From: Bernardetia sp.
Lineage (GTDB): Bacteria; Bacteroidota; Bacteroidia; Cytophagales; Bernardetiaceae
Reading direction: 5' to 3'
Length of the DNA: 64,000 bases
NCBI GenBank assembly: GCA_020630575.1
Contig: JAHDBD010000001.1
Location: forward strand, 186,001-250,000
In this document: in pieces, positions 1 to 64,000 of the stretch
Position numbering within the stretch: position 1 is the first letter of the stretch
How the letters are laid out: each line of letters starts with the position of its first letter
Made by a program: the position numbers and the translations under genes
The notes under the pieces: model-generated
What the model was told of the DNA's origin: nothing
Seen by the model: only the letters and a program-made list of their open reading frames with translations
Database searches by the model: none

Positions 1-59
1 GGTTCTATTTCGTAATTTACAAATGCTAATTTTCGCCATTCTGCTATTAGAAAACTCAT
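1..59 (-). CDS. DUF2071 / YqjF-like protein, N-terminal fragment
   Basis: Only the first 19 codons are inside the window; the gene runs off the left edge on the minus strand. It starts at an ATG at 57-59 and reads MSFLIAEWRKLAFVNYEIE. The pattern of an AEWR(K/N)L block followed by a hydrophobic-NYE stretch is how many YqjF/DUF2071 proteins begin. The function of that family is not established. It is divergent from the ABC transporter gene downstream. The call rests on a short N-terminal match, so it is tentative. Confidence 0.55.
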   Translation of the reverse strand, partial: MSFLIAEWRKLAFVNYEIE

Positions 60-260
60 TTTTTTAGATTAAAATAATGGGTTGGAATAAAGTAGGTGTA
101 AAATCAAATATAGCTTATAAATCTTACAATTCAATTTCAGTTCTTAAAAAATCAAAACTAGCCTTTTTAGAGATAAAAAAGTTCAAATCAAATCTAACTT
201 TTAGTGTATCTTTATCGTTAAGACCAAATCATTGTAGCTACAAGCATTTTCTCTGTTCTG

Positions 261-281
261 ATTCAAGTGTCGCACTTGAAT
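261..281. repeat. Perfect 9-bp hairpin upstream of the ABC gene
   Basis: The arms ATTCAAGTG (261-269) and CACTTGAAT (273-281) are perfectly complementary around a TCG loop. It lies 18 bp before the ABC transporter start, in the only sizeable gap (60-299) at this end. It may be an operator, a 5' UTR hairpin or a REP-type repeat; only this one copy was found in the window. The rest of 60-260 shows nothing else convincing. Confidence 0.5.
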
Positions 282-299
282 TAAATAATATCTATAAAA

Positions 300-2087
300 A
301 TGAAAGAACTTTTTGCCTTAAATAAATATTTTTATCGTTACAAATGGCATCTCTTGGGAGGCATTTTTTTCGTGTTGTTATCTTGTGTTTTTGCTATTAT
401 TCCTGCTCAAATTGTTCGTCATGCTTTTGATTTGATAACCAATACAATCAGAATGAATGATCTGTTTGAAGGAACGGCTTCACAAGATCAAGTAATGATT
501 ACTTTCAGAAATGTAGTCTTGCTTTATGGTGGAATTATTTTACTAATGGCTCTTATTCGTGGTGTGTTTCTGTTTCTGCAACGCCAAACCATTATCGTTA
601 TGTCAAGGCTGATTGAATATGATTTGAAAAATGACATTTATGTTCATTATCAAAAATTACCGTTGGCTTTTTACAGAAAAAATAATACAGGCGACCTAAT
701 GAATCGTATTTCAGAAGATGTTTCACAAGTCAGAATGTATCTAGGACCTGCCATTATGTATACAATTAATATGATTGGAACGGCAGTTTTGGTAATCTCT
801 TATATGCTTACCATTAATGTACGCCTTACACTTTTTGCTCTTTTGCCTTTGCCTATTCTTTCTATTAGTATTTATTATGTCAATAATTTGATAAATAAAC
901 GTTCTATCCTGATTCAACAAAGTTTGTCTAAGATGACAACATTTGTTCAAGAAGCTTTTTCAGGAATTCGTGTTATGAAGGCATATATTAGAGAAGACGA
1001 TTTTTCAAAAGAATTTGAAGGAGAAACAAAAGATTATTTTAATAAATCGCTTAGTTTGGTTCGTGTAGATTCACTTTTTATGCCTTTGATTGTTGGATTG
1101 ATTGGGTTGAGTACAATTCTGACAGTTTATGTGGGTGGAATTGAGGTAATGAGAGGAACAATTACTACAGGAAATATTGCTGAATTTGTAATTTATGTAA
1201 ATCTACTCACTTGGCCAGTTGCTTCTTTAGGTTGGGTTACTAGTCTTACACAGCGTGCAGCAGCATCACAGGAGCGCATTAATGAATTTTTGAATACAAA
1301 AAGTGAAATTCTATCAACAGTAAACAAAACAACTACAATAAAAGGAGAAGTCAAGTTTGATAATGTAACTTTTGTTTATCCAGATTCTGGGATAAAAGCT
1401 TTAGATAATGTCAGTTTTGAAATTCGTGAAGGACAAACACTTGCTATTTTGGGTACGACAGGTTCAGGTAAAAGTACGATTGCCAACCTTATTTGTAGAA
1501 TGTACGACGTAACAGAAGGCAAAATTTTGATAGACAAAACAGCTATTCAAGATTATGAAATAACCTATTTGCGTTCGAATGTTGGTTATGTTCCACAGGA
1601 AGTATTTTTGTTTTCTGACTCTATTCGTAATAATATTGCTTTTGGATTCAATGAAAATGATTTTGAAGAAAATCAGATTAAAGAGGCAGCAGCAGATGCA
1701 GACCTTCTAGAAAATATCGAACGCTTTCCTGAAGGATTCGAAACAATGTTAGGAGAACGAGGAATTACCCTTTCAGGAGGACAAAAACAACGTGTCAGTA
1801 TTGCTAGAGCAATTATTCGTAATCCAAAAATATTGATTTTGGATGATAGCCTTTCAGCAGTAGATACAAAGACAGAGAACGCCATTCTTGGAAATATGAA
1901 GCGAATAATGAAAGATAGAACATCAATTATTATTTCACATCGTGTTTCTTCTGCCAAACTTGCCGATTATATTATTTTCTTAGATGAAGGTAAAATAACT
2001 GAACAAGGAACACATGAAGAACTTTTAAAACTTGGTGGACTTTATACACAACTTTATGAAAAGCAATTGCACGAAGAGGTTTCTTAA
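300..2087 (+). CDS. ABC transporter, fused permease and ATPase (half-transporter)
   Basis: This is an MsbA/MdlB-type exporter half-transporter in the inner membrane (595 aa). Residues about 15-320 hold the six-helix transmembrane domain and the C-terminal 240 residues the nucleotide-binding domain. The Walker A motif is GTTGSGKST (about 384-392), the signature LSGGQ (about 490) and the Walker B LILDDSLSAVD (about 513). The residue after the Walker B aspartate is Asp instead of the usual catalytic Glu. That substitution is typical of the degenerate-site subunit of heterodimeric exporters (MdlA/B, BmrC/D type). No partner half-transporter is adjacent on the visible side. The substrate cannot be told from sequence. 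The ATG at 300 gives a normal amphipathic N-terminus. Confidence 0.93.
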   Translation: MKELFALNKYFYRYKWHLLGGIFFVLLSCVFAIIPAQIVRHAFDLITNTIRMNDLFEGTASQDQVMITFRNVVLLYGGIILLMALIRGVFLFLQRQTIIVMSRLIEYDLKNDIYVHYQKLPLAFYRKNNTGDLMNRISEDVSQVRMYLGPAIMYTINMIGTAVLVISYMLTINVRLTLFALLPLPILSISIYYVNNLINKRSILIQQSLSKMTTFVQEAFSGIRVMKAYIREDDFSKEFEGETKDYFNKSLSLVRVDSLFMPLIVGLIGLSTILTVYVGGIEVMRGTITTGNIAEFVIYVNLLTWPVASLGWVTSLTQRAAASQERINEFLNTKSEILSTVNKTTTIKGEVKFDNVTFVYPDSGIKALDNVSFEIREGQTLAILGTTGSGKSTIANLICRMYDVTEGKILIDKTAIQDYEITYLRSNVGYVPQEVFLFSDSIRNNIAFGFNENDFEENQIKEAAADADLLENIERFPEGFETMLGERGITLSGGQKQRVSIARAIIRNPKILILDDSLSAVDTKTENAILGNMKRIMKDRTSIIISHRVSSAKLADYIIFLDEGKITEQGTHEELLKLGGLYTQLYEKQLHEEVS

Positions 2088-2093
2088 TCAAAT

Positions 2094-2180
2094 TGTAGTT
2101 TATAGGTGGTAAGTTGTAAGCAAATTATAGAATTAAAAACGAAATTGTATAGTTACCACCTACCACTTATAATTTACAAC
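2094..2180. terminator. Imperfect inverted repeat between convergent genes
   Basis: Arms around 2094-2112 and 2153-2180 pair around the element GGTGGTAA / TTACCACC; the right arm carries a 7-8 nt internal duplication. The repeat sits in the short gap between the converging ABC and SpoIIAA-like genes, so it may end both transcripts. There is no long T-run, which makes the terminator call weak. Confidence 0.35.
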
Positions 2181-2184
2181 TGGT

Positions 2185-2601
2185 TTAAGCTATTTTAATC
2201 CAATCTTCAGCAGATTTTACAGTGCTAAAATATTCAACCTTAATAAGATCTTGATAGTGCATACGAGCCATAGCCGAAATTTGTGCAGCAGGATAACGTT
2301 TGAAAAAATCACGCTCTTGTATAATTGCCATAGCTCGGTAACCAGCTTCTAAAGCACGTTTTAACCAATCTTGCATTGCCCAATTTAGGTCGTCAGAAGA
2401 GATGCCTTTTGTTATTTTACGGTCATCATTTATAATTTTAGATACTTGATGTTCGCTCATCCAATCTATGGTATCGTTTAATGCTTTTCTGTAGCCTTCA
2501 CTGTGCATCTCGCCACGCCATTTTATCATGACACAAGGTACTTCTGTATTTAGTTTTATTAAATACTGTGGTGTTTCGGCTAAAATCTTGAATTCAGTCA
2601 T
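2185..2601 (-). CDS. SpoIIAA/STAS-like small cytosolic protein
   Basis: A 138-residue soluble protein without signal peptide or membrane segment. The arrangement is a short beta start (FKILAETPQYLIKLN), an alternating alpha/beta core and a C-terminal 'FSTVKSAEDWIK' helix. It resembles the SpoIIAA-like/STAS fold proteins common in Cytophagales, which often end in 'F.s...A..Wl'. No catalytic motif is visible. The ATG at 2601 is preceded by an A/T-rich leader with a TAATTTTG box (2668-2675, minus strand) of the Bacteroidota -7 type. It is transcribed in the same direction as RidA upstream, but an 84-bp gap separates them. The fold call is an inference; the specific role is unknown. Confidence 0.55.
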   Translation of the reverse strand: MTEFKILAETPQYLIKLNTEVPCVMIKWRGEMHSEGYRKALNDTIDWMSEHQVSKIINDDRKITKGISSDDLNWAMQDWLKRALEAGYRAMAIIQERDFFKRYPAAQISAMARMHYQDLIKVEYFSTVKSAEDWIKIA

Positions 2602-2685
2602 TGGGAATCTATATTTTTTGTTCTATTAAGTTTCTAGTTGATAAGTTCTGTTTTTTAAAACAAGATGCAAAATTACACAATTTTA

Positions 2686-3102
2686 TTAAATTGTAGCTAC
2701 ACATTTTAGCTCAATAGCAATAGGAGTTGGAAGAGCTGTAATGCCTAAAGTTGTTCTACAAGGTTGATTGTCTTTAAAATATTCTGCATAAACTTTATTA
2801 TACTTTTTAAAATCATCTTCCATATTAGTAAGAAAGACCGTAACATCAACAAGTTTATCCCAACTGCTTCCACTTGCTTCCAAAATAGCTTTTATATTTT
2901 GAAAAACGGTATGACATTGTGCTTCTATATCATAAGAAACTAGCTTTCCATTTTCATCATATACATTTCCATGTATTTCGTTGGTTTTGGCATCTCTTGC
3001 TCCTACTCCAGATAGAAATAATAAATTACCTACTTTGCGTGCATGAGGATACAAACCGACAGGTTTTGGAGCGTTATTCGTTTCAAATTTTTGATTAGAC
3101 AT
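2686..3102 (-). CDS. RidA family (YjgF/YER057c/UK114) deaminase-like protein
   Basis: A 138-residue protein with the RidA fold signature: 'YPHARKVGNLLFLSGVGARD' near the N-terminus, 'VFQNIKAILEASGSSWDKLVDVTVFLTNM' in the middle and 'PCRTTLGITALPTPIAIELKCVA' at the end. In canonical RidA the Arg of the 'xxRTT' motif binds the carboxylate of enamine/imine intermediates, and that Arg is present here. The family hydrolyses reactive enamines from PLP enzymes or acts in aromatic-acid deamination. The Cys in 'QPCRTT' is also conserved. The exact subgroup (RidA versus 2-aminomuconate deaminase-like) cannot be settled. No biosynthetic neighbours help. Confidence 0.9.
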   Translation of the reverse strand: MSNQKFETNNAPKPVGLYPHARKVGNLLFLSGVGARDAKTNEIHGNVYDENGKLVSYDIEAQCHTVFQNIKAILEASGSSWDKLVDVTVFLTNMEDDFKKYNKVYAEYFKDNQPCRTTLGITALPTPIAIELKCVATI

Positions 3103-3397
3103 AATTAAAATAAATTTAGAAGTTAGATTTAGCTACGCTGACTTTCAGTTCAGAAGTTAGAAATAAATATAAAAATTAAAAGAATAAAATTAAGGTAAAA
3201 CTGTATTCTTATCCTCTTTGAAATCTGTGTTTAACAAAACGATTTCCACAAAAATCATTAATTTTGATTTGCTTTTCAGAAGATAGAATAATTCTTTATT
3301 CAAACCTTCGTTCCATAAAAAGATAAAAGATATAGAATACCCATCTTGTTTTCAAAGCTAAAAAAAATAAAATTAATTATAAGCGACAAATCAAATT

Positions 3398-4399
3398 ATG
3401 AAAAAAATAAAACTTACCATTTCTTTACTTTTTCTATTTACTTCTTTGCTCTTCTCTGCTTGTTCTATTCAAAAAGAAACACTACCTGATATTTCGAATT
3501 TGAAAGTCAATGTAGAAATAGAAAGAGTAGATAGAAAGATATTTGATGGGCAAAGTAAAGATTCAATTTTGGCTTATCTAAAAGAAAACCCAGATTTATT
3601 ATTGAAAGGTTTTCGTGTCAATGACATACGTATTTTGGAAGAGTTAGTAAAGCGAGCAAATGATCCTTATATTGATACTGTACAAAATCAAGTAGATGAA
3701 CTTTATGACTTTGATGAGCTAAGAGAGCAACTAAATGATGTTTTTAGTTATACAAAATTCTATTATCCTGATTTTTATGTTCCTAAAGTGTATACAATTG
3801 TTGCAGGATATGAAATGGATGTTGTGCCAAGTGATAGTATGTTTTTGGTTGGCTTAGATTATTTTTTGGGGGAGCAGTCGTATTATCGTCCTCCAATTGA
3901 AGCTGTTCCAAATTACCTTTGGGAGCGTTATCACCCAGAAGCTATTCAAACGCATATTGCAAGAGAACTTTCAGGTAGATATAATCTCAGTAATCCTTCA
4001 GATAATAGTTTAGTCAATGAGATGATTTGGTGGGGAAAAACCTATTATTTCATTGAAAAAGTAGTTCCAAAAGCTGCCGATTCATTAGTAATTGGCTATT
4101 CACATCAAGAAATTGAGGATTGTGAAACGTATCAAACTGATGTTTGGGGGCATTTTGTAAAGCAAGAATTATTTTACAATACTTCACAAATAGAAAAACG
4201 AAAATATTTAGAAGCTCGTCCTCATACTTTCGAAATTGGCCAAGAATGCCCTGGGCGAATTGCTCAATGGTTGGGTTGGCAAATAGTAAGAGCTTATATG
4301 GAGCAAAATCCTGAGGTTACCTTACCTGAGCTTATGAAAATGAAAAATCATAAAGAGATTTTTGAGCAATCAAAATATCGTCCGAAACAGAAAGAGTAA
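3398..4399 (+). CDS. gldB: Gliding motility lipoprotein GldB
   Basis: A 333-residue lipoprotein: charged start MKKIK, hydrophobic helix and lipobox 'LLFSAC' with the modified Cys at residue 21. The body matches the GldB family, with 'VEIERVDRKIF' after the signal, 'FLVGLDYFLG' mid-protein, 'NEMIWWGKTYYFIEKVVPKAADS' and the C-terminal block 'CPGRIAQWLGWQIVRAYM ... IFEQSKYRP'. GldB is required for gliding and for type IX secretion-linked motility in Flavobacterium johnsoniae; it is thought to act at the cell envelope. In flavobacteria gldC usually follows, but here the next gene is an unrelated DUF5686 protein. The 295-bp gap upstream (3103-3397) shows no clear feature. Confidence 0.9.
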   Translation: MKKIKLTISLLFLFTSLLFSACSIQKETLPDISNLKVNVEIERVDRKIFDGQSKDSILAYLKENPDLLLKGFRVNDIRILEELVKRANDPYIDTVQNQVDELYDFDELREQLNDVFSYTKFYYPDFYVPKVYTIVAGYEMDVVPSDSMFLVGLDYFLGEQSYYRPPIEAVPNYLWERYHPEAIQTHIARELSGRYNLSNPSDNSLVNEMIWWGKTYYFIEKVVPKAADSLVIGYSHQEIEDCETYQTDVWGHFVKQELFYNTSQIEKRKYLEARPHTFEIGQECPGRIAQWLGWQIVRAYMEQNPEVTLPELMKMKNHKEIFEQSKYRPKQKE

Positions 4400-4544
4400 T
4401 ATTTCATTCCCTAATTTTCCTTAAAAACAAAAACCAACATGCAACGCTTGTAAGTTATTTGTAGTCTAAAAGACAAATTAACTAAAAATAAAATTCCAAT
4501 AGAATTTTAAAGAACTCTGTTCACATCTTTAACAAACTAACTCA

Positions 4545-7295
4545 ATGCGTTATTTTTCAACTCTACTACTGTTTTCTTTGTATTTTCTTTTTTCATTTGA
4601 TTCAAATGCAGCTCGTGTTTTTGGAAAAGCAACTTCCTCAGATGGCGAATCAATGCCATTTTTGACAGTTTATGAAGAAGGAACAACCTACGGAACAACG
4701 ACAAATCAAGAAGGAAGTTATTTTTTAGAATTAGAAGAAGGAACACATCAAATAGTTTTTCGTTATGTTGGTTTTCAATCTCAAACGCATACAGTTGTTA
4801 TAAAAAATGGAAAAAATGTTGAGTTAAATGTAGTAATGCAGACTTCTACACAAGGCTTAAAAGAAGTTGTGGTTACACCCAATGGAGAAGACCCTGCTTA
4901 TGCTGTAATTCGTGCAGCACAGAAAAAAAGAGAGTTTTACAGAACTCAAAATAAAGCCTTTTCGTGTGATGTCTATATAAAAAATGTTCAGAAACTAGAT
5001 GAATTTAAAGTTCCCAAACTTTTAGAAAATGATGATATAGAAGAGTTTCGCAAGGAATGGGAAAAAAACAAAATTGTTTATTTTTCTGAATCTGTTTCAA
5101 AGTATTATTTTCTTGCTCCAAACAAACGAAAAGAAGTAGTTATTTCTTCAAAAGTAAGTGGCGATAGAGGAGGTTTTTCGTGGAATAGTGCACTTTATTT
5201 GAGTTTTGATATTTATGAAAATACGATTGACGCACCTATTGGCGACCGTCCTTTTGTTTCGCCGATTGCAGCAGGTGCGATGCTTTATTATGAATACCAA
5301 CATGAAGGCGAGTTTATGGACAAAGGTGTAAATGTTCACAAAATTCGTGTTTTTCCTCGCTCAAAAGGGCAACCTTTATTTGGTGGAGTAATTTATATTC
5401 AAGATAGTACGTGGCGAGTTCATAGCACAGATTTAGAGGTTTCAAAAGATGTTGGATTAGAGTTTATTGATAAACTTAGTATCAAGCAAACATTTGTTCC
5501 TGTATCAAAAAATAATGCTGATGATATTTGGCTTTGTAGTACGCAGGCTTTTTCTTTTAAATATTCTATTGCAATGATGGGAGCAAAAGTAGTTGGACAC
5601 GGAGATTATGCAGGAAGTTTTTCAAATTATGATGTAACTCCAAACTTTACAAAAGCACAATTACAAGCCGATACAAAAGGGAAAACATTGCCCAGTCTTG
5701 CATTATCCAAAAGAGATAAAAAGAAAATAATTGAACCTAAAAAAGAAAAGTTAGAGAATCAAACAGAACAAAAAAATCAAACAGAAGTAGAAGATAAAAC
5801 TGAAACGACAACAGAAAATTTAGCTCAAAACATAGAAAAAGATTCTCTTTCCAGTCTGAAAAATGACTTAGAAACAATGGCTTTGGAACGTAAATTTTTC
5901 AATAAAGAAGTTTCTATTGTTTCAGATAGTTCTAATCTGAAAAGTGCAGAATATTGGGAAAAGATGCGTCCTGTACCTCTGACAGAAGAAGAGTCTGGGC
6001 ATTATGTGAGAAGTGATAGTGTAGAAAAAGCACAAAATGACCCTGTTTATTTGGATTCTATGGATAGAAAAGCAAATAAATTTAAGGCTCTTGATTTGCT
6101 TACAGGCTATACTTACCGAAACCGAAAGCGAGAATTGACTTTTAATTTTGTACCGATTACTCAAAATATTCAAGCCAATACAGTTGAAGGCTATGTTTTG
6201 AATGCTGGTGTGAATCTAAGGAAATTTAGAGAACGAAATTTTAGCACGACACAAGTAGGTTTAGATGGTCGTTATGGTTTTAACAGTAATAAGTTTTACG
6301 CAAAAGTAAATTTTCTTCATCGTTTTAATCAGACTAATAGTGCTTATGTTTATTTGCAAGGAGGAAGTTTTGTAGAACAGTTTGATACAGATGCTATTTC
6401 GCCTTTTGTAAATGGAATTTACACACTTTTTAGAGAAGAAAATTATCAAAAATTATTTGAAAAGCGTTTTGTTCAAGCCAGTACGGGCGCACGTATTTTT
6501 GATGGTGCATTTCTTCGTTTGCAGGGAGCTTTTGAACAGCGTATTCCTCTTCAAAACTCAAATCCAACACTAAAACCTTATTTTAATAGAGATGAAGTAG
6601 AATTTACACCTAATCTGCCAACAGATTTTAATGGAAATGATGTGTTTTTTGAAAAACACAATGCTTTTATTTTTAAGGCACAACTTCGTTATCGCATTGG
6701 AGAAAAGTATATTTTGCGCCCAAAACAAAGAATTACGATAGAGAGTAATTACCCAACTTTTACACTTACATACTCACAAGGAATTCCAACTATTTTTGAT
6801 AGTAAAACTGATTTTGGTCAGCTTAATTTAAATATAAAAGATGATGTTAGTTTGGGTGTTGTGGGTTCGTTGAATTATGAAGCACAAGCAGGAACATTTT
6901 TATGGAATAATTATACTTCTTTTGCTGATAATTTTCATTTCCAAACTTCTCCGATTTTACTTTCTCAGTCTCGTTTGCGTCAATTTCTATTATTACCATA
7001 TTACCAATATAGTACAACAGATAATTTTGCCGAATTTCATGCAGAACATCATTTTAATGGGTATATTATGAACCGAATTCCACTAATGAAAAAATTAAAA
7101 TGGCAACTAGTAGCAGGAGCGCATTATCTTTATACACCAAATACGCCCAATTATACAGAAGTTAGTGTAGGTTTTGAGCGTATATTCAAAGTGCTGAGAG
7201 TGGATGCCGTTTGGGCTGTCAATCCAAGTTTGCAGAACGAAATCGAAACTGGATTAGGTAAAAACTTTGGTCTTCGTTTGAGATTTGGGTTTTAG
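4545..7295 (+). CDS. DUF5686 family outer-membrane protein with CarboxypepD_reg-like N-terminus
   Basis: A 916-residue exported protein. Residues 1-22 are a signal peptide ending at 'SNA'. Residues about 24-100 form a carboxypeptidase-regulatory-like Ig domain ('ARVFGKATSSDGESMPFLTVYEEGTTYGTTTNQEGSYFLEL'), as found at the N-terminus of SusC and other Bacteroidota surface proteins. The remainder fits DUF5686, with a lysine/glutamate-rich linker (about 385-425) and a C-terminal half rich in alternating aromatic strands ending in 'GLGKNFGLRLRFGF'. A C-terminal aromatic strand is typical of an outer-membrane beta-barrel. Its molecular role is not known. It converges on the DUF4476 gene, with a perfect hairpin 7 bp after the stop. 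Confidence 0.88.
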   Translation: MRYFSTLLLFSLYFLFSFDSNAARVFGKATSSDGESMPFLTVYEEGTTYGTTTNQEGSYFLELEEGTHQIVFRYVGFQSQTHTVVIKNGKNVELNVVMQTSTQGLKEVVVTPNGEDPAYAVIRAAQKKREFYRTQNKAFSCDVYIKNVQKLDEFKVPKLLENDDIEEFRKEWEKNKIVYFSESVSKYYFLAPNKRKEVVISSKVSGDRGGFSWNSALYLSFDIYENTIDAPIGDRPFVSPIAAGAMLYYEYQHEGEFMDKGVNVHKIRVFPRSKGQPLFGGVIYIQDSTWRVHSTDLEVSKDVGLEFIDKLSIKQTFVPVSKNNADDIWLCSTQAFSFKYSIAMMGAKVVGHGDYAGSFSNYDVTPNFTKAQLQADTKGKTLPSLALSKRDKKKIIEPKKEKLENQTEQKNQTEVEDKTETTTENLAQNIEKDSLSSLKNDLETMALERKFFNKEVSIVSDSSNLKSAEYWEKMRPVPLTEEESGHYVRSDSVEKAQNDPVYLDSMDRKANKFKALDLLTGYTYRNRKRELTFNFVPITQNIQANTVEGYVLNAGVNLRKFRERNFSTTQVGLDGRYGFNSNKFYAKVNFLHRFNQTNSAYVYLQGGSFVEQFDTDAISPFVNGIYTLFREENYQKLFEKRFVQASTGARIFDGAFLRLQGAFEQRIPLQNSNPTLKPYFNRDEVEFTPNLPTDFNGNDVFFEKHNAFIFKAQLRYRIGEKYILRPKQRITIESNYPTFTLTYSQGIPTIFDSKTDFGQLNLNIKDDVSLGVVGSLNYEAQAGTFLWNNYTSFADNFHFQTSPILLSQSRLRQFLLLPYYQYSTTDNFAEFHAEHHFNGYIMNRIPLMKKLKWQLVAGAHYLYTPNTPNYTEVSVGFERIFKVLRVDAVWAVNPSLQNEIETGLGKNFGLRLRFGF

Positions 7296-7301
7296 ATTGC
7301 C

Positions 7302-7324
7302 GTTGTCGGTGTCTCACCGACAAC
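7302..7324. repeat. REP-like hairpin, copy 1 (perfect 10-bp stem)
   Basis: The stem GTTGTCGGTG / CACCGACAAC closes a TCT loop. It sits exactly between two converging stop codons, so it could also act as a bidirectional terminator. It is the best-paired member of a family with copies near 17905, 47487, 51602, 57191 and 58368. Confidence 0.8.
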
Positions 7325-7330
7325 TTTCAA

Positions 7331-8242
7331 CTAAAAAGCATTTTCAAAAAGTTCTTCTAAAGCTCCAGAAGACTCACAATTGATGCCTTTTCGTTTACAA
7401 AAATCAGTTATTTTGACGTGGTGCATAGGAGACATAATTGCTTTTTTGACATTACAAAAATCTGATTTGTTGATAACTCTTCTGTAAGCATATTTGGCAA
7501 AAACAACTTGGTCATCAGGCATTTGAATAATATCTAAAATATCAATGAGTTGATAAACTGTAATGCAATGTTCTGCAATCATTCTTTTTGCAATTTTTAC
7601 TTTGTCATCTGCCATGTGTCCTTCCGAAATTGCAGTAATTACGTGTTCGAAATCTTCATCACCAATAGAGCTTTCTGAACAAGTAGATTGAGTTTCCAAT
7701 TTAGTTTCTTCTTCTGTTCTATCTTTACGACTTTCTGTTTTTGATTGTTTCCTTTTAGTAATTTGTATTTTTGTATCTCTTTTTTGAGCTTGTGATTGTT
7801 CATACAAAAGGTCAAAATCTTTGTGTTCATCTTCATTTATCATTCCTTTTATTTTATGAAAAAGATGCTTTTCAGAAGTTCTTCCGTAGGCAAAACGAGT
7901 AAACTCCATTCTATCATACTCATCCAAATAAGACAAAATAGAAGTAATTTGATAAACAGTTAAACATTTTTCTAGAGTTAATTCTTTTGCTGTTTCAAGT
8001 TTGTTTTCATCAAAGAAATTATCATCTATTAATTCTAATATTTTTTCAAGGTCAATATTACTAATTGGATTTTTACAGCCAGTTTCAAACAAACTTTCTC
8101 CATCTAAAGTCAAATCTAAGCCAAGTTCTAGTCGTAGAGTTTCCTTATTTTCTTTTTCCAATTCTTGCTCATAAGAACTAGAACCACAACTAAAAAGTAT
8201 TGTACAAACTAAAAGAACAAATAGAATATTTATGTATTTCAT
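7331..8242 (-). CDS. Lipoprotein with two DUF4476 domains
   Basis: A 303-residue lipoprotein: MKYINILFVLLVCTILFSC places the acylated Cys at residue 19. Two related blocks follow. Each has the DUF4476 pattern of a Phe/Asp-rich helix, 'K.(E/I)xAK', 'CLTVYQITSILSYL' or 'CITVYQLIDILDII', then 'FAKYAY'. They cover about residues 60-140 and 200-280. A Lys/Glu/Thr/Gln-rich linker (about 150-195) separates them. DUF4476 is common in Bacteroidota envelope proteins, but its function is unknown. Duplication of the domain inside one protein is apparent from the repeated motif. It faces the DUF5686 gene tail to tail. Confidence 0.82.
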   Translation of the reverse strand: MKYINILFVLLVCTILFSCGSSSYEQELEKENKETLRLELGLDLTLDGESLFETGCKNPISNIDLEKILELIDDNFFDENKLETAKELTLEKCLTVYQITSILSYLDEYDRMEFTRFAYGRTSEKHLFHKIKGMINEDEHKDFDLLYEQSQAQKRDTKIQITKRKQSKTESRKDRTEEETKLETQSTCSESSIGDEDFEHVITAISEGHMADDKVKIAKRMIAEHCITVYQLIDILDIIQMPDDQVVFAKYAYRRVINKSDFCNVKKAIMSPMHHVKITDFCKRKGINCESSGALEELFENAF

Positions 8243-8273
8243 TGAATAAAATGTAAAGTAGTTAAGGAATAAT

Positions 8274-8437
8274 TTATAACTGATGTTACGTAGTCAAAAA
8301 ACGAAACCCATAACTTTAGTTATGGGAAAGGAGACATGTTGTTTTCTACTATTCTGTGCCTATTTTTCCACGATTAAAATCGTGGGTTTCGTTTCTTTAT
8401 GCAAGAATTTTTATCATTGCGTAATATCAGTTCATAA
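8274..8437. repeat. MITE-like nested palindromic element, copy A
   Basis: The outer arms TTATAACTGATGTTACG (8274-8290) and CGTAATATCAGTTCATAA (8420-8437) are inverted repeats with one mismatch and one extra base. Inside them, AAACGAAACCCA pairs with TGGGTTTCGTTT. Inside that are two perfect hairpins: CCCATAACT/AGTTATGGG with a 2-nt loop and CCACGAT/ATCGTGG with a 4-nt loop. The result is a cruciform-like three-way structure of about 160 bp without an ORF. A degenerate copy lies at 15042-15131. This is the architecture of a non-autonomous mobile repeat; no transposase is in the window. Confidence 0.7.
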
Positions 8438-8535
8438 GTAAAAATTTAAGATTTATTATATTGTACGTACTTTGTTAATGAATGGTTTGAGTTTGATTGC
8501 TTATTTTTTAGCTTTCTTTATTAAATTGATGCAAC

Positions 8536-8573
8536 AAAAAAAGCTAACCTAATGTAAAATTAGCTTAGCTTTT
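8536..8573 (-). terminator. Terminator of the ppx/gppA gene
   Basis: On the minus strand AAGCTAA/TTAGCTT arms (8541-8547 and 8560-8566), extended by an alternative AGCTTTT pairing, are followed by a run of T. The structure lies 23 bp after the Ppx/GppA stop. Confidence 0.6.
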
Positions 8574-8595
8574 AAAAGGTTTTTTCAGGAATAAA

Positions 8596-9537
8596 TTATC
8601 CTTGCATTACATTATTTCTCTCAAATAAATATTGAATAATTCCTTCTCTTAGACCAACTTTAGGAACTATAATTTCTTTTATATTAGCTGCTTTCATTAC
8701 CTTCAAATAAATTTCGGTTGCTGGAATAATAACATCAGCTCTATCATCATTCAGACCAAAATCTCTAATTCGTTCTTGATAATTTCTTTTCTTGAGTTCC
8801 TTATACAAACGCTCTATTTCTTTGATAGTCAGCGATTTGCCACTCTTTGAGTTTTTAGAAAGGTCATAGAGCTTGTTGATATTTCCTCCTGTTCCAACTG
8901 CATTTACATTGGTAGAAAGAGGTTTTATTGCTTTCTGAATCCACTCTTTCAGTACTTTGTTTTCATTTTCAAGATATTCTTTGGTAGCCGTTTTTTTATC
9001 TGTTGTAATCGAACGTACTGAACCCATATCAAAAGAATGTGCATCTATTTTTTCGAAGTTATGATAAATATTTACTTCTGTACTTCCTCCTCCTACATCA
9101 ATATGTACGAAGTTATCTGTAGAAACATAGCTCAAAATGGATTTATTAATCAGTTCGGCTTCCATATCTCCACTAATAATATTTATTGGAATTCCTACTT
9201 CTTCTTTGACTCGTTCAACCAGTTGCTGTCCATTTTTGGCTTCTCTCATGGCAGAGGTGGCACATGCCATATAATCATTGACTTCAAAAACATCCATTAC
9301 ATTTTTGAAAACGTGCATTACTTCTAGAAATTTTGCTTCATTTTTAGGACTAATCTCGTGAGAAAGGCTAAAAACATCCGTTCCTAAGCGAAGAGGAAAA
9401 CGAATTTGTTCGATTCTTTTAAAACTAGGAAATCCATCTTTTTCAGAAAAACGAACTCTACTAATATGCAAACGAAGTGCATTTGAGCCAATATCTATGG
9501 CTGCCAAACGCAAATCTTGTGGGGAGGTATCAATCAT
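8596..9537 (-). CDS. Ppx/GppA exopolyphosphatase / guanosine pentaphosphatase family
   Basis: A 313-residue member of the ASKHA-fold Ppx/GppA family. The phosphate-1 loop is 'AAIDIGSNALRLHISRV' (12-28), followed by 'ACATSAMREAKNG', the 'VSTDNFVHIDVGGGSTEVNIY' phosphate-2 loop and a late 'GTGGNINKL' adenosine-motif glycine stretch. At about 310 residues it is the short single-domain form (the E. coli proteins are about 500 aa and carry an extra C-terminal HD-like domain). Such short forms act on polyphosphate or pppGpp in the cytosol. Which substrate applies cannot be decided from sequence. It has its own terminator. Confidence 0.9.
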   Translation of the reverse strand: MIDTSPQDLRLAAIDIGSNALRLHISRVRFSEKDGFPSFKRIEQIRFPLRLGTDVFSLSHEISPKNEAKFLEVMHVFKNVMDVFEVNDYMACATSAMREAKNGQQLVERVKEEVGIPINIISGDMEAELINKSILSYVSTDNFVHIDVGGGSTEVNIYHNFEKIDAHSFDMGSVRSITTDKKTATKEYLENENKVLKEWIQKAIKPLSTNVNAVGTGGNINKLYDLSKNSKSGKSLTIKEIERLYKELKKRNYQERIRDFGLNDDRADVIIPATEIYLKVMKAANIKEIIVPKVGLREGIIQYLFERNNVMQG

Positions 9538-9632
9538 AGTTCAAAGAAAATAGATTTTAAGGGTTTTTGCTAATTATTTTTTGAAGATTAGTAATTATTT
9601 TGACTTTTCTGACTCTTATATAACTCATTTAT

Positions 9633-10532
9633 TTATTCTTTCGAAAGAGAAATAGCATCACTTTCTCTTTTGAGAATAATAGGAATTGGTTCAGGTTTAT
9701 ACATCTTAATTTCTTGAATATTGGCAGGAAGACCAAATTTGTTTTCAAGAAGAAAGTTTTTGACAGTTCGCATAATTTCCGTTTTGGTTTCTAAAGCTGA
9801 AACTTTATAATCTAAAGTATTTACCCAAAACATCACTTTCAAATTGACTGTACTTGCTGCAAATTCGTCTATCAAAACAAGCGTTTTTTCATTCTTCAAT
9901 ACTTCTGGATTTGAATTTACTATTTCTGTAATTCCTCTAATTGCTTCTTTTATATCATCATCATAATCAATTCCTATCAAAAAATCTAAACGCAAAAAAC
10001 CATCTTGAGTATGATTATAAACCTCATTTGTGATTACCAAAATATTGGGAATATAAACATCACGTCCGTCAAAGGTCTTCATCTGTGTAGTTCTGAAATT
10101 AAGAGAAACTATTTTCCCCATATTTCCTTCAACAGTTACGGTATCGCCCAAATTAAAAGGACGGTCAAAAACTAAAATAACTCCTGCTAAAAAATTTTCT
10201 CCAATTTCTTTGAAAGCAAAACCCAAAATTACGGCACCAGCTCCTGCACCTGCTAAAAGTCCTCCAGCAATCCCTGTAAGTCCCATTGTATGTAAACCTA
10301 GAATAATTCCTGCTAAAATAAGTAAGAATTTTACCAGTTTTACAACATAATCAACAACCAATTTATTCTCTGCTTTTTGCATCATTCTTTTACGGAAAAG
10401 TTTCGTAACTCCGATAGCAATGAGAATAAAAACAGTTGTCACAATAATAGAAAGGGCAATTCTTGGAACACTTTCAACGAGTATATGCCAATAAGAAGTT
10501 AGTTTTTCTTGTATTTCTTGAGCTGCATCCAT
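9633..10532 (-). CDS. Small-conductance mechanosensitive channel (MscS family)
   Basis: An inner-membrane MscS-type channel. The start is set at the ATG at 10530-10532 (299 aa, MDAAQEIQEKL), because a longer reading from 10661 would add 43 residues with an unlikely Phe/Ile-rich start. Three membrane helices occupy about residues 18-110. The pore helix TM3 is glycine/alanine-rich ('GIAGGLLAGAGAGAVILGFAFKEIGENFLAGVILVFDRPFNLGDTV'). The MscS beta domain ('VTVEGNMGKIVSLNFRTTQMKTFDGRDVYIPN') and a C-terminal alpha/beta domain follow. Its role is turgor release on hypo-osmotic shock, as known for the family. Confidence 0.92.
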   Translation of the reverse strand: MDAAQEIQEKLTSYWHILVESVPRIALSIIVTTVFILIAIGVTKLFRKRMMQKAENKLVVDYVVKLVKFLLILAGIILGLHTMGLTGIAGGLLAGAGAGAVILGFAFKEIGENFLAGVILVFDRPFNLGDTVTVEGNMGKIVSLNFRTTQMKTFDGRDVYIPNILVITNEVYNHTQDGFLRLDFLIGIDYDDDIKEAIRGITEIVNSNPEVLKNEKTLVLIDEFAASTVNLKVMFWVNTLDYKVSALETKTEIMRTVKNFLLENKFGLPANIQEIKMYKPEPIPIILKRESDAISLSKE

Positions 10533-10644
10533 GTAGTAGGGTAGTAAAAGTATAAGATTAAAAAATAGAATTTCTTTAGAAATAAAAAAACTAAACAGCT
10601 CTTTTAAGTATATTGTTTGACTAAATATTTTCTGTGAGTAGATT

Positions 10645-10676
10645 TTTGAAGATATAAACAAAAAGATGTATTTTTG
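10645..10676 (+). promoter_or_regulatory. Predicted Bacteroidota sigma-ABfr promoter
   Basis: TTTG at 10645-10648 and TATTTTTG (a TAnnTTTG -7 box) at 10669-10676 are 20 bp apart, matching the Bacteroidota consensus. The predicted transcription start near 10682 leaves a leader of about 50 nt before the lipoprotein gene at 10732. Confidence 0.55.
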
Positions 10677-10731
10677 GAAAGAGATTAGTTAAATCTTCTT
10701 TATTTAGAACTTCCACTCAAAATTTACTCTT

Positions 10732-11211
10732 ATGAAAACGACTTGTTCAATATCTATTCAAATTTTTATTTTTTCAAACCTATTGTTTTGTGTAGGTCTT
10801 TTTTCCTGTCAGTCAAATACCAACTCTAACACAAATATGACAGAAGTAAATGCAACTGAAAATCAAGAAATCAGAGTTGCAGATGAAAAAAAGGAGACAG
10901 AAATTACCTTTATGATTTCAAATGTAGAAGATGATATTAATGGAAATGAAAGCACAATTACAGCAGTTATAAATGGAAAAAATATAGAAGTTACTAGAGC
11001 AACAAATTGTAATGCAGTAGAAAAAGAAGAGTATGAATCTATGAAAGTTCCGACTGAGGCAATTTGGGCATGTAAATGTTGGTGGGCAGGTGCAGGCGAA
11101 AATTTTTATGCTATTAAAAAAGATGACAAAGTAGATTTTTATGGAAAAGAAGTGTATGAAGAAATGCAAGAAGAATATGATAAATGGGAACTTATCAAAA
11201 CGTTAGAATAA
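10732..11211 (+). CDS. Hypothetical lipoprotein
   Basis: A 159-residue lipoprotein that I do not assign to a named family. The signal MKTTCSISIQIFIFSNLLFCVGLFSC places the acylated Cys at about residue 26. An Asn/Thr/Glu-rich linker to about residue 60 follows. The rest is a small acidic domain with an unusual 'IWACKCWWAGAGENFYAIK' segment: two Cys one residue apart next to a Trp pair. The Cys-Lys-Cys-Trp-Trp cluster could be structural or metal-binding. A well-placed promoter lies upstream, and the CobC-like phosphatase starts 28 bp after the stop, so the two may be co-transcribed. Confidence 0.75.
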   Translation: MKTTCSISIQIFIFSNLLFCVGLFSCQSNTNSNTNMTEVNATENQEIRVADEKKETEITFMISNVEDDINGNESTITAVINGKNIEVTRATNCNAVEKEEYESMKVPTEAIWACKCWWAGAGENFYAIKKDDKVDFYGKEVYEEMQEEYDKWELIKTLE

Positions 11212-11239
11212 ATTTATAACAAATGGGCATCAAATAATA

Positions 11240-11869
11240 ATGGAAATTTATCTTATTCGTCATACCACACCAAAAATAGAAAAAGGAGTTTGTTATGGTT
11301 TTTCAGATTTAGAAGTTGCTGACTCTTATGCAGAAGAATTGAATAGTTTATCAGAAAAATTAATGCAGAAACTTCAAAAACAGTATTTGAAAAATAAAGA
11401 GCAATCAAAGAAAGAAGAAATAGTAATTCATACAAGTCCACTACAACGCTGTTCTGTTTTAGCTAAAGACTTAAAAGATAATATTCAGAATTATTTTGAC
11501 TCCAAAGTAAAAAAGAATGATAGTTTAAAAGAAATGAATTTTGGAGATTGGGAACTCAAAAAATGGAACGAAATAAATGAAAATCAATTAAAAATCTGGA
11601 CAGATAATTTTGTAACAGAGTTTGTTCCCAATGGAGAAAGTTTTGAGGTTTTGAATGAGCGTGTAGTTGATTTTTGGCAAAAAAATATAAAGCCTCAAAA
11701 AGGAAAGACTGCTTTTATTGTCTGTCATGCAGGAGTTATTCGCTCTATTTTATGTCATGCTTTACAAATTCCTCTTCAAAATGCTTTTTCTGTTTCTATC
11801 GATTATGGAAGTATTAGTAAATTGAAGGTTTTCGAAACACATATACAAGTAGATTTTATGAATGGGTAG
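11240..11869 (+). CDS. Histidine phosphatase family protein, alpha-ribazole phosphatase (CobC)-like
   Basis: A 209-residue cytosolic phosphatase of the histidine (phosphoglycerate mutase-like) family. The catalytic His lies in 'IYLIRHTTP' (His8), followed by the CobC-typical 'KGVCYGFSDLEV'. Other active-site blocks are 'HTSPLQRCSVLAK' (phosphate-binding Arg), 'EMNFGDWELKKWNEI' (acid) and 'VCHAGVIRSI' (second His). The RHT plus CYG.SD combination points to CobC, which removes phosphate from alpha-ribazole-5'-phosphate in the nucleotide-loop step of cobalamin synthesis. No other cobalamin gene is nearby, so the substrate remains an inference. Confidence 0.85.
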   Translation: MEIYLIRHTTPKIEKGVCYGFSDLEVADSYAEELNSLSEKLMQKLQKQYLKNKEQSKKEEIVIHTSPLQRCSVLAKDLKDNIQNYFDSKVKKNDSLKEMNFGDWELKKWNEINENQLKIWTDNFVTEFVPNGESFEVLNERVVDFWQKNIKPQKGKTAFIVCHAGVIRSILCHALQIPLQNAFSVSIDYGSISKLKVFETHIQVDFMNG

Positions 11870-12050
11870 TTTTTATTTTAATTGAATAGTTTTTTTAAAA
11901 AAAGAAGGTTCTCTGAAAAAACTTTTTCCTCCTACGCAACCTTTTCAAAACATTCGGCATCTAATTAAGCAAGAAACAAAAACAACTTAATCTGACGTAT
12001 TTTTTAGAAATTTATAAATACGTATTCAACCTTTTTTATGAAATAATTTT

Positions 12051-12659
12051 ATGTTCGGATTTCTTCGCAATAAAGAACGCTCTACTCAAGATTTATCAGA
12101 AAGCGAACTGATAGAAGCCTGTAAAAACGGCAGTAGTAAAGCTCAAAAACAACTTTATGAACAGCATTCTGGCAAAATGTTCGGTGTCGCTTTGCGTTAT
12201 GTAGGCAATCATCATGAAGCCGAAGATGTGCTAGTGTCTGCTTTTATGAAAGTGTTCGAACATTTAGATAGCTTTAAAGGCGAAGGAAGTTTTGAAGGTT
12301 GGATTAGAAGAATTGTCAGTAATGAAGCTCTAGGACTTATCCGAAAACGCAAAAAAGTGTTTATGGAAGAAATAGAAAATGCAGATTATAAAGGAAAAAA
12401 TAATCCAGCTTCTACAACTTTAGAAACCAATGATTTGCTCACTTTAGTAAAACAATTGCCTGACGGATACCGAACCGTTTTTAATATGTATGCCATTGAA
12501 GGATTTTCACATAAAGAAATTGCTGAAGAATTGGGTATTTCTGAAAATACGTCAAAATCTCAACTTAGCAGAGCAAGGGCATTACTCAAAAAATGGTTGG
12601 AACAAATAGATAATAACACAACTCAAAATAATCAATCTGTTCAAAGTTTTGTGCTTTAA
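12051..12659 (+). CDS. ECF-type RNA polymerase sigma factor
   Basis: A 202-residue sigma-70 family protein with only regions 2 and 4. Region 2 is 'LYEQHSGKMFGVALRYVGNHHEAEDVLVSAFMKVFEHLDSF...WIRRIVSNEALGLIRKRKK' (about 38-102). Region 4 is 'LPDGYRTVFNMYAIEGFSHKEIAEELGISENTSKSQLSRARALLKKWL' (about 135-182), containing the helix-turn-helix. It begins a three-gene unit with a single-pass membrane protein and a beta-barrel protein. This is the classic Bacteroidota arrangement in which an ECF factor is held by a membrane anti-sigma factor and controls an envelope response. The target genes are not known. Confidence 0.93.
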   Translation: MFGFLRNKERSTQDLSESELIEACKNGSSKAQKQLYEQHSGKMFGVALRYVGNHHEAEDVLVSAFMKVFEHLDSFKGEGSFEGWIRRIVSNEALGLIRKRKKVFMEEIENADYKGKNNPASTTLETNDLLTLVKQLPDGYRTVFNMYAIEGFSHKEIAEELGISENTSKSQLSRARALLKKWLEQIDNNTTQNNQSVQSFVL

Positions 12660-12754
12660 ATTGCTCAAACGGATAACAGAAATAAAAATACAACAATAAA
12701 AAATTAGTCTTTTACATAAGGTTTTCAAAATACCTTTTAACTAATATAAGTCCT

Positions 12755-13741
12755 ATGGACAATCAAAAAAATAATTTTTCTGGAAATGATTCTGATTTAG
12801 ATTTTCTTTTTAGAGAAGCTCTACAAAATCATGCTGTTCCTACCGAAGACCATATTTGGAGAAGAGTTCAGCACGGGTTAGCAGATAAAAAAGAAGAAAC
12901 TTTAACTCCCATTACAAAAACAATTACAAAACGCTCTTACCTTCCTATTTGGTCAGCTGTGAGTGGTGTAGCTGCATCACTTTTGATTTGGGCTGTCTTT
13001 TTTACCCCTTCTGATTCAAATAATATAAATACAAATAGTATTGCAGATTCTTATAAAGTAGAAATTGTAACAGATTTTGACAAAAAAGAAGATATAGCGT
13101 CTGTTAATTCCTCATTAAAAGAGTTAGAAAAAAATAATGAGAAAGTTAAATATACAGAAGCAACCTCTTCAAATGTAGTCGCATCTAATAAGCAACAAAT
13201 ACCCCCAACAATTAATAAAATAAATACTGTTTCTAAAACTCAAAAGATAAAAGGAATTATTCCTCAAAATCATATTGAAAAAGCAGTAGCTAGTCTTGAA
13301 AAAGACCAAACTAAAATCAAGAATCACAACTCACAGGATAAAATGAATACTAAATCATTCACAAATCCAAGTACACACATTTCAGAGAATGTTTGGGCAA
13401 GTGATTTTGTAGTTCATAATTCAAATTCATCTCTTAAAAAAGAAAAGCAAAATTCAGATATTCATAGGTTAAATGTTGATAATCAGACTGTTGCTATTAC
13501 TATTAAGGTAGGGAAGAACGAAAATATGATGAATGCTACAAGTCAAGCAACAGGATTTGATACAAATCAGAATCCTTCACAGTTTGATAAAGCAAAAACG
13601 GTATTGAAAGAAGTTTGGAATTTGAAATCTGGCAAAAAAGTTAATTTACAAAATATACTTCCGAATAATGAAAATGAAAAAGCAACTCAAAAAACAACTA
13701 CTAATCAATCCGATCAGAACAATGAAACTCAAGCAGATTAA
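12755..13741 (+). CDS. Single-pass membrane protein, probable anti-sigma factor
   Basis: A 328-residue protein. A soluble N-terminus with 'DLDFLFREALQNHAVPTEDHIWRRVQHGL' (15-42) resembles the short helical anti-sigma module found beside ECF factors in Cytophagales. One membrane helix lies at about 64-84 (LPIWSAVSGVAASLLIWAVFF). About 240 residues of low-complexity Asn/Lys/Ser/Thr-rich sequence, probably disordered and periplasmic, follow. Its 3' end overlaps the next gene by 20 bp, which suggests translational coupling. The anti-sigma role is inferred from position and topology; no zinc-binding ZAS motif is visible. Confidence 0.72.
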   Translation: MDNQKNNFSGNDSDLDFLFREALQNHAVPTEDHIWRRVQHGLADKKEETLTPITKTITKRSYLPIWSAVSGVAASLLIWAVFFTPSDSNNINTNSIADSYKVEIVTDFDKKEDIASVNSSLKELEKNNEKVKYTEATSSNVVASNKQQIPPTINKINTVSKTQKIKGIIPQNHIEKAVASLEKDQTKIKNHNSQDKMNTKSFTNPSTHISENVWASDFVVHNSNSSLKKEKQNSDIHRLNVDNQTVAITIKVGKNENMMNATSQATGFDTNQNPSQFDKAKTVLKEVWNLKSGKKVNLQNILPNNENEKATQKTTTNQSDQNNETQAD

Positions 13742-14801
13742 TTCGTTTAGTTCTACTTTAAAGAGAACCTCTCTATGGGTTTTATTAGTTGGAATCTTTA
13801 CACTATCTAGTGTTTCATTCTCTTCTGCTCAATCTCAAGCTGACACTGTACTTATTGATTTTGGTGATAGTAGTAAGGTAACTGTCTATATTCAGAATCC
13901 AAAAGATGCAAAAGAAATTCGTAATCTTGACTGGAATCTGATTATGGAAAGAACAGCCAATTATCTTGAAGAAGCACATCAAAATAATGGTAAAATTGAA
14001 ACAACAAGTGAAGAAGAAACTGAAATTGAAGTGGATTCTCAAGATAAAGAAGATTCTTTTGAAGTAGAAGAAAAGACCAAAACACGAACTATCATTATTG
14101 GTTCAAGAGGAATTCGTATAGAAAGAGATGATGATGACAAAAATGACAAAAATACTTTTTGGACAAGAACTCGTCATCAAATTCCAATTGATTTTGGATT
14201 GAATAACTACTTTCAAAATGGAAATTTTGGAGAAACACCAACAGGAAAACCATACGAATTACGCTCTTGGGGTTCTCGCTACTTTGCTTTCGGAACAATG
14301 TTCAAAACTCAAATTGGTGGAAAGAAAAGTCCTCTTTTAGTACAATATGGCTTAGAAGCATCTTGGAACAATTTTATGTTTTCAGGAGATAATTATGCCT
14401 TAGAAACAAGAAATGGAGTGGAGTTTCCTGAATATGAAAGTTCTTTGGATAAGTCAAAACTAACTGCTGCTTATGTTAATATTCCTCTTATGATTCATTT
14501 GGATTTTGCAGAAAATAATAAGAGAGGTTTAAAATTAGCATTTGGTGGTTATGCAGGATATAGAGTGGGAAGTTATACCAAAATTGTTTATCACGAAAGT
14601 GGTGACCGTCAGAAAGATAAAGAGCACTCTAACTTTCGTTTAAACGATTGGAGATATGGTGTAAGAGCTGAAATTGGAATTGGAGAAGATAAATTTGATA
14701 GTGGACTTCGTCTTTTCTTTAATTATGACATCAATACGCTTTTTACAGAAAACTCTGATTTACCAAAACTAAATGCTTTTAGCTTTGGAGTAAGACTTTA
14801 A
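13722..14801 (+). CDS. Outer-membrane beta-barrel protein of the ECF operon
   Basis: A 359-residue exported protein read from the ATG at 13722. The reading frame is open 54 bp further up, but only this start gives a proper signal peptide ('TSLWVLLVGIFTLSSVSFSSAQ', cleavage near residue 38). An acidic stretch follows (EEETEIEVDSQDKEDSFEVE). The C-terminal half has alternating beta strands ('KSPLLVQYGLEASWNNF', 'YVNIPLMIHLDF', 'LKLAFGGYAGYRVGSYTK') and ends in an aromatic strand, 'LNAFSFGVRL', typical of OmpW/porin-like small barrels. It overlaps the anti-sigma-like gene by 20 bp. It is the likely structural output or sensor partner of the sigma system. Confidence 0.8.
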   Translation: MKLKQINSFSSTLKRTSLWVLLVGIFTLSSVSFSSAQSQADTVLIDFGDSSKVTVYIQNPKDAKEIRNLDWNLIMERTANYLEEAHQNNGKIETTSEEETEIEVDSQDKEDSFEVEEKTKTRTIIIGSRGIRIERDDDDKNDKNTFWTRTRHQIPIDFGLNNYFQNGNFGETPTGKPYELRSWGSRYFAFGTMFKTQIGGKKSPLLVQYGLEASWNNFMFSGDNYALETRNGVEFPEYESSLDKSKLTAAYVNIPLMIHLDFAENNKRGLKLAFGGYAGYRVGSYTKIVYHESGDRQKDKEHSNFRLNDWRYGVRAEIGIGEDKFDSGLRLFFNYDINTLFTENSDLPKLNAFSFGVRL

Positions 14802-14955
14802 AAAACCATTTTATGAAGTTAAAATTAAAAACAAAGTAGATTTTAGAATTGTATTTTTAAAATTTCGTATTTCTCTCTAACGTCTAAAATCTAAATTTAT
14901 TAAAAACCAGCTATAAATTAAATAATCGAACAAATATCTCTTCCAATTAATTAAA

Positions 14956-14995
14956 AATAAGCAATTACAATAATCTTGTAGTTGCTTATTTTTTT
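14956..14995 (+). terminator. Rho-independent terminator after the sigma operon
   Basis: A 15-bp stem (AATAAGCAATTACAA paired with TTGTAGTTGCTTATT, one mismatch, loop TAATC) is followed by T5 and more T. It lies 155 bp after the barrel gene stop. Confidence 0.8.
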
Positions 14996-15041
14996 GTTTC
15001 TTACTTTACTTTGATGCTAGTTTCTTAAATTTGTACTCTTT

Positions 15042-15131
15042 ACTGACGTAGTTAAAAAACGAAACTCATAAATTTAGTTATGGGAAATAAAACATGCTGT
15101 TTTACCACAATTAAAACTGTGGGTTTCGTTT
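15042..15131. repeat. MITE-like palindromic element, degenerate copy B
   Basis: It shares with copy A (8274-8437) the outer ACTGACGTAG-like left end, the AAAAAACGAAAC arm, the CATAAnTTTAGTTATGGG hairpin, the ACATGcTGTTTT linker, the CCACaATTAAAAcTGTGG hairpin and the GGGTTTCGTTT closing arm. It lacks about 12 bp of the middle linker and most of the right terminal arm. It ends about 60 bp before the deformylase start and may sit in its leader. Confidence 0.65.
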
Positions 15132-15192
15132 ATACAAGTAATTTACAGAAATTTGTAGTTGTTCATATATGCAAATCATTTATTCAATTACA

Positions 15193-15816
15193 ATGAAATC
15201 AAATTACCTTTTCCTTTTTTTATTAGTGTTAATTATTTTCAACTCTTGTAAGACGAGTTTGCCATCTAATTCTAGCACTTCATTTTTTTCAAAAGAAGAA
15301 CTAAAATTGATTTATGAGCAAGATTCTAGTCAAGCGATGCGTGTTTGGAAAATTACCAATAAAGAGGATTCTATATTTTTGAGAAAGAATTGTCAAGAAG
15401 TAAAATTTAATCCCACAGATACAACAATTCATTATTTTGTACACCGACTTTTCAAAACTGTTCGTCATCCTAGTTCTATGGGTGTGGGAATTGCTGCACC
15501 ACAAGTAGGCATAAATAAACGCATTATTTGGGTCAAACGTTTTGATAAAGAGGAAGAAGAAATACCTTTTGAAGTCTATATCAATCCAAAAATCATCAAA
15601 TATGGTGAAGAAGTAAAAGAAACAATGGAAGGCTGTCTTTCTATTCCAGACCGTAGAGAAAAAGTAATTCGTCCAGACAAAATAACAATTGAATACCAGA
15701 CTTTAGATGGAAAGTTACATCAAGAAATTGTTGATGGTTTTACTTCTGTTATCTTTCAACATGAAATAGACCACCTTGATGGAATATTGTATTTAGACCA
15801 TTTGAAGAATGAGTGA
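15193..15816 (+). CDS. Peptide deformylase-like protein with a lipoprotein signal
   Basis: A 207-residue protein read from the ATG at 15193. All three deformylase motifs are intact: GVGIAAPQ (97-104), EGCLS with the metal-ligand Cys148, and QHEIDH with His190, Glu191 and His194. Deformylases remove the N-formyl group from nascent proteins in the cytosol. This copy begins with a lipobox signal (MKSNYLFLFLLVLIIFNSC, Cys19) and about 75 extra residues before the core, so it appears to be exported and lipid-anchored. A cytosolic housekeeping deformylase is presumably encoded elsewhere. The physiological substrate outside the cytosol is unknown. A MITE-like repeat lies just upstream. Confidence 0.85.
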   Translation: MKSNYLFLFLLVLIIFNSCKTSLPSNSSTSFFSKEELKLIYEQDSSQAMRVWKITNKEDSIFLRKNCQEVKFNPTDTTIHYFVHRLFKTVRHPSSMGVGIAAPQVGINKRIIWVKRFDKEEEEIPFEVYINPKIIKYGEEVKETMEGCLSIPDRREKVIRPDKITIEYQTLDGKLHQEIVDGFTSVIFQHEIDHLDGILYLDHLKNE

Positions 15817-15936
15817 GTTCGATTACTAAAATTAATATGCTTTACTTTAGAACATAATCTTGAATCCTAATGATTTTCTTTATATGATTGAAGAAGATTT
15901 TAAAGAAAGAAATTAAAAACTACAATAAACTAGTCA

Positions 15937-16821
15937 ATGAATGAGAATCCACTCAAAAAATATCATTTACACAAAGACAATTATTCTAAATTGCAACTTG
16001 ATATTAATGCCTCCAAACTATATTGTGAAAAAAATATACAACATTGCTTTAAGCCACATGTACACACTTTTTTTCAAGTGATTTGGTTTAAAAATAAAGG
16101 AAAGCATTTTGTGGATTATGTGGAATATTTACATCCTAAAAATTCTATTTTTTTCATTTCGGAAGGACAAGTACATTATTTTTGTAAAGATTCTGAAAAT
16201 GATGGTTATCTATTTCATTTTAATGATTTTTTTCTAAATAGAGAAGAAAAAGACTCTTTTAATCTAATTCAATATAAAATTTTCAATGAGTCAGGACAAC
16301 CATTCATAATTCTTTCAGAAGATAAGATACATGATTTTGAATATCTGACAAAGAAGTTAATTAATGAAATAGAAACTAAAAAGCGAGGTTATAAAGAGCA
16401 AATTTATCATTACTTTCAAGTATTTTTACTAAATCTTGAAAGACTGAAATGGTCACAGTCAGACCAAGAGATAGATTTGAATGACTTAAAAATAGATTAT
16501 AATTTTGAGCTAGTAATGCGCTTCAAAAAAATGGTTATAGAGTCTAAAAATGAGTTTAAAACAGTTTCCTATTTTAGTGAGTCATTAGGAATTAGTGATA
16601 AAACACTGACAAATATTTCAAAAAAATATCTTCATGAAACCCCTGCTAATTTTATCCATAAAAGAAAGGTACTAGAAGCCAAACGTTTACTTTCAAATAC
16701 AAATTTGAGTATAAAAGAAATTGGGTATCAATTAGGGTTTGAAGAAGCTACTTACTTTACTAAATATTTTAAGAAGCACTCTTCTCTTACTCCAAAAGAA
16801 TTTCAAAAGCAATTTCTGTAA
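15937..16821 (+). CDS. AraC family transcriptional regulator
   Basis: A 294-residue regulator. The N-terminal 150 residues form a cupin-like sensing domain ('HCFKPHVHTFFQVIWFKNKGKHFVDY', with clustered His, and 'ILSEDKIHDFEYL'). The C-terminal 100 residues are a double helix-turn-helix AraC domain: 'SYFSESLGISDKTLTNISKKYLHETPANFIHKRKVLEAKRLLSNTNLSIKEIGYQLGFEEATYFTKYFKKHSSLTPKEFQKQF'. The short-chain dehydrogenase starts 91 bp downstream on the same strand, so that gene is the obvious candidate target. The ligand is not predictable. Confidence 0.92.
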   Translation: MNENPLKKYHLHKDNYSKLQLDINASKLYCEKNIQHCFKPHVHTFFQVIWFKNKGKHFVDYVEYLHPKNSIFFISEGQVHYFCKDSENDGYLFHFNDFFLNREEKDSFNLIQYKIFNESGQPFIILSEDKIHDFEYLTKKLINEIETKKRGYKEQIYHYFQVFLLNLERLKWSQSDQEIDLNDLKIDYNFELVMRFKKMVIESKNEFKTVSYFSESLGISDKTLTNISKKYLHETPANFIHKRKVLEAKRLLSNTNLSIKEIGYQLGFEEATYFTKYFKKHSSLTPKEFQKQFL

Positions 16822-16911
16822 TTTATCATTCCTTTTCCCTAATTTACCATTTTCTCTGCACTGAAAGCCTCAACTTTGTGTCATATTATTAACCATTAAA
16901 TCAATTCAAAT

Positions 16912-17667
16912 ATGACAAAGCAAGCAATTATAGTAGGTGGAACAACAGGAATGGGTAGAAGTACAGCAGAACTATTGTTAAAAGATGGAAACGAAGTTAT
17001 CATTATTGGCAGACCTGACAAACAACTAGACCAAACCATCAAAGAATTATCAAAATTAGGAAGTGTAAAAGGTGTAGAGTTAGATTTATCAGACTTTGAA
17101 AAAGTAAATGATTTTTCAAAAACTATTTCTAGCCTGTATCCAAACTTAAAATACTTAGTTAATGCAGCAGGTTATTTTAGTCCAAAGCCATTTTTAGAGC
17201 ATCAAGAAGAAGATTATGAGATTTATCATAATTTTAATAAAGCCTTTTTCTTTATTACTCAATCAGTAGCTCAAGTAATGGCAAAAAATGGAGAAGGCTC
17301 TATCGTAAATATTGGTTCTATGTGGGCAAGACAAGCAATTAAAGCTACTCCTTCTTCAGCTTACTCAATGGCAAAAGCAGGTTTGCATAGTTTCACACAA
17401 CACTTGGCAATGGAATTAGCTGATTATAATATACGAGTAAATGCTGTTTCACCTGCTGTTGTAGTGACACCTATTTATGGTGCATTTATGGAAAAAGATA
17501 AAATTGAAGAAAATTTGCAAGGTTTTAATGGATTCCACCCTATTGGAAGAGTTGGCAGACCAGAGGAAGTTGCTCAAACCATTTATTTTTTACTTACAGA
17601 TAAAAGTTCTTGGGTTACAGGAGCTATTTGGGATATTGATGGTGGAGTTATGGCAGGAAGAAATTAA
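16912..17667 (+). CDS. Short-chain dehydrogenase/reductase (SDR family)
   Basis: A 251-residue Rossmann-fold oxidoreductase. The nucleotide-binding glycines are 'VGGTTGMGRSTAELL' (8-22) followed by 'IIIGRPDKQ'. 'LVNAAGYF' is the NNAG-type motif. The catalytic Ser is in 'NIGSMWARQ' and the catalytic Tyr/Lys pair is 'YSMAK'. The C-terminal 'SSWVTGAIWDIDGGVMAGRN' is the usual SDR dimer end. The Arg after the first strand ('GRPDK') favours NADP(H). The partner regulator is the AraC gene upstream. The alcohol or ketone substrate is not inferable. Confidence 0.92.
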   Translation: MTKQAIIVGGTTGMGRSTAELLLKDGNEVIIIGRPDKQLDQTIKELSKLGSVKGVELDLSDFEKVNDFSKTISSLYPNLKYLVNAAGYFSPKPFLEHQEEDYEIYHNFNKAFFFITQSVAQVMAKNGEGSIVNIGSMWARQAIKATPSSAYSMAKAGLHSFTQHLAMELADYNIRVNAVSPAVVVTPIYGAFMEKDKIEENLQGFNGFHPIGRVGRPEEVAQTIYFLLTDKSSWVTGAIWDIDGGVMAGRN

Positions 17668-17904
17668 CAATTTTTAAAGTTTTATGTTCAATTAAAAAAC
17701 TTTATCAGTAGTTTTTATCAAAGTAAATTCTGACAATAGTTAAAGTAAAATTTAAACTATTGATAAACTTTAAACAGATTCAATGATTTTTTGAATTGAA
17801 AAACTAGTTTTTCCAAAAGAAATAAACTAAAAAAGAAAAATTTCTAACTTGACTTGTAACCTTGAAATGAGTGTTTTTATAATTTGAATATAAGAATATC
17901 CTTT

Positions 17905-17928
17905 GTTGTTGGTGTCCTTATCAACGAT
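17905..17928. repeat. REP-like hairpin, copy 2 (imperfect)
   Basis: It reads GTTGTTGGTGTCC then TTATCAACGAT, the same arms as the other copies with two stem mismatches. It lies in the 361-bp gap between the SDR gene and sucD. That gap also has a weak CAATAGTT/AACTATTG stem at 17736-17763 and a TATTTTTG box at 17978-17985, a possible sucD -7 element without a clear -33 partner. Confidence 0.6.
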
Positions 17929-18028
17929 ATTTTCAATAATTCTATTTCTAAGATTATTATTTTATCAAAATAAAAGGTATTTTTGTCTATATCATTTTTT
18001 ACACTCACAAAAAATCAATATACAGACT

Positions 18029-18916
18029 ATGAGCGTACTTGTAAATAAAGATTCTAGAATTATTGTTCAAGGTTTTACTGGAAAAGAAGGTTCTTTTCAT
18101 GCTGAACAAATGATCGAATACGGAACAAATGTAGTAGGTGGAGTTACACCTGGAAAAGGTGGAACTACTCACTTAGGTTTGCCTGTTTTCAATACAGTTC
18201 TTGATGCAGTAGAAGGTGCAAAAGCTGATACTTCAATTATTTTTGTTCCACCTGCATTCGCTGCTGATGCTATCATGGAAGCTGCTGATGCTGGAATCAA
18301 AGTAATTATTGCTATTACAGAAGGAATTCCTGTTCAGGATATGGTAAAAGCAAAGGCGTATGTAATGGACAAACAAGATTGTCGTTTGGTAGGTCCTAAC
18401 TGCCCAGGAGTAATTACACCAGAAGAAGCTAAAGTAGGTATTATGCCTGGTTTTGTATTCAAAAAAGGTAAAATTGGAATCGTTTCTAAATCAGGTACAT
18501 TGACTTACGAAGCTGCTGACCAAGTAGTAAAAGCAGGTTTAGGTATTTCTACTGCAATCGGAATCGGTGGTGATCCAATCATCGGAACAACTACAAAAGA
18601 AGCTGTAGAACTTTTAATGAATGACGATGAGACAGAAGCAATTATCATGATTGGTGAAATTGGAGGAAACTTAGAAGCAAATGCTGCTCGTTGGATTAAA
18701 GAAACAGGAAACAAAAAACCAGTTGTTGGTTTTATTGCTGGACAAACAGCTCCAAAAGGAAAACGTATGGGACACGCAGGTGCAATCATTGGAGGTGCAG
18801 ATGACACAGCCGAAGCAAAAATGCGTATTATGCGTGAATGTGGAATCCATGTAGTAGATTCTCCTGCAAATATTGGACTTACAATGAAACAAGTTTTGGA
18901 AACAGCGAATGCTTAG
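18029..18916 (+). CDS. sucD: Succinyl-CoA ligase [ADP/GDP-forming] subunit alpha
   Basis: A 295-residue protein read from the ATG at 18029 ([24 protein letters not shown]). An in-frame TTG extension to 17903 has no homology and overlaps a repeat. The CoA-binding Rossmann domain has '[16 protein letters not shown]' and 'GGVTPGKGG'. The ligase domain has '[10 protein letters not shown]', '[14 protein letters not shown]' and the phosphohistidine loop '[12 protein letters not shown]' (active His). It catalyses substrate-level phosphorylation in the TCA cycle with SucC. No sucC is adjacent; separated sucC and sucD are common in this phylum. A strong terminator follows. Confidence 0.96.
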
Positions 18917-18941
18917 TTTCTAAAAATTTATTTTATCAAAA

Positions 18942-18980
18942 AAATGGATTCAAACTTTAATGCTTGAATCCATTTTTTTT
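18942..18980 (+). terminator. Rho-independent terminator of sucD
   Basis: A 12-bp perfect stem (AAATGGATTCAA with TTGAATCCATTT, 10-nt loop) followed by T8, 25 bp after the stop. Confidence 0.88.
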
Positions 18981-19042
18981 ATTTTATACGCAATTTTGAT
19001 GTAATTTTGCATTTTATAGATTTTATCAAAAAATATTCTTAT

Positions 19043-19813
19043 ATGTGTACGCTTACTTTTGTTCCTTTAGAAAACAATAATTTCCTTCTCACTTCTAGCC
19101 GAGACGAGCAAAAAACTCGTAAAAATTCAGAATTGCCTTCTTTTACAAAGTTAAATAATAAACAAATTCTTCGTCCTGTTGATGGAGATGCAGGAGGCTC
19201 TTGGATTGGAGTAAACGAAAAAGGTCGTACACTTTGCCTTCTGAATGGTGCTTTTCAGAAACATGTCAGAAATACGCCTTACAGAAAAAGTAGAGGAATT
19301 ATTTTGATGGAACTTTTGGCTATGGATTCTGAAAGTGGGATTGAAAATTATAATTTTGATAAAATAGAATCCTTTACATTGATTTGGATAGAGAAAAAAA
19401 GTAATGCTGTTTCGCTCACAGAATATCGCTGGGTAGAAGAAGAAAATAAACTATACAAAAAGAATGTAGATACAAAATATGCCTATATTTGGTCTTCATC
19501 AACGCTTTATACTTCTGAAATAGCAGAAAAACGAGAAGAATGGTTTGAAGAGTGGACAGAGTTTTATTTGAAAAAAGGACAAAAAATAGATGCAATTTCT
19601 CAAATTTTATGGCATTTTCATGTAAAAGGGGGAGAAAAACAAAATGCAACTCCCAGAGAACAAATTTTGATGCAAGACCCACAGGGAGGAACGGTCAGTT
19701 TGACACAAGTTATTTCTTATTTTAACTCAAAATCTACAAAAGATAAGCTCACAATGAAGCATTATAATCTAAATACACTAAAAAGTAGTTTTGATGAAAT
19801 GTTAGTAAAATAG
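19043..19813 (+). CDS. NRDE (TANGO2-like) family protein
   Basis: A 256-residue protein. The start is set at the ATG at 19043, giving MCTLTFVPL; members of this family begin Met-Cys, and the in-frame upstream ATG at 19007 has no homology. The diagnostic 'NRDE'-type block appears as 'LLTSSRDEQKTR' (residues 17-28), then 'GDAGGSWIGVNEKGRTLCLLNGAF', which is the family core. Members are related to Ntn hydrolases, with Cys2 as the possible nucleophile; eukaryotic TANGO2 is linked to lipid or haem metabolism. The molecular function in bacteria is unsettled. It is monocistronic between sucD and gldD. Confidence 0.85.
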   Translation: MCTLTFVPLENNNFLLTSSRDEQKTRKNSELPSFTKLNNKQILRPVDGDAGGSWIGVNEKGRTLCLLNGAFQKHVRNTPYRKSRGIILMELLAMDSESGIENYNFDKIESFTLIWIEKKSNAVSLTEYRWVEEENKLYKKNVDTKYAYIWSSSTLYTSEIAEKREEWFEEWTEFYLKKGQKIDAISQILWHFHVKGGEKQNATPREQILMQDPQGGTVSLTQVISYFNSKSTKDKLTMKHYNLNTLKSSFDEMLVK

Positions 19814-19971
19814 AATATCTGATTCTATGAAAATTAAATTTGAATAGATGATTTAATTTTAGCTTATTTTATAAATTTAATGAGAAATAATTTATACCAA
19901 AAATATTTTTTTCTAGTTATATACATTCAAACACAATCCTGCAACTATTTAGAGAACCTCAACATAGCAAA

Positions 19972-20577
19972 ATGAAATTAACTATTCCTTTCCTATTTGT
20001 CATTATTTTATCAATAAGTTTGTTTTGTTCTTCTTGCCAAAGTGAAGAAGATAGTTTTATTCCAAAACCTTTTGGTTATTTCAGAATTGAGCTTCCCGAA
20101 CAGAGTTATGTAAAATTAGAAGGCGATTTTCCGTATTCTTTTGAGCATTCTAAATATGCTAAAGTAGTAAAAAATACAAGCCAAAACGCTGAAGAATATT
20201 GGATTACTCTAAAATACGAACCGACAAGTGTAGCCGAAATTCATATTACGTATAAAGAGATAAAAAACGAACCCAAACTTTTTATGGAATATGTAAATGA
20301 TGCTCACAAGATTACTTTTAATGAAATAAATACGGCTCGTTCGTCTGCCATTGACCAAGTGATTGATTCGAAAAATGGTAACGGAATTGTCTTTACTATT
20401 TCAGAAGGCGAAGTTCCGACAGTTTTTAATTATTGGGTTTCTGATAGTTCTACACATTTTTTGAGAGCAGCGATGTATGTTCCGACTTCTAGTCAAAATG
20501 ATTCGCTTGCACCCATTTTGAAATATACAAAAGACGATATGATGCACATGTTGGAGACTTTTGAGTGGAAAAAGTAA
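19972..20577 (+). CDS. gldD: Gliding motility lipoprotein GldD
   Basis: A 201-residue lipoprotein: signal MKLTIPFLFVIILSISLFCSSC with the acylated Cys at 22. The family hallmark 'PKPFGYFRIELPEQSYVKLEGDFPYSFEHSKYAKV' immediately follows (32-66), then 'WITLKYEPTSVAEIHITYKEI' and the C-terminal 'DDMMHMLETFEWKK'. GldD is needed for gliding in Flavobacterium johnsoniae and belongs to the set of Gld lipoproteins around the motility/secretion machinery. In flavobacteria it sits next to gldE and ssb; here neither is present, so the gene order is not conserved. Confidence 0.9.
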   Translation: MKLTIPFLFVIILSISLFCSSCQSEEDSFIPKPFGYFRIELPEQSYVKLEGDFPYSFEHSKYAKVVKNTSQNAEEYWITLKYEPTSVAEIHITYKEIKNEPKLFMEYVNDAHKITFNEINTARSSAIDQVIDSKNGNGIVFTISEGEVPTVFNYWVSDSSTHFLRAAMYVPTSSQNDSLAPILKYTKDDMMHMLETFEWKK

Positions 20578-20625
20578 GAAATTTAATCTATACAAATTAT
20601 TATCTGATAAATTTAAAAACGTAAA

Positions 20626-20910
20626 ATGTTAGACTTTTATTTAATAGAAGATTCTCACAAGATGCCTAAAAATCCACAAAATTTAAATTTTGCAGGAGGT
20701 TTGGATTTTAACATTTTTGAAAGATTACAGAGAAAAGGTGTTATTCCTAATCATTATGATTATTACTCAGATTTTCGGTGGGATTCGAATACAATAGACC
20801 AAATAATAGAAAAAGTCAAAGACAATACTGATCAAGATCAACAAATACTATTTGAGATTATTATGAAAGCTCATTTACAAGAGTCTGATTTAATAGCTTA
20901 TTGTGATTAG
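20626..20910 (+). CDS. Hypothetical protein, 94 aa
   Basis: A small acidic cytosolic protein with no signal peptide or membrane helix; I do not recognise the family. It begins MLDFYLIEDSHKMPKNP, has a Phe/Tyr-rich centre ('IPNHYDYYSDFRWDSN') and ends with a predicted helical segment ('TIDQIIEKVKDNTDQDQQILFEIIMKAHLQESDLIAYCD'). The composition and size resemble immunity- or DUF-type accessory proteins, but nothing specific supports that. It starts 48 bp after gldD on the same strand and may be co-transcribed with it. Confidence 0.65.
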   Translation: MLDFYLIEDSHKMPKNPQNLNFAGGLDFNIFERLQRKGVIPNHYDYYSDFRWDSNTIDQIIEKVKDNTDQDQQILFEIIMKAHLQESDLIAYCD

Positions 20911-20961
20911 TTAGAAATACATCAAAATACTATAACAATTCCAAACCACAAAAGGTATTCA

Positions 20962-20994
20962 ACTGATAACTGTTTACTGAAAGACTGATAACTG
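20962..20994. repeat. ACTGATAACTG direct repeats before the VWA gene
   Basis: Two exact copies of the 11-mer ACTGATAACTG (20962-20972 and 20984-20994) are separated by TTTACTGAAAG, which contains a partial third. The last copy ends 6 bp before the VWA start codon, in the ribosome binding region. Single copies occur next to sufS (24870-24880) and the TonB receptor gene (61809-61819). Confidence 0.6.
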
Positions 20995-21000
20995 AAAAAA

Positions 21001-22665
21001 ATGAAGAACATGATTTCCTTCGAAAAATTAGAACTTACCTTTAGCCGTTTTATAGATTTTGGAAAAGTATTGGATAAGCCAACACGCAAATTTTTGGTAT
21101 TTTATCTCTATTCGATTTTGAAAGGAGAGAATAAAGGTAGTGATATAGGAATAGACAAGGAAGAATTTCAATCTTCTTATTTTTCATATCTCAAAAAGAC
21201 TTTGGATAGAATTTTTAAAAATCAAACTATCATCAAACTTGCTAAAGAAAACGAATCTTTGACAACTCAAATAATAAATGATACGATAAAATGGATAAAA
21301 GATACCGATAAAAAAATAAATGCAAAAAATCCGTTTCAAGAAGAACAAGATAAATTTGATGCATGGGCGCACAAACCTACACATTTGTATTTGACCGATT
21401 GGGATAATCTTATCAATTATATTTCTATTCGTTATGATAGAGAAGAGTTGGATACAAATTTCTATACTCAAAAATTTAAAGATCTCATTCCTCAAAGCAA
21501 AGAATTTGTTTTATCAAAAGAATATGACCCACAAGCAGAGAAAAAGATTCCTTTAGATATTTTGATTGCTGACCTTTTGGCTCAATGGGACGCTTTACTT
21601 ACTGCAAAATGGCTAGAATTTCAAGCGCAATATTTAGAAGAAGCAAGTGAAGATTTTTCTCAAAAACTCTATCAAAAAGCTGATGATTTGGAAAAATTAG
21701 GCAAACTGATTTCTCCTTTTGCAATGGAAGTAGGGCGTTATTGGGATTTGTCTCAAGCTCTTTGGAAAAAAACAGGGTTTGAAGCACTAGAAAAATATTC
21801 AGCTATTCTTGAAAATGAAACGGCAATTCAAGAACTAGTTGATTTACTAGGAAAAATGCGTGAAGCGCAAATAGAAACCGAAGAAGAAGAATATAAAGAA
21901 GTTGTCGTTTATCAATCTAAAGTAAAAGACCCACATTTGCGTTCTGAAATAAACGGAACACGAATGAGTAATGATTTGAATACCGTTTTGCCTTCTGAAA
22001 TTGCTTTTTTAGGAAATCCAGAAACAGAATGGATGTTTTTGAAAAAATATGCCGATAGTCAATTATTATCTTTTCAGTATGAGGGAACAAAGACTATTTT
22101 CAATTCGGAAGAAGAAACTTTTTCACACCAATATCAAAAAAAGAAGGAAAAAGGAGCATTTATAGTTTGTATTGATACAAGTGGCTCAATGCAAGGAACG
22201 CCTTCACAGATTGCCAAAACGCTCTGTTTTGCTATTATGAAAATGGCTGCAAAGGAAAGTAGAAAGGCTTATTTAATTTCGTTTTCGGTAGGAATAAAGA
22301 AAATTCGCTTAGATGATATTGCCGAATCGTTGGACAGAATCGTAGATTTTCTTTCTATGTCTTTTGATGGTGGAACAGATGCAACTCCTGCTCTTTCTGA
22401 AACTTTGACGCTTTTAAAGGAAAACGATTTTAAAGATGCTGATGTTTTGATGGTTTCTGATTTTGTAATGTATTCACTTAGAGAAGATTTTATTAAACGA
22501 ATGGAAACTGAACGCCAAAAAGATACTCGTTTTCATAGTTTAGCGATTGCTCAAAATGCAAATGCTGAAATTTTAGAAGTTTTTGACCACAACTGGGTCT
22601 ATAATCCAAAAGAAGAGAATGTAATTCAACGCATTTGGAAAGATTTACAGACGTTGGAAGATTAA
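21001..22665 (+). CDS. VWA domain-containing protein (CoxE/ViaA-like)
   Basis: A 554-residue cytosolic protein. The N-terminal 360 residues are a helical region of unknown fold. The C-terminal 180 residues are a von Willebrand factor A domain with an intact metal-ion-dependent adhesion site: 'CIDTSGSMQGTPSQIAKTLC' (DxSxS near 393), the Thr in 'FDGGTDATPAL' and 'DADVLMVSDF'. Proteins of this shape usually partner a MoxR/RavA AAA+ ATPase in a chaperone-like pair. No such ATPase is next to it here, so the partner is presumably elsewhere. ACTGATAACTG repeats overlap its ribosome binding region. Confidence 0.85.
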   Translation: MKNMISFEKLELTFSRFIDFGKVLDKPTRKFLVFYLYSILKGENKGSDIGIDKEEFQSSYFSYLKKTLDRIFKNQTIIKLAKENESLTTQIINDTIKWIKDTDKKINAKNPFQEEQDKFDAWAHKPTHLYLTDWDNLINYISIRYDREELDTNFYTQKFKDLIPQSKEFVLSKEYDPQAEKKIPLDILIADLLAQWDALLTAKWLEFQAQYLEEASEDFSQKLYQKADDLEKLGKLISPFAMEVGRYWDLSQALWKKTGFEALEKYSAILENETAIQELVDLLGKMREAQIETEEEEYKEVVVYQSKVKDPHLRSEINGTRMSNDLNTVLPSEIAFLGNPETEWMFLKKYADSQLLSFQYEGTKTIFNSEEETFSHQYQKKKEKGAFIVCIDTSGSMQGTPSQIAKTLCFAIMKMAAKESRKAYLISFSVGIKKIRLDDIAESLDRIVDFLSMSFDGGTDATPALSETLTLLKENDFKDADVLMVSDFVMYSLREDFIKRMETERQKDTRFHSLAIAQNANAEILEVFDHNWVYNPKEENVIQRIWKDLQTLED

Positions 22666-22693
22666 AAATGCTAATTTATTTTTATATTCGTTT

Positions 22694-23140
22694 ATGAGAA
22701 AATATTATTATTTGATTGTCGTGGTTCTTTTTGTGAGTGTATATTTTATTGCGTCTCACTTCGAAATAACCGAAGAAAAGCGTCTTGCTGAACATAGAGT
22801 TGGAATAGAAAACCTTAATCCATTAGAGCAACAAATTGTTGGAAGATGGTGGTCTTCTATTTCTGGTTTTGGAAGCAACCGAATATATAGAAACTACATG
22901 CTCTTCTCGGCAGACAAAACATATTGGAGAAGAAAAAGCGAACTTAAAAAAATGTATGCTGGAAAATATGGCTTTTGGCAAATAAATTCAGAAGATTCTA
23001 CTCTGACAATAAAGTACGATAGTAAAAAGCTGAAAGATAGAAACTTTAAAATACACGCCATAGACTCTAACTCTATTAGAATAGAAGAAATGATAGAAAG
23101 CAAATACGACCATACAGCTAGATGGACAAGAATAGAGTAG
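22694..23140 (+). CDS. Membrane-anchored hypothetical protein, lipocalin-like
   Basis: A 148-residue protein with one N-terminal membrane helix (MRKYYYLIVVVLFVSVYFIASHF) and an outside domain of about 120 residues. The segment 'IVGRWWSSISGFGSNRIYRNYMLFSADKTYWRR' followed by 'KYGFWQINSEDSTLTIKYDS' looks like the 'G.W....' plus strand pattern of small lipocalin-type (DUF4488/lipocalin_5-like) domains. No family can be named with confidence. It is 28 bp after the VWA gene on the same strand and stops 2 bp short of the oppositely oriented truA. Confidence 0.7.
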   Translation: MRKYYYLIVVVLFVSVYFIASHFEITEEKRLAEHRVGIENLNPLEQQIVGRWWSSISGFGSNRIYRNYMLFSADKTYWRRKSELKKMYAGKYGFWQINSEDSTLTIKYDSKKLKDRNFKIHAIDSNSIRIEEMIESKYDHTARWTRIE

Positions 23141-23142
23141 TT

Positions 23143-23919
23143 TTACAAAAAAATCTCTCTAGGATATTTTACATCTACCAAAAAAAGTCCTTCTGAAGGA
23201 ACAGAAACACCTGCTGACTTTCTATTTTTATCTAAAATAATTTTTTCAAAATCATTAATTTTTATTTTTCCTTCTCCCACCAAAAAAAGCGAACCCACAA
23301 CAGCACGAACCATTCCTCTCAAAAAACGATTTGCTGAAATGGTAAAACGCCAATAATCTGATTGCCCATTATTATTTTCGCCTTCTTTTGTCCAAATAGC
23401 TTTACTAATATCGCACTCAAAGTTATTTACTTGTGTCTTTACTTTACTGAATGATTCAAAATTAGTGTGTTTTAATAAATATTCGGCTGCTTGATTCATT
23501 TTATCAAAACTGGTATCGTTTAATCCTTTTCTGTGAAAATGAGCATGATTTATCAAAAACGGACTTTTTTCAAGAATTACATGATAATGATAGGTTCTCA
23601 AAAAAGCATCAAAACGAGCGTGTGCCGTCTCAGTAACTGGAAGAACTTTCAAAATAGCGATTTGAGGAGGTAAAAAACTATTCATTCTATACTTCAAATC
23701 ACCTACATTAATTTCATTCTCCGTATCAAAATGAGCAAATTGTTTTTTGCAATGAACACCTGTATCTGTTCTTCCACTTCCGACAATAGGAGTTGGTGTT
23801 CTCAAAATTTTTGATAGACCGTCTTCAACAATAGCCTGAATGGTTTTTGGCGTGTTGTTTTGTGATTGCCAACCATGATAATTCGTGCCTTCGTAAGCCA
23901 CTTCTAAAAAATAACGCAT
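23143..23919 (-). CDS. truA: tRNA pseudouridine(38-40) synthase TruA
   Basis: A 258-residue enzyme read from the ATG at 23917-23919 (MRYFLEVAYEGTNYHGWQSQ); the longer frame from 23955 adds an unconvincing hydrophobic stub. The catalytic Asp is in 'IVGSGRTDTGVHCKKQFAHF' (RTDxGVH motif). 'LPPQIAILKVLPVTETAHARFDA' and 'RFTISANRFLRGMVRAVVGSL' are the other TruA blocks. It modifies U38-U40 in the anticodon stem-loop of many tRNAs. A palindromic repeat (23933-23952) lies in its 5' leader. Confidence 0.95.
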   Translation of the reverse strand: MRYFLEVAYEGTNYHGWQSQNNTPKTIQAIVEDGLSKILRTPTPIVGSGRTDTGVHCKKQFAHFDTENEINVGDLKYRMNSFLPPQIAILKVLPVTETAHARFDAFLRTYHYHVILEKSPFLINHAHFHRKGLNDTSFDKMNQAAEYLLKHTNFESFSKVKTQVNNFECDISKAIWTKEGENNNGQSDYWRFTISANRFLRGMVRAVVGSLFLVGEGKIKINDFEKIILDKNRKSAGVSVPSEGLFLVDVKYPREIFL

Positions 23920-23932
23920 AATAATAAGCAAA

Positions 23933-23952
23933 AACAGGGTTAAAACCCTGTT
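23933..23952. repeat. Perfect 9-bp hairpin upstream of truA
   Basis: AACAGGGTT pairs with AACCCTGTT around a 2-nt AA loop, 14 bp before the truA start codon on the minus strand. A related half-site (AACCCTGTTCAA) occurs at 57168-57179 beside a REP-like copy. It could be a leader hairpin that affects translation, or a repeat remnant. Confidence 0.5.
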
Positions 23953-23997
23953 CAAGTGATAATTAGGATTTGAAATATACTGAAATATATTTTACAT

Positions 23998-24717
23998 TTA
24001 TTTTGCTAAATTCTCTAAAATATTTCCTTTTAAGATAGGAACATTTTTAAATTTATCAATTTCTAAACAAAAATCCATGTCATTTTCTACTCCATGTTCT
24101 TTAAGTCGCTTATAATGAGAAGAGTGTTTCAGTATTTTGGATAAATTATTTTTGACAGAACTATAAGAATGAGTAGAAAAAAGAATTTCGTCTCCTTCCC
24201 ACCAAAAATCACCTTTCAGTTTTAGAGCCAATGCACCTGCAAAAAGAGAATCTTCGGCATTGAAACGACCTTTCCAACCTGCACACACAATTACGACATC
24301 TTTATTTTGAGATTTAAGATAAGAAGTAACAGCTTTCAAATTCAAAAAAGCTGCAATGACTACCTGCTCGGCTGTATTTTTTACGGCTTCAATAGCTTGT
24401 GTTCCGTTTGTGGTTGTCATGACGATTTTTTTAAACTCTTGTTCCATGTGTTCGAAAGGAGAGTTTCCAATATCAAAACCTTCTACTTTTTCTCCATTTC
24501 TTTCTCCTGCTGTTACGTAACCTTCTGATTTATAACTTAGCGCATCCTCAACACTTGCCACGGGAACAACATGAGTTACACCACTTGCCAAACCTGCCAC
24601 CATACATGAAGTTGCTCTAAAAATATCTACTATAACAGCAATTTTTCCTGTCAAATCTATAAAAGAAACTGCATCAGGAGTAAGGCAGATTTCTAAAGTT
24701 GGTTTTTGATTATTCAT
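23998..24717 (-). CDS. comB: 2-phosphosulfolactate phosphatase family protein (ComB)
   Basis: A 239-residue protein with the ComB-family sequence 'AVIVDIFRATSCMVAGLASGVTHVVPVASVEDAL' (near residue 26), 'VTAGERNGEKVEGFDIGNSPFEHM', 'IVMTTTNGTQAI' and 'VVIVCAGWKGRFNAEDSLFAGAL'. In methanogens ComB dephosphorylates 2-phosphosulfolactate in coenzyme M synthesis. In Bacteroidota, which lack coenzyme M, the gene is widespread and may relate to sulfolactate or sulfonolipid precursors; that is inference. It lies between truA and sufS on the same strand but with sizeable gaps, so an operon is not certain. Confidence 0.88.
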   Translation of the reverse strand: MNNQKPTLEICLTPDAVSFIDLTGKIAVIVDIFRATSCMVAGLASGVTHVVPVASVEDALSYKSEGYVTAGERNGEKVEGFDIGNSPFEHMEQEFKKIVMTTTNGTQAIEAVKNTAEQVVIAAFLNLKAVTSYLKSQNKDVVIVCAGWKGRFNAEDSLFAGALALKLKGDFWWEGDEILFSTHSYSSVKNNLSKILKHSSHYKRLKEHGVENDMDFCLEIDKFKNVPILKGNILENLAK

Positions 24718-24882
24718 TGATTGAAATACTTTTGTCTTTGCGAACTGATTGATAAATGATTTTTATTATGAAAGGCAGGATAATACAATACAGTTATTTT
24801 TATTAAAAAAGAAATACATAAATATGCTTTCATTTTTAATTAGAAATTAACTGATTATTGGTAACGACTTACTGATAACTGT

Positions 24883-26115
24883 TTAACGAAGTCTTTCAAT
24901 AACCATTTCAAGTGTTTCTGCAAAAGTATCAATTTCTTCTTTAGTATTATAAAGCGCAAAAGAAGCACGAGCTGTTCCCTCTAAATTTAATCTTTTCATA
25001 AGAGGTTGAGTACAATGGTGACCTGTTCGGATAGCAATCCCGTTTGCATCAAGCATCAAACCCATATCGTAATGATGAACACCATCGACAACAAAAGAAA
25101 TTACACTTGCTTTTTCTTTGGCAGTTCCGATAATATGCAGACCATTTATAGAAGACAATTTTTGAGTTCCATATTCTAAAAGCATTTGTTCGTGAGCAAT
25201 AATATCACTTTTGGTAAGGTTATTTACAAACTCAAAAGCTAAACGCAACGCAACTGTATCAGCAATATTTGGCGTTCCTGCTTCAAATTTATAAGGCAAA
25301 ACATTATACGTAGAAACATCAAAAGAAACATCTTTTATCATTTCTCCACCTCCCATATAAGGTGGCATTGCGTCTAAAAGTTCTCTTTTTCCATATAAAA
25401 GACCTATTCCTGTTGGTGCATAGACTTTATGACCTGAAAGCGCATAAAAATCTACATCCAAATCTTGTACATCAATTTCTAAATGTGGACTTGCCTGTGC
25501 GCCATCAATGACTACTTTTGCACCTACTTCATGCCCCTTTTGGATAATTTCTTTGACTGGATTTACTGTTCCTAGCGCATTTGAAACATGAACAACGGCT
25601 ACAATTTTAGTTTTTTCAGAAAGTAAATTCTGATAGGCTTCCATATCCAATTCGCCATTATCAAAAACAGGAATCACTTTTATTTTTGCGCCTGTTTGAG
25701 AAGCTACAATTTGCCAAGGAACAATATTAGAATGATGTTCTAAGCTAGAAATAATAATCTCATCACCTTCTTTCAAAAATGTTCTTCCATACGATTGAGC
25801 AACCAAATTGATACTTTCAGTTGTTCCACGAGTAAAAATGACCTGCTCTTCAGAAGGAGAGTTTATAAATTGTTGTGCTGATTTTCTTGTTTGCTCAAAG
25901 GCTTCTGTGGCACGCTCAGCAAGTGTATGTGCGCCTCTATGAACATTCGAATTTATCTTTAAATAATAATTTGAAAGCGCATCAATTACTGACTTTGGCT
26001 TTTGTGTTGTGGCTGCATTGTCAAAATAAATCAATGGTTTGCCTTGTATATCTTGGTTGAGAATTGGGAATTCTTCTCTAACTTTATTTATGTCGAATTT
26101 TGTTGCAGTAAGCAT
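24883..26115 (-). CDS. sufS: Cysteine desulfurase SufS
   Basis: A 410-residue PLP-dependent class V aminotransferase-fold enzyme. The start is placed at the ATG at 26113-26115 (MLTATKFDINKVREEFPILNQ). The open frame continues 33 codons further up, but that stretch is out of family and crosses two hairpins. Motifs: 'YFDNAATTQKP', 'FTRGTTESIN', 'SLEHHSNIVPW', PLP Lys in 'YALSGHKVYAPTGIGLLYG' and the active Cys in 'RTGHHCTQPLM'. It supplies sulfane sulfur for Fe-S assembly. Other suf genes are not adjacent. Confidence 0.94.
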   Translation of the reverse strand: MLTATKFDINKVREEFPILNQDIQGKPLIYFDNAATTQKPKSVIDALSNYYLKINSNVHRGAHTLAERATEAFEQTRKSAQQFINSPSEEQVIFTRGTTESINLVAQSYGRTFLKEGDEIIISSLEHHSNIVPWQIVASQTGAKIKVIPVFDNGELDMEAYQNLLSEKTKIVAVVHVSNALGTVNPVKEIIQKGHEVGAKVVIDGAQASPHLEIDVQDLDVDFYALSGHKVYAPTGIGLLYGKRELLDAMPPYMGGGEMIKDVSFDVSTYNVLPYKFEAGTPNIADTVALRLAFEFVNNLTKSDIIAHEQMLLEYGTQKLSSINGLHIIGTAKEKASVISFVVDGVHHYDMGLMLDANGIAIRTGHHCTQPLMKRLNLEGTARASFALYNTKEEIDTFAETLEMVIERLR

Positions 26116-26137
26116 AATAGTCTGGTTTTCTATGTAA

Positions 26138-26190
26138 AACAGACATCTTGTCTGTTGAGTTTCATTTTCTGCACAGATTAGAAGTCTGTG
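26138..26190. promoter_or_regulatory. Two hairpins in the sufS 5' leader
   Basis: AACAGACA/TGTCTGTT (26138-26156, TCT loop) and CACAGA/TCTGTG (26172-26190) are consecutive stems sharing the ACAGAC core. They lie between the predicted sufS promoter and the ATG, so would be in the mRNA leader. They could be a regulator site, for example for iron-sulfur control, or repeat remnants. A single ACAGAC stem also occurs at 48991-49010. Confidence 0.45.
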
Positions 26191-26201
26191 ATACCGTAAT
26201 A

Positions 26202-26234
26202 CAAATATAGCCAATTTAGATTGATTTTAAACAA
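26202..26234 (-). promoter_or_regulatory. Predicted sufS promoter
   Basis: On the minus strand, TTG (26234-26232), a 22-bp spacer and TATATTTG (26209-26202) fit the Bacteroidota -33/-7 pattern, although the spacer is slightly long. The predicted start near 26196 gives a leader of about 80 nt before sufS. Confidence 0.42.
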
Positions 26235-26277
26235 GCTAGTCTAATATTGAACTAAGAAAGTGAATAAGGGTTTTGTT

Positions 26278-26895
26278 TTATTTCAAATGAAATAAAAGAC
26301 GAACAGCAATAGGAGTAAATTCTGAAATATTACCATATCGATTTGGCACTGAATTAAACTCCAATAGTTTAAGTTCGTAACCTAATCTTTTGTCTTTTGG
26401 ATTCAGACGAAAGCCAAACAAACCATTAATGGCAAAATTGGTATTATCAAAATAATAATTTGACTTTTTTTCTGTCAATGTACCATCATTTGAATAATCT
26501 GGATAACCACCAATTCCAACATATCCACTCATATAATTTAGTGTAATTCCTGTTCCTAAAAATAATGAAAAGGATTTTATTCGAATTATATCAAAATTAA
26601 TATTCGTTTTTAGATTATAGGATGAATAATGAGCATCTGGAAAATGAGCATGGGTACTTCTATAACTTCCAAAACTCAGACTAGGAACAAACCGAAATCT
26701 ATTATTAGTAGAATTTGAAAAAATATTTCTTTGATAACCTACGCCAAAACTAATTCCTGTACCAAAACTAATTACATCCGTTTCTGCAACTGTAAATCCA
26801 ACAGAAGAAAATAAAGTGTGTGTAGAAAATTCATTTTGAGCAAAAGCAAAATTTGCAGAAAACAAAAAGAAGAGAAATACTAGAGTTTTTTTCAT
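26278..26895 (-). CDS. Outer-membrane beta-barrel protein, hypothetical
   Basis: A 205-residue exported protein: signal MKKTLVFLFFLFSANFAFAQ (cleavage after residue 20). The mature part is made of amphipathic strands such as 'FGTGISFGVGYQRNIFS', 'FRFVPSLSFGSYRS', 'SFSLFLGTGITLNYMSGYVGIGG' and 'FTPIAVRLLFHLK', ending in a Phe/Leu strand. This is the pattern of a small OmpA/OprF-like porin of 8 strands. No family signature allows a finer call. It is followed by the small lipoprotein gene 17 bp upstream on the same strand. Confidence 0.72.
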   Translation of the reverse strand: MKKTLVFLFFLFSANFAFAQNEFSTHTLFSSVGFTVAETDVISFGTGISFGVGYQRNIFSNSTNNRFRFVPSLSFGSYRSTHAHFPDAHYSSYNLKTNINFDIIRIKSFSLFLGTGITLNYMSGYVGIGGYPDYSNDGTLTEKKSNYYFDNTNFAINGLFGFRLNPKDKRLGYELKLLEFNSVPNRYGNISEFTPIAVRLLFHLK

Positions 26896-26912
26896 TTTGA
26901 TTCATTTAAAAA

Positions 26913-27167
26913 TTAATCTTTATCCTCAAAAACAGGAATTGCAGGATCTTTCGAATTCGGATTGTTCATCGCTGTATCAATCTCCAAAACTTCTGTATTT
27001 GATTGTTTTAGTAGCTTTGTTTGTTCATATTGTAAACTATCTTTCAAAAAAGCATCATTTACTTTTTCTTCTTTGCTCATTCCACAGGATGATAAAAATA
27101 AAATGGAGGCAATAAATAGAGAAAAAATAAGATAAGAATATCTGTGTGTGTTGTAGATGTGTTTCAT
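26913..27167 (-). CDS. Small hypothetical lipoprotein
   Basis: An 84-residue lipoprotein: MKHIYNTHRYSYLIFSLFIASILFLSSC, acylated Cys at 28. The short mature part is acidic and helical ('MSKEEKVNDAFLKDSLQYEQTKLLKQSNTEVLEID') and ends in an acidic 'PVFEDKD'. It is probably the first gene of a two-gene unit with the 205-aa barrel protein, as only 17 bp separate them. No family recognised. Confidence 0.7.
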   Translation of the reverse strand: MKHIYNTHRYSYLIFSLFIASILFLSSCGMSKEEKVNDAFLKDSLQYEQTKLLKQSNTEVLEIDTAMNNPNSKDPAIPVFEDKD

Positions 27168-27329
27168 AATGTAAAGTTATTGGTATTTTTATAATTTTTA
27201 ATTTGTAATTCAATACAAGTATAGTATATTTCGCTTATTTTTGCTAGACTAAATAATTTATTAAAACTATATTAATAAATTTGTTTCTTTCTCAAAACCA
27301 GACAGCTACCTTAGAAACCTACGCTAATT

Positions 27330-29174
27330 TTGCCTAATTTTTTTTCAACTTATTCTGACAAATTTCAAAGTCTATTTCTTCGTTATTCCAAAAAATTAAA
27401 TGGAAACATTATTCGTTTTTTGATTTGGAAAAGTGAATATCTATCTGATAAAAACTTTTTGCTGGTTGTCAGTATTCTTATAGGAGTCTTAGCTGGTATG
27501 GCAGCCATGTTTTTACGTACAACTGTGCTATGGGTAGAACATTATTTGGCTTCTTCAAGTCAGTTTTCTGAAAGTTATAATTATGGTTTGCTTATTTATC
27601 CTACTATTGGATTACTTATAACAGCTTTTCTATCAAATGTAGTTTTTAAGACAGATTTTGGACACGGTTTTACTGATATTCTTTATTCTATTTCAAAGAA
27701 AGATGGAAAAATAGATTTCAGTAATATTTATTCTCGTATGTTAGGAGCAATTTTCACGGTAGGTTTTGGTGGTTCGGCTGGTTTGGAAGCTCCTATTGTT
27801 ATGTCAGGTGGTGCTATTGGCTCAAATGTTTCTACAGCAATGCTTTTTGCCAAGAAAAAACGAATTTTATTAATTGCTTGTGGTGTTGCAGGTACGATTG
27901 CAGCTATTTTTGATGCACCTATTGGAGGAGTTATTTTCGCTGCCGAAGTAATTTTATTTGATGTTAGTATTGCCAATATTGTTCCTATCTTACTGGCTTC
28001 TGTGGCTGCAAAACTTACAGCTTTGGTTTTGGGTGGAGATGATGCTCTTTTTACATTTCGACTAAAAGATGCTTTTCAAACCATTGATGTTCCATATTGT
28101 ATTGTTTTGGGAATTCTGTGTGGGTTTTTGTCGCTTTATTTTATGGAAGTAGTCAAAAGAATAAACAAATTAGCTAATAAAATACCTAATCCTTATTTAA
28201 AAGCTCTTATTGGAGGTTTATTTTTGTCTACCTTGATTGTTGTTTTTCCTCCTGTTTATGGAGAAGGAACAATGCTCTTGAAATCACTTTTGAGTGGAAG
28301 TGAAATAGTCATTTTTGCTAACAGCATTATCTTTAAAGAATTGCCACCTCAAGCTCTATTTTTAGGATATGTTTTAGTTATGTTGTTGTTTAAATGTGTA
28401 GCTTCTGCTATCACAATTGCAGCAGGAGGAAGTGGAGGAACGTTTGCCCCTTCTTTATTTTTGGGTGGCGTTTTGGGTTTTACTTTTGCAAGAGTAATTA
28501 ATATTTTAGGTTGGGAAACTCTATCAGAAAGTAATTTTATTCTTTTTGGAATGTGTGCTGCTATTTGTGGTGTTCAATATGCACCTTTAGCAGCTATATT
28601 TTTGATTGCAGAACTTACTGGTGGCTACGAATTATTTGTGCCTTTGATGCTTATATCTGCTATTACTTATATTACAGTTACCTATTTTGAACCTCACTCC
28701 CCTTATATTCGTGAGTTGGTTGCTCAAGGAGATATTATCAAAGGTGACCAAGATAAAAAAGTGCTTAGTAAGCTCAAAATCAATAAATTAATAGAGAAAG
28801 ATTTCAAAACTCTTCCTGAAAAAGGAACACTGAAAGACCTTGTAAATGTAATCAAACTTAGCCATCGTAATTTATTTCCTGTTTTAAATGAAGAAAAAGA
28901 GTTTGTCGGAATGATAATGCTCAATGATGTTAGAAAACTGATGTTTGAAGCTGAAAAATATGAAATTATTGCTTTACGTGATTTGATGCAACGTCCTTCC
29001 GAAATTGTAGAATATGGAGAAACAATGGATACTGTTATGAAAAAATTTGAAAGTAGTCAGGCGTGGAATCTACCTGTTATCAAAAATGGAAAGTATTTAG
29101 GTTTTGTATCCAAGTCAAATATTTTTAATAAGTATAGAGAAGGCATGCAAGAAGAAAATGAAGAGGTTTGGTAG
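27330..29174 (+). CDS. ClC-type chloride channel/transporter with CBS pair
   Basis: A 614-residue inner-membrane protein starting at a TTG codon; no usable in-frame ATG precedes the first membrane helix. The ClC core spans about residues 40-450: 'GFGGSAGLEAPIVMSGGAIGS' replaces the usual GREGP with GLEAP but keeps the gating Glu. 'FDAPIGGVIFAAEVIL' aligns with E. coli NAPLAGILFIIEEM, so the external Glu202 position is kept while the internal proton Glu203 is Val. 'AAGGSGGTFAPSLFLGG' is the third filter segment. Two CBS domains (about 480-605) may sense nucleotides. Loss of the proton Glu suggests a channel or an uncoupled exchanger, by inference. Confidence 0.9.
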   Translation: MPNFFSTYSDKFQSLFLRYSKKLNGNIIRFLIWKSEYLSDKNFLLVVSILIGVLAGMAAMFLRTTVLWVEHYLASSSQFSESYNYGLLIYPTIGLLITAFLSNVVFKTDFGHGFTDILYSISKKDGKIDFSNIYSRMLGAIFTVGFGGSAGLEAPIVMSGGAIGSNVSTAMLFAKKKRILLIACGVAGTIAAIFDAPIGGVIFAAEVILFDVSIANIVPILLASVAAKLTALVLGGDDALFTFRLKDAFQTIDVPYCIVLGILCGFLSLYFMEVVKRINKLANKIPNPYLKALIGGLFLSTLIVVFPPVYGEGTMLLKSLLSGSEIVIFANSIIFKELPPQALFLGYVLVMLLFKCVASAITIAAGGSGGTFAPSLFLGGVLGFTFARVINILGWETLSESNFILFGMCAAICGVQYAPLAAIFLIAELTGGYELFVPLMLISAITYITVTYFEPHSPYIRELVAQGDIIKGDQDKKVLSKLKINKLIEKDFKTLPEKGTLKDLVNVIKLSHRNLFPVLNEEKEFVGMIMLNDVRKLMFEAEKYEIIALRDLMQRPSEIVEYGETMDTVMKKFESSQAWNLPVIKNGKYLGFVSKSNIFNKYREGMQEENEEVW

Positions 29175-29299
29175 TTTTATCTATTTAATTTTGTATTTGA
29201 GAAAGTGAAATTTTAAAAAAACCTTGCCTCTTGTTGTGAGTTGTAATAAGTAATTCTAACTTTGAAAAAAAATATTTTCCACTCTAAATTATCTACTGT

Positions 29300-30652
29300 T
29301 TGAACTTTACACTTACCCAAGAATACCTAGATCAATTTTCAGAGGCTGCACAAACTCAAAATGCAGATTTTATAATATCTCAAACTAATATTCTTCATTC
29401 GGCTGATATCTCAACTATCTTAGACGAACTAGAGACAGACGAATGTCATTATATTTTGAGTCTGCTTCCTGAACAAGTGCGTGCTGATATTATTAGTGAT
29501 TTAGATACAGATATTCGTTCAGATTTTTTGCAAACTTATGAGCCTTCAGAAGTAGCAGAAATTTTGGATTATGCCGACTCTGATGATGCAGCAGATATTT
29601 TGAATGAACTTCCTATCAAAATGAGAGAGGAAGTCATTGCTTATGTGGAAGAGCCTCAAGATGTAATGGATTTATTGCATTATGATGAAGACTGTGCAGG
29701 TGGTTTGATGGCAAAAGAATTGGTTACAGCCAATATAAATTGGACAGTGGTGCAGTGTGTAGAAGAAATACGAAGACAATCTGAGAATGTAGAAAAAATT
29801 TATTCTATTTATGTAATTGATGATAATAATGTTCTTTTAGGAAGAGTAGGAATAAAAAAATTAGTTTTGAATCGTAGCAATACTAAAGTGGCTGATATTT
29901 ATGAGCCTGACATTATTTCAGTTTATTCTTATCAAGATGAAGAGGAAGTAGCGAATATTATGCAAAAGTATGATTTAGAAGCTATTCCTGTAATTAATGT
30001 CAATAAGCAGCTTTTGGGCAGAATTACGATTGATGATATTTTAGATGTAATAACCGAACAAGCCGAACAAGATATTCAGGCAATGGCAGGTATTTCAGAA
30101 GATGTAGAAGAAGATGACAGTGTATGGGTACTTTCTCGTGCTAGACTGCCTTGGCTTTTGATTGGAATGGTAGGAGGAATGTTGGGAGCAAATTTTATAG
30201 GTCTTTTTGAAGAACAGTTAAGAATTGTTCCTGCTATGGCATTTTTTATTCCTCTAATTACTGCAACAGGTGGAAACGTAGGTATTCAGTCTTCTACTTT
30301 AGTAGTACAAGCTCTTGCAGATACAGGTGGTTTGCAAGAAAGTTTGTGGAGAAGAATTTTAAAATCCTTTTTGGTTGCTCTTATTAATGGCTTTGTAATT
30401 GGTGTTTTTGTTTTGGGAGCAAATGTTCTTCTTACAAAAGGTGATATTGTTCTTTCTTTGGTAGTGTCTTTTGCTCTTTTTTGTGTAGTTATTATTGCTT
30501 CTATTATGGGAACTATAACACCACTTATTTTGAATAAATTTAAAGTAAATCCTGCTGTGGCTTCAGGTCCCTTTATCACAACAGCCAATGACCTTTTAGG
30601 ATTGGCTATTTATTTTTCAATAGCCAAATTACTTTATTCAATGGCTATATGA
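29300..30652 (+). CDS. mgtE: Magnesium transporter MgtE
   Basis: A 450-residue protein beginning at TTG (MNFTLTQEYLDQFSE); no in-frame ATG lies upstream. It has the full MgtE layout: an N-terminal superhelical domain with repeated 'LLPEQVRADIISDLDTDIRSDFLQ' and 'LNELPIKMREEVI', two CBS domains (about 130-255; 'VADIYEPDIISVYSYQDEEEVANIMQKYDLEAIPVIN') and five membrane helices. The Mg-selective pore signature is 'FFIPLITATGGNVGIQSSTLVVQAL'. It imports Mg2+ and is closed by Mg2+ binding to the cytosolic domains. It follows the ClC gene by 125 bp, on the same strand and with the same unusual start codon. Confidence 0.94.
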   Translation: MNFTLTQEYLDQFSEAAQTQNADFIISQTNILHSADISTILDELETDECHYILSLLPEQVRADIISDLDTDIRSDFLQTYEPSEVAEILDYADSDDAADILNELPIKMREEVIAYVEEPQDVMDLLHYDEDCAGGLMAKELVTANINWTVVQCVEEIRRQSENVEKIYSIYVIDDNNVLLGRVGIKKLVLNRSNTKVADIYEPDIISVYSYQDEEEVANIMQKYDLEAIPVINVNKQLLGRITIDDILDVITEQAEQDIQAMAGISEDVEEDDSVWVLSRARLPWLLIGMVGGMLGANFIGLFEEQLRIVPAMAFFIPLITATGGNVGIQSSTLVVQALADTGGLQESLWRRILKSFLVALINGFVIGVFVLGANVLLTKGDIVLSLVVSFALFCVVIIASIMGTITPLILNKFKVNPAVASGPFITTANDLLGLAIYFSIAKLLYSMAI

Positions 30653-30667
30653 TTGAAAGATGAAATA

Positions 30668-30705
30668 AAAAAGGTCAATTCATAAATTTATGAATTGACC
30701 TTTTT
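30668..30705. terminator. Bidirectional terminator between mgtE and a lipoprotein gene
   Basis: A 38-bp perfect palindrome: AAAAAGGTCAATTCATAAA (30668-30686) directly abuts its complement (30687-30705), so a few central bases form the loop. A/T ends give a U-run in both directions. It lies 15 bp after the mgtE stop and 38 bp after the converging lipoprotein stop. Confidence 0.88.
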
Positions 30706-30743
30706 CTATTTTCTAAGAGTAAATTCTATCTAAAAGGATAAAA

Positions 30744-31670
30744 TTACTTTACTACTTTGATATCAAGTTTAATTTCACCTGTTTCACCAGGGTCAACACT
30801 TACTACATAAGCTAAACCATCTTTTCCATCAGCAGTTTGGAAAGCAAATACTTTACCTGCTGTAAGTTGATTTACACGAGAAGCAGAACCTTCACTTTGG
30901 TTTCCATTTGCCACCTCAGGTTGAGTACCAGCAGTATAGGCATCAATTAGCTTTTGACCTTCACTAATTCCAATAGCATTAAAGTCAGCTTGAGAAAGGC
31001 TTGTGTTTTTGAAACGAGTATTGCTTCTTGTACTCCAAGAGCCATCATTAGTAGCAAAAACTTGTTCTACAGAAGCATCCCTCAATGAGCCAATAACAGC
31101 ACCTTGTCCAGCAGTAGCGCCACCTTGAAGGTAAGCCATATCTACTTTAGCAGCATTTGCTTTTGCTTCTGCAACAGTATAAACAGCACCTATCTTAGTC
31201 TCTAAAAAACTACCAACAGTGTTGCTTTGTGCTCCTAAGAGAATAGCCTCAAAAGATGCAGTAGCAATTGGGTTTTCATTAACTATTACTGTTACTTCTT
31301 TTGTAGAAGAAAGACCTGAATCATCTGTAGCTTGAATTTTGAAAGTAACTTGACTGCCAGCATTTGTAGCCATACCTAGGAATACATACTCACCAGAATA
31401 AAGCTTTTCATCTGTAAAAGTAGTAATAGGATCACCAGCTGTAGTTCCATCTGCCTTAATTACACGCACTTCTTGAAGATTAGCATCAGACGAAACTGTA
31501 TATGCGAATGTAAAACTTTCTCCGACATCAACAGTAGCTGTTTCAGGAGTTACAGTAATAGAAGGTGCTGCAGTTGGATCGTCAGTGCTATCACCACAAG
31601 AAGAAAGAGTGCCTACTGCTAAAAGCAAAAGAACTAAATACGAGAAATAAGAAAAAAATGATTTTTTCAT
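30744..31670 (-). CDS. Lipoprotein with Ig-like domain, hypothetical
   Basis: A 308-residue lipoprotein: signal MKKSFFSYFSYLVLLLLAVGTLSSC, acylated Cys at 25. Residues about 35-130 look like an Ig-like/cadherin-type beta sandwich ('PSITVTPETATVDVGESFTFAYTVSSDANLQEVRVIKADG ... VTFKIQATDDSGLSSTKEVTVIV'). The C-terminal 170 residues ('TASFEAILLGAQSNTVGSFLETKIGAVYTVAEAKANAAKVDMAYLQGG') resemble a repeated surface domain of Cytophagales without known function. The composition is acidic, Thr/Ala/Gly-rich and higher in GC than its neighbours, typical of exported adhesin-like proteins. It is transcribed alone. Confidence 0.78.
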   Translation of the reverse strand: MKKSFFSYFSYLVLLLLAVGTLSSCGDSTDDPTAAPSITVTPETATVDVGESFTFAYTVSSDANLQEVRVIKADGTTAGDPITTFTDEKLYSGEYVFLGMATNAGSQVTFKIQATDDSGLSSTKEVTVIVNENPIATASFEAILLGAQSNTVGSFLETKIGAVYTVAEAKANAAKVDMAYLQGGATAGQGAVIGSLRDASVEQVFATNDGSWSTRSNTRFKNTSLSQADFNAIGISEGQKLIDAYTAGTQPEVANGNQSEGSASRVNQLTAGKVFAFQTADGKDGLAYVVSVDPGETGEIKLDIKVVK

Positions 31671-31852
31671 TTTTGAGAAAATTTTGTTTGAAATTGAATA
31701 AAAAAATAGTGAAATAAAAAATTGTTTGGTATAAATTTGATAATTCTGATTTGATAAAAAAAATATAAATTAAATATCAAAGCATAGGTTAATCAAAAGT
31801 ATTGCCAAGTTTACCGAAATATTACAAAAATTTGTCGAAAGTGTCATATAGA

Positions 31853-34800
31853 TTAATCTACTTCTACAACTTTCATTTTTTCAGTATAAACCAAAAAACG
31901 TCTGACTTTGCGTTTGCCCATTTGATAGAGAGCAGTTGCATAACCATTGATTTGTTGTTGGTGTTTTGGGTCTATCTGTCCTGTTTTATAATCGATAAGA
32001 ATGGCAGTATCGCCTTTTATCATCATACGGTCAGGACGTAAGACTCTACGATTTCCCTTTTGAATAATTTCTTGTTCGTTTAAGATTTGATACGCATTCG
32101 GATTGTTTGCGTTCTCTTTTTGAGAAATATCAATATCAGGACGAAAAAATTCTGCAATCTGTTGCAGCATCATGACATTTTTCATTTTGGTTTCTAAGCT
32201 GTTTCGCTCATCTTCTGCAATAAGCCCTTCACTAATAAGGCTTTGAACTGCTTTTGAAGTATCATTAATTGTAAAAATTTTTTCAAAAGCATAGTGCATT
32301 AAAAGACCATCTTTCCTAGAATCATAAAAATCTTCTACCGTTAAGTAGCTTTCATCATAGCGCAGATTATTTTTTCTGACTCTGATTTTATTTCTAGCTT
32401 CTGTACTGACGAGTTCTTTTATAGTGAGCGTTTCCTTATGATTAACTTTTGTTTTGTGCTTTTTGTTTGAGTTATCTTCAAAAAGTAAATATTCTTGAGC
32501 ATTGATTTTCTTAACACCTGCTTCTCTTAGCAGAAATAATCCTAATAAATCAGCAATATCTTTGACCTTATCAATTCCAAAATTATCTTCTTTTGTAGTA
32601 TCATTTACTTTTGTTTTGACTGGCTTCTTATCTTCCAATTTGGAAACCTCTTTTGTCAAAATGAACAACTTTTCGGTAGGACGTGTCAGACCAACATACA
32701 AATTATTAATTGCATCAATAAAATTCAGTGACCATTCTTTTTTATAATCTTCTGAAAAAATTCCATCTTTCATAGTTTCACGCATCGACAAAATCATTGT
32801 TGAAAGCTCAGGAGCAATTGGATTGTCGTCCCATTCTACCCAAAGCTGACTAGAACCTCTCGGTTTTACACTCCAATCTGCAAAAGGCATAATCACGACA
32901 GGAAATTCCAAGCCTTTACTTTTATGAATTGTCATTACACGCAAAGCTGCACCACCTTCTGGTGAAGAAATCGAAATTCTTCCTTTTTTGCGTTCCCAAT
33001 GTTCCAAAAAGTCTAATAGATTATCATTCTTATTTCTACTAAATTCAAACAAAACATCAAGCAATTTTTGAATATAAAGTTGCTCGGTATGGTGGCGATA
33101 GAGTTCTAGTTCTCTAATGAGTTCTTCTGCAATTTCATAAAGTGAAAGATGACGCAGAACAGGCATTGAAAGCGTTTTTTTGAACTGTTCTTTTATGATT
33201 TTGGTAAAATTCTCTTCATCTTCATTATTTACTTCATTTGCCAAATCAAAAGGAGGATTTTCAGATTGATATTTCTGTTCCAAATGATTTTCTAAAAATT
33301 CAATAATTTCTAGTTTTCGTGGTGCGTCGTCGGGTTGTTGTAACAAAAACATAAAATTAATAATCGTTTGAACAACCTTTGAAGAAACCAAAAGCAAGGA
33401 ATCGCCCGAAATAACAGGGATTTTTTGTTCGATAAATTTTTCAGCCAAATATGCCCCCATTCCGTTCGTTCTGACCAAAATGGTAATATCTTCTAACTTA
33501 TAATCTTGTTTTAAAAGATTTTTCACTAAATCCAAACAATACTCAAAAGTACGTTCTTGATAAATTTTTTGAGAGTCTTTACTGCTTTTTTCTACAAAAC
33601 GAACAGATACATGCCCACCTTCTTTAAATACAGTTTCTTGAATCACCTCAGCATAATGAGAAGACAAATCTGGACAAACAGAATCAAAACGCTTTCTAAT
33701 AAAATGAAATAATTTATTATTAAAATCTACAATATTGGGATCGCTACGACGATTTGTACCTAAAATTTGCTGATTGGCGTGTTCTTGAAAAATATCGGTA
33801 TGTTCGGCAAGCATAGAATCTGGGTCTGCACTTGGGACATTTGGCAAGTTTACCAAAAGGTCGGCATCTCCACTTCGCCAGCGATAAATCGCTTGTTTTG
33901 CATCACCAACTACCATACTACGCATTCCGTTTGCCAAACTATTGGAAACCAAAGGAATCAAATTATGCCATTGCATCTTTGAAGTATCTTGAAATTCATC
34001 TATCAGAATATGCTTGAATTTTTCACCAATCCTTTCGAAAATATAGGGTACAGGTTCGTTTTCAACTATTTTATTAATTTTTTCATTGAATTCACTCAAA
34101 TAAACATGATTTTTCTTTTCCTTAAAATATTCAATTTGACTTGCTATTTCCTCCAAAAACATCATCTGAAAAATAAAACGTCGCATCATTCGGCTATATG
34201 CATATTTTTCTTGATATTCATTTTTTAAGGTTTCAATTTTTAAAATCATTTCCTTTATAATAGGAGAAAGTTCTTTAATTGCTTCCAAACTTGAGCCTTT
34301 TGTAGCTTTTGCAGCCCATTTATTGAGTTTCAACCCATCATTAGCGATATAAGAATTAAGAGGTTTTTGTTTGTCCCATTCTTCTTTTATTTTGTCTTCA
34401 TTGGTAGCATACGTCAGAACATGATTATAAATTCCTCGTGTAGAATAATGAAAATCTTTAGCCACAAGTCCATTTTCTTCGAAAGCATTAAATAAAATCC
34501 TTCCAAAATCTCCTGCTTGTGGAATAACTTCATTTTCTACCTTTTCAATATAGGTTAGATAATCTGCTTTTACCATCTTTAGCTGTGTTTGGGTAAGAGC
34601 CTTAATTTTTTCTACCGAATGTTTTTTAGCTTCCTCAAAAATAATTTTCCCAAAATCTAAAAGTCCTCTATCTACGTTCCAACTTTTTTCATCTTGTGTT
34701 TCTTTCAAGACAAATTCTTTCATTACTTCGCTCAAATGATGGTCGCCACGTTCTCCAATTTTGTAATACATTCGACTGACAGCTTCTTCTAGTGCTTCTT

Positions 34801-35260
34801 CGATATCTAATTGAATCTCAAAATTAGGAGGCAAATCCAAATCTTTAGTAAAAGCTTGAACAATTCGTTTGGAAAAAGAATCGATTGTGCTTACTGCAAA
34901 ATCGGAATAATGATGCAAAATAGTTTGATGCAATGCCTTCGAACGCTTTACAATTTCTTCTTTTGTAATATCTATTTGTGGATATTCAACACTAAGTTCC
35001 TTCAAAATATCATGAAACATCGAATCTTCTTCTGCTGTTTCCAAGACCGAAAAAGCATCAAGTTTTGATACAATACGCTGCTTCATTTCCTTTGCTGCAT
35101 CATTGGTAAAAGTTACTGCCAAAATATGACGGTAATAATGCACATCAAACTCACCCAAAAGTTCAGGATTTGGACTCGCTAAAGCAATTTTGATATATTC
35201 TTTGGTAAGCGTATAAGTTTTGCCAGAACCTGCTGATGAACGATAAATGGAAAAAAGCAT
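31853..35260 (-). CDS. AddA-like UvrD/Rep helicase with C-terminal PD-(D/E)XK nuclease
   Basis: An 1135-residue superfamily 1A helicase-nuclease. Motif I (Walker A) is 'YRSSAGSGKTYTLTKEYI' at the N-terminus. 'ILAVTFTNDAAKEMKQRI' is motif Ia, 'HILIDEFQDTSKMQW' motif II, 'MVVGDAKQAIYRWRSGD' motif III, 'MTIHKSKGLEFPVVIMPF' motif V and 'NLYVGLTRPTEKLFIL' motif VI. The C-terminal 'DTAILIDYKTGQ' with an upstream Asp/Glu is the RecB-family nuclease core. AddA works with AddB in double-strand break resection and recombination. The usual AddB partner is not adjacent. An inverted TTAGCA/TGCTAA repeat lies about 45 bp upstream of its start. Confidence 0.9.
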   Translation of the reverse strand: MLFSIYRSSAGSGKTYTLTKEYIKIALASPNPELLGEFDVHYYRHILAVTFTNDAAKEMKQRIVSKLDAFSVLETAEEDSMFHDILKELSVEYPQIDITKEEIVKRSKALHQTILHHYSDFAVSTIDSFSKRIVQAFTKDLDLPPNFEIQLDIEEALEEAVSRMYYKIGERGDHHLSEVMKEFVLKETQDEKSWNVDRGLLDFGKIIFEEAKKHSVEKIKALTQTQLKMVKADYLTYIEKVENEVIPQAGDFGRILFNAFEENGLVAKDFHYSTRGIYNHVLTYATNEDKIKEEWDKQKPLNSYIANDGLKLNKWAAKATKGSSLEAIKELSPIIKEMILKIETLKNEYQEKYAYSRMMRRFIFQMMFLEEIASQIEYFKEKKNHVYLSEFNEKINKIVENEPVPYIFERIGEKFKHILIDEFQDTSKMQWHNLIPLVSNSLANGMRSMVVGDAKQAIYRWRSGDADLLVNLPNVPSADPDSMLAEHTDIFQEHANQQILGTNRRSDPNIVDFNNKLFHFIRKRFDSVCPDLSSHYAEVIQETVFKEGGHVSVRFVEKSSKDSQKIYQERTFEYCLDLVKNLLKQDYKLEDITILVRTNGMGAYLAEKFIEQKIPVISGDSLLLVSSKVVQTIINFMFLLQQPDDAPRKLEIIEFLENHLEQKYQSENPPFDLANEVNNEDEENFTKIIKEQFKKTLSMPVLRHLSLYEIAEELIRELELYRHHTEQLYIQKLLDVLFEFSRNKNDNLLDFLEHWERKKGRISISSPEGGAALRVMTIHKSKGLEFPVVIMPFADWSVKPRGSSQLWVEWDDNPIAPELSTMILSMRETMKDGIFSEDYKKEWSLNFIDAINNLYVGLTRPTEKLFILTKEVSKLEDKKPVKTKVNDTTKEDNFGIDKVKDIADLLGLFLLREAGVKKINAQEYLLFEDNSNKKHKTKVNHKETLTIKELVSTEARNKIRVRKNNLRYDESYLTVEDFYDSRKDGLLMHYAFEKIFTINDTSKAVQSLISEGLIAEDERNSLETKMKNVMMLQQIAEFFRPDIDISQKENANNPNAYQILNEQEIIQKGNRRVLRPDRMMIKGDTAILIDYKTGQIDPKHQQQINGYATALYQMGKRKVRRFLVYTEKMKVVEVD

Positions 35261-35301
35261 CTTATTTGAATTGTGAATGATGAATTATGAATGGTGAATT
35301 A

Positions 35302-35336
35302 AAATTACGTTATTTTTTAGCATTTTGCTAATGGAA
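35302..35336. repeat. 35-bp repeat with TTAGCA/TGCTAA hairpin, copy 1
   Basis: The core TTAGCATTTTGCTAA is a perfect 6-bp stem. The 35-bp unit matches the copy at 37061-37094 at all but a couple of positions. It lies just upstream of the AddA-like gene. The two copies bracket the frameshifted PEGA-like gene block. Confidence 0.6.
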
Positions 35337-35370
35337 TGACCTGTTTGTTATTTGAAGTTATTTAAGAATA

Positions 35371-35409
35371 AAAAATCCGTCTTCTATGTACCACAGAAGA
35401 CGGATTTTT
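35371..35409. terminator. Strong terminator downstream of the PEGA-like gene
   Basis: A 15-bp perfect stem (AAAAATCCGTCTTCT with AGAAGACGGATTTTT, 9-nt loop). A/T flanks give U-runs both ways; on the minus strand it follows the gene ending at 35446. Confidence 0.88.
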
Positions 35410-35445
35410 ATATATTATATTTTTTTTTAGCCAATCTAAAATAAT

Positions 35446-36405
35446 TTAGTCTAAAGAGTCCTCGTCTATATCTAGAAAATCAATTTCCACTTTATCTTCG
35501 TTCGATTTTATTTCTACCTTTTTTTCTGACTCTACTCCCAAAGCACTTACTATTACTGTTATTTTACCTAAAGGAACATTAAAATATTTCGATTTTGGTT
35601 GTGTGTACATTCGGCTATATCCATTTTCTCCCATAATTTTGACAGCCATATATTCTGATGAGGGAAGATTTTCTAGGATTACCACAGCTCCTTTAGCTAA
35701 ATCATAGTTTATAGTAATATCGTTGTTACTCTCATTAATTTCATAAATTTTTTCAAAGTCTTCAGACTCCTTAGACGAAATTGTAACTTTAAAGAATCCA
35801 TATTCTGACTTAAATTTTACGTTTTTTGACTTTCTAGTTTTGTATCTTGCTCCATTTATACTCAAATCAGCATCACTGGGCAGATTTACAAAAGTTACTT
35901 TTCCTTTACCACTAGACTTAGCATAAGTCGCATTAGCATAAAGTAAAGAAATAACCTTTTTCTCAATATTTAGTTCAGTTGCAAGGAAGAGCTGCTCCTT
36001 CAAATCAGATAGCTTGTACCAAGTATTACCAGAATAGTTTTTTGAAGAAGTAAAACGTGAGTTTTTATCTCTAGGATTCCATGTATTAAATAAAATGTGG
36101 TCTTCCTCATCATTATATGTTCCATTAGAATTTGCATCTACCAAAATATAGTTTGTTCTTTTTTTATCTGCTCCTTTCCAATATCCAGCATTTTGCCAAA
36201 AATATTGTGTATTTCCAAACTTTTCCAATTTATATAAAACAAGAAAAAAGGTAGGAGAAATTCTTTTTTTATACACTGTATAAGCAGGAGATTCGTAATA
36301 GGTAACTACAGTAGAACGCCAATTCCAGTTAGGTACTTGACGAGTGCGATGTTCCGTTTGTGAATATGTTTCTGTTCTATCTAGTTCCAGATTTCGGAAT
36401 GCCAT
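35446..36405 (-). CDS. PEGA-like repeat protein, C-terminal part of a frameshifted gene
   Basis: A 319-residue frame without a signal peptide whose content nevertheless looks extracytoplasmic. Two PEGA-like beta domains are visible: 'KGKVTFVNLPSDADLSINGARYKTRKSKNVKFKSEYGFFKVTISS' and 'GAVVILENLPSSEYMAVKIMGENGYSRMYTQPKSKYFNVPLGKITVIVSA'. An EF-hand-like 'DANSNGTYNDEED' precedes them. Its start (36405) lies inside the preceding frame, 29 bp before that frame's stop, in the +1 phase, with a stop codon directly upstream. One extra base near the AAA of 'ccgaaatct' would explain the split. Together the two frames would make one secreted protein of about 475 aa. Translational coupling of two genes is the alternative. 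Confidence 0.7.
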   Translation of the reverse strand: MAFRNLELDRTETYSQTEHRTRQVPNWNWRSTVVTYYESPAYTVYKKRISPTFFLVLYKLEKFGNTQYFWQNAGYWKGADKKRTNYILVDANSNGTYNDEEDHILFNTWNPRDKNSRFTSSKNYSGNTWYKLSDLKEQLFLATELNIEKKVISLLYANATYAKSSGKGKVTFVNLPSDADLSINGARYKTRKSKNVKFKSEYGFFKVTISSKESEDFEKIYEINESNNDITINYDLAKGAVVILENLPSSEYMAVKIMGENGYSRMYTQPKSKYFNVPLGKITVIVSALGVESEKKVEIKSNEDKVEIDFLDIDEDSLD

Positions 36406-36868
36406 TTACAAATGTAGTTGTAGGTATTGTACGGGTTTTGGGAACTTGTACAGTGTAGGTTTCTGTTCGCCATTCACAAACCCATCTTTGTTCTGTTTTG
36501 CTTAGTTGTTTGAGTGCGCTAGGATTATGGCAATATTTGTCTTCTACTGCTTCAGGAGAAAGTGTCCAAGTTTCTTGATTTTGAGTCGTTAATACCATTT
36601 CTTTGCTTTTTATGTTTAATGAGTATGTATTTCCTCCTACTTCAAAAGATGCATTTCCTGATTCTGAAAAGGAAATAAGATTACTTTGTAAAGGAGGATT
36701 TATCCATTTGTACTCATCAAAAATATTGTCATTAAAATTAACAGTTATATCTTGAGAAAGTGAAGATTCTCGTCCTTCTCCAGACCACCTCTTGATTTTT
36801 TGGGCGAATGAGTAATTTATATTTACTACTAAAAGTATAAATAGAGTTATTCTAAAAGATTTTTTCAC
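36377..36868 (-). CDS. Secreted protein, N-terminal part of a frameshifted gene
   Basis: A 163-residue frame with a clear signal peptide (MKKSFRITLFILLVVNINYSFAQ). The mature part has an Asp/Asn-rich start, 'GNTYSLNIKSKEMVLTTQNQETWTLSP' and a repetitive tail 'WRTETYTVQVPKTRTIPTTTF'. The following frame continues with a similar 'RTETYSQTEHRTRQVPNWNWRSTVVTYYES' pattern, suggesting that one continuous region is interrupted. It ends in TAG at 36377-36379, overlapping the next frame by 29 bp. No known family was recognised for this part. Confidence 0.68.
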   Translation of the reverse strand: MKKSFRITLFILLVVNINYSFAQKIKRWSGEGRESSLSQDITVNFNDNIFDEYKWINPPLQSNLISFSESGNASFEVGGNTYSLNIKSKEMVLTTQNQETWTLSPEAVEDKYCHNPSALKQLSKTEQRWVCEWRTETYTVQVPKTRTIPTTTFVNGIPKSGTR

Positions 36869-36965
36869 TATTGGGTATATTTAAGATTTAGAATGCAAAA
36901 ATAACTTTTTTTTAATTCTTTTAAAACTATTAACTCATTATAGTACATTTATATTTCCTGTGTTT

Positions 36966-37024
36966 TTGTTGGTTGAAGCTGTTGTTAGTGTTTAGCTTCG
37001 GCTTGCCGTTACAGTTACCAACAA
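36966..37024. repeat. Composite hairpin related to the REP-like family
   Basis: The outer arms TTGTTGGT (36966-36973) and ACCAACAA (37017-37024) enclose an inner GAAGCT/AGCTTC stem and a GTTGTTAGTGTTT segment resembling REP-like copies. It lies in the 386-bp gap between divergent genes (36869-37254). That gap also holds the two repeats listed next and nothing else recognisable. Confidence 0.5.
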
Positions 37025-37060
37025 CAAATGTACATATCGTGGTAAATTCAATACCCATAT

Positions 37061-37094
37061 AAATTACATTATTTTTTAGCATTTTGCTAATGAA
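37061..37094. repeat. 35-bp repeat with TTAGCA/TGCTAA hairpin, copy 2
   Basis: The second copy of the unit at 35302-35336, in the same orientation. It lies in the gap between the signal-peptide half of the frameshifted gene and the small gene at 37255. Confidence 0.6.
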
Positions 37095-37119
37095 ATAAAC
37101 TAAAAAATACTATTTTTGT

Positions 37120-37160
37120 AACTATTGTCAAAGTCTGATTACAGACTATTGACAAAGTTT
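37120..37160. repeat. 18-bp imperfect inverted repeat
   Basis: AACTATTGTCAAAGTCTG and CAGACTATTGACAAAGTTT pair around an ATTA loop with a few mismatches. It could be a leader hairpin of the small gene at 37255 or a mobile repeat. Looser relatives occur near 17697 and 47395. Confidence 0.5.
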
Positions 37161-37254
37161 TTATAAAAAAAATCCTCACTCCTTTTTTTGATTTACAGAT
37201 TGTTTTTTAGTAAATTGTCTTAAAGAAATATACGATAATTTTAAATTTAATTTC

Positions 37255-37500
37255 ATGACTATAAAAGAACAATTAATCATAGATATACTAAAACTTCAAA
37301 ATCCTCAACTCATTGAGAATTTATACTTAGCACTTAGAGAAATGATGAATCAACCTATTGATAAATCTTCTACGCAACCTGTAGAAGATCAAGAAGAGGA
37401 TGAAGATTTATCTGTTTGGGATGATATTATTGAAGATACCTATAAAGAAAGAAGACAATCTGCTAAATTATTTTTAGCAACACAAAAGCAATTAATATGA
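37255..37500 (+). CDS. Small acidic protein, first gene of an overlapping pair
   Basis: An 81-residue cytosolic protein of unrecognised family. Its N-terminus 'MTIKEQLIIDILKLQNPQLIENLYLALREMM' looks like a dimerisation or DNA-contact helix pair, as in small antitoxins, followed by an acidic stretch ('PVEDQEEDEDLSVWDDIIED') and a basic end ('YKERRQSAKLFLATQKQ'). The stop overlaps the next start in an ATGA junction, a sign of translational coupling. An antitoxin-type role is only a suggestion from size and layout. Confidence 0.7.
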   Translation: MTIKEQLIIDILKLQNPQLIENLYLALREMMNQPIDKSSTQPVEDQEEDEDLSVWDDIIEDTYKERRQSAKLFLATQKQLI

Positions 37501-37739
37501 AAAACTTTTTCAGTGATTTACTCATATATGGTATATATTATTTTGTATTTGTTTTATTTCTTCTCATTGTACTAACTACAATAATATCTATTGTAGTAAT
37601 AAAAAAATATGACTGGAAATACTTTAATCAAAAATTTAAAGAAGCAATAAAAGAACATAAAGAATTTTTTGATGAACCTCCAATTGATATGAATGAACAA
37701 AGAAAAAAATGGAAGGAGAATAGTAAGAAGCAAGTCTAA
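37497..37739 (+). CDS. Small membrane protein, second gene of an overlapping pair
   Basis: An 80-residue protein with one strong membrane helix (about 8-36: LIYGIYYFVFVLFLLIVLTTIISIVVI) and a charged cytosolic tail ('KKYDWKYFNQKFKEAIKEHKEFFDEPP'). It is coupled to the acidic protein by an ATGA overlap. The family is not recognised; a membrane-acting toxin-like or accessory role is possible but not shown. It ends 10 bp before the convergent phosphatase gene's stop. Confidence 0.7.
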   Translation: MKNFFSDLLIYGIYYFVFVLFLLIVLTTIISIVVIKKYDWKYFNQKFKEAIKEHKEFFDEPPIDMNEQRKKWKENSKKQV

Positions 37740-37749
37740 GATAATTTTC

Positions 37750-38469
37750 TCACTCCATATTCTCCTGCAAAATAAGCTCTAAACTATCCAAATTTAAGCT
37801 GCAAAGATTTCCAAGCTGTTTGTAATCCAAAACTTTGTGAGGTTTTATATATACACTACCATTGTCTAAGGGAATGACAGGGGCATTGTTAGCTATACTT
37901 TTCTGAATATCTGTAAGATTGGTTGGCGTATGACCGTGAATTATTTTTTTACCTTCTAAAAGTTCTGTATCAGCTTGAAAACGACGAATTTCTAGCATGG
38001 CTTTATAGTTTTCGAAAGGTCTTTCGTTGCGAAAATCAAAACCTGCGTGTACTAAATGATAATCTTCTAATTCATAATAGTAAGGTAGCGATTTGAAAAA
38101 AGCCAAATAATGTGGTTTTATTTTCATCTCTTCATTTACTATGCCTTTGCATTTATTGATTTTTAGAAAAAGGCGAAACATACGTTCATTATATTCTTGA
38201 CTAGCTTCTAAAAGATTAAGTTCGTGATTGCCCATTAGTGGAAAGACTTGATAGCCATCTTCTTTCAGATATAAAATGTAATCAATTACTCCTGCGCTGT
38301 CAATTCCTTTGTCGATATAATCTCCCAAAAGAAATAAATGATCATCTTTTGTAAGTTGTATTTTATTTTCTACCAAAGCCTTAAAAGTCTTACTACAACC
38401 GTGAATATCACTAATTACAAACCTTCTGCCTTTTGGTTTTGCTAGTATTTTGATGTGTTTTTGGTGCAT
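37750..38469 (-). CDS. PPP-family serine/threonine phosphatase (metallophosphoesterase)
   Basis: A 239-residue cytosolic calcineurin-like phosphoesterase with the PPP signature blocks. 'RRFVISDIHGCSKTFKAL' carries the DxH metal ligands (Asp19, His21), 'LFLLGDYIDKGIDS' the GDxxDRG-type motif with Lys in place of Arg, 'VFPLMGNHELNLL' the GNHE motif, and 'LVHAGFDF' and 'IIHGHTPT' the later His ligands. It is close to bacterial PrpA/lambda-type phosphatases and ApaH. The substrate could be phosphoproteins or Ap4A-like nucleotides. It is convergent with the small membrane gene and in line with the next lipoprotein gene upstream. Confidence 0.9.
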   Translation of the reverse strand: MHQKHIKILAKPKGRRFVISDIHGCSKTFKALVENKIQLTKDDHLFLLGDYIDKGIDSAGVIDYILYLKEDGYQVFPLMGNHELNLLEASQEYNERMFRLFLKINKCKGIVNEEMKIKPHYLAFFKSLPYYYELEDYHLVHAGFDFRNERPFENYKAMLEIRRFQADTELLEGKKIIHGHTPTNLTDIQKSIANNAPVIPLDNGSVYIKPHKVLDYKQLGNLCSLNLDSLELILQENME

Positions 38470-38496
38470 AATATTCCCTAGTTTATTTAATATATA

Positions 38497-39534
38497 TCAA
38501 CGACAATTTTTTAAAAAATAATAATCAATCGAATCTTTATTTTGAATGATGGTATAAAATCCGTCAATATATTTTAGGCTTTTTGCTTTTCGCTCAGGCT
38601 GCTGAAAAGGTAAGTTTTGCCAAACCTGTTTTACTTCTTTTTCCTTTTCTTTGAATTTTTCTAAAACTAATACTAACTCTGCATCACTTTGGCAATATCC
38701 TCTATAAACACGTTCTGTAACTGATTCTGTTCCCAAATTGGGGTCTGTTCCTGCGTAAGGGGCATCTATTATTCCAGCAAAATCAAAGTCAAAAGGAATG
38801 GCTGCATAATCTTGATTAGGCATTTCTAAAATACTAAGATTGTGTTTGTTGCTGATAGACCAATCTGCATTTCCGACCATAAACTGAAAAACAGCTAATT
38901 GTGTTGTCAAGAAACTATTGCTTTCTAAATATTGAATAGTATCGGTTTGTTCTACTAATTTCACACCCAAACGTTTGGCTGAATAGTCTGTTCCTTCTAC
39001 AAAAAAAGCAATTTTTGTGCTTGTGGGTTGTTTATTTTCTGTGTCTTGGTAGGTAATTTTACACAATCTTGTAATAACACTTTTATCTGTAAAAAGTGAA
39101 TAGGTTTTGTAAATGTTATATTCTTCCAAACCAATTTGTTCGTAAGTCGCTGAATCTTTTTGGCAATGTGAAACCAAACGTATTTTATCATATTTTTCAA
39201 AAGGTGTTCCGATTCGACTAAGAGAATCAAAAGCTAAAAATAAAGGAGGAAAATTACAGTTTTCAGGATTTCTTCTAAAATTACCCCTTGTTTTTACCTC
39301 AATTTGCATACTTTTTTCGTTCCATATCAAACTTCCTTTGTGCCATTTTCTGTCTTCTCCTATATCAGTCAATAATTTATTGAGGTTGATTTTTAGAGTA
39401 AGATTCATTACAGAATCCTCTTCAAATATTCCTTTAGTGGGTGGTGTAGTTATTTCTGTATTTTTTGAAATACAAGAAGATAAAGATACTATAATACAGA
39501 ACAGAATTTTGATTTTGGTAATTTTATTTCTCAT
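38497..39534 (-). CDS. Lipoprotein of a CotH-like uncharacterised family
   Basis: A 345-residue lipoprotein: signal MRNKITKIKILFCIIVSLSSC with acylated Cys at 21. The mature part has 'KTRGNFRRNPENCNFPPLFL', 'YDKIRLVSHC', 'YEQIGLEEYNIYKTYSLFTDKSVITRLCKITYQD', 'FMVGNADWSISNKHNLSIL' and 'AAIPFDFDFAGIIDAPYAG'. The G-N-x-D-W-S-x4-H-N and P-x-D-F-D blocks resemble the catalytic loop and metal-binding Asp of CotH/HipA-type atypical kinases, which would make it an exported kinase-like protein. That link is an inference from motif spacing. It is in the same direction as the phosphatase, 27 bp away. Confidence 0.72.
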   Translation of the reverse strand: MRNKITKIKILFCIIVSLSSCISKNTEITTPPTKGIFEEDSVMNLTLKINLNKLLTDIGEDRKWHKGSLIWNEKSMQIEVKTRGNFRRNPENCNFPPLFLAFDSLSRIGTPFEKYDKIRLVSHCQKDSATYEQIGLEEYNIYKTYSLFTDKSVITRLCKITYQDTENKQPTSTKIAFFVEGTDYSAKRLGVKLVEQTDTIQYLESNSFLTTQLAVFQFMVGNADWSISNKHNLSILEMPNQDYAAIPFDFDFAGIIDAPYAGTDPNLGTESVTERVYRGYCQSDAELVLVLEKFKEKEKEVKQVWQNLPFQQPERKAKSLKYIDGFYTIIQNKDSIDYYFLKNCR

Positions 39535-39571
39535 CTTTACTAACTGTTAAACAAATTTAATTTTTAAAAAT

Positions 39572-40147
39572 ATGAAAAAATTCAGTACCCTTTCCTCTGT
39601 TCTACTTAGTATTTTGGTTTTATTTATTTTCTCTTTAGTTGGTTGTAAATCAGCAGAAGAAGTAAGTAAAGAAAAACTTGACGAACGCACAACAGCATTT
39701 TTTACAGCTCTTGAAAAACAAGACTTTGAAACAGCTAAAACCTATGTAACTCCTGAAACTCAAAAAGTTTTAGATGTTGTGATAAAAGACACTCAAAAAT
39801 ACCAGGAACTAAACACAGAAAAGAAAGAAGTAAAGGTAGAAATTATTGACCGTACTGTTTTGGAAACTTCAGCAGATTATAAAATCAAAATTTTTGTAGG
39901 AGAAGATGTTCGTGAAGAAACCATTCATTATGTTTATCAAAACAATGTTTGGTATGCAGAAATTCCACAAGAGCAAATTACTATTATTCGTTATGTAACT
40001 TTTTATAATTCGTATGATGCTATTTTGATTCTATTTAATAAGAAACACAATGTTCATATTATAGATGTAAAATATACACATAAGAAAACGCACAAAAAAT
40101 CTCATAAGAAGAGCCATAAAAAGTCTAAGAAAAAACATAAACACTAA
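39572..40147 (+). CDS. Lipoprotein with a Lys/His-rich tail
   Basis: A 191-residue lipoprotein: signal MKKFSTLSSVLLSILVLFIFSLVGC, acylated Cys at 25. The middle resembles DUF4878-type small NTF2-like domains ('LDERTTAFFTALEKQDFETAKTYVTPETQKVLDVVIK ... TSADYKIKIFVGEDVREETIHYVYQNNVWYAEI'). The final 25 residues are almost only Lys, His, Ser and Thr in a short period (HKKTHKKSHKKSHKK pattern). Such a tail could bind metal, peptidoglycan or nucleic acid. It is divergent from the CotH-like gene and is followed by a strong terminator. Confidence 0.8.
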   Translation: MKKFSTLSSVLLSILVLFIFSLVGCKSAEEVSKEKLDERTTAFFTALEKQDFETAKTYVTPETQKVLDVVIKDTQKYQELNTEKKEVKVEIIDRTVLETSADYKIKIFVGEDVREETIHYVYQNNVWYAEIPQEQITIIRYVTFYNSYDAILILFNKKHNVHIIDVKYTHKKTHKKSHKKSHKKSKKKHKH

Positions 40148-40172
40148 AAAAATCACACGTTTTAGATTTCAA

Positions 40173-40213
40173 CAAAAAATCCTAAATAGATTCTTTTCTA
40201 TTTAGGATTTTTT
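40173..40213. terminator. Strong terminator between convergent genes
   Basis: A 16-bp perfect stem (AAAAAATCCTAAATAG with CTATTTAGGATTTTTT, 8-nt loop) with a T-run. It follows the Lys/His-tail lipoprotein gene and faces the DUF5606 gene; it can work both ways. Confidence 0.88.
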
Positions 40214-40237
40214 TGTTAATTAAAGAAAGATAAAAAA

Positions 40238-40936
40238 TTACTTATCTCCTCTTTTACCTTTTACAGCTTTGGTAGCTGCTTTTGAAGTTGGTTTCTGTGT
40301 TTTTGCTGATGGCTTATCAGTTTTTTTAGCAACTGTTTTCTTTGCTTTTGTTTCTTTGTCGTCTTTTTTAGCTGTTTTTTTCTTAGGTTTTTGTTCTGTT
40401 GCAGTAGTTTCAGCTTCTACCATTGCATCCACTTTTTTAGTTGCCTTTTTAGTTTTTGCTTTAGGGTCTTCAGCACTTTCTTCCGATTTTGTTTCAGTTG
40501 TTAGCGTTTCTTCTTCTTCCACCTCTTCTTCTTCTTTTTGAGCAGGGTCTATTAGTTCAGGAGCATATTCAGCCAAGATACCATACCACATTACTAATTT
40601 TTTGATGTCAGAAGTATAAACACGATCTTTGTCCCATTCTGGTAAAATATCATTCAAAAGTCCTTTTAGCGCATCATTGTCTGATGTTTTGATGTCCATT
40701 TTGAGTGCATATTTCTCATACATTTTATGAAATACATCTTGCAAAGGAACAGAACCTTCTTCAGTAGTTGTATAAATAGAAATTTCTTTTAGAATAGAAA
40801 TACGATGGCTTGCATCTGCCATAATTTTGGAGCGACCTCCTCCGATAGCTTCAATAATTACTCCGTTGCGAGTAGGTTTAAGAATTTGATACAGTCCTGG
40901 TTTGCCCGAAATAACGGCTACTTCTTTAAGTTTCAT
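40238..40936 (-). CDS. DUF5606 family protein with a basic C-terminal tail
   Basis: A 232-residue cytosolic protein. Residues 1-140 fit DUF5606, a Bacteroidota-specific family: 'MKLKEVAVISGKPGLYQILKPTRNGVIIEAIGGGRSKIMADASHRISILKEISIYT' and 'VFHKMYEKYALKMDIKTSDNDALKGLLNDILPEWDKDRVYTSDIKKLVMWYGILAEYAPEL'. Residues 145-232 are low complexity: first Glu-rich, then Lys/Ala/Thr-rich, histone-H1-like ('KPKKKTAKKDDKETKAKKTVAKKTDK'). The N-terminal SH3-like barrel suggests a nucleic-acid or translation role. The gene is adjacent to EngB, which carries a similar basic tail. Confidence 0.85.
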   Translation of the reverse strand: MKLKEVAVISGKPGLYQILKPTRNGVIIEAIGGGRSKIMADASHRISILKEISIYTTTEEGSVPLQDVFHKMYEKYALKMDIKTSDNDALKGLLNDILPEWDKDRVYTSDIKKLVMWYGILAEYAPELIDPAQKEEEEVEEEETLTTETKSEESAEDPKAKTKKATKKVDAMVEAETTATEQKPKKKTAKKDDKETKAKKTVAKKTDKPSAKTQKPTSKAATKAVKGKRGDK

Positions 40937-41151
40937 ATATACTATGTAGAGTTTTGTTGATTAGTGTTATAAGGATTTATGCTTCGATTTTTGTACAAAA
41001 ATTAGCTTATTCAGATAAACGTTTTTTATGAAATAAAATTTTATTCGAAGGCTAAAGCCTATACATATATTTTAAATTACAATAAATGCAAGAGCGCAAA
41101 AATAGTAAAAATAAAATAGAATTTTGATTTACATTTAATTAAGCTGTTGAT

Positions 41152-42210
41152 TTACTTTTTAGGTCGCCCTGTTTTTCCTTTAAAAGGTGCTGCTTTTGGA
41201 TTGGTTTTATTTTTAGAAGAGTTTGAGCTTTTAGAAGTAGATTTGAAATCTTTTTTAGGCGTATCTTTTCCAAAATCCTTTTTTCCTGCTTTTGCTACTG
41301 CTTTTGAGTTTCTTCCTGTACTCTTTACAGGTCTTTTTCCTGTGTTTTTAGGTTTGTCACTATTATTTGAATCAGAAAAAGGGACAGTATATTTTGAGTT
41401 TGTCTTTCTAGGAGAAGCATATTTTGAAGGCTTTACTGGTTTTGGAGTAGTTGAGTCAAATGTTTTTTTCTCAAAATCATTCAATTCATTTGTTTCCTCT
41501 TCTTTTTTATACGGTTTATGTTGATTGTATTTTTTTCTTTGTACAACAGGTTTTTGTGGCTGAGGAAGCTCTTCTTTTGTAACTTTGATAGGCTGAATTT
41601 GAGAAAACTTTTCTTCTAATGCCTTATTATACTTTTCTATATAAACCAAAATATCTTCTGTTCCTTCATTTTTAACTGATGAAGTAATAAAATTAGGAGG
41701 TAATGCTTCCCAACGAGATTTCAAAACTGTTTCATAACGCTCTAAAGAAGCGACCAATTTACTATTATTGAGTTTGTCAGCTTTTGTAAAAACAATAGCA
41801 AAAGGAATTTGATGTTCTCCTAACCATTCAAAAAACTCTAAATCAATAGCTTGTGGCTCGTGCCTGATGTCCACCAAAACAAACGTTACTACTAAATTTT
41901 TACGTTCAGAAAGATACTCTGTAATCAAGCCTTCAAAATCTCTTCGTTGTGATTTACTCACTTTTGCCCAACCATAACCTGGTAAATCGACTAAATACCA
42001 ATTTTCGTTTATTAGAAAATGATTTATTAATTGAGTCTTACCTGGTGTAGAAGAAGTTTTTGCAAGACTATTTCGGTTTGTCATTGCATTGATAAGAGAA
42101 GATTTACCCACATTCGAACGCCCAATGAAAGCATATTCGGGCATGTGAGGTGAAGGACAAGTCTTTACAGACGGATTGCTTTCTAAAAATTTGGCAGTAT
42201 TGACTTGCAT
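41152..42210 (-). CDS. engB: Ribosome biogenesis GTPase EngB (YihA/YsxC) with long C-terminal extension
   Basis: A 352-residue P-loop GTPase. The first 200 residues are a complete YihA/EngB domain: G1 'AFIGRSNVGKSSLI' (28-40), G2 'TSSTPGKTQLINHF', G3 'VDLPGYGWAKVSK', G4 'VFTKADKLNN' and G5 'ITSSVKNEG'. EngB helps mature the 50S subunit. Family members are normally about 200 residues. Here about 150 extra residues follow, rich in Lys, Pro, Ser and Thr ('KPVVQRKKYNQHKPYKKEE', 'KNTGKRPVKSTGRNSKAVAKAGKKDF'), probably a disordered RNA-binding tail. Confidence 0.93.
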   Translation of the reverse strand: MQVNTAKFLESNPSVKTCPSPHMPEYAFIGRSNVGKSSLINAMTNRNSLAKTSSTPGKTQLINHFLINENWYLVDLPGYGWAKVSKSQRRDFEGLITEYLSERKNLVVTFVLVDIRHEPQAIDLEFFEWLGEHQIPFAIVFTKADKLNNSKLVASLERYETVLKSRWEALPPNFITSSVKNEGTEDILVYIEKYNKALEEKFSQIQPIKVTKEELPQPQKPVVQRKKYNQHKPYKKEEETNELNDFEKKTFDSTTPKPVKPSKYASPRKTNSKYTVPFSDSNNSDKPKNTGKRPVKSTGRNSKAVAKAGKKDFGKDTPKKDFKSTSKSSNSSKNKTNPKAAPFKGKTGRPKK

Positions 42211-42416
42211 AGCTTGAAAACGATTACGAATTAAAAATTACGAATTACGAATTTCATATTAATTATGAATATTTAGAATTTAAAGTAATTTCGTTTACTA
42301 AAATTCTCTTACTTATTCAATTAATAAAATAGGCAAAATCGTGTAAAAACAGATAAAAAATAAATACAAAGGTCGCTAATTTTCTAGTCATTGTCAAAAT
42401 AAGAAAAGTAAGAAAA

Positions 42417-42452
42417 CAAAAAAACCATCTTTCAAAGAAAAATGGCTTTTTG
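42417..42452 (-). terminator. Possible minus-strand terminator hairpin
   Basis: On the minus strand AAAAGCCAT pairs with ATGGTTTTT (one bulge) and is followed by a T-run. No gene on that strand lies between it and the micropeptide terminator 190 bp upstream, so it may be a fallback terminator or the end of an unseen RNA. The rest of the 42211-42640 gap is A/T-rich with a few ATTACGAATT repeats near 42225-42258 and no ORF of note. Confidence 0.35.
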
Positions 42453-42642
42453 ATACGCTACTTTAAATTATAGACTAATTCATTTCCTATTTCAAAAACG
42501 AACAAGTTTTTTTTAAAATCTTGTACTGTAAAACAAGGTATTTATTTATTTTTTTCCTAAAAAAGCATATAGACAAAGTATAGACAGTCAGAAAAAAGGA
42601 ATTATTTTCAATTAAAAATATAACAATTAGAGTTTTTTATAT

Positions 42643-42677
42643 AAAAAAAGCTACAAAACGATTACTCATTTTGTAGC
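42643..42677 (-). terminator. Terminator of the micropeptide cassette
   Basis: On the minus strand GCTACAAAA/TTTTGTAGC forms a 9-bp perfect stem with a 10-nt loop, followed directly by T7. It lies 25 bp past the stop of the second micro-ORF. It is good independent evidence that this otherwise gene-poor stretch is transcribed leftward. Confidence 0.85.
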
Positions 42678-42701
42678 TCTTGTACGGCAGCTAAATAAGG
42701 T

Positions 42702-42791
42702 TTAGCTTGGACGATTCTCTAATTGGGGAATTAAAACTCCTTCGATAGAAATGTCATTACAGTCTCCTAAACAATGCACAACAGATTTCAT
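42702..42791 (-). CDS. Micropeptide B (29 aa) of a tandem pair
   Basis: A 29-codon ORF starting ATG AAA and ending TAA. The peptide is MKSVVHC, a variable stretch with a second Cys (C-x3-C), 'ISIEGV' and the conserved end LIPQLENRPS. The same end occurs in micropeptide A upstream. Between the two, all four codon differences in the last ten codons and the stop-codon change (TAA/TAG) are synonymous, which indicates selection on the peptide. The layout of variable N-terminus and fixed C-terminus, without a signal peptide, recalls small signalling peptides or RiPP precursors, but no modification enzyme apart from an upstream GNAT is nearby. The family is not known to me. Confidence 0.72.
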   Translation of the reverse strand: MKSVVHCLGDCNDISIEGVLIPQLENRPS

Positions 42792-42808
42792 ATGTATAAA
42801 TTTGAGTA

Positions 42809-42878
42809 ATCATAATAATTAGTATGATAAACTATATCTACTTGTTTTCAAAGTGAAGGGCTAGTAGAAAATTCCCTT
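42809..42878 (-). promoter_or_regulatory. Structured leader of micropeptide B (two hairpins)
   Basis: Going towards the ORF on the minus strand: hairpin 1 has a 5-bp AAGGG/CCCTT stem and a 13-nt loop (42856-42878). Hairpin 2 has a 6-bp ATCATA/TATGAT stem and an 8-nt loop (42809-42828). It ends 17 nt before the ATG, where a ribosome would load. The same two hairpins with identical stem and loop sizes precede micropeptide A. It probably controls translation or is bound by a protein; it is not a known riboswitch to me. Confidence 0.68.
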
Positions 42879-42888
42879 TTCATTTTGT

Positions 42889-42975
42889 CTAGCTAGGACG
42901 GTTTTCTAATTGAGGAATTAATATATCTTCTATATTAATTCCTTCACTAACATTAATAGGAAGTCTATTTTTCAT
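42889..42975 (-). CDS. Micropeptide A (28 aa) of a tandem pair
   Basis: A 28-codon ORF starting ATG AAA and ending TAG. The peptide begins MKNRLPINVSEG, then has 'INIEDI' and the conserved end LIPQLENRPS shared with micropeptide B. It has no Cys. It is the proximal unit of a tandem duplication of about 185 bp (leader plus ORF), and starts 102 bp after the GNAT stop on the same strand. No signal peptide or membrane segment is present. Candidate roles are a peptide signal, a RiPP precursor, a leader peptide or a small regulatory protein. These are inferences; expression is supported by the paired structure and the terminator. Confidence 0.72.
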   Translation of the reverse strand: MKNRLPINVSEGINIEDILIPQLENRPS

Positions 42976-42991
42976 AAAAAATTTTTAATTA

Positions 42992-43062
42992 ATCATAGTT
43001 TTGGGTATGATAAACCTCGCCTACGTATTTTCTGATGTGAAGGGTTGGCAGGAGATACCCTT
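42992..43062 (-). promoter_or_regulatory. Structured leader of micropeptide A (two hairpins)
   Basis: Hairpin 1 is AAGGG/CCCTT with a 13-nt loop (43040-43062). Hairpin 2 is ATCATA/TATGAT with an 8-nt loop (42992-43011). Hairpin 2 ends 16 nt before the ATG. Stem and loop lengths equal those of the leader of micropeptide B and the spacing between the hairpins differs by 1 nt, while the loop sequences differ. This argues for conserved structure. The leader starts about 15 bp after the GNAT stop codon, so it may be internal to one transcript. Confidence 0.68.
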
Positions 43063-43077
43063 GTAAAAAGATTTCAG

Positions 43078-43683
43078 TTATTTTAAAATATGTTTCTTTT
43101 GGGCTTTTTGTAATAATTCTTCTAAATGTTTACTGCCTTTTATCAAGGAATATAAACATTGGTCTTCATATTTAGTACCATCAAATATTCTATCTATTAA
43201 ATGTCCTTCTTTTTGAAAGCCAAACTTTTCTAAAATACCCACAGTAGCTATATTAGATGGAGATGTTTTCGCAGTTATAGAATGTAAATTAATGTTTTCG
43301 AATCCAAAGCGAATAACAGATAAAAATGTTTCTTGTCCAATATGTGTACGCCAGTATTTTGGATGAAGTTCGCCACTTATTTCTGCTCTGTGGTTTTGAA
43401 TATCTATGGCATTGTAGCTACATATTCCTAAAAATTCGTCAGTTTCTTTTACAGCACCTACCCACGTAATTCCCCATTTTTTTTCAAAAAACATTTTTCT
43501 ATGTGCTATGAATTTCAAAATATCTTCCTCTGTTTCTACTTTTCTATGAGAGAGAAACTCATTTACTTTAGTGTCTGACTGAAGTTCAAGAAGTTTTGGT
43601 ATATCAGTTTCTTTTATTTCTCTTAAAATAAGTCTTTCAGTTTCAATGTTTGGAAAACTATCAAATACTTTTTGATTTATCAT
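43078..43683 (-). CDS. GNAT family N-acetyltransferase (RimJ/RimL type)
   Basis: A 201-residue acetyltransferase. It begins with the RimJ/RimL-like 'IETERLILREIKETDIPKLLELQ' strand. The acetyl-CoA binding region is 'GELHPKYWRTHIGQETFLSVIRFGFENINLHSITAKTSPSNIATVGILEKFGFQKEGHLIDR', with 'NIATVGILEKFGF' as the hallmark of the family's CoA-side motif. RimJ/RimL proteins acetylate the N-termini of ribosomal proteins or other amines. It is directly upstream of the two micropeptide units on the same strand. It could tailor them, or be unrelated. A start at 43683 gives a normal length. Confidence 0.88.
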   Translation of the reverse strand: MINQKVFDSFPNIETERLILREIKETDIPKLLELQSDTKVNEFLSHRKVETEEDILKFIAHRKMFFEKKWGITWVGAVKETDEFLGICSYNAIDIQNHRAEISGELHPKYWRTHIGQETFLSVIRFGFENINLHSITAKTSPSNIATVGILEKFGFQKEGHLIDRIFDGTKYEDQCLYSLIKGSKHLEELLQKAQKKHILK

Positions 43684-43826
43684 GTTTCTAATTTAAGCAA
43701 AAAATGAGATAAACGTTTGTAAAAAACGCAATATAAAAAAAAATAATTTTGCACATAACATTCTATTCAATTTTTATTTTCAGACTAAAAAACTAAATTA
43801 TAGCTTACATATTAAATAACTAAATT

Positions 43827-44324
43827 TTATTTTTCAATCCTAAGTTTAGAGATTTTCGAAACAGGTCCTGGGCATTGTTGTTCATGACATTGCAGACAGC
43901 TTTTCACAAATAAGTTAAAACCTTCTACTTGCACGCTATGTTCTTTATTTTCAGAAGCATTTTGATATACGTTTTTCAATTTTTGAAGCATTATCTTTGC
44001 CATAGCATCAAAGGCTGTACTTTTTGTGTGTTCGTCTGTAGGTTCTGCTCCCAAAATATTTTCAAAACGAGGTAAATAATCGGGCAAATCTTTTGTATTT
44101 TTATTGATAATAGCTGTTTTAAGTGTATCAGCATATTCCCACATATCACGCATCAGAACAGCTAGTTCGCTACTAGGGTTAGGCGAACGAGGGTCATTAA
44201 TTAGTTTTTTACTATCCTCAGTTTTGATTGCTACTTGGTCTTTATCTATCTCTTTTTTATTTGTTTCTGACAAATTACAAGAGCAAAAACAGCAAATTAG
44301 TAGCACAAATAGTATCTTATTCAT
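43827..44324 (-). CDS. Mono-haem c-type cytochrome lipoprotein (class II-like)
   Basis: A 165-residue lipoprotein: signal MNKILFVLLICCFCSC, acylated Cys at about 16. The mature part is mostly helical ('SSELAVLMRDMWEYADTLKTAIINK ... DAMAKIMLQKLKNVYQNA') and ends with a haem-binding CLQCH motif at 143-147, then 'EQQCPGPVSKISKLRIEK'. A C-terminal CxxCH on a four-helix layout fits the cytochrome c'/c556 class. It would sit on the periplasmic side of a membrane. Partners are not in the neighbourhood. The function, whether electron transfer or gas sensing, is open. Confidence 0.78.
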   Translation of the reverse strand: MNKILFVLLICCFCSCNLSETNKKEIDKDQVAIKTEDSKKLINDPRSPNPSSELAVLMRDMWEYADTLKTAIINKNTKDLPDYLPRFENILGAEPTDEHTKSTAFDAMAKIMLQKLKNVYQNASENKEHSVQVEGFNLFVKSCLQCHEQQCPGPVSKISKLRIEK

Positions 44325-44346
44325 AGAACTTAAACAATTTTAAAAA

Positions 44347-44354
44347 TAACTTTG
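44347..44354 (+). promoter_or_regulatory. Possible -7 box of the TPR gene
   Basis: TAACTTTG matches TAnnTTTG 42 bp before the TPR gene start, between two divergent genes. No clear TTG lies about 20 bp upstream, so it is a weak call. Confidence 0.3.
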
Positions 44355-44395
44355 TGATTGACAATTAAATCGCTAAAAATAATTACCATTAAAAA

Positions 44396-45178
44396 ATGAA
44401 CATTCAAACTATAAATATAGCTATTCAAGAAGGAAATTTCGAAAAAGCTGTCGAAGTTTCTACCAATTTATTGAATGACTTTACTGAAAATCCTCAAAAA
44501 GAGGAATTAAAATTTATTTCAGAAGGTGAAGTTTTATTTCGTCGTGGCTATGCTTATTTCAAATTACAAGAATTTAAGAAGGCATTAGAAGATTACAATT
44601 TATCTATCCAAAAAGCTGAAAACCCAAATGCGTATAGTGAACGAGGAGTGCTTTACTTTACAGTTGGAAAACTTGCAGAAGCCTTAGTAAATATGAACAT
44701 TGCCCTAGATTTAGAACCTGATAATCCATATCGTTACTCTAGCCGTGCCTATATTCGTGCAGCAGCAGGAATGACTGTTTTGGCAATGCAAGATTACAGA
44801 AAAGCAGTAGAACTAGACCCAGAGGATGCGATTGCTCACAATAATTTAGGACTTTTAGAAGAAAAAGTAGGTTATCAATTAAAAGCAAATAAGCATTTTG
44901 AGAAAGCTGATAAATTAAGAGAAGAACAAAGCAAGGAAGATAAAATGCTAACCAAGAAAATGGATTCGGAAATTAGCCAAAGTGAAGAAAATCAGGCTAG
45001 AGATAAAAGTAAAAAAGAAGTAGAAATAAGAAATGAAACTGTATTAGGTCAAGATTCTAAAGATGAAATAAATCAAAATCCTACAACTTATCAAGGAGCA
45101 TTTAAAAAAATATTTTCTTCAAAAGAAGCGTTTACTAATGCTCTCAAAAAGGCTAGAGATGTTTATTTTAAAAAGTAA
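44396..45178 (+). CDS. TPR repeat protein
   Basis: A 260-residue cytosolic protein. About four tetratricopeptide repeats occupy residues 10-180: 'EGEVLFRRGYAYFKLQEFKKALEDYNLSIQKAENP', 'AYSERGVLYFTVGKLAEALVNMNIALDLEPDNP', 'YRYSSRAYIRAAAGMTVLAMQDYRKAVELDPEDA' and 'IAHNNLGLLEEKVGYQLKANKHFEKAD'. A charged Lys/Glu-rich tail follows, with 'TYQGAFKKIFSSKEAFTNALKKAR' at the end. TPR domains mediate protein-protein contacts; the partner is unknown. It is transcribed alone, with a terminator downstream. Confidence 0.88.
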   Translation: MNIQTINIAIQEGNFEKAVEVSTNLLNDFTENPQKEELKFISEGEVLFRRGYAYFKLQEFKKALEDYNLSIQKAENPNAYSERGVLYFTVGKLAEALVNMNIALDLEPDNPYRYSSRAYIRAAAGMTVLAMQDYRKAVELDPEDAIAHNNLGLLEEKVGYQLKANKHFEKADKLREEQSKEDKMLTKKMDSEISQSEENQARDKSKKEVEIRNETVLGQDSKDEINQNPTTYQGAFKKIFSSKEAFTNALKKARDVYFKK

Positions 45179-45184
45179 GATAGT

Positions 45185-45230
45185 AAAAAAGGCTGTTTTT
45201 TGATTTAAAAGTAGCCTTTTTGTTTTTTTT
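45185..45230 (+). terminator. Terminator of the TPR gene
   Basis: AAAAAGGCT/AGCCTTTTT stem with an 18-nt loop and T-rich flank, 7 bp after the stop. Downstream, a TTACTTA/TAAGTAA hairpin lies at 45283-45301 ahead of the phosphatase gene. Confidence 0.72.
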
Positions 45231-45382
45231 GTAGGTAGATAGATACAGATTTTATATATTTGGAGAATGGTCTATAATCTAGGTTACTTAAAATTAAGTA
45301 AGATGATGTTATTTAAGTAAATAACTAGATTTGAAGAAATGATAAAAGTTGAAACTAAGAATTTGTCCATTCTACATTAGGT

Positions 45383-47365
45383 ATGTTATCCAAATTAATA
45401 AATATTCAAATAAAGGTCTCTTTTTATACTCGTTTTATTATTCGTTCTTTCTTTGTAATCGGTTTGTTGTTTTGCTCTTCCAATGCAATTATGGCACAAA
45501 CAAAAATTATTATGGGAACGACTAGTGATACAAAAGGTAATTCTGTCGAAGGTGTTACTGTCATTATGCCCAACATTGGTAAAGGAGTCAGTAATAGCAA
45601 TGGTGGATTTACAATAGAGTATCCAGCTTCAAAAGGATATCCAAAAAAAGTAAATATAGAGAAAGAAGGATATTCTTTGGTAGATTATGATATGGGACGA
45701 AATGGTCTTTCTATTACATTAAGAAAATTAGATAAGACTTTGAAAGGACAAGTTTTTGCGCAAAAAAATACTCCTTTGGCTGGTGCAGAAATAATTTGGA
45801 AGGGTGTAAACTATGAAAAAGTAACAAAGGCTGATGCTGTTGGTAATTTTTATATGGAAATTCCGAATGGAAAAACGGTAACTTCTTCTTCAGAATTTAT
45901 AATTAATGGAAAAAAGATAAATGGTAGATTTTTCTCTTATAACAACAAATTGAATGAAGTGAATATAGTGCTTTCAGGAGATTTATCTAATCCTGTTTTG
46001 AAAGCTGAGAAACCAAAAAAAGAAGAGATTAAAGAAAAGGTAGAAGAAGATACCACAACTGTAAAAGAGCGAGTCAATTTAGAAAAGGTAGTAAATGATC
46101 TTGAAATGCAGAAAAGTTTGCTTGCAGAACAAAGTTACAAAATACGTAGAGCTATGGAAGAAATAGCTGAAGAACTCAATAGCAGTAACATTACGGCACA
46201 AGAAAAAAGTAGATTAAGAAGAGAGCTTGATGCACTATCAAAACAACTTATAGAAAATGAAGTTGCCTTTGAAGCAGCACAGGCTGAAACACGGAAACTA
46301 ATGGATAAAATTAGAGGACTTTTGTATGAAAAAGATTCTATTACAACAGCCTTTACAGAAAAAATAGAAGAAGTAGAGGCAGAAAAGGAATTGGCTCGTC
46401 TTCAAATGATTATTGCAGGTATTGTCGCTTTACTTCTCTTAGTAGTTGCTGGTGGTGCTTATTTTGTTTCTCGTAAAATTAATAAGCAAAACGAAGATTT
46501 GGAAAAATCAAATCATGACCTCAATCAAACAAAAGGTGAATTAGAAACCAAAATTGAACAAATTGAAACACTTAATAAAGAAGTCACTACAAAAAACCAA
46601 AAGATTACTGATTCAATTCGTTATGCCCAAACTATCCAAGAAGCTATTCTACCTGCTGCAATAGAGTTCGAAAAAGCTTTTGCAGATTACTTTGTGCTAT
46701 ACTCACCTAAAGATATGGTTTCAGGAGATTTTTACTGGATGACAAATCAATATACATTAGATGGACAAAAAACAGTGTTAGCAACTGTTGATTGTACAGG
46801 TCATGGAGTTCCAGGGGCATTTATGTCAATGATTGGAAATACACTTTTGAATGAAATTGTAAATCAAGAAAAGATATTTGATACTGCCCAAATTTTGACA
46901 CGTTTGCACGAAGGTGTCAAAAAATCATTACAGCAGAGCAATATGTCAAATGATGACGGAATGGATGTGTGTATTTGTACCATTCATTTCAATGCTGACG
47001 AAACAGCTCATGTACAGTTTACAGGTGCAAAACGCCCTCTTTATTATTTTCAAAATTCATTTTTACAGAGCTTGAAAGGAGACGTAAAATCTATTGGTGG
47101 AAGAGATAGAAAAGAAAAACCTTTTACAACACAAGATTTGTATTTGATGAAAGGAGATTGTTTGTATCTCATGACAGATGGTTTTAGTGATCAACAAAAT
47201 TCCGATAACAAAAAGTTTGGAACAACACGCCTTTTAGAGTTGCTAGAAAAAAATGCTAGTTTGGCACTTCCTGTTCAAAAGCAAGAACTAGATGATGAAC
47301 TCCAAACGCACAGTTGGGGAGTAGAACAGCGTGATGATATTACAATTGTGGGTGTGAAGATATAA
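45383..47365 (+). CDS. SpoIIE-family (PP2C-like) phosphatase with extracytoplasmic Ig-like N-terminus
   Basis: A 660-residue one-pass membrane protein. It carries a signal sequence (to about 38) and a CarboxypepD_reg-like domain ('IIMGTTSDTKGNSVEGVTVIMPNIGKGVSNSNGGFTIEYP'). A long coiled coil follows (about 225-345) with one membrane helix near 350-365 (MIIAGIVALLLLVVAGGAYFV). A second coiled linker leads to a SpoIIE/RsbU phosphatase domain: 'MVSGDFYWMT', 'TVDCTGHGVPGAFMSMIG', 'DGMDVCICTI', 'LMTDGFSDQQN' and 'RDDITIVGVKI', with the metal Asp residues intact. Such proteins dephosphorylate anti-sigma-antagonists or STAS proteins. The target is not adjacent. Confidence 0.88.
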   Translation: MLSKLINIQIKVSFYTRFIIRSFFVIGLLFCSSNAIMAQTKIIMGTTSDTKGNSVEGVTVIMPNIGKGVSNSNGGFTIEYPASKGYPKKVNIEKEGYSLVDYDMGRNGLSITLRKLDKTLKGQVFAQKNTPLAGAEIIWKGVNYEKVTKADAVGNFYMEIPNGKTVTSSSEFIINGKKINGRFFSYNNKLNEVNIVLSGDLSNPVLKAEKPKKEEIKEKVEEDTTTVKERVNLEKVVNDLEMQKSLLAEQSYKIRRAMEEIAEELNSSNITAQEKSRLRRELDALSKQLIENEVAFEAAQAETRKLMDKIRGLLYEKDSITTAFTEKIEEVEAEKELARLQMIIAGIVALLLLVVAGGAYFVSRKINKQNEDLEKSNHDLNQTKGELETKIEQIETLNKEVTTKNQKITDSIRYAQTIQEAILPAAIEFEKAFADYFVLYSPKDMVSGDFYWMTNQYTLDGQKTVLATVDCTGHGVPGAFMSMIGNTLLNEIVNQEKIFDTAQILTRLHEGVKKSLQQSNMSNDDGMDVCICTIHFNADETAHVQFTGAKRPLYYFQNSFLQSLKGDVKSIGGRDRKEKPFTTQDLYLMKGDCLYLMTDGFSDQQNSDNKKFGTTRLLELLEKNASLALPVQKQELDDELQTHSWGVEQRDDITIVGVKI

Positions 47366-47486
47366 TATTGATACAGAACATCTTCATAAAAATCTTGTCA
47401 ATAGTTTTTGCTAATCTAAAATAACTCTGATTTGTATACAGTCTATTGCACTATTTTCAAAAGTTTTGCAATGTTTTGTTCTATAG

Positions 47487-47513
47487 CCGTTGTAGGTGTC
47501 CCCACCGACGACC
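47487..47513. repeat. REP-like hairpin, copy 3
   Basis: It reads GCCGTTGTAGGTGTCC then CCACCGACGACC: the same arms and GTCC(C) centre as the other copies, with one or two mismatched pairs. It sits in the 252-bp gap between the converging phosphatase and flippase-like genes. Confidence 0.7.
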
Positions 47514-47617
47514 ATCAAAAAACATACAGCCTATTAACTTCTCTGTTTTAGATGCTTAAATGACTTCATTACCTTAAATTTGTATTAGGCTAGTGACAGT
47601 TTTCTAAATCTATTTTC

Positions 47618-48751
47618 TTACTTCTTCTTCTTTTTTCTGTTCTTATTTACTCTAATTAGCCAACGAGGTAAAACTAACGCTCCTATAAATAGATACGGGT
47701 AATAATAGAAAAGTCTCCACAAAATACCTACTGCTGCACAAAACTCTTTTTGCAAATATTCTGCATAAAACAGACAAAAAACAGCTTCTGCCGTTCCACT
47801 GCTTCCAGGGGTTGGAGAAAGAAGCATGACAATCCACATCGCTATCTGACGAGCAAATACGAAAAGATGATCCACAGCATCAAGAGGAGTAAAAGCAGAT
47901 ATCAAGCAATTGAGCATCAAATAACGAGCTATCCATATAAAAAAGGTTAGAAAAATAGCTTTTATCCATAATGATATTCCACTTCCACGTAATGCCTTGG
48001 CAGCAATTATCATTTCATTTCCTGTATTTATTGCCCCTTCTTGAAATCTTTTGAGAAATTTGATAGATGTAATTTTTATCAAAAGCCATTTAAAACCTTT
48101 TGGATTTATGATAAGACCGTACGCAAAAAACATCGCATAAAGTACTGTCAAGCCATAACTCACGTAAAAAGCTCCTTTTAAACCTTGTTGTTGTACAAAT
48201 TCGTTGAATATATCTGCTGAAATAGCAGGGAAAACCATAAAATCAAACGAGTTAGCAACAAAAATAGCTAAAGGAGAAAAAACAATAAAAAAGAAATTAT
48301 CTAATAAGGCAGTCATCATGACGTATGCCATCGATTTTCCAAAGGATAACCCTTCCCGATTCAGAATAAAAATAGCAACAGCCGTTCCACCCACAACAGA
48401 AGGAGTAACAGCAGATGCAAATTCCCATAATAAAATAATATACATACTAGATTTCCAAGAAAGCTCTTCATCACTAATCATTCTAATACGATATATGTAA
48501 CCTGCATCTCTAGCCAACAGCATAATTAAGGCAGCTAAAAACCAAAGCCAGTTTGATTTGCCTAAAGCATCTAAAAAAATAGGAATATCAACTTTTTCTA
48601 AGAAAAAATAAACTGCAACACCTAATCCAATCAAAACGGGAATATAAATTTTATTTGTGTTGAGTGTCTTAAAAACTTCTTTTTCATCAGGAGCTTTAGC
48701 AGTTACGTTCTTAGAATTTAATTTAGGGTTAGGATTGGAAGTAGAAGACAT
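47618..48751 (-). CDS. Lysylphosphatidylglycerol synthase TM-region / flippase-like protein
   Basis: A 377-residue integral membrane protein with about eight helices. The UPF0104/LPG_synthase_TM pattern is visible: 'DAGYIYRIRMISDEELSWKSSMYIILLWEFASAVTPSVVGGTAVAIFILNREGLSFGKSMAYVMMTALLDNFFFIVFSPLAIF' with the GGTAV block, and 'MWIVMLLSPTPGSSGTAEAVFCLFY' near the end. The N-terminal 30 residues are cytosolic and the C-terminus is very basic (RVNKNRKKKKK). It lacks the C-terminal aminoacyl-transferase domain of MprF, so it may flip lipids or act with a glycosyltransferase; this is inference. It starts 337 bp from the divergent hmgA. Confidence 0.87.
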   Translation of the reverse strand: MSSTSNPNPKLNSKNVTAKAPDEKEVFKTLNTNKIYIPVLIGLGVAVYFFLEKVDIPIFLDALGKSNWLWFLAALIMLLARDAGYIYRIRMISDEELSWKSSMYIILLWEFASAVTPSVVGGTAVAIFILNREGLSFGKSMAYVMMTALLDNFFFIVFSPLAIFVANSFDFMVFPAISADIFNEFVQQQGLKGAFYVSYGLTVLYAMFFAYGLIINPKGFKWLLIKITSIKFLKRFQEGAINTGNEMIIAAKALRGSGISLWIKAIFLTFFIWIARYLMLNCLISAFTPLDAVDHLFVFARQIAMWIVMLLSPTPGSSGTAEAVFCLFYAEYLQKEFCAAVGILWRLFYYYPYLFIGALVLPRWLIRVNKNRKKKKK

Positions 48752-48990
48752 TGGTATTTATTTCTATTTTTAGTAACATTTTATAAAAAAAAATCTTTCT
48801 CACAAAACAAAAAATGGCTTGTTCTAAAAAGCAGTATTGAAAAGAAACTCAAAAAACACACAAAGATAACACAAAAAAATGCCTACCTAATAAAGATATT
48901 GGACTAATTTTATGTAAATTTCCATTTTGAGAAAAGATTATAATTTTTTCATCCTCAAAATGTATAATCTTCTCATAATTTGAGTAGTTT

Positions 48991-49010
48991 GTCTGTAAAC
49001 TAAAACAGAC
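48991..49010. promoter_or_regulatory. GTCTGT/ACAGAC hairpin upstream of hmgA
   Basis: GTCTGT (48991-48996) and ACAGAC (49005-49010) form a 6-bp stem with an 8-nt loop, 78 bp before hmgA, in the divergent 48752-49088 gap. The ACAGAC core also occurs in the sufS leader hairpins. It may be a regulator site. No clear TAnnTTTG box was found in this gap. Confidence 0.35.
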
Positions 49011-49088
49011 CATTAGAGTTCTGTTTTTAAATAAAAAAAAGTAAATTAAAATAAATCACACAATCCAACCATAAAATAACATAACGCA

Positions 49089-50279
49089 ATGAGTTATTAT
49101 CAGAAAATGGGTCAGATTCCACCCAAACGACATACCCAATTCCGACAAGAAGATGGTAGTTTGTATCACGAACAACTTGTCAGCTCTCGTGGATTTGATG
49201 GTATTTACACAATACTTTATCATATAAATCCACCCACAAAAATAAAAAAAATGCTTGAGCCTATTCCTGTAAAAACGGAATTGCTTACAGATTATCCTCT
49301 GCAACCTATGCACCTCAAAACTTCTCTTTCTGAAAGAACAGGTGGAGATTTTTTAGATGCTCGTATCCCTTTGCTTGCCAACAATGACTGTGTGTTGTCA
49401 ATTTGCAACCCAAGTAAAAATACAATGGATTATTTTTATAAAAATGGCGAAAAGGATGAAGTAATTTACATGCACGACGGAAATGGATATTTATATTGTC
49501 CACAAGGAAAATTGAGAGTGAAAAAAGGTGATTATGTAGTCATTCCAAGAACTACAGTTTATAAAATGGAATTTGACGAAAATGAAGTAGATGAAAATGG
49601 AAATAAAGTAGAAGTCAGAATGATGATTACTGAATCTCGTGCGCCTATCGAAACAGTTAATCGTTATCGTAATCGAATGGGGCAACTTTTAGAGCATTCG
49701 CCTTATTGTGAACGTGACATTCATGGTCCTCAAGAATTAGTTACAGAAAAAGAGCCAAAAGAAACGCTCATCAAAACAAAAAAAGGAAATTTTTTACACC
49801 AACATGTTTATGATTTCTCTCCTTTAGATGTTGTCGGTTGGGATGGTTGTTTGTATCCTTATACACTTTCAATTTATGATTTTGAGCCAATTACTGGACG
49901 TATTCATCAGCCACCACCTGTTCATCAGACCTTTCAATCAGAGGGTGGGTTTGTGATTTGCTCATTTGTACCTCGTCTTTTTGATTATCATCCAGATTCT
50001 ATTCCTGCACCTTACAACCACTCAAATATTGATTCTGATGAAGTTCTTTTTTATGCAGAAGGAGATTTTATGAGTAGAAAAGGAATTGACAGAGGCTCTT
50101 TTACCATTCACCCTGGGGGAATTGTTCACGGTCCTCATCCTGGAACGTATGAGGCAAGTATAGGTAAAAAAGCAACACACGAATATGCCGTAATGGTTGA
50201 TACTTTCCGTCCTCTATATCTAACAAAACAAGCATTAGATTATGTAGATACCAATTATGCGTATAGTTGGTTAGAATAA
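49089..50279 (+). CDS. hmgA: Homogentisate 1,2-dioxygenase
   Basis: A 396-residue member of the HGD cupin family: 'MGQIPPKRHTQFRQEDGSLYHEQLVSSRGFDGIYTILYHINPPTK' at the start and 'YMHDGNGYLYCPQGKLRVKKGDYVVIPRTT' in the first cupin. The C-terminal metal-binding cupin has 'HTFQSEGGF'-like spacing ('VHQTFQSEGGFVICSF') and the family motif 'GGIVHGPHPGTYEASIG' with His ligands. It opens the homogentisate ring to maleylacetoacetate in tyrosine degradation. No fah, maiA or hppD gene is adjacent, so the pathway is scattered in this genome. A perfect 15-bp terminator follows. Confidence 0.93.
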   Translation: MSYYQKMGQIPPKRHTQFRQEDGSLYHEQLVSSRGFDGIYTILYHINPPTKIKKMLEPIPVKTELLTDYPLQPMHLKTSLSERTGGDFLDARIPLLANNDCVLSICNPSKNTMDYFYKNGEKDEVIYMHDGNGYLYCPQGKLRVKKGDYVVIPRTTVYKMEFDENEVDENGNKVEVRMMITESRAPIETVNRYRNRMGQLLEHSPYCERDIHGPQELVTEKEPKETLIKTKKGNFLHQHVYDFSPLDVVGWDGCLYPYTLSIYDFEPITGRIHQPPPVHQTFQSEGGFVICSFVPRLFDYHPDSIPAPYNHSNIDSDEVLFYAEGDFMSRKGIDRGSFTIHPGGIVHGPHPGTYEASIGKKATHEYAVMVDTFRPLYLTKQALDYVDTNYAYSWLE

Positions 50280-50311
50280 AAATAGTTGTTTTTCTACCCT
50301 TTAAAACTAAT

Positions 50312-50355
50312 AAATGTCAATTCGAAATGTGGTAATCATTCGAATTGACATTTTT
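50312..50355 (+). terminator. Terminator of hmgA
   Basis: A 15-bp perfect stem (AAATGTCAATTCGAA with TTCGAATTGACATTT, 12-nt loop) followed by T. It lies 33 bp after the hmgA stop and also separates hmgA from the minus-strand small protein. Confidence 0.9.
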
Positions 50356-50377
50356 ATATATAACCTTAACTACTTAT

Positions 50378-50485
50378 TTATCTTTTCTTATTAGGATTTT
50401 TGTAACGAGAAATAAATTCTAGTCCTTTAAAGAAACTAAACATCATGGCAAGACCAATAATAAAGAAAAGTAGATAAATTAGCAT
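50378..50485 (-). CDS. Small single-pass membrane protein (35 aa)
   Basis: A 35-codon ORF starting at ATG (50483-50485) and ending TAA. The peptide is one membrane helix, MLIYLLFFIIGLAMMFSFF, followed by 'KGLEFISRYKNPNKKR', a short positively charged tail as expected for a C-in topology. Such small membrane proteins are commonly missed. It shares no operon with neighbours: upstream, 50486-50743 is an A/T-rich stretch with no other gene, and downstream lies the hmgA terminator. Function is unknown. It could be an accessory subunit, by inference only. Confidence 0.6.
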   Translation of the reverse strand: MLIYLLFFIIGLAMMFSFFKGLEFISRYKNPNKKR

Positions 50486-50743
50486 AGAAATAGGAAAATA
50501 ATATTTTTTATAAAGAATTTTATCTTATCTATTTTAAGTATGCCAAAATTGAGTCCAAATCTTTATTTTTCTTTTGTTTGTTGTTAATTTACTGTTTTTT
50601 AGTGATTTATGGCTTTGTTTTTTTAGCTAAAATATTTTTTATTATCAAAATGAAAAATATTTTTGTCAAAAAAGTAGACTGACTACGAATCATACTCAGA
50701 AAGGTTTCAAAAAACAAAAAAAAGGTGTTAAATATTTCATTTT

Positions 50744-51583
50744 TCATACAAAATCACTCAACATTCCAATTTCTTTTGGCATAATTCCTCTTTCTGTTTT
50801 CTGCAAGGTGCAACATTGATTAACTGGGTCGTGTTCGAAAAATAAAATATAATCATTTTCGACAGCTTCATTCAATAGTTCTTCTTTTTCAGAAAGTGTT
50901 TTTAAAGGTCTCATATCATACGCCATAATATAAGGCAGGCGTACATGATGTACTGATGGAATAAGGTCTGCACAGAAAATAATTGTTCTATCTTTATATT
51001 TTATTTGAGGTAACATTTGCTTTTCGGTATGTCCATCAACAAAACGCAAATCAAAAGGCAAAGAATCTGTTTTTTGATTGCTAGAAAGAAGTTTTAATTG
51101 TCCACTTTCTTTTATAGGAAGTATATTTTCTTTTAAAAATGAAGCCTTTTCTCTTGGATTGGGTTCGATAGCCCAGTTCCAATGTTCTGTATTTGACCAA
51201 TATGTTGCATTATCAAAAACAGGAATAAGTTTGTTCTTGTCTCTTTTTATTGCGCCTCCACAATGGTCAAAATGTAAATGAGTAAGAAAAACGTCTGTAA
51301 TATCAGAAGTCGAAAAACCTTTTTGTTCCAACGATTTTTCTAAAGAGTCATCGCCATGCAAATGAAAGTGACTGACAAACTTTTCATCTTGTTTATTCCC
51401 TATTCCTGTATCAATAAGAATAAGTTTATTTCCATCTTCTATCAAAAGACAACGCATTGCCCAAGTACACATATTGTTTTCATCAGCAGGATTGAGTTTT
51501 TGCCACATTACTTTCGGAACAACACCAAACATTGCACCACCATCTAATTTGAAAAGTCCTGTATCTATTGTATGTAAAGTCAT
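50744..51583 (-). CDS. MBL-fold metallo-hydrolase
   Basis: A 279-residue metallo-beta-lactamase-fold enzyme. The metal site is 'FLTHLHFDHCGGAI' (HxHxDH near 106-111), with 'LILIDTGIGNKQDEKF' before it. Later ligands are the His in 'DLRFVDGHTEKQM' and the Asp in 'IIFCADLIPSVHHVRLPY', then 'LFFEHDP'. The order fits the AHL-lactonase-like or glyoxalase II-like single-domain group. It has no signal peptide, so it is cytosolic. The substrate is unknown; lactonase activity is possible but unsupported by context. Confidence 0.9.
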   Translation of the reverse strand: MTLHTIDTGLFKLDGGAMFGVVPKVMWQKLNPADENNMCTWAMRCLLIEDGNKLILIDTGIGNKQDEKFVSHFHLHGDDSLEKSLEQKGFSTSDITDVFLTHLHFDHCGGAIKRDKNKLIPVFDNATYWSNTEHWNWAIEPNPREKASFLKENILPIKESGQLKLLSSNQKTDSLPFDLRFVDGHTEKQMLPQIKYKDRTIIFCADLIPSVHHVRLPYIMAYDMRPLKTLSEKEELLNEAVENDYILFFEHDPVNQCCTLQKTERGIMPKEIGMLSDFV

Positions 51584-51601
51584 TTTTTTTGAGGTTTTGG
51601 G

Positions 51602-51625
51602 GTCGTTGGTAGAAACACCAACAAC
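51602..51625. repeat. REP-like hairpin, copy 4 (inverted orientation)
   Basis: GTCGTTGGT and ACACCAACAAC pair around an AGAA loop; on the minus strand it reads GTTGTTGGTGTTT then CTACCAACGAC, matching the family. It lies 18 bp upstream of the MBL start codon, thus in its leader. Confidence 0.6.
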
Positions 51626-51720
51626 AGCAAGAGATATTAGTTGTAAGATAAATAAAAAAATCCTATACTAGCATAAGGACTAAAATAGGAATTTTGTTTT
51701 TGTAAAAAAAGGACTGAATA

Positions 51721-52077
51721 TTATTCTCTGATTTTTGTGTATTCTTTAGATTCTTCAATCAACTTATCATATTTTTCGATAATAGTTTCTAGTGTTTTTA
51801 TGGCTGGTTTTTCATTGAGTTGATAGTTTTTTATCATTGATTCAGTAATAAATAATTTCATTAGTATCAGTTGGTCACTAAGTAAAATATCCTTTCTCTG
51901 AATTTCTTTCATTTTTGGCTCGTAATCAGCCATTTTATTTTTATAATTCTGTTCGATATCCTTGAAAACTTCAAGCGTAGATTGTCTAAGTACCGAATCT
52001 TGAATTTGATTGATATGATTATTGGCACTCTCCCAGTAGGTTTGATTTGTCTTTGAAAATTTTGAATAGGCAGCCAA
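51721..52077 (-). CDS. C-terminal part of a frameshifted lipoprotein gene
   Basis: A 118-residue helical segment ('NQIQDSVLRQSTLEVFKDIEQNYKNKMADYEPKMKEIQRKDILLSDQLILMKLFITESMIKNY') with no proper start. The frame is open up to a stop at 52147-52149, has no ATG near its beginning, and only a TTG at 52077. The upstream lipoprotein frame ends at TGA within the same region. Adding one A to the A8 run (plus-strand T8 at 52139-52146) joins the two frames into one lipoprotein of about 209 aa. The coiled helix is typical of periplasmic helical lipoproteins. It may be a pseudogene, a sequencing error or phase-variable. Confidence 0.6.
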   Translation of the reverse strand: MAAYSKFSKTNQTYWESANNHINQIQDSVLRQSTLEVFKDIEQNYKNKMADYEPKMKEIQRKDILLSDQLILMKLFITESMIKNYQLNEKPAIKTLETIIEKYDKLIEESKEYTKIRE

Positions 52078-52135
52078 ACTATCATTTTTGATTCGATAGA
52101 TTTGATTTATCTGTTCGTTGAGTTGTTTTAATTTT

Positions 52136-52348
52136 TCATTTTTTTTCTACAGCTTCGTTATATAATTCTACCACTATATCAGAACCACTCCTTTTAGAAA
52201 TAGAAGTAAATTTATAATCTTCTCTGTTTTCAAGAACTTGTGGTGTTTGAGTCAAAACTTCATTAGGATTGGTTTGATTCTTATTTTTGGTTGTTTTATT
52301 ACAACTAAATAAAGTTATAATTGATAATATAAAAAATAGTTTTTTCAT
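52136..52348 (-). CDS. N-terminal part of a frameshifted lipoprotein gene
   Basis: A 70-residue frame read from the ATG at 52346-52348: MKKLFFILSIITLFSC with the acylated Cys at 16, then 'NKTTKNKNQTNPNEVLTQTPQVLENREDYKFTSISKRSGSDIVVELYNEAVEKK' and a TGA. The last codons run into an A8 homopolymer (GAAAAAAAATGA), beyond which the other frame continues with 'NEKLKQLNEQINQIYRIK'. A longer start at 52414 is possible but spoils the signal peptide. The family is not recognised. Confidence 0.62.
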   Translation of the reverse strand: MKKLFFILSIITLFSCNKTTKNKNQTNPNEVLTQTPQVLENREDYKFTSISKRSGSDIVVELYNEAVEKK

Positions 52349-52419
52349 AATAATTTTTATTGAATATAATAATTGAGTTAGTGTTATAAAATTACCTTTT
52401 ATACCCACAAACATACAAA

Positions 52420-52456
52420 AAAATCCATTTCTATTTTTCGTAGAAATGGATTTTTG
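52420..52456. terminator. Strong terminator between two minus-strand genes
   Basis: A 14-bp perfect stem (AAAAATCCATTTCT with AGAAATGGATTTTT, 9-nt loop). On the minus strand it ends the 302-aa gene and is followed by T-rich sequence. Confidence 0.85.
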
Positions 52457-52478
52457 TTTTTAAGAAACAACTAAAAAA

Positions 52479-53387
52479 TTAAACCTCATTTACAGCACGC
52501 TCAATCAAACGACTAGCAACCGTTTGAGTTCCTGTATGCTCAAAATAATTTGTCGAAGCATCTAAGAAAGCAGCTACATAATCTAGTTTTGTATCAGCTA
52601 AAGAAATATATTCTGAAAGGCTTGCAATTACTTTTTCTGAATTGATATTATTCTCAGATTGAAAATTACTAATCCATCCTTTTGTGTGTCCAAATGCTTT
52701 TTTTACAAATTCTAGTTTGTCGGTAGCACCACTTCCTGGTATATATTGTGCCATTTTTTGGAAAACACTACTATTTTCTACTTTATCTACACTTACCGAT
52801 TGAAGTTTGTTCATTACAATTTCGGCAAAATCAGGACCTAGAGGAAGCACACCATCAAAGGCTACAATTCCTGCCATACGCATTTTGCTTTCTCCTGCAT
52901 AATTGCCTAATGCACCCACAAAATCACCAAAACTATCTCCAGGGATTCCATTTATTTTTGTAAAAGCTAGAAGTTCAGCCGTAATTTTGATAGCCAAATC
53001 AATACTCTGAATTGTATCAGCTTTTGGAGTAAGGTCTTTCATGAAAGAAAGCATACTAAAACTATCAGCCAATTTATCAGCCATTGCAGCAGCACCAAGA
53101 GCTGTATCGGCTGTATCTACCATTTTAAAAATTTTGATAGCCGTTTGATACCCTTGCGAATCATCATTGTAAAGCTCTATTGCTTTTTCTTTTACTTCTC
53201 CTAAAAATTCCTCATCCGTTTCGCCTGTAACATCACGCATCAAGGCATCAAAATCAGTCGGATTATTCCATTCTCCTGGAACTACAAAATCTAACGCTTT
53301 CAGCGCATAAATAGTAACCCCAGATTCAGGTAGGTTATTTACAGCATCTACAATAGAAACTGGTTTGTCGTCAGAACCAAAAAACAT
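52479..53387 (-). CDS. Hypothetical cytosolic protein, 302 aa
   Basis: A soluble, largely helical protein with no signal peptide; I do not recognise the family. Landmarks are the start MFFGSDDKPVSIVDAVNNLP, an acidic 'DVTGETDEEFLGEVKEKAIELYNDDSQGYQTAIKIFKMVDTADTALGAAAMADKLADSFSMLSFM' and a Gly-rich 'GIPGDSFGDFVGALGNYAGESKMRMAGIVAFDGVLPLGPDF'. The end is 'EYISLADTKLDYVAAFLDASTNYFEHTGTQTVASRLIERAVNEV'. The high Ala/Asp content and repeated amphipathic helices suggest an all-alpha structural or scaffold protein. It stands alone between terminators. Confidence 0.78.
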   Translation of the reverse strand: MFFGSDDKPVSIVDAVNNLPESGVTIYALKALDFVVPGEWNNPTDFDALMRDVTGETDEEFLGEVKEKAIELYNDDSQGYQTAIKIFKMVDTADTALGAAAMADKLADSFSMLSFMKDLTPKADTIQSIDLAIKITAELLAFTKINGIPGDSFGDFVGALGNYAGESKMRMAGIVAFDGVLPLGPDFAEIVMNKLQSVSVDKVENSSVFQKMAQYIPGSGATDKLEFVKKAFGHTKGWISNFQSENNINSEKVIASLSEYISLADTKLDYVAAFLDASTNYFEHTGTQTVASRLIERAVNEV

Positions 53388-53492
53388 ATAGTTGTATATT
53401 TAAGTAATTGAAAAGGTTTTTTAAGAAAAAATGAGTTTCTCAAACTGTCAAGATACTTTTAGAGTATTTAGACAGATAATTGAGTTGAAAAA

Positions 53493-53996
53493 TTATTTTA
53501 AGTTGGCAAGTCCAGCAAGATCAAATTTTTCGAACCAAGATTTGCGAGTTTTATCATCAAAGCTATCTTCTTTCGAACGAATACTGATTTGATAACGGTC
53601 AGCAACCAAAATAGTAGTTCCTTTAGAACCTTTTGTAAGCGCAGGGTAAGATGCAATGTACATCGTTGCGTCTGCATATTTTGCTTTTGTATCCATATTA
53701 GTACTCAAATCACTAATTGCAAGAGTAGCTACTTCTATTCCATCTTTTTCTAAACTAGCTTGTACAAATCCATCTTTTTCTTGATTATAGATAACTTTGT
53801 ATGCTCCTTCTTCTTGTGGGAAAAATTTATTGAGCGCACCTCCTTCAACTTCTTCTTTAGGCATTTCTTCGGTAGCCGTCGAACCATTATCTATTGTAGT
53901 TGTTGTTTCTGTGTTAGTTTGTTTCTTTCCTCCACAACTAAAGAGGAAAGCCGAACTTAGTAATAGGGCAAATAACGAAATACGAAATTTTTGCAT
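53493..53996 (-). CDS. Hypothetical lipoprotein
   Basis: A 167-residue lipoprotein read from the ATG at 53994-53996 (MQKFRISLFALLLSSAFLFSC, Cys 21); an in-frame ATG at 54002 would add two residues. A Thr-rich linker and an acidic 'ATEEMPKEEVEGGALNKFFPQEEG' precede a small alpha/beta domain ('AYKVIYNQEKDGFVQASLEKDGIEVATLAISDLSTNMDTKAKYADATMYIASYPALTKGSKGTTILVADRYQISIRSKE'). A C-terminal 'KSWFEKFDLAGLANLK' helix follows. The pattern resembles the family of self-contained lipoproteins seen in many Cytophagales, function unknown. Confidence 0.78.
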   Translation of the reverse strand: MQKFRISLFALLLSSAFLFSCGGKKQTNTETTTTIDNGSTATEEMPKEEVEGGALNKFFPQEEGAYKVIYNQEKDGFVQASLEKDGIEVATLAISDLSTNMDTKAKYADATMYIASYPALTKGSKGTTILVADRYQISIRSKEDSFDDKTRKSWFEKFDLAGLANLK

Positions 53997-54265
53997 GTGC
54001 ATAATATAAGGTGAAATTTAGTGATAAAATGAACTTCAAAACATAGAAAATCTTTGAATATAAGAAATAGAAATTGGTATCTTATTCTATCTTAAATTCT
54101 CTAATTATTCTATTATTTACCTCAATGTACAAATTATCATTCAGAATTAGAATAATTTTTGTTGATTTTTGATTTAAATAATCGGAAAAAGTTAAAATTT
54201 CAAACTCTATTCATTCTGCTTTAAAGTTGGATTTTCAGACTGTAAGCTAATAAAATGCAACAAAA

Positions 54266-54490
54266 AACCCTTCTTACTACAAGAGTAAAAAGGGCAAAAA
54301 GTAATTAGTTGTGAAAAAGTAGGAGTCAAAAAAATAGCTTTTAGTTATTTACTACTTTCCCTAAAAATGGCTACAAAATTAATTGTTGAGCTTTTTAGAA
54401 AGAAGTAAAAACTGCTTTTAACAGGTTCTTTGCTAATTCTCCAAAACAATTTTTTCAGAATTGTATTTGTTTTCCTTATGATGTCCCAAA
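54266..54490 (-). ncRNA. Candidate small RNA
   Basis: A minus-strand transcript is suggested by a TATGTTTG -7-type box at 54494-54487 and a terminator hairpin (CCCTT-c-TTACT/AGTAA-a-AAGGG, 54268-54294) followed by T6. Between them is no ORF longer than a few codons. It lies in the 574-bp gap 54003-54577 ahead of the macrodomain gene. It is a weak call: no matching -33 element was found and no known RNA family was recognised. Confidence 0.3.
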
Positions 54491-54577
54491 CATAGTCATT
54501 ATTTTTTAATTTACACTATTTATGACAAAAAAATAGTAGAAAAATGCAGTAAAATTTAATTATTAACCCAATATAAC

Positions 54578-55114
54578 ATGTCAATTAAACTTTTATTACA
54601 ACGAGGAGATATTACCAAAATAGCTGTTGATGCTATTGTAAATGCTGCAAATACATCACTTTTGGGTGGTGGTGGCGTTGATGGTGCAATTCATAGGACA
54701 GGAGGAAAAGAGATTTTAGAAGAATGTATTAAAATACGTAACAAGCAAGGAGGTTGTAAAACTGGAGAAGCTGTTTATACGACAGCAGGGAATTTATCAG
54801 CTAAGTATGTTATTCATACGGTAGGTTCTGTTTGGCAAGATGGAGAACACGGAGAAAGAGAGCTTTTAGCTAATTGCTACAAAAACTCATTACAAATTGC
54901 TAAAGAGTTGCAAATCAAATCTATTTCATTTCCTAATATAAGTACAGGAGTTTATAAGTTTCCAAAAGAAGAAGCTGCCGAGATTGCTTTAAATGCTTTA
55001 AATGAATTTGTAAGTCAAAGTGATAGTTCTACCTTAGAAGAAATTATCTTTGTTTGTTTTGACGAAGAGAATTACAAAATTTATGAGCGTTTGATGAGAT
55101 TATCTAATTTATAA
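54578..55114 (+). CDS. Macrodomain protein (O-acetyl-ADP-ribose deacetylase-like)
   Basis: A 178-residue single-macrodomain protein of the YmdB/MacroD class. Landmarks are '[40 protein letters not shown]' (residues 8-47) with catalytic Asn/Asp positions in '[18 protein letters not shown]', then '[30 protein letters not shown]' and '[24 protein letters not shown]'. The family removes ADP-ribose from proteins or deacetylates O-acetyl-ADP-ribose. No NAD-consuming toxin is next to it, though in some genomes such genes guard against ADP-ribosylation. A terminator follows. Confidence 0.93.
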
Positions 55115-55124
55115 TTAAAAGAAA

Positions 55125-55158
55125 AAAGAGGTTATCTTAAAACTAGGATAACCTCTTT
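55125..55158 (+). terminator. Terminator of the macrodomain gene
   Basis: A 12-bp perfect stem (AAAGAGGTTATC with GATAACCTCTTT, 10-nt loop), beginning 10 bp after the stop. The T-run is short. Confidence 0.78.
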
Positions 55159-55259
55159 CAATACTATTTTACTACCAAAACACAATCTTTAATATTGAAG
55201 AATAAGAATTATTCTTATAGTATTAAAGATGCTTTGCTCTTTAATATTTTTAGTGATTT

Positions 55260-55364
55260 TTACCACAGCCCATTGCGTTGTTCGTATCTATCATCTGCCA
55301 TTGATGCTGTATTTCTTCCACCGTTGTTGCCACCAAAATGTAAATTTAACTTTGTAAATTTCAT
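55260..55364 (-). CDS. Micro-ORF (34 aa), Gly/Asn-rich, possible peptide precursor
   Basis: A 34-codon ORF with ATG at 55362-55364 and TAA at 55260-55262. The peptide starts MKFTKLNLHFGG, continues NNGGRNTASM and ends ADDRYEQRNGLW. Bacteroidota RiPP precursors often start MKK(L/I)KLNL followed by a Gly-Gly step, which this echoes, but no modification enzyme or exporter is adjacent. It could also be a chance ORF. The intervals around it (55159-55259 and 55365-55983) hold only A/T-rich stems such as ATAAGAA/TTCTTAT at 55201-55217. Confidence 0.42.
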   Translation of the reverse strand: MKFTKLNLHFGGNNGGRNTASMADDRYEQRNGLW

Positions 55365-55927
55365 AATCTATAATTGTGTATTAGGGGAGAGTGATAAAGT
55401 TAATTAAATTTATAGTATGTTAGAATACTATTTGGGTAAATAAAAAGCTAAATTCTATTTTTAGCTGTATTATTGATTAATTGTAACTTTTCCTTTAAAA
55501 GATACGATTTATTATATATTATGAGTCTTTTTGACAAGTATGACAAGTAGTTAGGTTAATTAATTATTAGACAAATTAACTTACTTAACTTTACTTTTCC
55601 AAATTTTTAACCATAAATTCATAAATAATTTACAGTGTGAGTTTTTTTTAAAATTGATGCTTTTTTAAACTTTGTACGTTGTTTATCAAATTTTTATTGA
55701 TAAAAGATTCAATTTTGAATTTTTGATAATAAAATCGCTTTTCATTAGTAAAATTGTAATTAATGTGATTAATTATTTTCTTTAGCTTTTTTATAACTAT
55801 TGATAATTGAGGTGTTAAGTTCAAAAAAATGATTTTTTCTCTAAGTTTGAGATAGACTTTCTAGGACAAAAAAAATGGAAATTATATTCAAGAGCTTCGA
55901 ATTATAATTAATGCTCTAATAATTTCG

Positions 55928-55935
55928 TATTTTTG
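55928..55935 (+). promoter_or_regulatory. Possible -7 box of rlmN
   Basis: TATTTTTG fits TAnnTTTG and lies 49 bp before the rlmN start. No TTG about 20 bp upstream, so the promoter is only partly supported. The wider gap 55365-55983 shows no gene. Confidence 0.3.
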
Positions 55936-55983
55936 TAAAATCAAACAAAAAATAAGAATAAACTGAAAGAATAATTTACTGCT

Positions 55984-57063
55984 ATGAATACGCCTACAAT
56001 AAAAGTATCGCTTCAAGAAATAGAAAATAAAAAAACAGATATCCGAAAACTAACTTTAGCCGAAATTTCGGAAGAACTACAAAAATTAGGAGAACCAAAA
56101 TTTAGAGCAAAACAGATTTGGCAATGGCTTTGGGAAAAATCAGTTACTTCATTTGAGCAAATGACAAATCTGTCTCAAAAACTTAGAGAAACGTTGCAAG
56201 AAAATTTTGCTATTAATGCACTTACCATTTCAGAAGAGCAAAAAAGCAATGACGGAACTGTAAAATCTTCTTTTCGATTGTATGATGGCAAAATAGTAGA
56301 AGGCGTTTTGATTCCTGTTAAAGATAGAATGACAGCCTGTATTTCGTCGCAAGTGGGTTGTTCGCTTTCTTGTAAGTTTTGTGCAACAGGTTATATGGGT
56401 AAGAAACGAAATATTGAAGCTGCCGAAATTTATGATCAAGTAGTTGCTATTTCAAAGCAAGCAGAAGAGAATTTTAATCAACCTCTTTCGAATATTGTCT
56501 ATATGGGAATGGGCGAACCATTGATGAACTATAAAAATGTTTTGCAATCTATTGACAGACTGACTTCTCCAGATGGACTAAATATGTCACCAAAAAGAAT
56601 TACTGTTTCAACAGCAGGAATTGCAAAGTTTATCAAAATGCTTGCCGATGATAACGTCAAATTTAATCTTGCTTTGTCTTTACATGCTGCAAATGATGAA
56701 AAGCGAAACGAAATTATGGATATTAATGAGAGTAATTCGTTGGAAGTTTTGGCAGAAGCCTTGAAGTATTTTTATGATAAGACAGGAAATAGAATTACAT
56801 ACGAGTATATTTTGTTTGATAATTTTAATGATTCTTTGAAAGATGCCGATGAGTTGTATCGTTTTTGTAAGCACGTTCCTTGTAGAGTAAATATCATCGA
56901 ATATAATCCAATAGAAGAAGCTGAATATAAGAAACCAACTGAAGAAAGAATAGAAAAATTTGCAGGTTATTTGATTAAAAGAGGTGTACGTACAACTGTC
57001 AGAAGAAGTAGAGGAAAAGATATTGATGCAGCTTGTGGGCAACTTGCCAATAAAAAGGGTTAA
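55984..57063 (+). CDS. rlmN: 23S rRNA (adenine-2503-C2) methyltransferase RlmN
   Basis: A 359-residue radical SAM enzyme. The [4Fe-4S]-binding CxxxCxxC is 'GCSLSCKFCATGYMG' (Cys126, 130, 133). 'VYMGMGEPLMNY' is the SAM-binding GEP motif. 'RRSRGKDIDAACGQLA' holds the second conserved Cys that forms the protein-RNA intermediate. The N-terminal 'KFRAKQIWQWLWEK' helix-hairpin region is also family-typical. RlmN methylates A2503 in the peptidyl-transferase centre and, in E. coli, some tRNAs. It is monocistronic with a large hairpin downstream. Confidence 0.96.
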   Translation: MNTPTIKVSLQEIENKKTDIRKLTLAEISEELQKLGEPKFRAKQIWQWLWEKSVTSFEQMTNLSQKLRETLQENFAINALTISEEQKSNDGTVKSSFRLYDGKIVEGVLIPVKDRMTACISSQVGCSLSCKFCATGYMGKKRNIEAAEIYDQVVAISKQAEENFNQPLSNIVYMGMGEPLMNYKNVLQSIDRLTSPDGLNMSPKRITVSTAGIAKFIKMLADDNVKFNLALSLHAANDEKRNEIMDINESNSLEVLAEALKYFYDKTGNRITYEYILFDNFNDSLKDADELYRFCKHVPCRVNIIEYNPIEEAEYKKPTEERIEKFAGYLIKRGVRTTVRRSRGKDIDAACGQLANKKG

Positions 57064-57082
57064 TTCGTAAAAACTAAATAGC

Positions 57083-57124
57083 ACTTTTCCAAAGAATGAG
57101 TTTTATCTCATTGTTTGGAAAAGT
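57083..57124 (+). terminator. Long hairpin after rlmN
   Basis: The arms ACTTTTCCAAA (57083-57093) and TTTGGAAAAGT (57114-57124) enclose a further GAATGAG/CTCATT(g) stem. It is probably the rlmN terminator, although the T-run is weak. Confidence 0.65.
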
Positions 57125-57190
57125 AATACCATCGTAAAATAAATTATTCTGTATTTCTTTGCTTGTAAACCCTGTTCAATTTATAATTCT

Positions 57191-57220
57191 GCCACTGTCG
57201 GTGTCCCCACCAACGATAGT
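57191..57220. repeat. REP-like hairpin, copy 5
   Basis: It reads GCCACTGTCGGTGTCC then CCACCAACGATAGT, close to the family consensus. It is between the converging rlmN and lipoprotein genes. The neighbouring AACCCTGTTCAA (57168-57179) echoes the hairpin upstream of truA. Confidence 0.65.
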
Positions 57221-57262
57221 AAAACACAAACAAATTTATGTCACACTGTATTTATAATGAAA

Positions 57263-57691
57263 TTATTTTTTGTTCCGTTCTTCTCTAATTACTACAATTT
57301 CATTGACAGCGTTGATAGCATCAAAACGAATCTGAACAAGTCTGCGTTCTCCAGTTTTGACCTTTTCAGAATTTGAGTTTTCACACTTTTCAGAAGCATC
57401 AATATAATACGTATAAAATTTTTGATTACGACTATATAGCTCTGCAAAATCAGGCTTGCCTAAAATTTTTCGTAAATCTATTTCGTCTAATCCTTCTAGT
57501 TTAGGTTTGATTTTTTCTAAATCTTCCAACATTCCTGTACGCACACTTTCACAACCATTTCTATCCATTTTCCAAGCTTTCATGTCAAATTCATTTTCGG
57601 TTATAGCATTTGGATCAGAACAAGATGAAACTAAAAGACTTAAACACACAAAAAAACTAAAAACTAAAAAAACACTATTAAAAAATTTCAT
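57263..57691 (-). CDS. Lipoprotein, BamE/SmpA-like by size and pattern
   Basis: A 142-residue lipoprotein: signal MKFFNSVFLVFSFFVCLSLLVSSC, acylated Cys at 24. The conserved-looking core is 'VRTGMLEDLEKIKPKLEGLDEIDLRKILGKPDFAELYSRNQKFYTYYIDASEKCENSNSE', with 'RRLVQIRFDAINAVNEIVVIRE' at the end. The 'L.G....d....LGkP...' pattern and following strands resemble BamE-type small lipoproteins, so an outer-membrane assembly or envelope role is possible but uncertain. A TATATTTG box (57731-57738, minus strand) lies upstream. Confidence 0.72.
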   Translation of the reverse strand: MKFFNSVFLVFSFFVCLSLLVSSCSDPNAITENEFDMKAWKMDRNGCESVRTGMLEDLEKIKPKLEGLDEIDLRKILGKPDFAELYSRNQKFYTYYIDASEKCENSNSEKVKTGERRLVQIRFDAINAVNEIVVIREERNKK

Positions 57692-57837
57692 TCTATTTTT
57701 TACAATTAATTTGATTGAATACTATTTCGACAAATATACTATGCTATATTCATAAGTCTATCTTCTACTACCTAAAAGTCTTTTGTGATAATAGATTGTT
57801 TGATAAAATTAAAAATAGGAAGAAAGGATTTTCACTA

Positions 57838-58254
57838 TCAATTTTTTGTTATAATCTCTTCAAAATCAAATGTTTCTAAACTTGTCTTTATACTCACATC
57901 TCCATATTCTTCTATTAAAAAATGCTCAACAAAATAATTTCCTTTAAAATAAATTGTTGAAAGAGATTGATTTGATAAATAATGGATTTTCAACGTTTTG
58001 GCATCTATCAAAATGCTTTTTGATTCGATAGGAATATAATAAAATCTACTTTCTTTATCTTCTAAAGTCCATTTATCAAGTTCAAAATTTAGATAATTCC
58101 AACCTTGAGGAAAAATAATTTTATCAAGATTTACATTTTCATAAAATATAGAAACTTTCCAAAGCATTCTACCATTATTTATTTCTTCACAATCTAAAAA
58201 TTGGATTTTTAGCTTTTTATCTGCTGAAATTTTTGAAGGAATAGCTTTGTACAT
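57838..58254 (-). CDS. Hypothetical protein, 138 aa
   Basis: A small protein with no signal peptide; family not recognised. It starts MYKAIPSKISADKKLKIQFLDCEEINNGRMLWKVSIFYENVNLDKIIFPQGWNYLNFELDKWTLEDKESRFYYIPIESKSILIDA, i.e. mostly beta strands, and ends 'FLIEEYGDVSIKTSLETFDFEEIITKN'. The strand-rich, charged profile suggests a small single beta-sandwich domain. It is divergent from the AsmA gene and separated by a REP-like copy. Confidence 0.66.
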   Translation of the reverse strand: MYKAIPSKISADKKLKIQFLDCEEINNGRMLWKVSIFYENVNLDKIIFPQGWNYLNFELDKWTLEDKESRFYYIPIESKSILIDAKTLKIHYLSNQSLSTIYFKGNYFVEHFLIEEYGDVSIKTSLETFDFEEIITKN

Positions 58255-58367
58255 ATTGAAGTTTAAATAAATTTCACTATCTTTTTTCTTAACTTTAAGT
58301 TATCTTTCGACTAAAATTCTATATTTTTTCTGTAAAAAAGAAATTCCTTATTGTAAATATAATAGTT

Positions 58368-58391
58368 GTTGTTGGTATCCTCACCAATGAC
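58368..58391. repeat. REP-like hairpin, copy 6, just upstream of the AsmA-like gene
   Basis: It reads GTTGTTGGTATCC then TCACCAATGAC, with a mismatch in the stem. It ends 17 bp before the AsmA-like start codon, so it would lie in the leader or overlap the ribosome binding site, where a hairpin could affect translation. Confidence 0.58.
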
Positions 58392-58408
58392 ACCATAATC
58401 AAATAAAT

Positions 58409-61387
58409 ATGAAAATAGTAAAAAAAATATCCATTGCCATAATTGTCCTATTAGTTTTGCTAGTAGGAGCGATTTTTCTTATTCCTGTGCTTTTTAAAGA
58501 CCAACTCAAAGCAAAAGTAGAGAAAGTTGCTAGTGAGCAGGTGTTGGCAGATGTAAAATTTGGAGATTTTGATATTTCTATCTTGCGTCATTTTCCAAAA
58601 CTGACCGTGCAATTAGAAAATATTAGTGTAATTAATCGTGCGCCTTTTGAAGGAGATACTCTTTTGGCTGCTAATAATTTTGAGCTTGCACTTAATTTTA
58701 TGTCAGTCTTTAAAGATAAAGTCGAAATCCATAGTATTTATGCAGACAAACCTCTTGTAAATGTTCGTGTTTTGAAAGATGGACGAGCAAGCTACGATAT
58801 TTATGAAAGCACAGCAACCGAAGAAACCACAACAGTAGATACAGCAGCTTTCGAAATTGGATTAGAAAAATGGAATATTAGTGATGGAAGAATCCGTTAT
58901 CAAGATGATACCTTGAAAATGATTGCTATTATTGAAGGCTTAAATCACACAGGAAGTGGAAACATTACGACTGATAAGTATGATGTGAGTACAAATACGA
59001 CAATCAATGATTTGTATATCAATTTTGAAAATGTGGCTTATATTGCTCATAGACCTGTTTCTGCTGATGCAACGCTTGAAATGGATATGAAAAACATGAA
59101 GTTTACTTTCAAAGAAAATGAATTTAAAGTAAATGATTTGCCTTTGAAAATGGATGGATGGTTAAGTATGCCTGAAAATACGGCTTCTATTCTGATGGAT
59201 TTGAATTTTTCTACTCCTGAGACAAACTTTAAAAGTTTGCTTTCTCTGATTCCTCCTGTATTTTTGAAAGATTATGAAGGTTTGGAAGCAAAAGGAGAGT
59301 TTGTTTTTAAAGGAATGACAAAAGGAGAATTTAATTCAGAGAAAGAATTATACCCAGAGTTTGATATTTCACTTTTGATAAAAGATGGGTATTTCAAATA
59401 CCCAGAACTTCCAACGGCAGTAGAAAATGTAAATGTTGATATGCAGGTTGTAAATACTACAGCAAATCTGAATAATACAGTTATTGATATAAAAACATTT
59501 GGAATGAATTTGGGCAAAAACCCAATTAATGGAAAAGTTAGAATTCAAGGATTAGAAAAATATGATATTGATGCAAACATAAATGCAACTGTAAACCTTG
59601 CTGAGCTGGCAGAGATTTATCCAATGGACAGCTTAGAAATAAAAGGTTTGTATAATCTAAAATTACTTGCAAAAGGAGTTTATGATGAAGCTCAAAACCG
59701 TATTCCTACCATTGATGCAGATATGACATTGAAAAATGGATATGTCAAATCACTTGCTTATCCGATTCCGATTGAAAATCTTGAAGTAGAAGCACACGCC
59801 AAAAACACAACTGGACAAATGGAAAATATGCGTGTCGATTTAGAAAAAATCACAATGCAAGTAGAAGGGAAACCTTTTTCAGTTAGTGGACATACAGAAG
59901 GAGTTGAAAACCTTGTATATGATTTGATGATAAAAGGTGAATTAGATTTGGCTACAATTACTAAAATTGTCCCTTTAGAAGATATGACTGTTACAGGTCT
60001 AGTAAAAGCCGATATAGAAACAAAAGGCTCAACGGCTGCTTTAGATGCTGAAAAATATGATCAACTTCCGACAAGTGGAGATTTGTCTGTACAGAATTTG
60101 GTATTTACAAGTGTAGATTTGCCACAAGGAATGAAAATCACAAATGCAAAAGTGAGTTTTACACCTCAACAAATGATTTTGGATTCTTTTCAAGGATTTT
60201 TAGGAAAAAGTGATATTGCTCTTACAGGTGGACTTTCAAATTATATTGCTTATGCGCTTGCTATGGCAGGTTTTCAAGAAGGAAAGCCTGTAATTCGTGG
60301 AAATATGAATCTTACTTCAAATCAATTTAATGTTGATGAATGGATGACAGAAACAGACGACCCAACAACTGTTGAAGATGAAACAGGTGTAGTAGAAGTA
60401 CCAAAAGATATTGATTTTACATTCAATGCAACAATTGAAAAAGTCTTGTATGATAATATGACTCTTAATAATATGCGTGGTTTGGTGCGTGTAAAAGATG
60501 GTGAAGTCAGAATGGATAACCTTACTTTTGATGCTGTTGGAGGAAAATTCAGAACTAGTGGACTTTATAGTAGCAAAGATTTGGCTCGTCCTATTTTCTC
60601 TTTTGATTTGGATATTATTGAGGCAAATATTGGAGAAGCATTCAAAACTTTTTCTACAGCAAAAGCCTTTGCTCCTTTAGCAGAAAGTTTGGATGGAAAA
60701 TTCTCTCTTAATAACTTCAATATCACAGGACTTTTAAAATCGGATATGATGCCAGATATGGCAACACTTTCAGGAGGTGGAATGATGAAAATTGTTGATG
60801 CAATGATGAAAGATAATCCTTCTATCAATAAATTAGCTGCTGTTGCAAATATGCCAAAACTCAAAAATACTCGTTTGAAAGATTTGGTGATGCAAACCAA
60901 AATTGAAGATGGAAAAATGAAAATTCAACCTTTCGATTTAAACTTTGCAGGTTATAAATCTACTATTGGAGGAACAACAGCATTAGATGGAGGACTTGAT
61001 TTTCATTTAAAGGTAGATGTTCCAAAAGAAGAAGCTCTTTCGTTAGTAAGTGGATTGGTAAATATCAAACCAGAAGATATTGAAAACTCTACTATTCCTT
61101 TGTTTTTCAATATTGGAGGAACATACAATAGCCCAAGTGTAGCCATGGATAATTCGGCTATTAAATCTCAAATCAAATCTAAGGTAACTCAAACACTCAA
61201 AGAAGAAGCTACCAAAACAGGAAAAGAGTTATTAAATGATTTCTTTGGAAATAAAAATGATTCGAAGACTGATTCTACTAAATCTACAAAAGCTGATTCT
61301 ACCAAGACAACAAATCCAATAGAAAAAGCAAAAGAAGATCTAAAAAACAAACTAAAAGGTTTGGGAGGTTTTGGCAAAAAGAAGTAA
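58409..61387 (+). CDS. AsmA family envelope protein
   Basis: A 992-residue protein with one N-terminal membrane helix (about 5-29: KISIAIIVLLVLLVGAIFLIPVLF) and an otherwise periplasmic, repeated beta-rich body. The AsmA start is visible: 'LFKDQLKAKVEKVASEQVLADVKFGDFDISILRHFPKLTVQLENISVINRAPF'. Near the C-terminus the AsmA-like C domain is 'FDLNFAGYKSTIGGTTALDGGLDFHLKVDVPKEEA', then a Lys/Asp/Ser/Thr-rich tail. AsmA-like proteins are implicated in moving phospholipid to the outer membrane. It is the only gene in its unit, with a strong terminator after it. Confidence 0.9.
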   Translation: MKIVKKISIAIIVLLVLLVGAIFLIPVLFKDQLKAKVEKVASEQVLADVKFGDFDISILRHFPKLTVQLENISVINRAPFEGDTLLAANNFELALNFMSVFKDKVEIHSIYADKPLVNVRVLKDGRASYDIYESTATEETTTVDTAAFEIGLEKWNISDGRIRYQDDTLKMIAIIEGLNHTGSGNITTDKYDVSTNTTINDLYINFENVAYIAHRPVSADATLEMDMKNMKFTFKENEFKVNDLPLKMDGWLSMPENTASILMDLNFSTPETNFKSLLSLIPPVFLKDYEGLEAKGEFVFKGMTKGEFNSEKELYPEFDISLLIKDGYFKYPELPTAVENVNVDMQVVNTTANLNNTVIDIKTFGMNLGKNPINGKVRIQGLEKYDIDANINATVNLAELAEIYPMDSLEIKGLYNLKLLAKGVYDEAQNRIPTIDADMTLKNGYVKSLAYPIPIENLEVEAHAKNTTGQMENMRVDLEKITMQVEGKPFSVSGHTEGVENLVYDLMIKGELDLATITKIVPLEDMTVTGLVKADIETKGSTAALDAEKYDQLPTSGDLSVQNLVFTSVDLPQGMKITNAKVSFTPQQMILDSFQGFLGKSDIALTGGLSNYIAYALAMAGFQEGKPVIRGNMNLTSNQFNVDEWMTETDDPTTVEDETGVVEVPKDIDFTFNATIEKVLYDNMTLNNMRGLVRVKDGEVRMDNLTFDAVGGKFRTSGLYSSKDLARPIFSFDLDIIEANIGEAFKTFSTAKAFAPLAESLDGKFSLNNFNITGLLKSDMMPDMATLSGGGMMKIVDAMMKDNPSINKLAAVANMPKLKNTRLKDLVMQTKIEDGKMKIQPFDLNFAGYKSTIGGTTALDGGLDFHLKVDVPKEEALSLVSGLVNIKPEDIENSTIPLFFNIGGTYNSPSVAMDNSAIKSQIKSKVTQTLKEEATKTGKELLNDFFGNKNDSKTDSTKSTKADSTKTTNPIEKAKEDLKNKLKGLGGFGKKK

Positions 61388-61421
61388 CTTTTAGTGATTA
61401 ACATTTAATTATTGTTTATGA

Positions 61422-61463
61422 AAAAATCCATTATTTATTCTTTGAGTAAATAATGGATTTTTG
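61422..61463 (+). terminator. Terminator of the AsmA-like gene
   Basis: A 16-bp perfect stem (AAAAATCCATTATTTA with TAAATAATGGATTTTT, 9-nt loop) ending in T, 35 bp after the stop. It can also serve the converging 79-aa gene. Confidence 0.88.
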
Positions 61464-61510
61464 TTTTCTAAAAAATATCTGTACTATTCAATTTCAATTG
61501 GTAGTGTTAT

Positions 61511-61750
61511 TTAATATCTATTTTGTTTTGTATCAACATCTAGATTTAACGAAAACAAGCCAACATTATAAGGCAACAAATCATCATTTATATCTCTGAT
61601 AAGATTTTTGAGCATATCTTTGTTAGCTCTTATTTCAAAATAACCTTTTTCTGATTCTGGATCTGATTCGTAAAACTCTATCATCTTCTGTGTTTCCAAA
61701 ATTAAATGTAGAGTTCTGAATATCGCTTTTTCATTTGTTCTATTGTCCAT
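61511..61750 (-). CDS. Hypothetical protein, 79 aa
   Basis: A small soluble protein, family not recognised: 'MDNRTNEKAIFRTLHLILETQKMIEFYESDPESEKGYFEIRANKDMLKNLIRDINDDLLPYNVGLFSLNLDVDTKQNRY'. It has a helical first half and a short C-terminal strand. It lies on the same strand after the TonB receptor gene (75-bp gap) and may be read through from it; function unknown. Confidence 0.6.
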   Translation of the reverse strand: MDNRTNEKAIFRTLHLILETQKMIEFYESDPESEKGYFEIRANKDMLKNLIRDINDDLLPYNVGLFSLNLDVDTKQNRY

Positions 61751-61825
61751 CTATTTTTATTTAAATTCTAAATACTATTGAATTTCAACTGGTAACTGAT
61801 TACTACTTACTGATAACTGTAAAAA

Positions 61826-63844
61826 CTACCAATTCAAATCATAATTAATTTTGAAAATAAACTCTCTTGAAAGATTTGGTAAAGGTGCGTGTGCGCCATC
61901 ATAAGGCTGCATAAAAGGAGGCGATTGATTGAATAAATCTTGAATGCCTATAGAAATATTAATTCCATTTCTCAAAAAATCTTTATACATAAACGAAATA
62001 TTGAAAAGTGTATTTGAATCAAATTTTTTCAAAAGTAGTTCTCCATCTTGAGTTTCAGAATTATACGCATAACGACTACTCAGCCAAACTAAAGAAGTAT
62101 TGAGTTTTAGACTTTTGTAAATAGAATGATTTGCCCAAATAGAAAGTTTTTGAGGTGCAAGTCCTAAAAGTTGATTTTTATCTTCACTTACAGCAGAGGT
62201 ATTCACTACTGTTTTTCCTGCAGCTGTATAATAGGAGTAAGCTACTTCTACAAAACCTTTTTTTCCTTTATAACGAAGTTCTAATTCTGCCCCTCGTGTT
62301 CCTGTTTCTTTTTCATTGTTATACCCTTCTATTGTATTACTTTCTACAAAATAAATAATTGGGTCTTTGGTAGTAATATCATAAAAATTAAGTGTTGTTG
62401 AAAAATTAGGGGAGAAAATATATCCAATTTCAGATTCTAGAACTGTAGTACGCTCAGGTTTTATGCTTTGATTGATACTCAAATTAATATTTTGTACACT
62501 TGGCGCACGAAAAGCATTGCTATATAAGAGTTTTAAATGCAGTTTTTCCCATGACTTAGTAAGTCCAAAACGAGGAACAAAAGTAGAAGGATAAAAGCTA
62601 TGATTATCATATCTAGCACCTGCTGTGATATTTACTAGTTTTGTTTTCCATAAAATCTGACTAAAAAAAGCAACATTATTAAATTCAATATAATTTTTTT
62701 CATTAAAAAAAATAACATCATCATACGCTGCATCATACCAAAATTCACTTCCTAAAGTAAAAATTAGATTTGGGCTAGGACGATAATTTCCTATTACATT
62801 AGAACGAAAACGCTGAGTATACTCCCTTGAAAATACACCTGAATAAACAGTATCTCTACTCAGAAAAGCCCAAGGACGAGAAAATGTGTAGGAAATACGA
62901 GGAGTAATAGTCAGTTTTTCATTTACTTTAATTATATACTTTGCATCTATAATTCCTGTTTGAAATATACGTTGAAATCTATTGGGAGCTTCATAAGCAA
63001 ATCCTATTTTTGTATTATTTCTGTAATCATCCCAGATACCTCTTATTTCTAATTTTTTATAGTTGATTCCTACTTGAGCAGTAAAAGTTTCGATGAGAGA
63101 GTTTTGGCTCATATCAACTTTATTACCTAAGCCATCTATAAAAAACTGATTACTTCTCAGTGCATTTCCTTTAAAAATACTTCCCCATGCTTTCCAATCA
63201 ATAGAAGAACGTCCTAAAGAAGCTGTGAGATTTTGACGAAGTGGGCTATTTCTATCATTATTATTTTTTACTTTTCCTAATGTATTACTAATCTGCAAAC
63301 CATTCAAGTTTTCACTTCCTCTTGTAACAATATTGATAACACCATATTCTGCAAAACCTCCATAAATAGCCGAACCAGCACCACGAATGACTTCAATACG
63401 TTCAATTAGAGAAGGTGGGAAATGATTGCCTAATTGTGTAGTTCCATACATAAGTTCATTCATTTCTAATCCATCAATCATTAATAAAATTTTGCCTTCA
63501 TGCGCCCAGTTGCCACGCAACCCTATTCCTACAACACCATTTACATCAACACCAAAATCAAAACCTTGAATATGACGCAAAATATCCGATAAATCTCTTG
63601 CATTCATTGCCTCAATATCAGCACGAGTAATCACACTTACCACACTAGGCGCATCCCGTAAGCGAAGTGTAGTTTGAGTAGCAAGTGTAATCAAATTATC
63701 TGTAGAATCCTGTTCTAATTCTTCTAAGGCAAATTTATAACGTTCATAATTGAGTGAATCTGAAGTTTGTTGAGCAAAAAGGGAGTTTTGAGTTAAACAA
63801 AATAAAAATGCAAAAAATAATTTATTTATAAATTTAGTGTTCAT
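61826..63844 (-). CDS. TonB-dependent outer-membrane receptor
   Basis: A 672-residue receptor, read from the ATG at 63842-63844 (MNTKFINKLFFAFLFCLTQNSLFAQ). The in-frame TTG two codons up is less likely. The plug domain runs from about 45 to 155 ('APSVVSVITRADIEAMNARDLSDILRHIQGFDFGVDVNGVVGIGLRGNWAHEGKILLMIDGLEMNELMYGTTQLGNHFPPSLIERIEVIRGAGSAIYGGFAEYGVINIVTRG'). The C-terminal part is the 22-strand barrel ending in 'REFIFKINYDLNW'. It lacks the SusC-type N-terminal Ig domain, so it belongs with siderophore/vitamin-type receptors. No SusD or transporter genes are adjacent; the ligand is unknown. Confidence 0.92.
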   Translation of the reverse strand: MNTKFINKLFFAFLFCLTQNSLFAQQTSDSLNYERYKFALEELEQDSTDNLITLATQTTLRLRDAPSVVSVITRADIEAMNARDLSDILRHIQGFDFGVDVNGVVGIGLRGNWAHEGKILLMIDGLEMNELMYGTTQLGNHFPPSLIERIEVIRGAGSAIYGGFAEYGVINIVTRGSENLNGLQISNTLGKVKNNNDRNSPLRQNLTASLGRSSIDWKAWGSIFKGNALRSNQFFIDGLGNKVDMSQNSLIETFTAQVGINYKKLEIRGIWDDYRNNTKIGFAYEAPNRFQRIFQTGIIDAKYIIKVNEKLTITPRISYTFSRPWAFLSRDTVYSGVFSREYTQRFRSNVIGNYRPSPNLIFTLGSEFWYDAAYDDVIFFNEKNYIEFNNVAFFSQILWKTKLVNITAGARYDNHSFYPSTFVPRFGLTKSWEKLHLKLLYSNAFRAPSVQNINLSINQSIKPERTTVLESEIGYIFSPNFSTTLNFYDITTKDPIIYFVESNTIEGYNNEKETGTRGAELELRYKGKKGFVEVAYSYYTAAGKTVVNTSAVSEDKNQLLGLAPQKLSIWANHSIYKSLKLNTSLVWLSSRYAYNSETQDGELLLKKFDSNTLFNISFMYKDFLRNGINISIGIQDLFNQSPPFMQPYDGAHAPLPNLSREFIFKINYDLNW

Positions 63845-63903
63845 GAGCAACTTCTGTAAATTTGATAGTCGTTCAATTTAAAGATTTTTTTGTTTTATAC
63901 AAC

Positions 63904-63936
63904 AAAAAAGGAACTTAATAAATTAAATTCCTTTTT
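63904..63936 (-). terminator. Terminator hairpin at the right edge
   Basis: AAAAAGGAA/TTCCTTTTT (9-bp stem, 14-nt loop) with T-runs both ways. On the minus strand it lies upstream of the TonB receptor gene, so it probably ends a gene that reads in from beyond the window. 63937-64000 holds nothing recognisable. Confidence 0.6.
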
Positions 63937-64000
63937 GGTTTAGATTAAAAGTCGATATAACTGAAATTAACTGATGACTTTCTAGTTTCTATCAAAACTA

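What the first reader, a model, noticed from the sequence alone, without database searches (positions are those of the whole stretch)
42643..43077. Tandem micropeptide cassette: two 28-29 aa ORFs with a fixed C-terminus and duplicated structured leaders
Seen directly: two consecutive minus-strand ORFs (42889-42975 and 42702-42791) share the peptide end LIPQLENRPS. Over the last ten codons plus the stop there are five nucleotide changes and all are synonymous (Pro, Glu, Asn, Pro and TAG/TAA), a sign of selection on the peptide. The N-terminal halves have diverged in sequence and by one residue in length. Each ORF has a leader of about 100 nt, and a good terminator (42643-42677) closes the unit. 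A GNAT acetyltransferase ends 102 bp upstream on the same strand. Inference: an unrecognised family of small signalling peptides, RiPP precursors or leader peptides. I know of no family with this end.
Basis: partly seen in the sequence, partly recalled or inferred. Interest (0 to 1): 0.88.

Follow-up and report, generated by a model that had tools for sequence, protein, structure and literature searches.

The report
Tandem micropeptides with pseudoknot RNA leaders
Behind an acetyltransferase gene, a Bacteroidota bacterium and one relative carry a row of similar units, each a knotted RNA followed by a 27-29 residue peptide with a fixed end and a very variable front; this is a real, apparently undescribed gene module, probably making a set of small variable peptides whose job is not yet known.

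Summary
Two 28/29-aa minus-strand ORFs (42889-42975, 42702-42791) share LIPQLENRPS with five changes, all synonymous. A second genome of the same genus (G021) has seven more units in two arrays (4 and 3), each again directly behind a homologous GNAT (48-50% identical). Across nine units the C-terminal 11 codons show no second-position change, while codons ~5-13 are hypervariable, even where two leaders are identical over 90 nt. Each ORF is preceded by a 72-73-nt leader that folds as two successive H-type pseudoknots, with compensatory changes in three of four helices. No Rfam, Pfam, plasmid, phage, IMG/VR or GTDB-contig match was found; in the genomes sampled the module is confined to this genus and is cleanly absent from another genome of the same species. 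Best reading: a co-transcribed GNAT plus micropeptide array, RiPP-like in layout, in which the constant C-terminus is the recognition part, the variable N-terminal half is the product or specificity part, and each pseudoknot leader controls or insulates its own ORF. Transcription, acetylation and function are inferred, not shown. Leader-peptide and type I toxin readings are disfavoured.

The parts
43078..43683 (-). GNAT acetyltransferase (Acetyltransf_3, RimJ/RimL-like, 201 aa), first gene of the module
   Evidence: Pfam PF13302 E 6e-23; NCBIfam matches to PseH, RimL, RimJ far below cut-off; homologues stand directly before both arrays in G021
42990..43062 (-). leader RNA of unit 1: two consecutive H-type pseudoknots; starts 15 nt after the GNAT stop
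   Evidence: covariation counts, covariance-model match 87 bits (it is one of the model's own sequences)
42889..42975 (-). micropeptide 1, MKNRLPINVSEGINIEDILIPQLENRPS
42807..42878 (-). leader RNA of unit 2, same double-pseudoknot fold
42702..42791 (-). micropeptide 2, MKSVVHCLGDCNDISIEGVLIPQLENRPS
42690..42706 (-). small hairpin at and after the stop codon of unit 2 (comparable weak hairpins behind G021 units; none evident behind unit 1)
   Evidence: (z -1.1 here, -1.6 to -2.7 in G021 copies): weak
42643..42681 (-). intrinsic terminator closing the module
   Evidence: z -6.0
42568..42586 (-). TGTCTATACTTTGTCTATA box (11-bp-spaced direct repeat) downstream of the terminator; possible operator of a regulon that includes a G021 module
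42400..43845 (-). approximate extent of the stretch missing from another genome of the same species (G080)

Best explanation
A lineage-specific operon that is gained and lost: one GNAT acetyltransferase followed directly by a tandem array of micropeptide units and a terminator. Shown by sequence: the same layout at three loci, coding selection on the peptide C-terminus, a hypervariable N-terminal half, and a covarying double-pseudoknot leader before each ORF. Inferred: (1) GNAT and array are one transcript (leaders start 7-15 nt after the GNAT stop); (2) the constant end (I-N-I-E-D-I-L-x-PQLENRPS) is a docking or follower sequence recognised by the GNAT or by a common processing or binding partner; (3) the variable stretch behind M-K/R is the functional product or specificity part, so the array makes a small set of different peptides, possibly acetylated; (4) each pseudoknot leader, ending about 16-20 nt before its start codon, controls or insulates translation (or protects a processed 5' end) unit by unit. 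The likeliest roles of the peptides are signalling or interbacterial competition.
For: GNAT-array linkage at three loci in two species, in different genomic surroundings; no other enzyme class is shared by the neighbourhoods; gap from GNAT stop to leader 15, 13 and 7 nt. Nine ORFs all intact and in frame, zero second-position changes in the last 11 codons over all 36 pairs, while g1/g3 have a 90/90 identical leader but 21/34 in the variable stretch, and g2/g4 93% against 37%. The residue before PQLENRPS (I, F, M) is uniform within each array and so goes with its GNAT. Leader: 97.2% of cells paired, five pairs with compensatory changes, 0 of 500 shuffles and no slid register reach it (helix 4 alone).
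Against: No catalytic evidence; the AcCoA-loop glycine position is H, G or R in the three GNATs (position assigned by eye), so activity of the window copy is uncertain. The array-specific residue could come from gene conversion inside arrays rather than co-adaptation. No exporter, protease or signal sequence is linked. The single-chain AlphaFold trial (GNAT read through to peptide 1) failed, mean pLDDT 38, so docking is untested. Only two genomes carry the module.
Confidence: 0.4

Rival explanations
1. The peptides are not modified: the GNAT is an operon neighbour without action on them, and the micropeptides are intracellular adaptor or regulator peptides whose constant end binds one cellular protein and whose variable half confers specificity.
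For: Constant end under strong purifying selection, peptides hydrophilic and without membrane segment; GNAT motif A degenerate.
Against: The GNAT stands first at all three loci in two species, 7-15 nt from the first leader.
Confidence: 0.22
2. Peptide toxin with GNAT self-protection (by analogy with the RimI-like acetyltransferase domain of MccE in microcin C immunity; recalled, not tested).
For: Hypervariable peptide half, strain-variable presence, linked acetyltransferase.
Against: No adenylyltransferase, exporter or other microcin gene among the neighbours checked; several peptides per GNAT.
Confidence: 0.13
3. The RNA is the functional part: the leader is a riboswitch or other regulatory RNA and the ORF is a translated attenuator-type leader peptide.
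For: Double pseudoknot with covariation; pseudoknot riboswitches just upstream of small ORFs exist (downstream-peptide motif, glutamine-II, PMC6698751).
Against: No gene follows the array before the terminator; selection at the end of the ORF is on amino acids, all changes being in synonymous positions.
Confidence: 0.12
4. Type I toxin array (like the tandem Ldr or Ibs repeats of E. coli, recalled), the leader controlling toxin translation.
For: Tandem small ORFs with structured leaders.
Against: Peptides are hydrophilic and acidic, mean hydropathy -0.84 to +0.07 with no membrane segment; no antisense promoter-like site common to all units.
Confidence: 0.05

Closest known systems
RiPP precursor arrays (e.g. 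graspetide/microviridin clusters with a GNAT)
   Same: short precursors, often several per cluster, with one constant recognition segment and one variable segment; an N-acetyltransferase in microviridin clusters (own knowledge; review PMC7823629 came up but was not read in detail)
   Different: constant part is C-terminal; no ATP-grasp ligase, YcaO, radical SAM, lanthionine synthetase or exporter among the neighbours checked; a pseudoknot RNA before every ORF
Glutamine-II riboswitch (downstream-peptide motif, RF01704)
   Same: about 60-nt pseudoknot RNA close to the start of a small ORF (PMC6698751)
   Different: no match to it in Rfam even at E 10; two successive pseudoknots; tandem array behind a GNAT; Bacteroidota instead of cyanobacteria
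Type III toxin-antitoxin RNA repeats (ToxI)
   Same: tandem units each with an H-type pseudoknot next to one protein gene (recalled)
   Different: units are about 185-212 nt and contain a conserved ORF; the protein is a GNAT, not a ToxN/AbiQ nuclease; RNA units lie downstream of the gene
RimJ/RimL-type GNAT N-acetyltransferases
   Same: the first gene belongs to this superfamily
   Different: far below the equivalog cut-offs; AcCoA-loop glycine not conserved

Membership tests
RiPP precursor | short ribosomal peptide with a conserved recognition segment and a variable core | tested here: met
RiPP precursor | linked class-defining modifying enzyme | tested here: not met
   neighbours of the window locus and of L035 are housekeeping, TonB, FadL, 7TMR-DISM, HipA-like and GNAT genes; a GNAT is only ancillary in known classes
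RiPP precursor | modified peptide product | not testable with these tools
   needs mass spectrometry
riboswitch | conserved covarying fold in the 5' region of an ORF | tested here: met
riboswitch | membership of a described family | tested here: not met
   no Rfam match at gathering score and only unrelated chance matches at E<=10
riboswitch | ligand-dependent switching | not testable with these tools
   needs in-line probing
attenuator / leader peptide | regulated gene downstream in the same transcript | tested here: not met
   a terminator follows the last unit at all three loci
type I toxin | hydrophobic membrane peptide | tested here: not met
type I toxin | antisense RNA antitoxin | tested here: inconclusive
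   promoter-like + strand sites recur only in the three h units

The most novel reading that the evidence does not exclude
A new class of peptide system in which a single acetyltransferase serves a tandem array of micropeptides with a constant C-terminal address and a hypervariable N-terminal payload, each ORF gated by its own double-pseudoknot RNA of a new structural class, and diversified by duplication plus localized replacement of codons 5-13.
Probability: 0.25. Interest if true: 0.85.

Novelty: new variant of a known kind. Interest (0 to 1): 0.62.

Why it matters
It gives, in one short locus, a new micropeptide family with evidence of selection, a new covarying RNA fold, and a direct candidate enzyme. 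The natural experiment g1/g3 (identical leaders, unrelated peptide fronts) suggests strong diversification of the front half, as in signals and bacteriocins. Two genomes of one species with and without the module (G000, G080) make the function testable. ORFs of this length are normally skipped by annotation, so similar systems are likely to be overlooked.

Tried and rejected
Peptide HMM over 390 genomes of the order: the best outside hit (G055, E 7e-4) is an internal stretch (LLPQLEN...) of a 288-aa open frame, judged chance. Degenerate pattern with one mismatch over 291 genomes: exact matches only in the own genome and G021; the rest are scattered one-mismatch hits. GTDB-contig and IMG/VR pattern scans: hits lie in frames without a matching ORF or leader. 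A leader pattern in IMG/VR gave four contigs scoring only 16-22 bits with the model. Plasmid and phage BLAST: none. Weak covariance-model hits in G624 and G080 (E 0.06, 0.28) are treated as background. GNAT relatives in IMG/VR: none. AlphaFold of the GNAT read through to peptide 1 as one chain without alignment: pLDDT 38, discarded. Anti-phage defence library: nothing for the GNAT. The in-frame distance GNAT-peptide 1 (708 nt) is taken as chance, since it is not kept in G021.

Full report
What is there. On the minus strand the order is GNAT gene (43683-43078), leader 1 (43062-42990), ORF 1 (42975-42889), leader 2 (42878-42807), ORF 2 (42791-42702), terminator (about 42681-42643). The window has 31% G+C and lies on a 366-kb contig of an 84.5% complete genome.

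Relatives. A degenerate DNA pattern for the peptide end over 291 genomes of the order found exact matches only in the own genome (2) and in G021, a genome of the same genus (7). G021 (L035) has two arrays of 4 and 3 units, unit spacing 207-212 nt, the arrays about 3.2 kb apart. Each array stands directly behind a GNAT homologous to the window's (48 and 50% identity), 13 and 7 nt after its stop codon, and ends in a terminator. The nine peptides are: MKNRLPINVSEGINIEDILIPQLENRPS, MKSVVHCLGDCNDISIEGVLIPQLENRPS (window); MKNRMQPPSDIETINIEDILFPQLENRPS, MKSVRYVDDGQQNIVDILFPQLENRPS, MKNRMAGAETDIINIEDILFPQLENRPS, MRGGGQICDDTINIEDILFPQLENRPS (G021 array g); MRLPSGGADGTGIINIEDILMPQLENRPS, MKLPSGGADGTGIINIEDILMPQLENRPS, MRLPSGEADDTGVINIEDILMPQLENRPS (array h). 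Unit 1 begins MKNR and unit 2 begins MKSV both in the window and in array g, so the order of units is conserved.

Selection. In the last 11 codons there is no second-position difference in any of the 36 pairs, and the only amino-acid change is at the residue before PQLENRPS, which is I, F or M by array. In contrast codons about 5 to 13 are hypervariable: g1 and g3 share 90 of 90 leader nucleotides and 88% of the C-terminal 51 nt, but only 21 of 34 in the variable stretch; g2 and g4 share 93% of the leader and 10 of 27. All length changes keep the frame. So the C-terminus is constrained as protein, and the front half is either under diversifying selection or replaced in blocks while the flanks are homogenised by gene conversion. 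These two cannot be separated with nine units.

The leader RNA. The aligned 73-column leader has four helices: columns 1-5/19-23, 11-15/39-43, 47-49/57-59 and 52-56/67-71. The first two interleave and so do the last two, which makes two successive H-type pseudoknots. On eight distinct sequences 97.2% of cells pair, five base pairs have changes on both sides, no shuffle of 500 reaches this, and no register shifted by 1-3 columns comes near. Shuffles do not correct for relatedness, and only three loci are involved, so the number of independent changes is small. Helix 4 shows a two-pair compensatory switch in g2 and g4 (AUCAU/AUGAU to ACUAU/AUAGU); helix 1 has no compensatory pair and is the least supported. 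The leader's last helix ends 16-20 nt before the start codon. Rfam has no match. A covariance model built from the nine finds only these nine copies in 11 family genomes, and, of 395 class and 395 phylum genomes, only the window's own two at a convincing score (the large scans use stricter filters).

Distribution and mobility. In G080, classed as the same species and 96% complete, the flanking lipoprotein and EngB-type GTPase genes are adjacent with the whole 1.4-kb module missing. In G021 the same site holds a 7TMR-DISM/HTH regulator instead, and the modules lie elsewhere, next to paralogues of that regulator. No plasmid, phage or viral-contig match was found.

Regulation, tentative. An 11-bp-spaced direct repeat TGTCYAYAYTTTGTCYAYA lies about 130 nt upstream of one G021 GNAT gene, with a degenerate copy before the other, and about 85-190 nt before a few other genes: a beta-lactamase-fold lipoprotein, a TPR-CHAT-like gene and an EF-hand-like gene, the last two named by eye. 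Exact copies occur in the window's genome (3), in G021 (5) and in G121 (1), none in G080 or G037, and only one-mismatch singletons in G052, G107 and G066. The 7TMR-DISM/HTH regulator is found only in G021 and G121, so it is a candidate for the box-binding factor; the window's genome has boxes but no regulator was found, and it is incomplete. In the window the box lies after the terminator, not before the GNAT, so the link to this copy is weak.

Mechanism. I favour a RiPP-like or signal-peptide operon: constant end as address, variable front as payload, GNAT as modifying (or protecting) enzyme, pseudoknot leader as unit-wise control or insulation. The layout and the selection are shown; transcription, acetylation, export and target are inferred. 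The window GNAT has H where the AcCoA loop usually has G (G021: G and R), so its activity needs testing. Leader-peptide control is disfavoured since nothing follows before the terminator, and a type I toxin because the peptides are hydrophilic.

Verdict. A real, apparently undescribed micropeptide-plus-RNA module, restricted so far to one genus. RiPP membership is not claimed, because no class-defining enzyme is linked; 'works like a precursor array' remains the best reading.

Noticed in passing
window 42568-42586; L036 15263; L121 1827; L035 11517; L065 3329; L066 2493; L087 3207; L088 4050: Direct-repeat box TGTCYAYAYTTTGTCYAYA upstream of several accessory genes (beta-lactamase-fold lipoproteins, TPR-CHAT-like, EF-hand-like, GNAT array); its exact copies co-occur with a 7TMR-DISM/HTH regulator or the GNAT array among genus genomes.
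   Followed up: partly
L035 11732-13597 and 15375-17267; L065 1333-3132; L085 177-1958: Family of 7TMR-DISM receptors with a C-terminal HTH, in G021 and G121 only; in G021 one occupies the site that holds the GNAT array in the window.
   Followed up: partly
window 42646-42681; L035 9890-9940 and 13720-13760; L085 2783-2820: Similar terminator (loop GAGTAATCG or close) is reused behind unrelated genes in the genus; in G021 and G121 the similarity extends past the U tail.
   Followed up: no
window 42390-42590: The box after the module's terminator is followed within about 150 nt by a second terminator-like hairpin and no clear ORF; similar arrangement in G021 (L065 3329-3545). Could drive a small RNA or be a relic.
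   Followed up: no
L035 4492-6611: The G021 neighbourhood has a leucyl/phenylalanyl-tRNA protein transferase and a HipA-like kinase/DUF3037 pair 4-5 kb from the array; probably unrelated.
   Followed up: no
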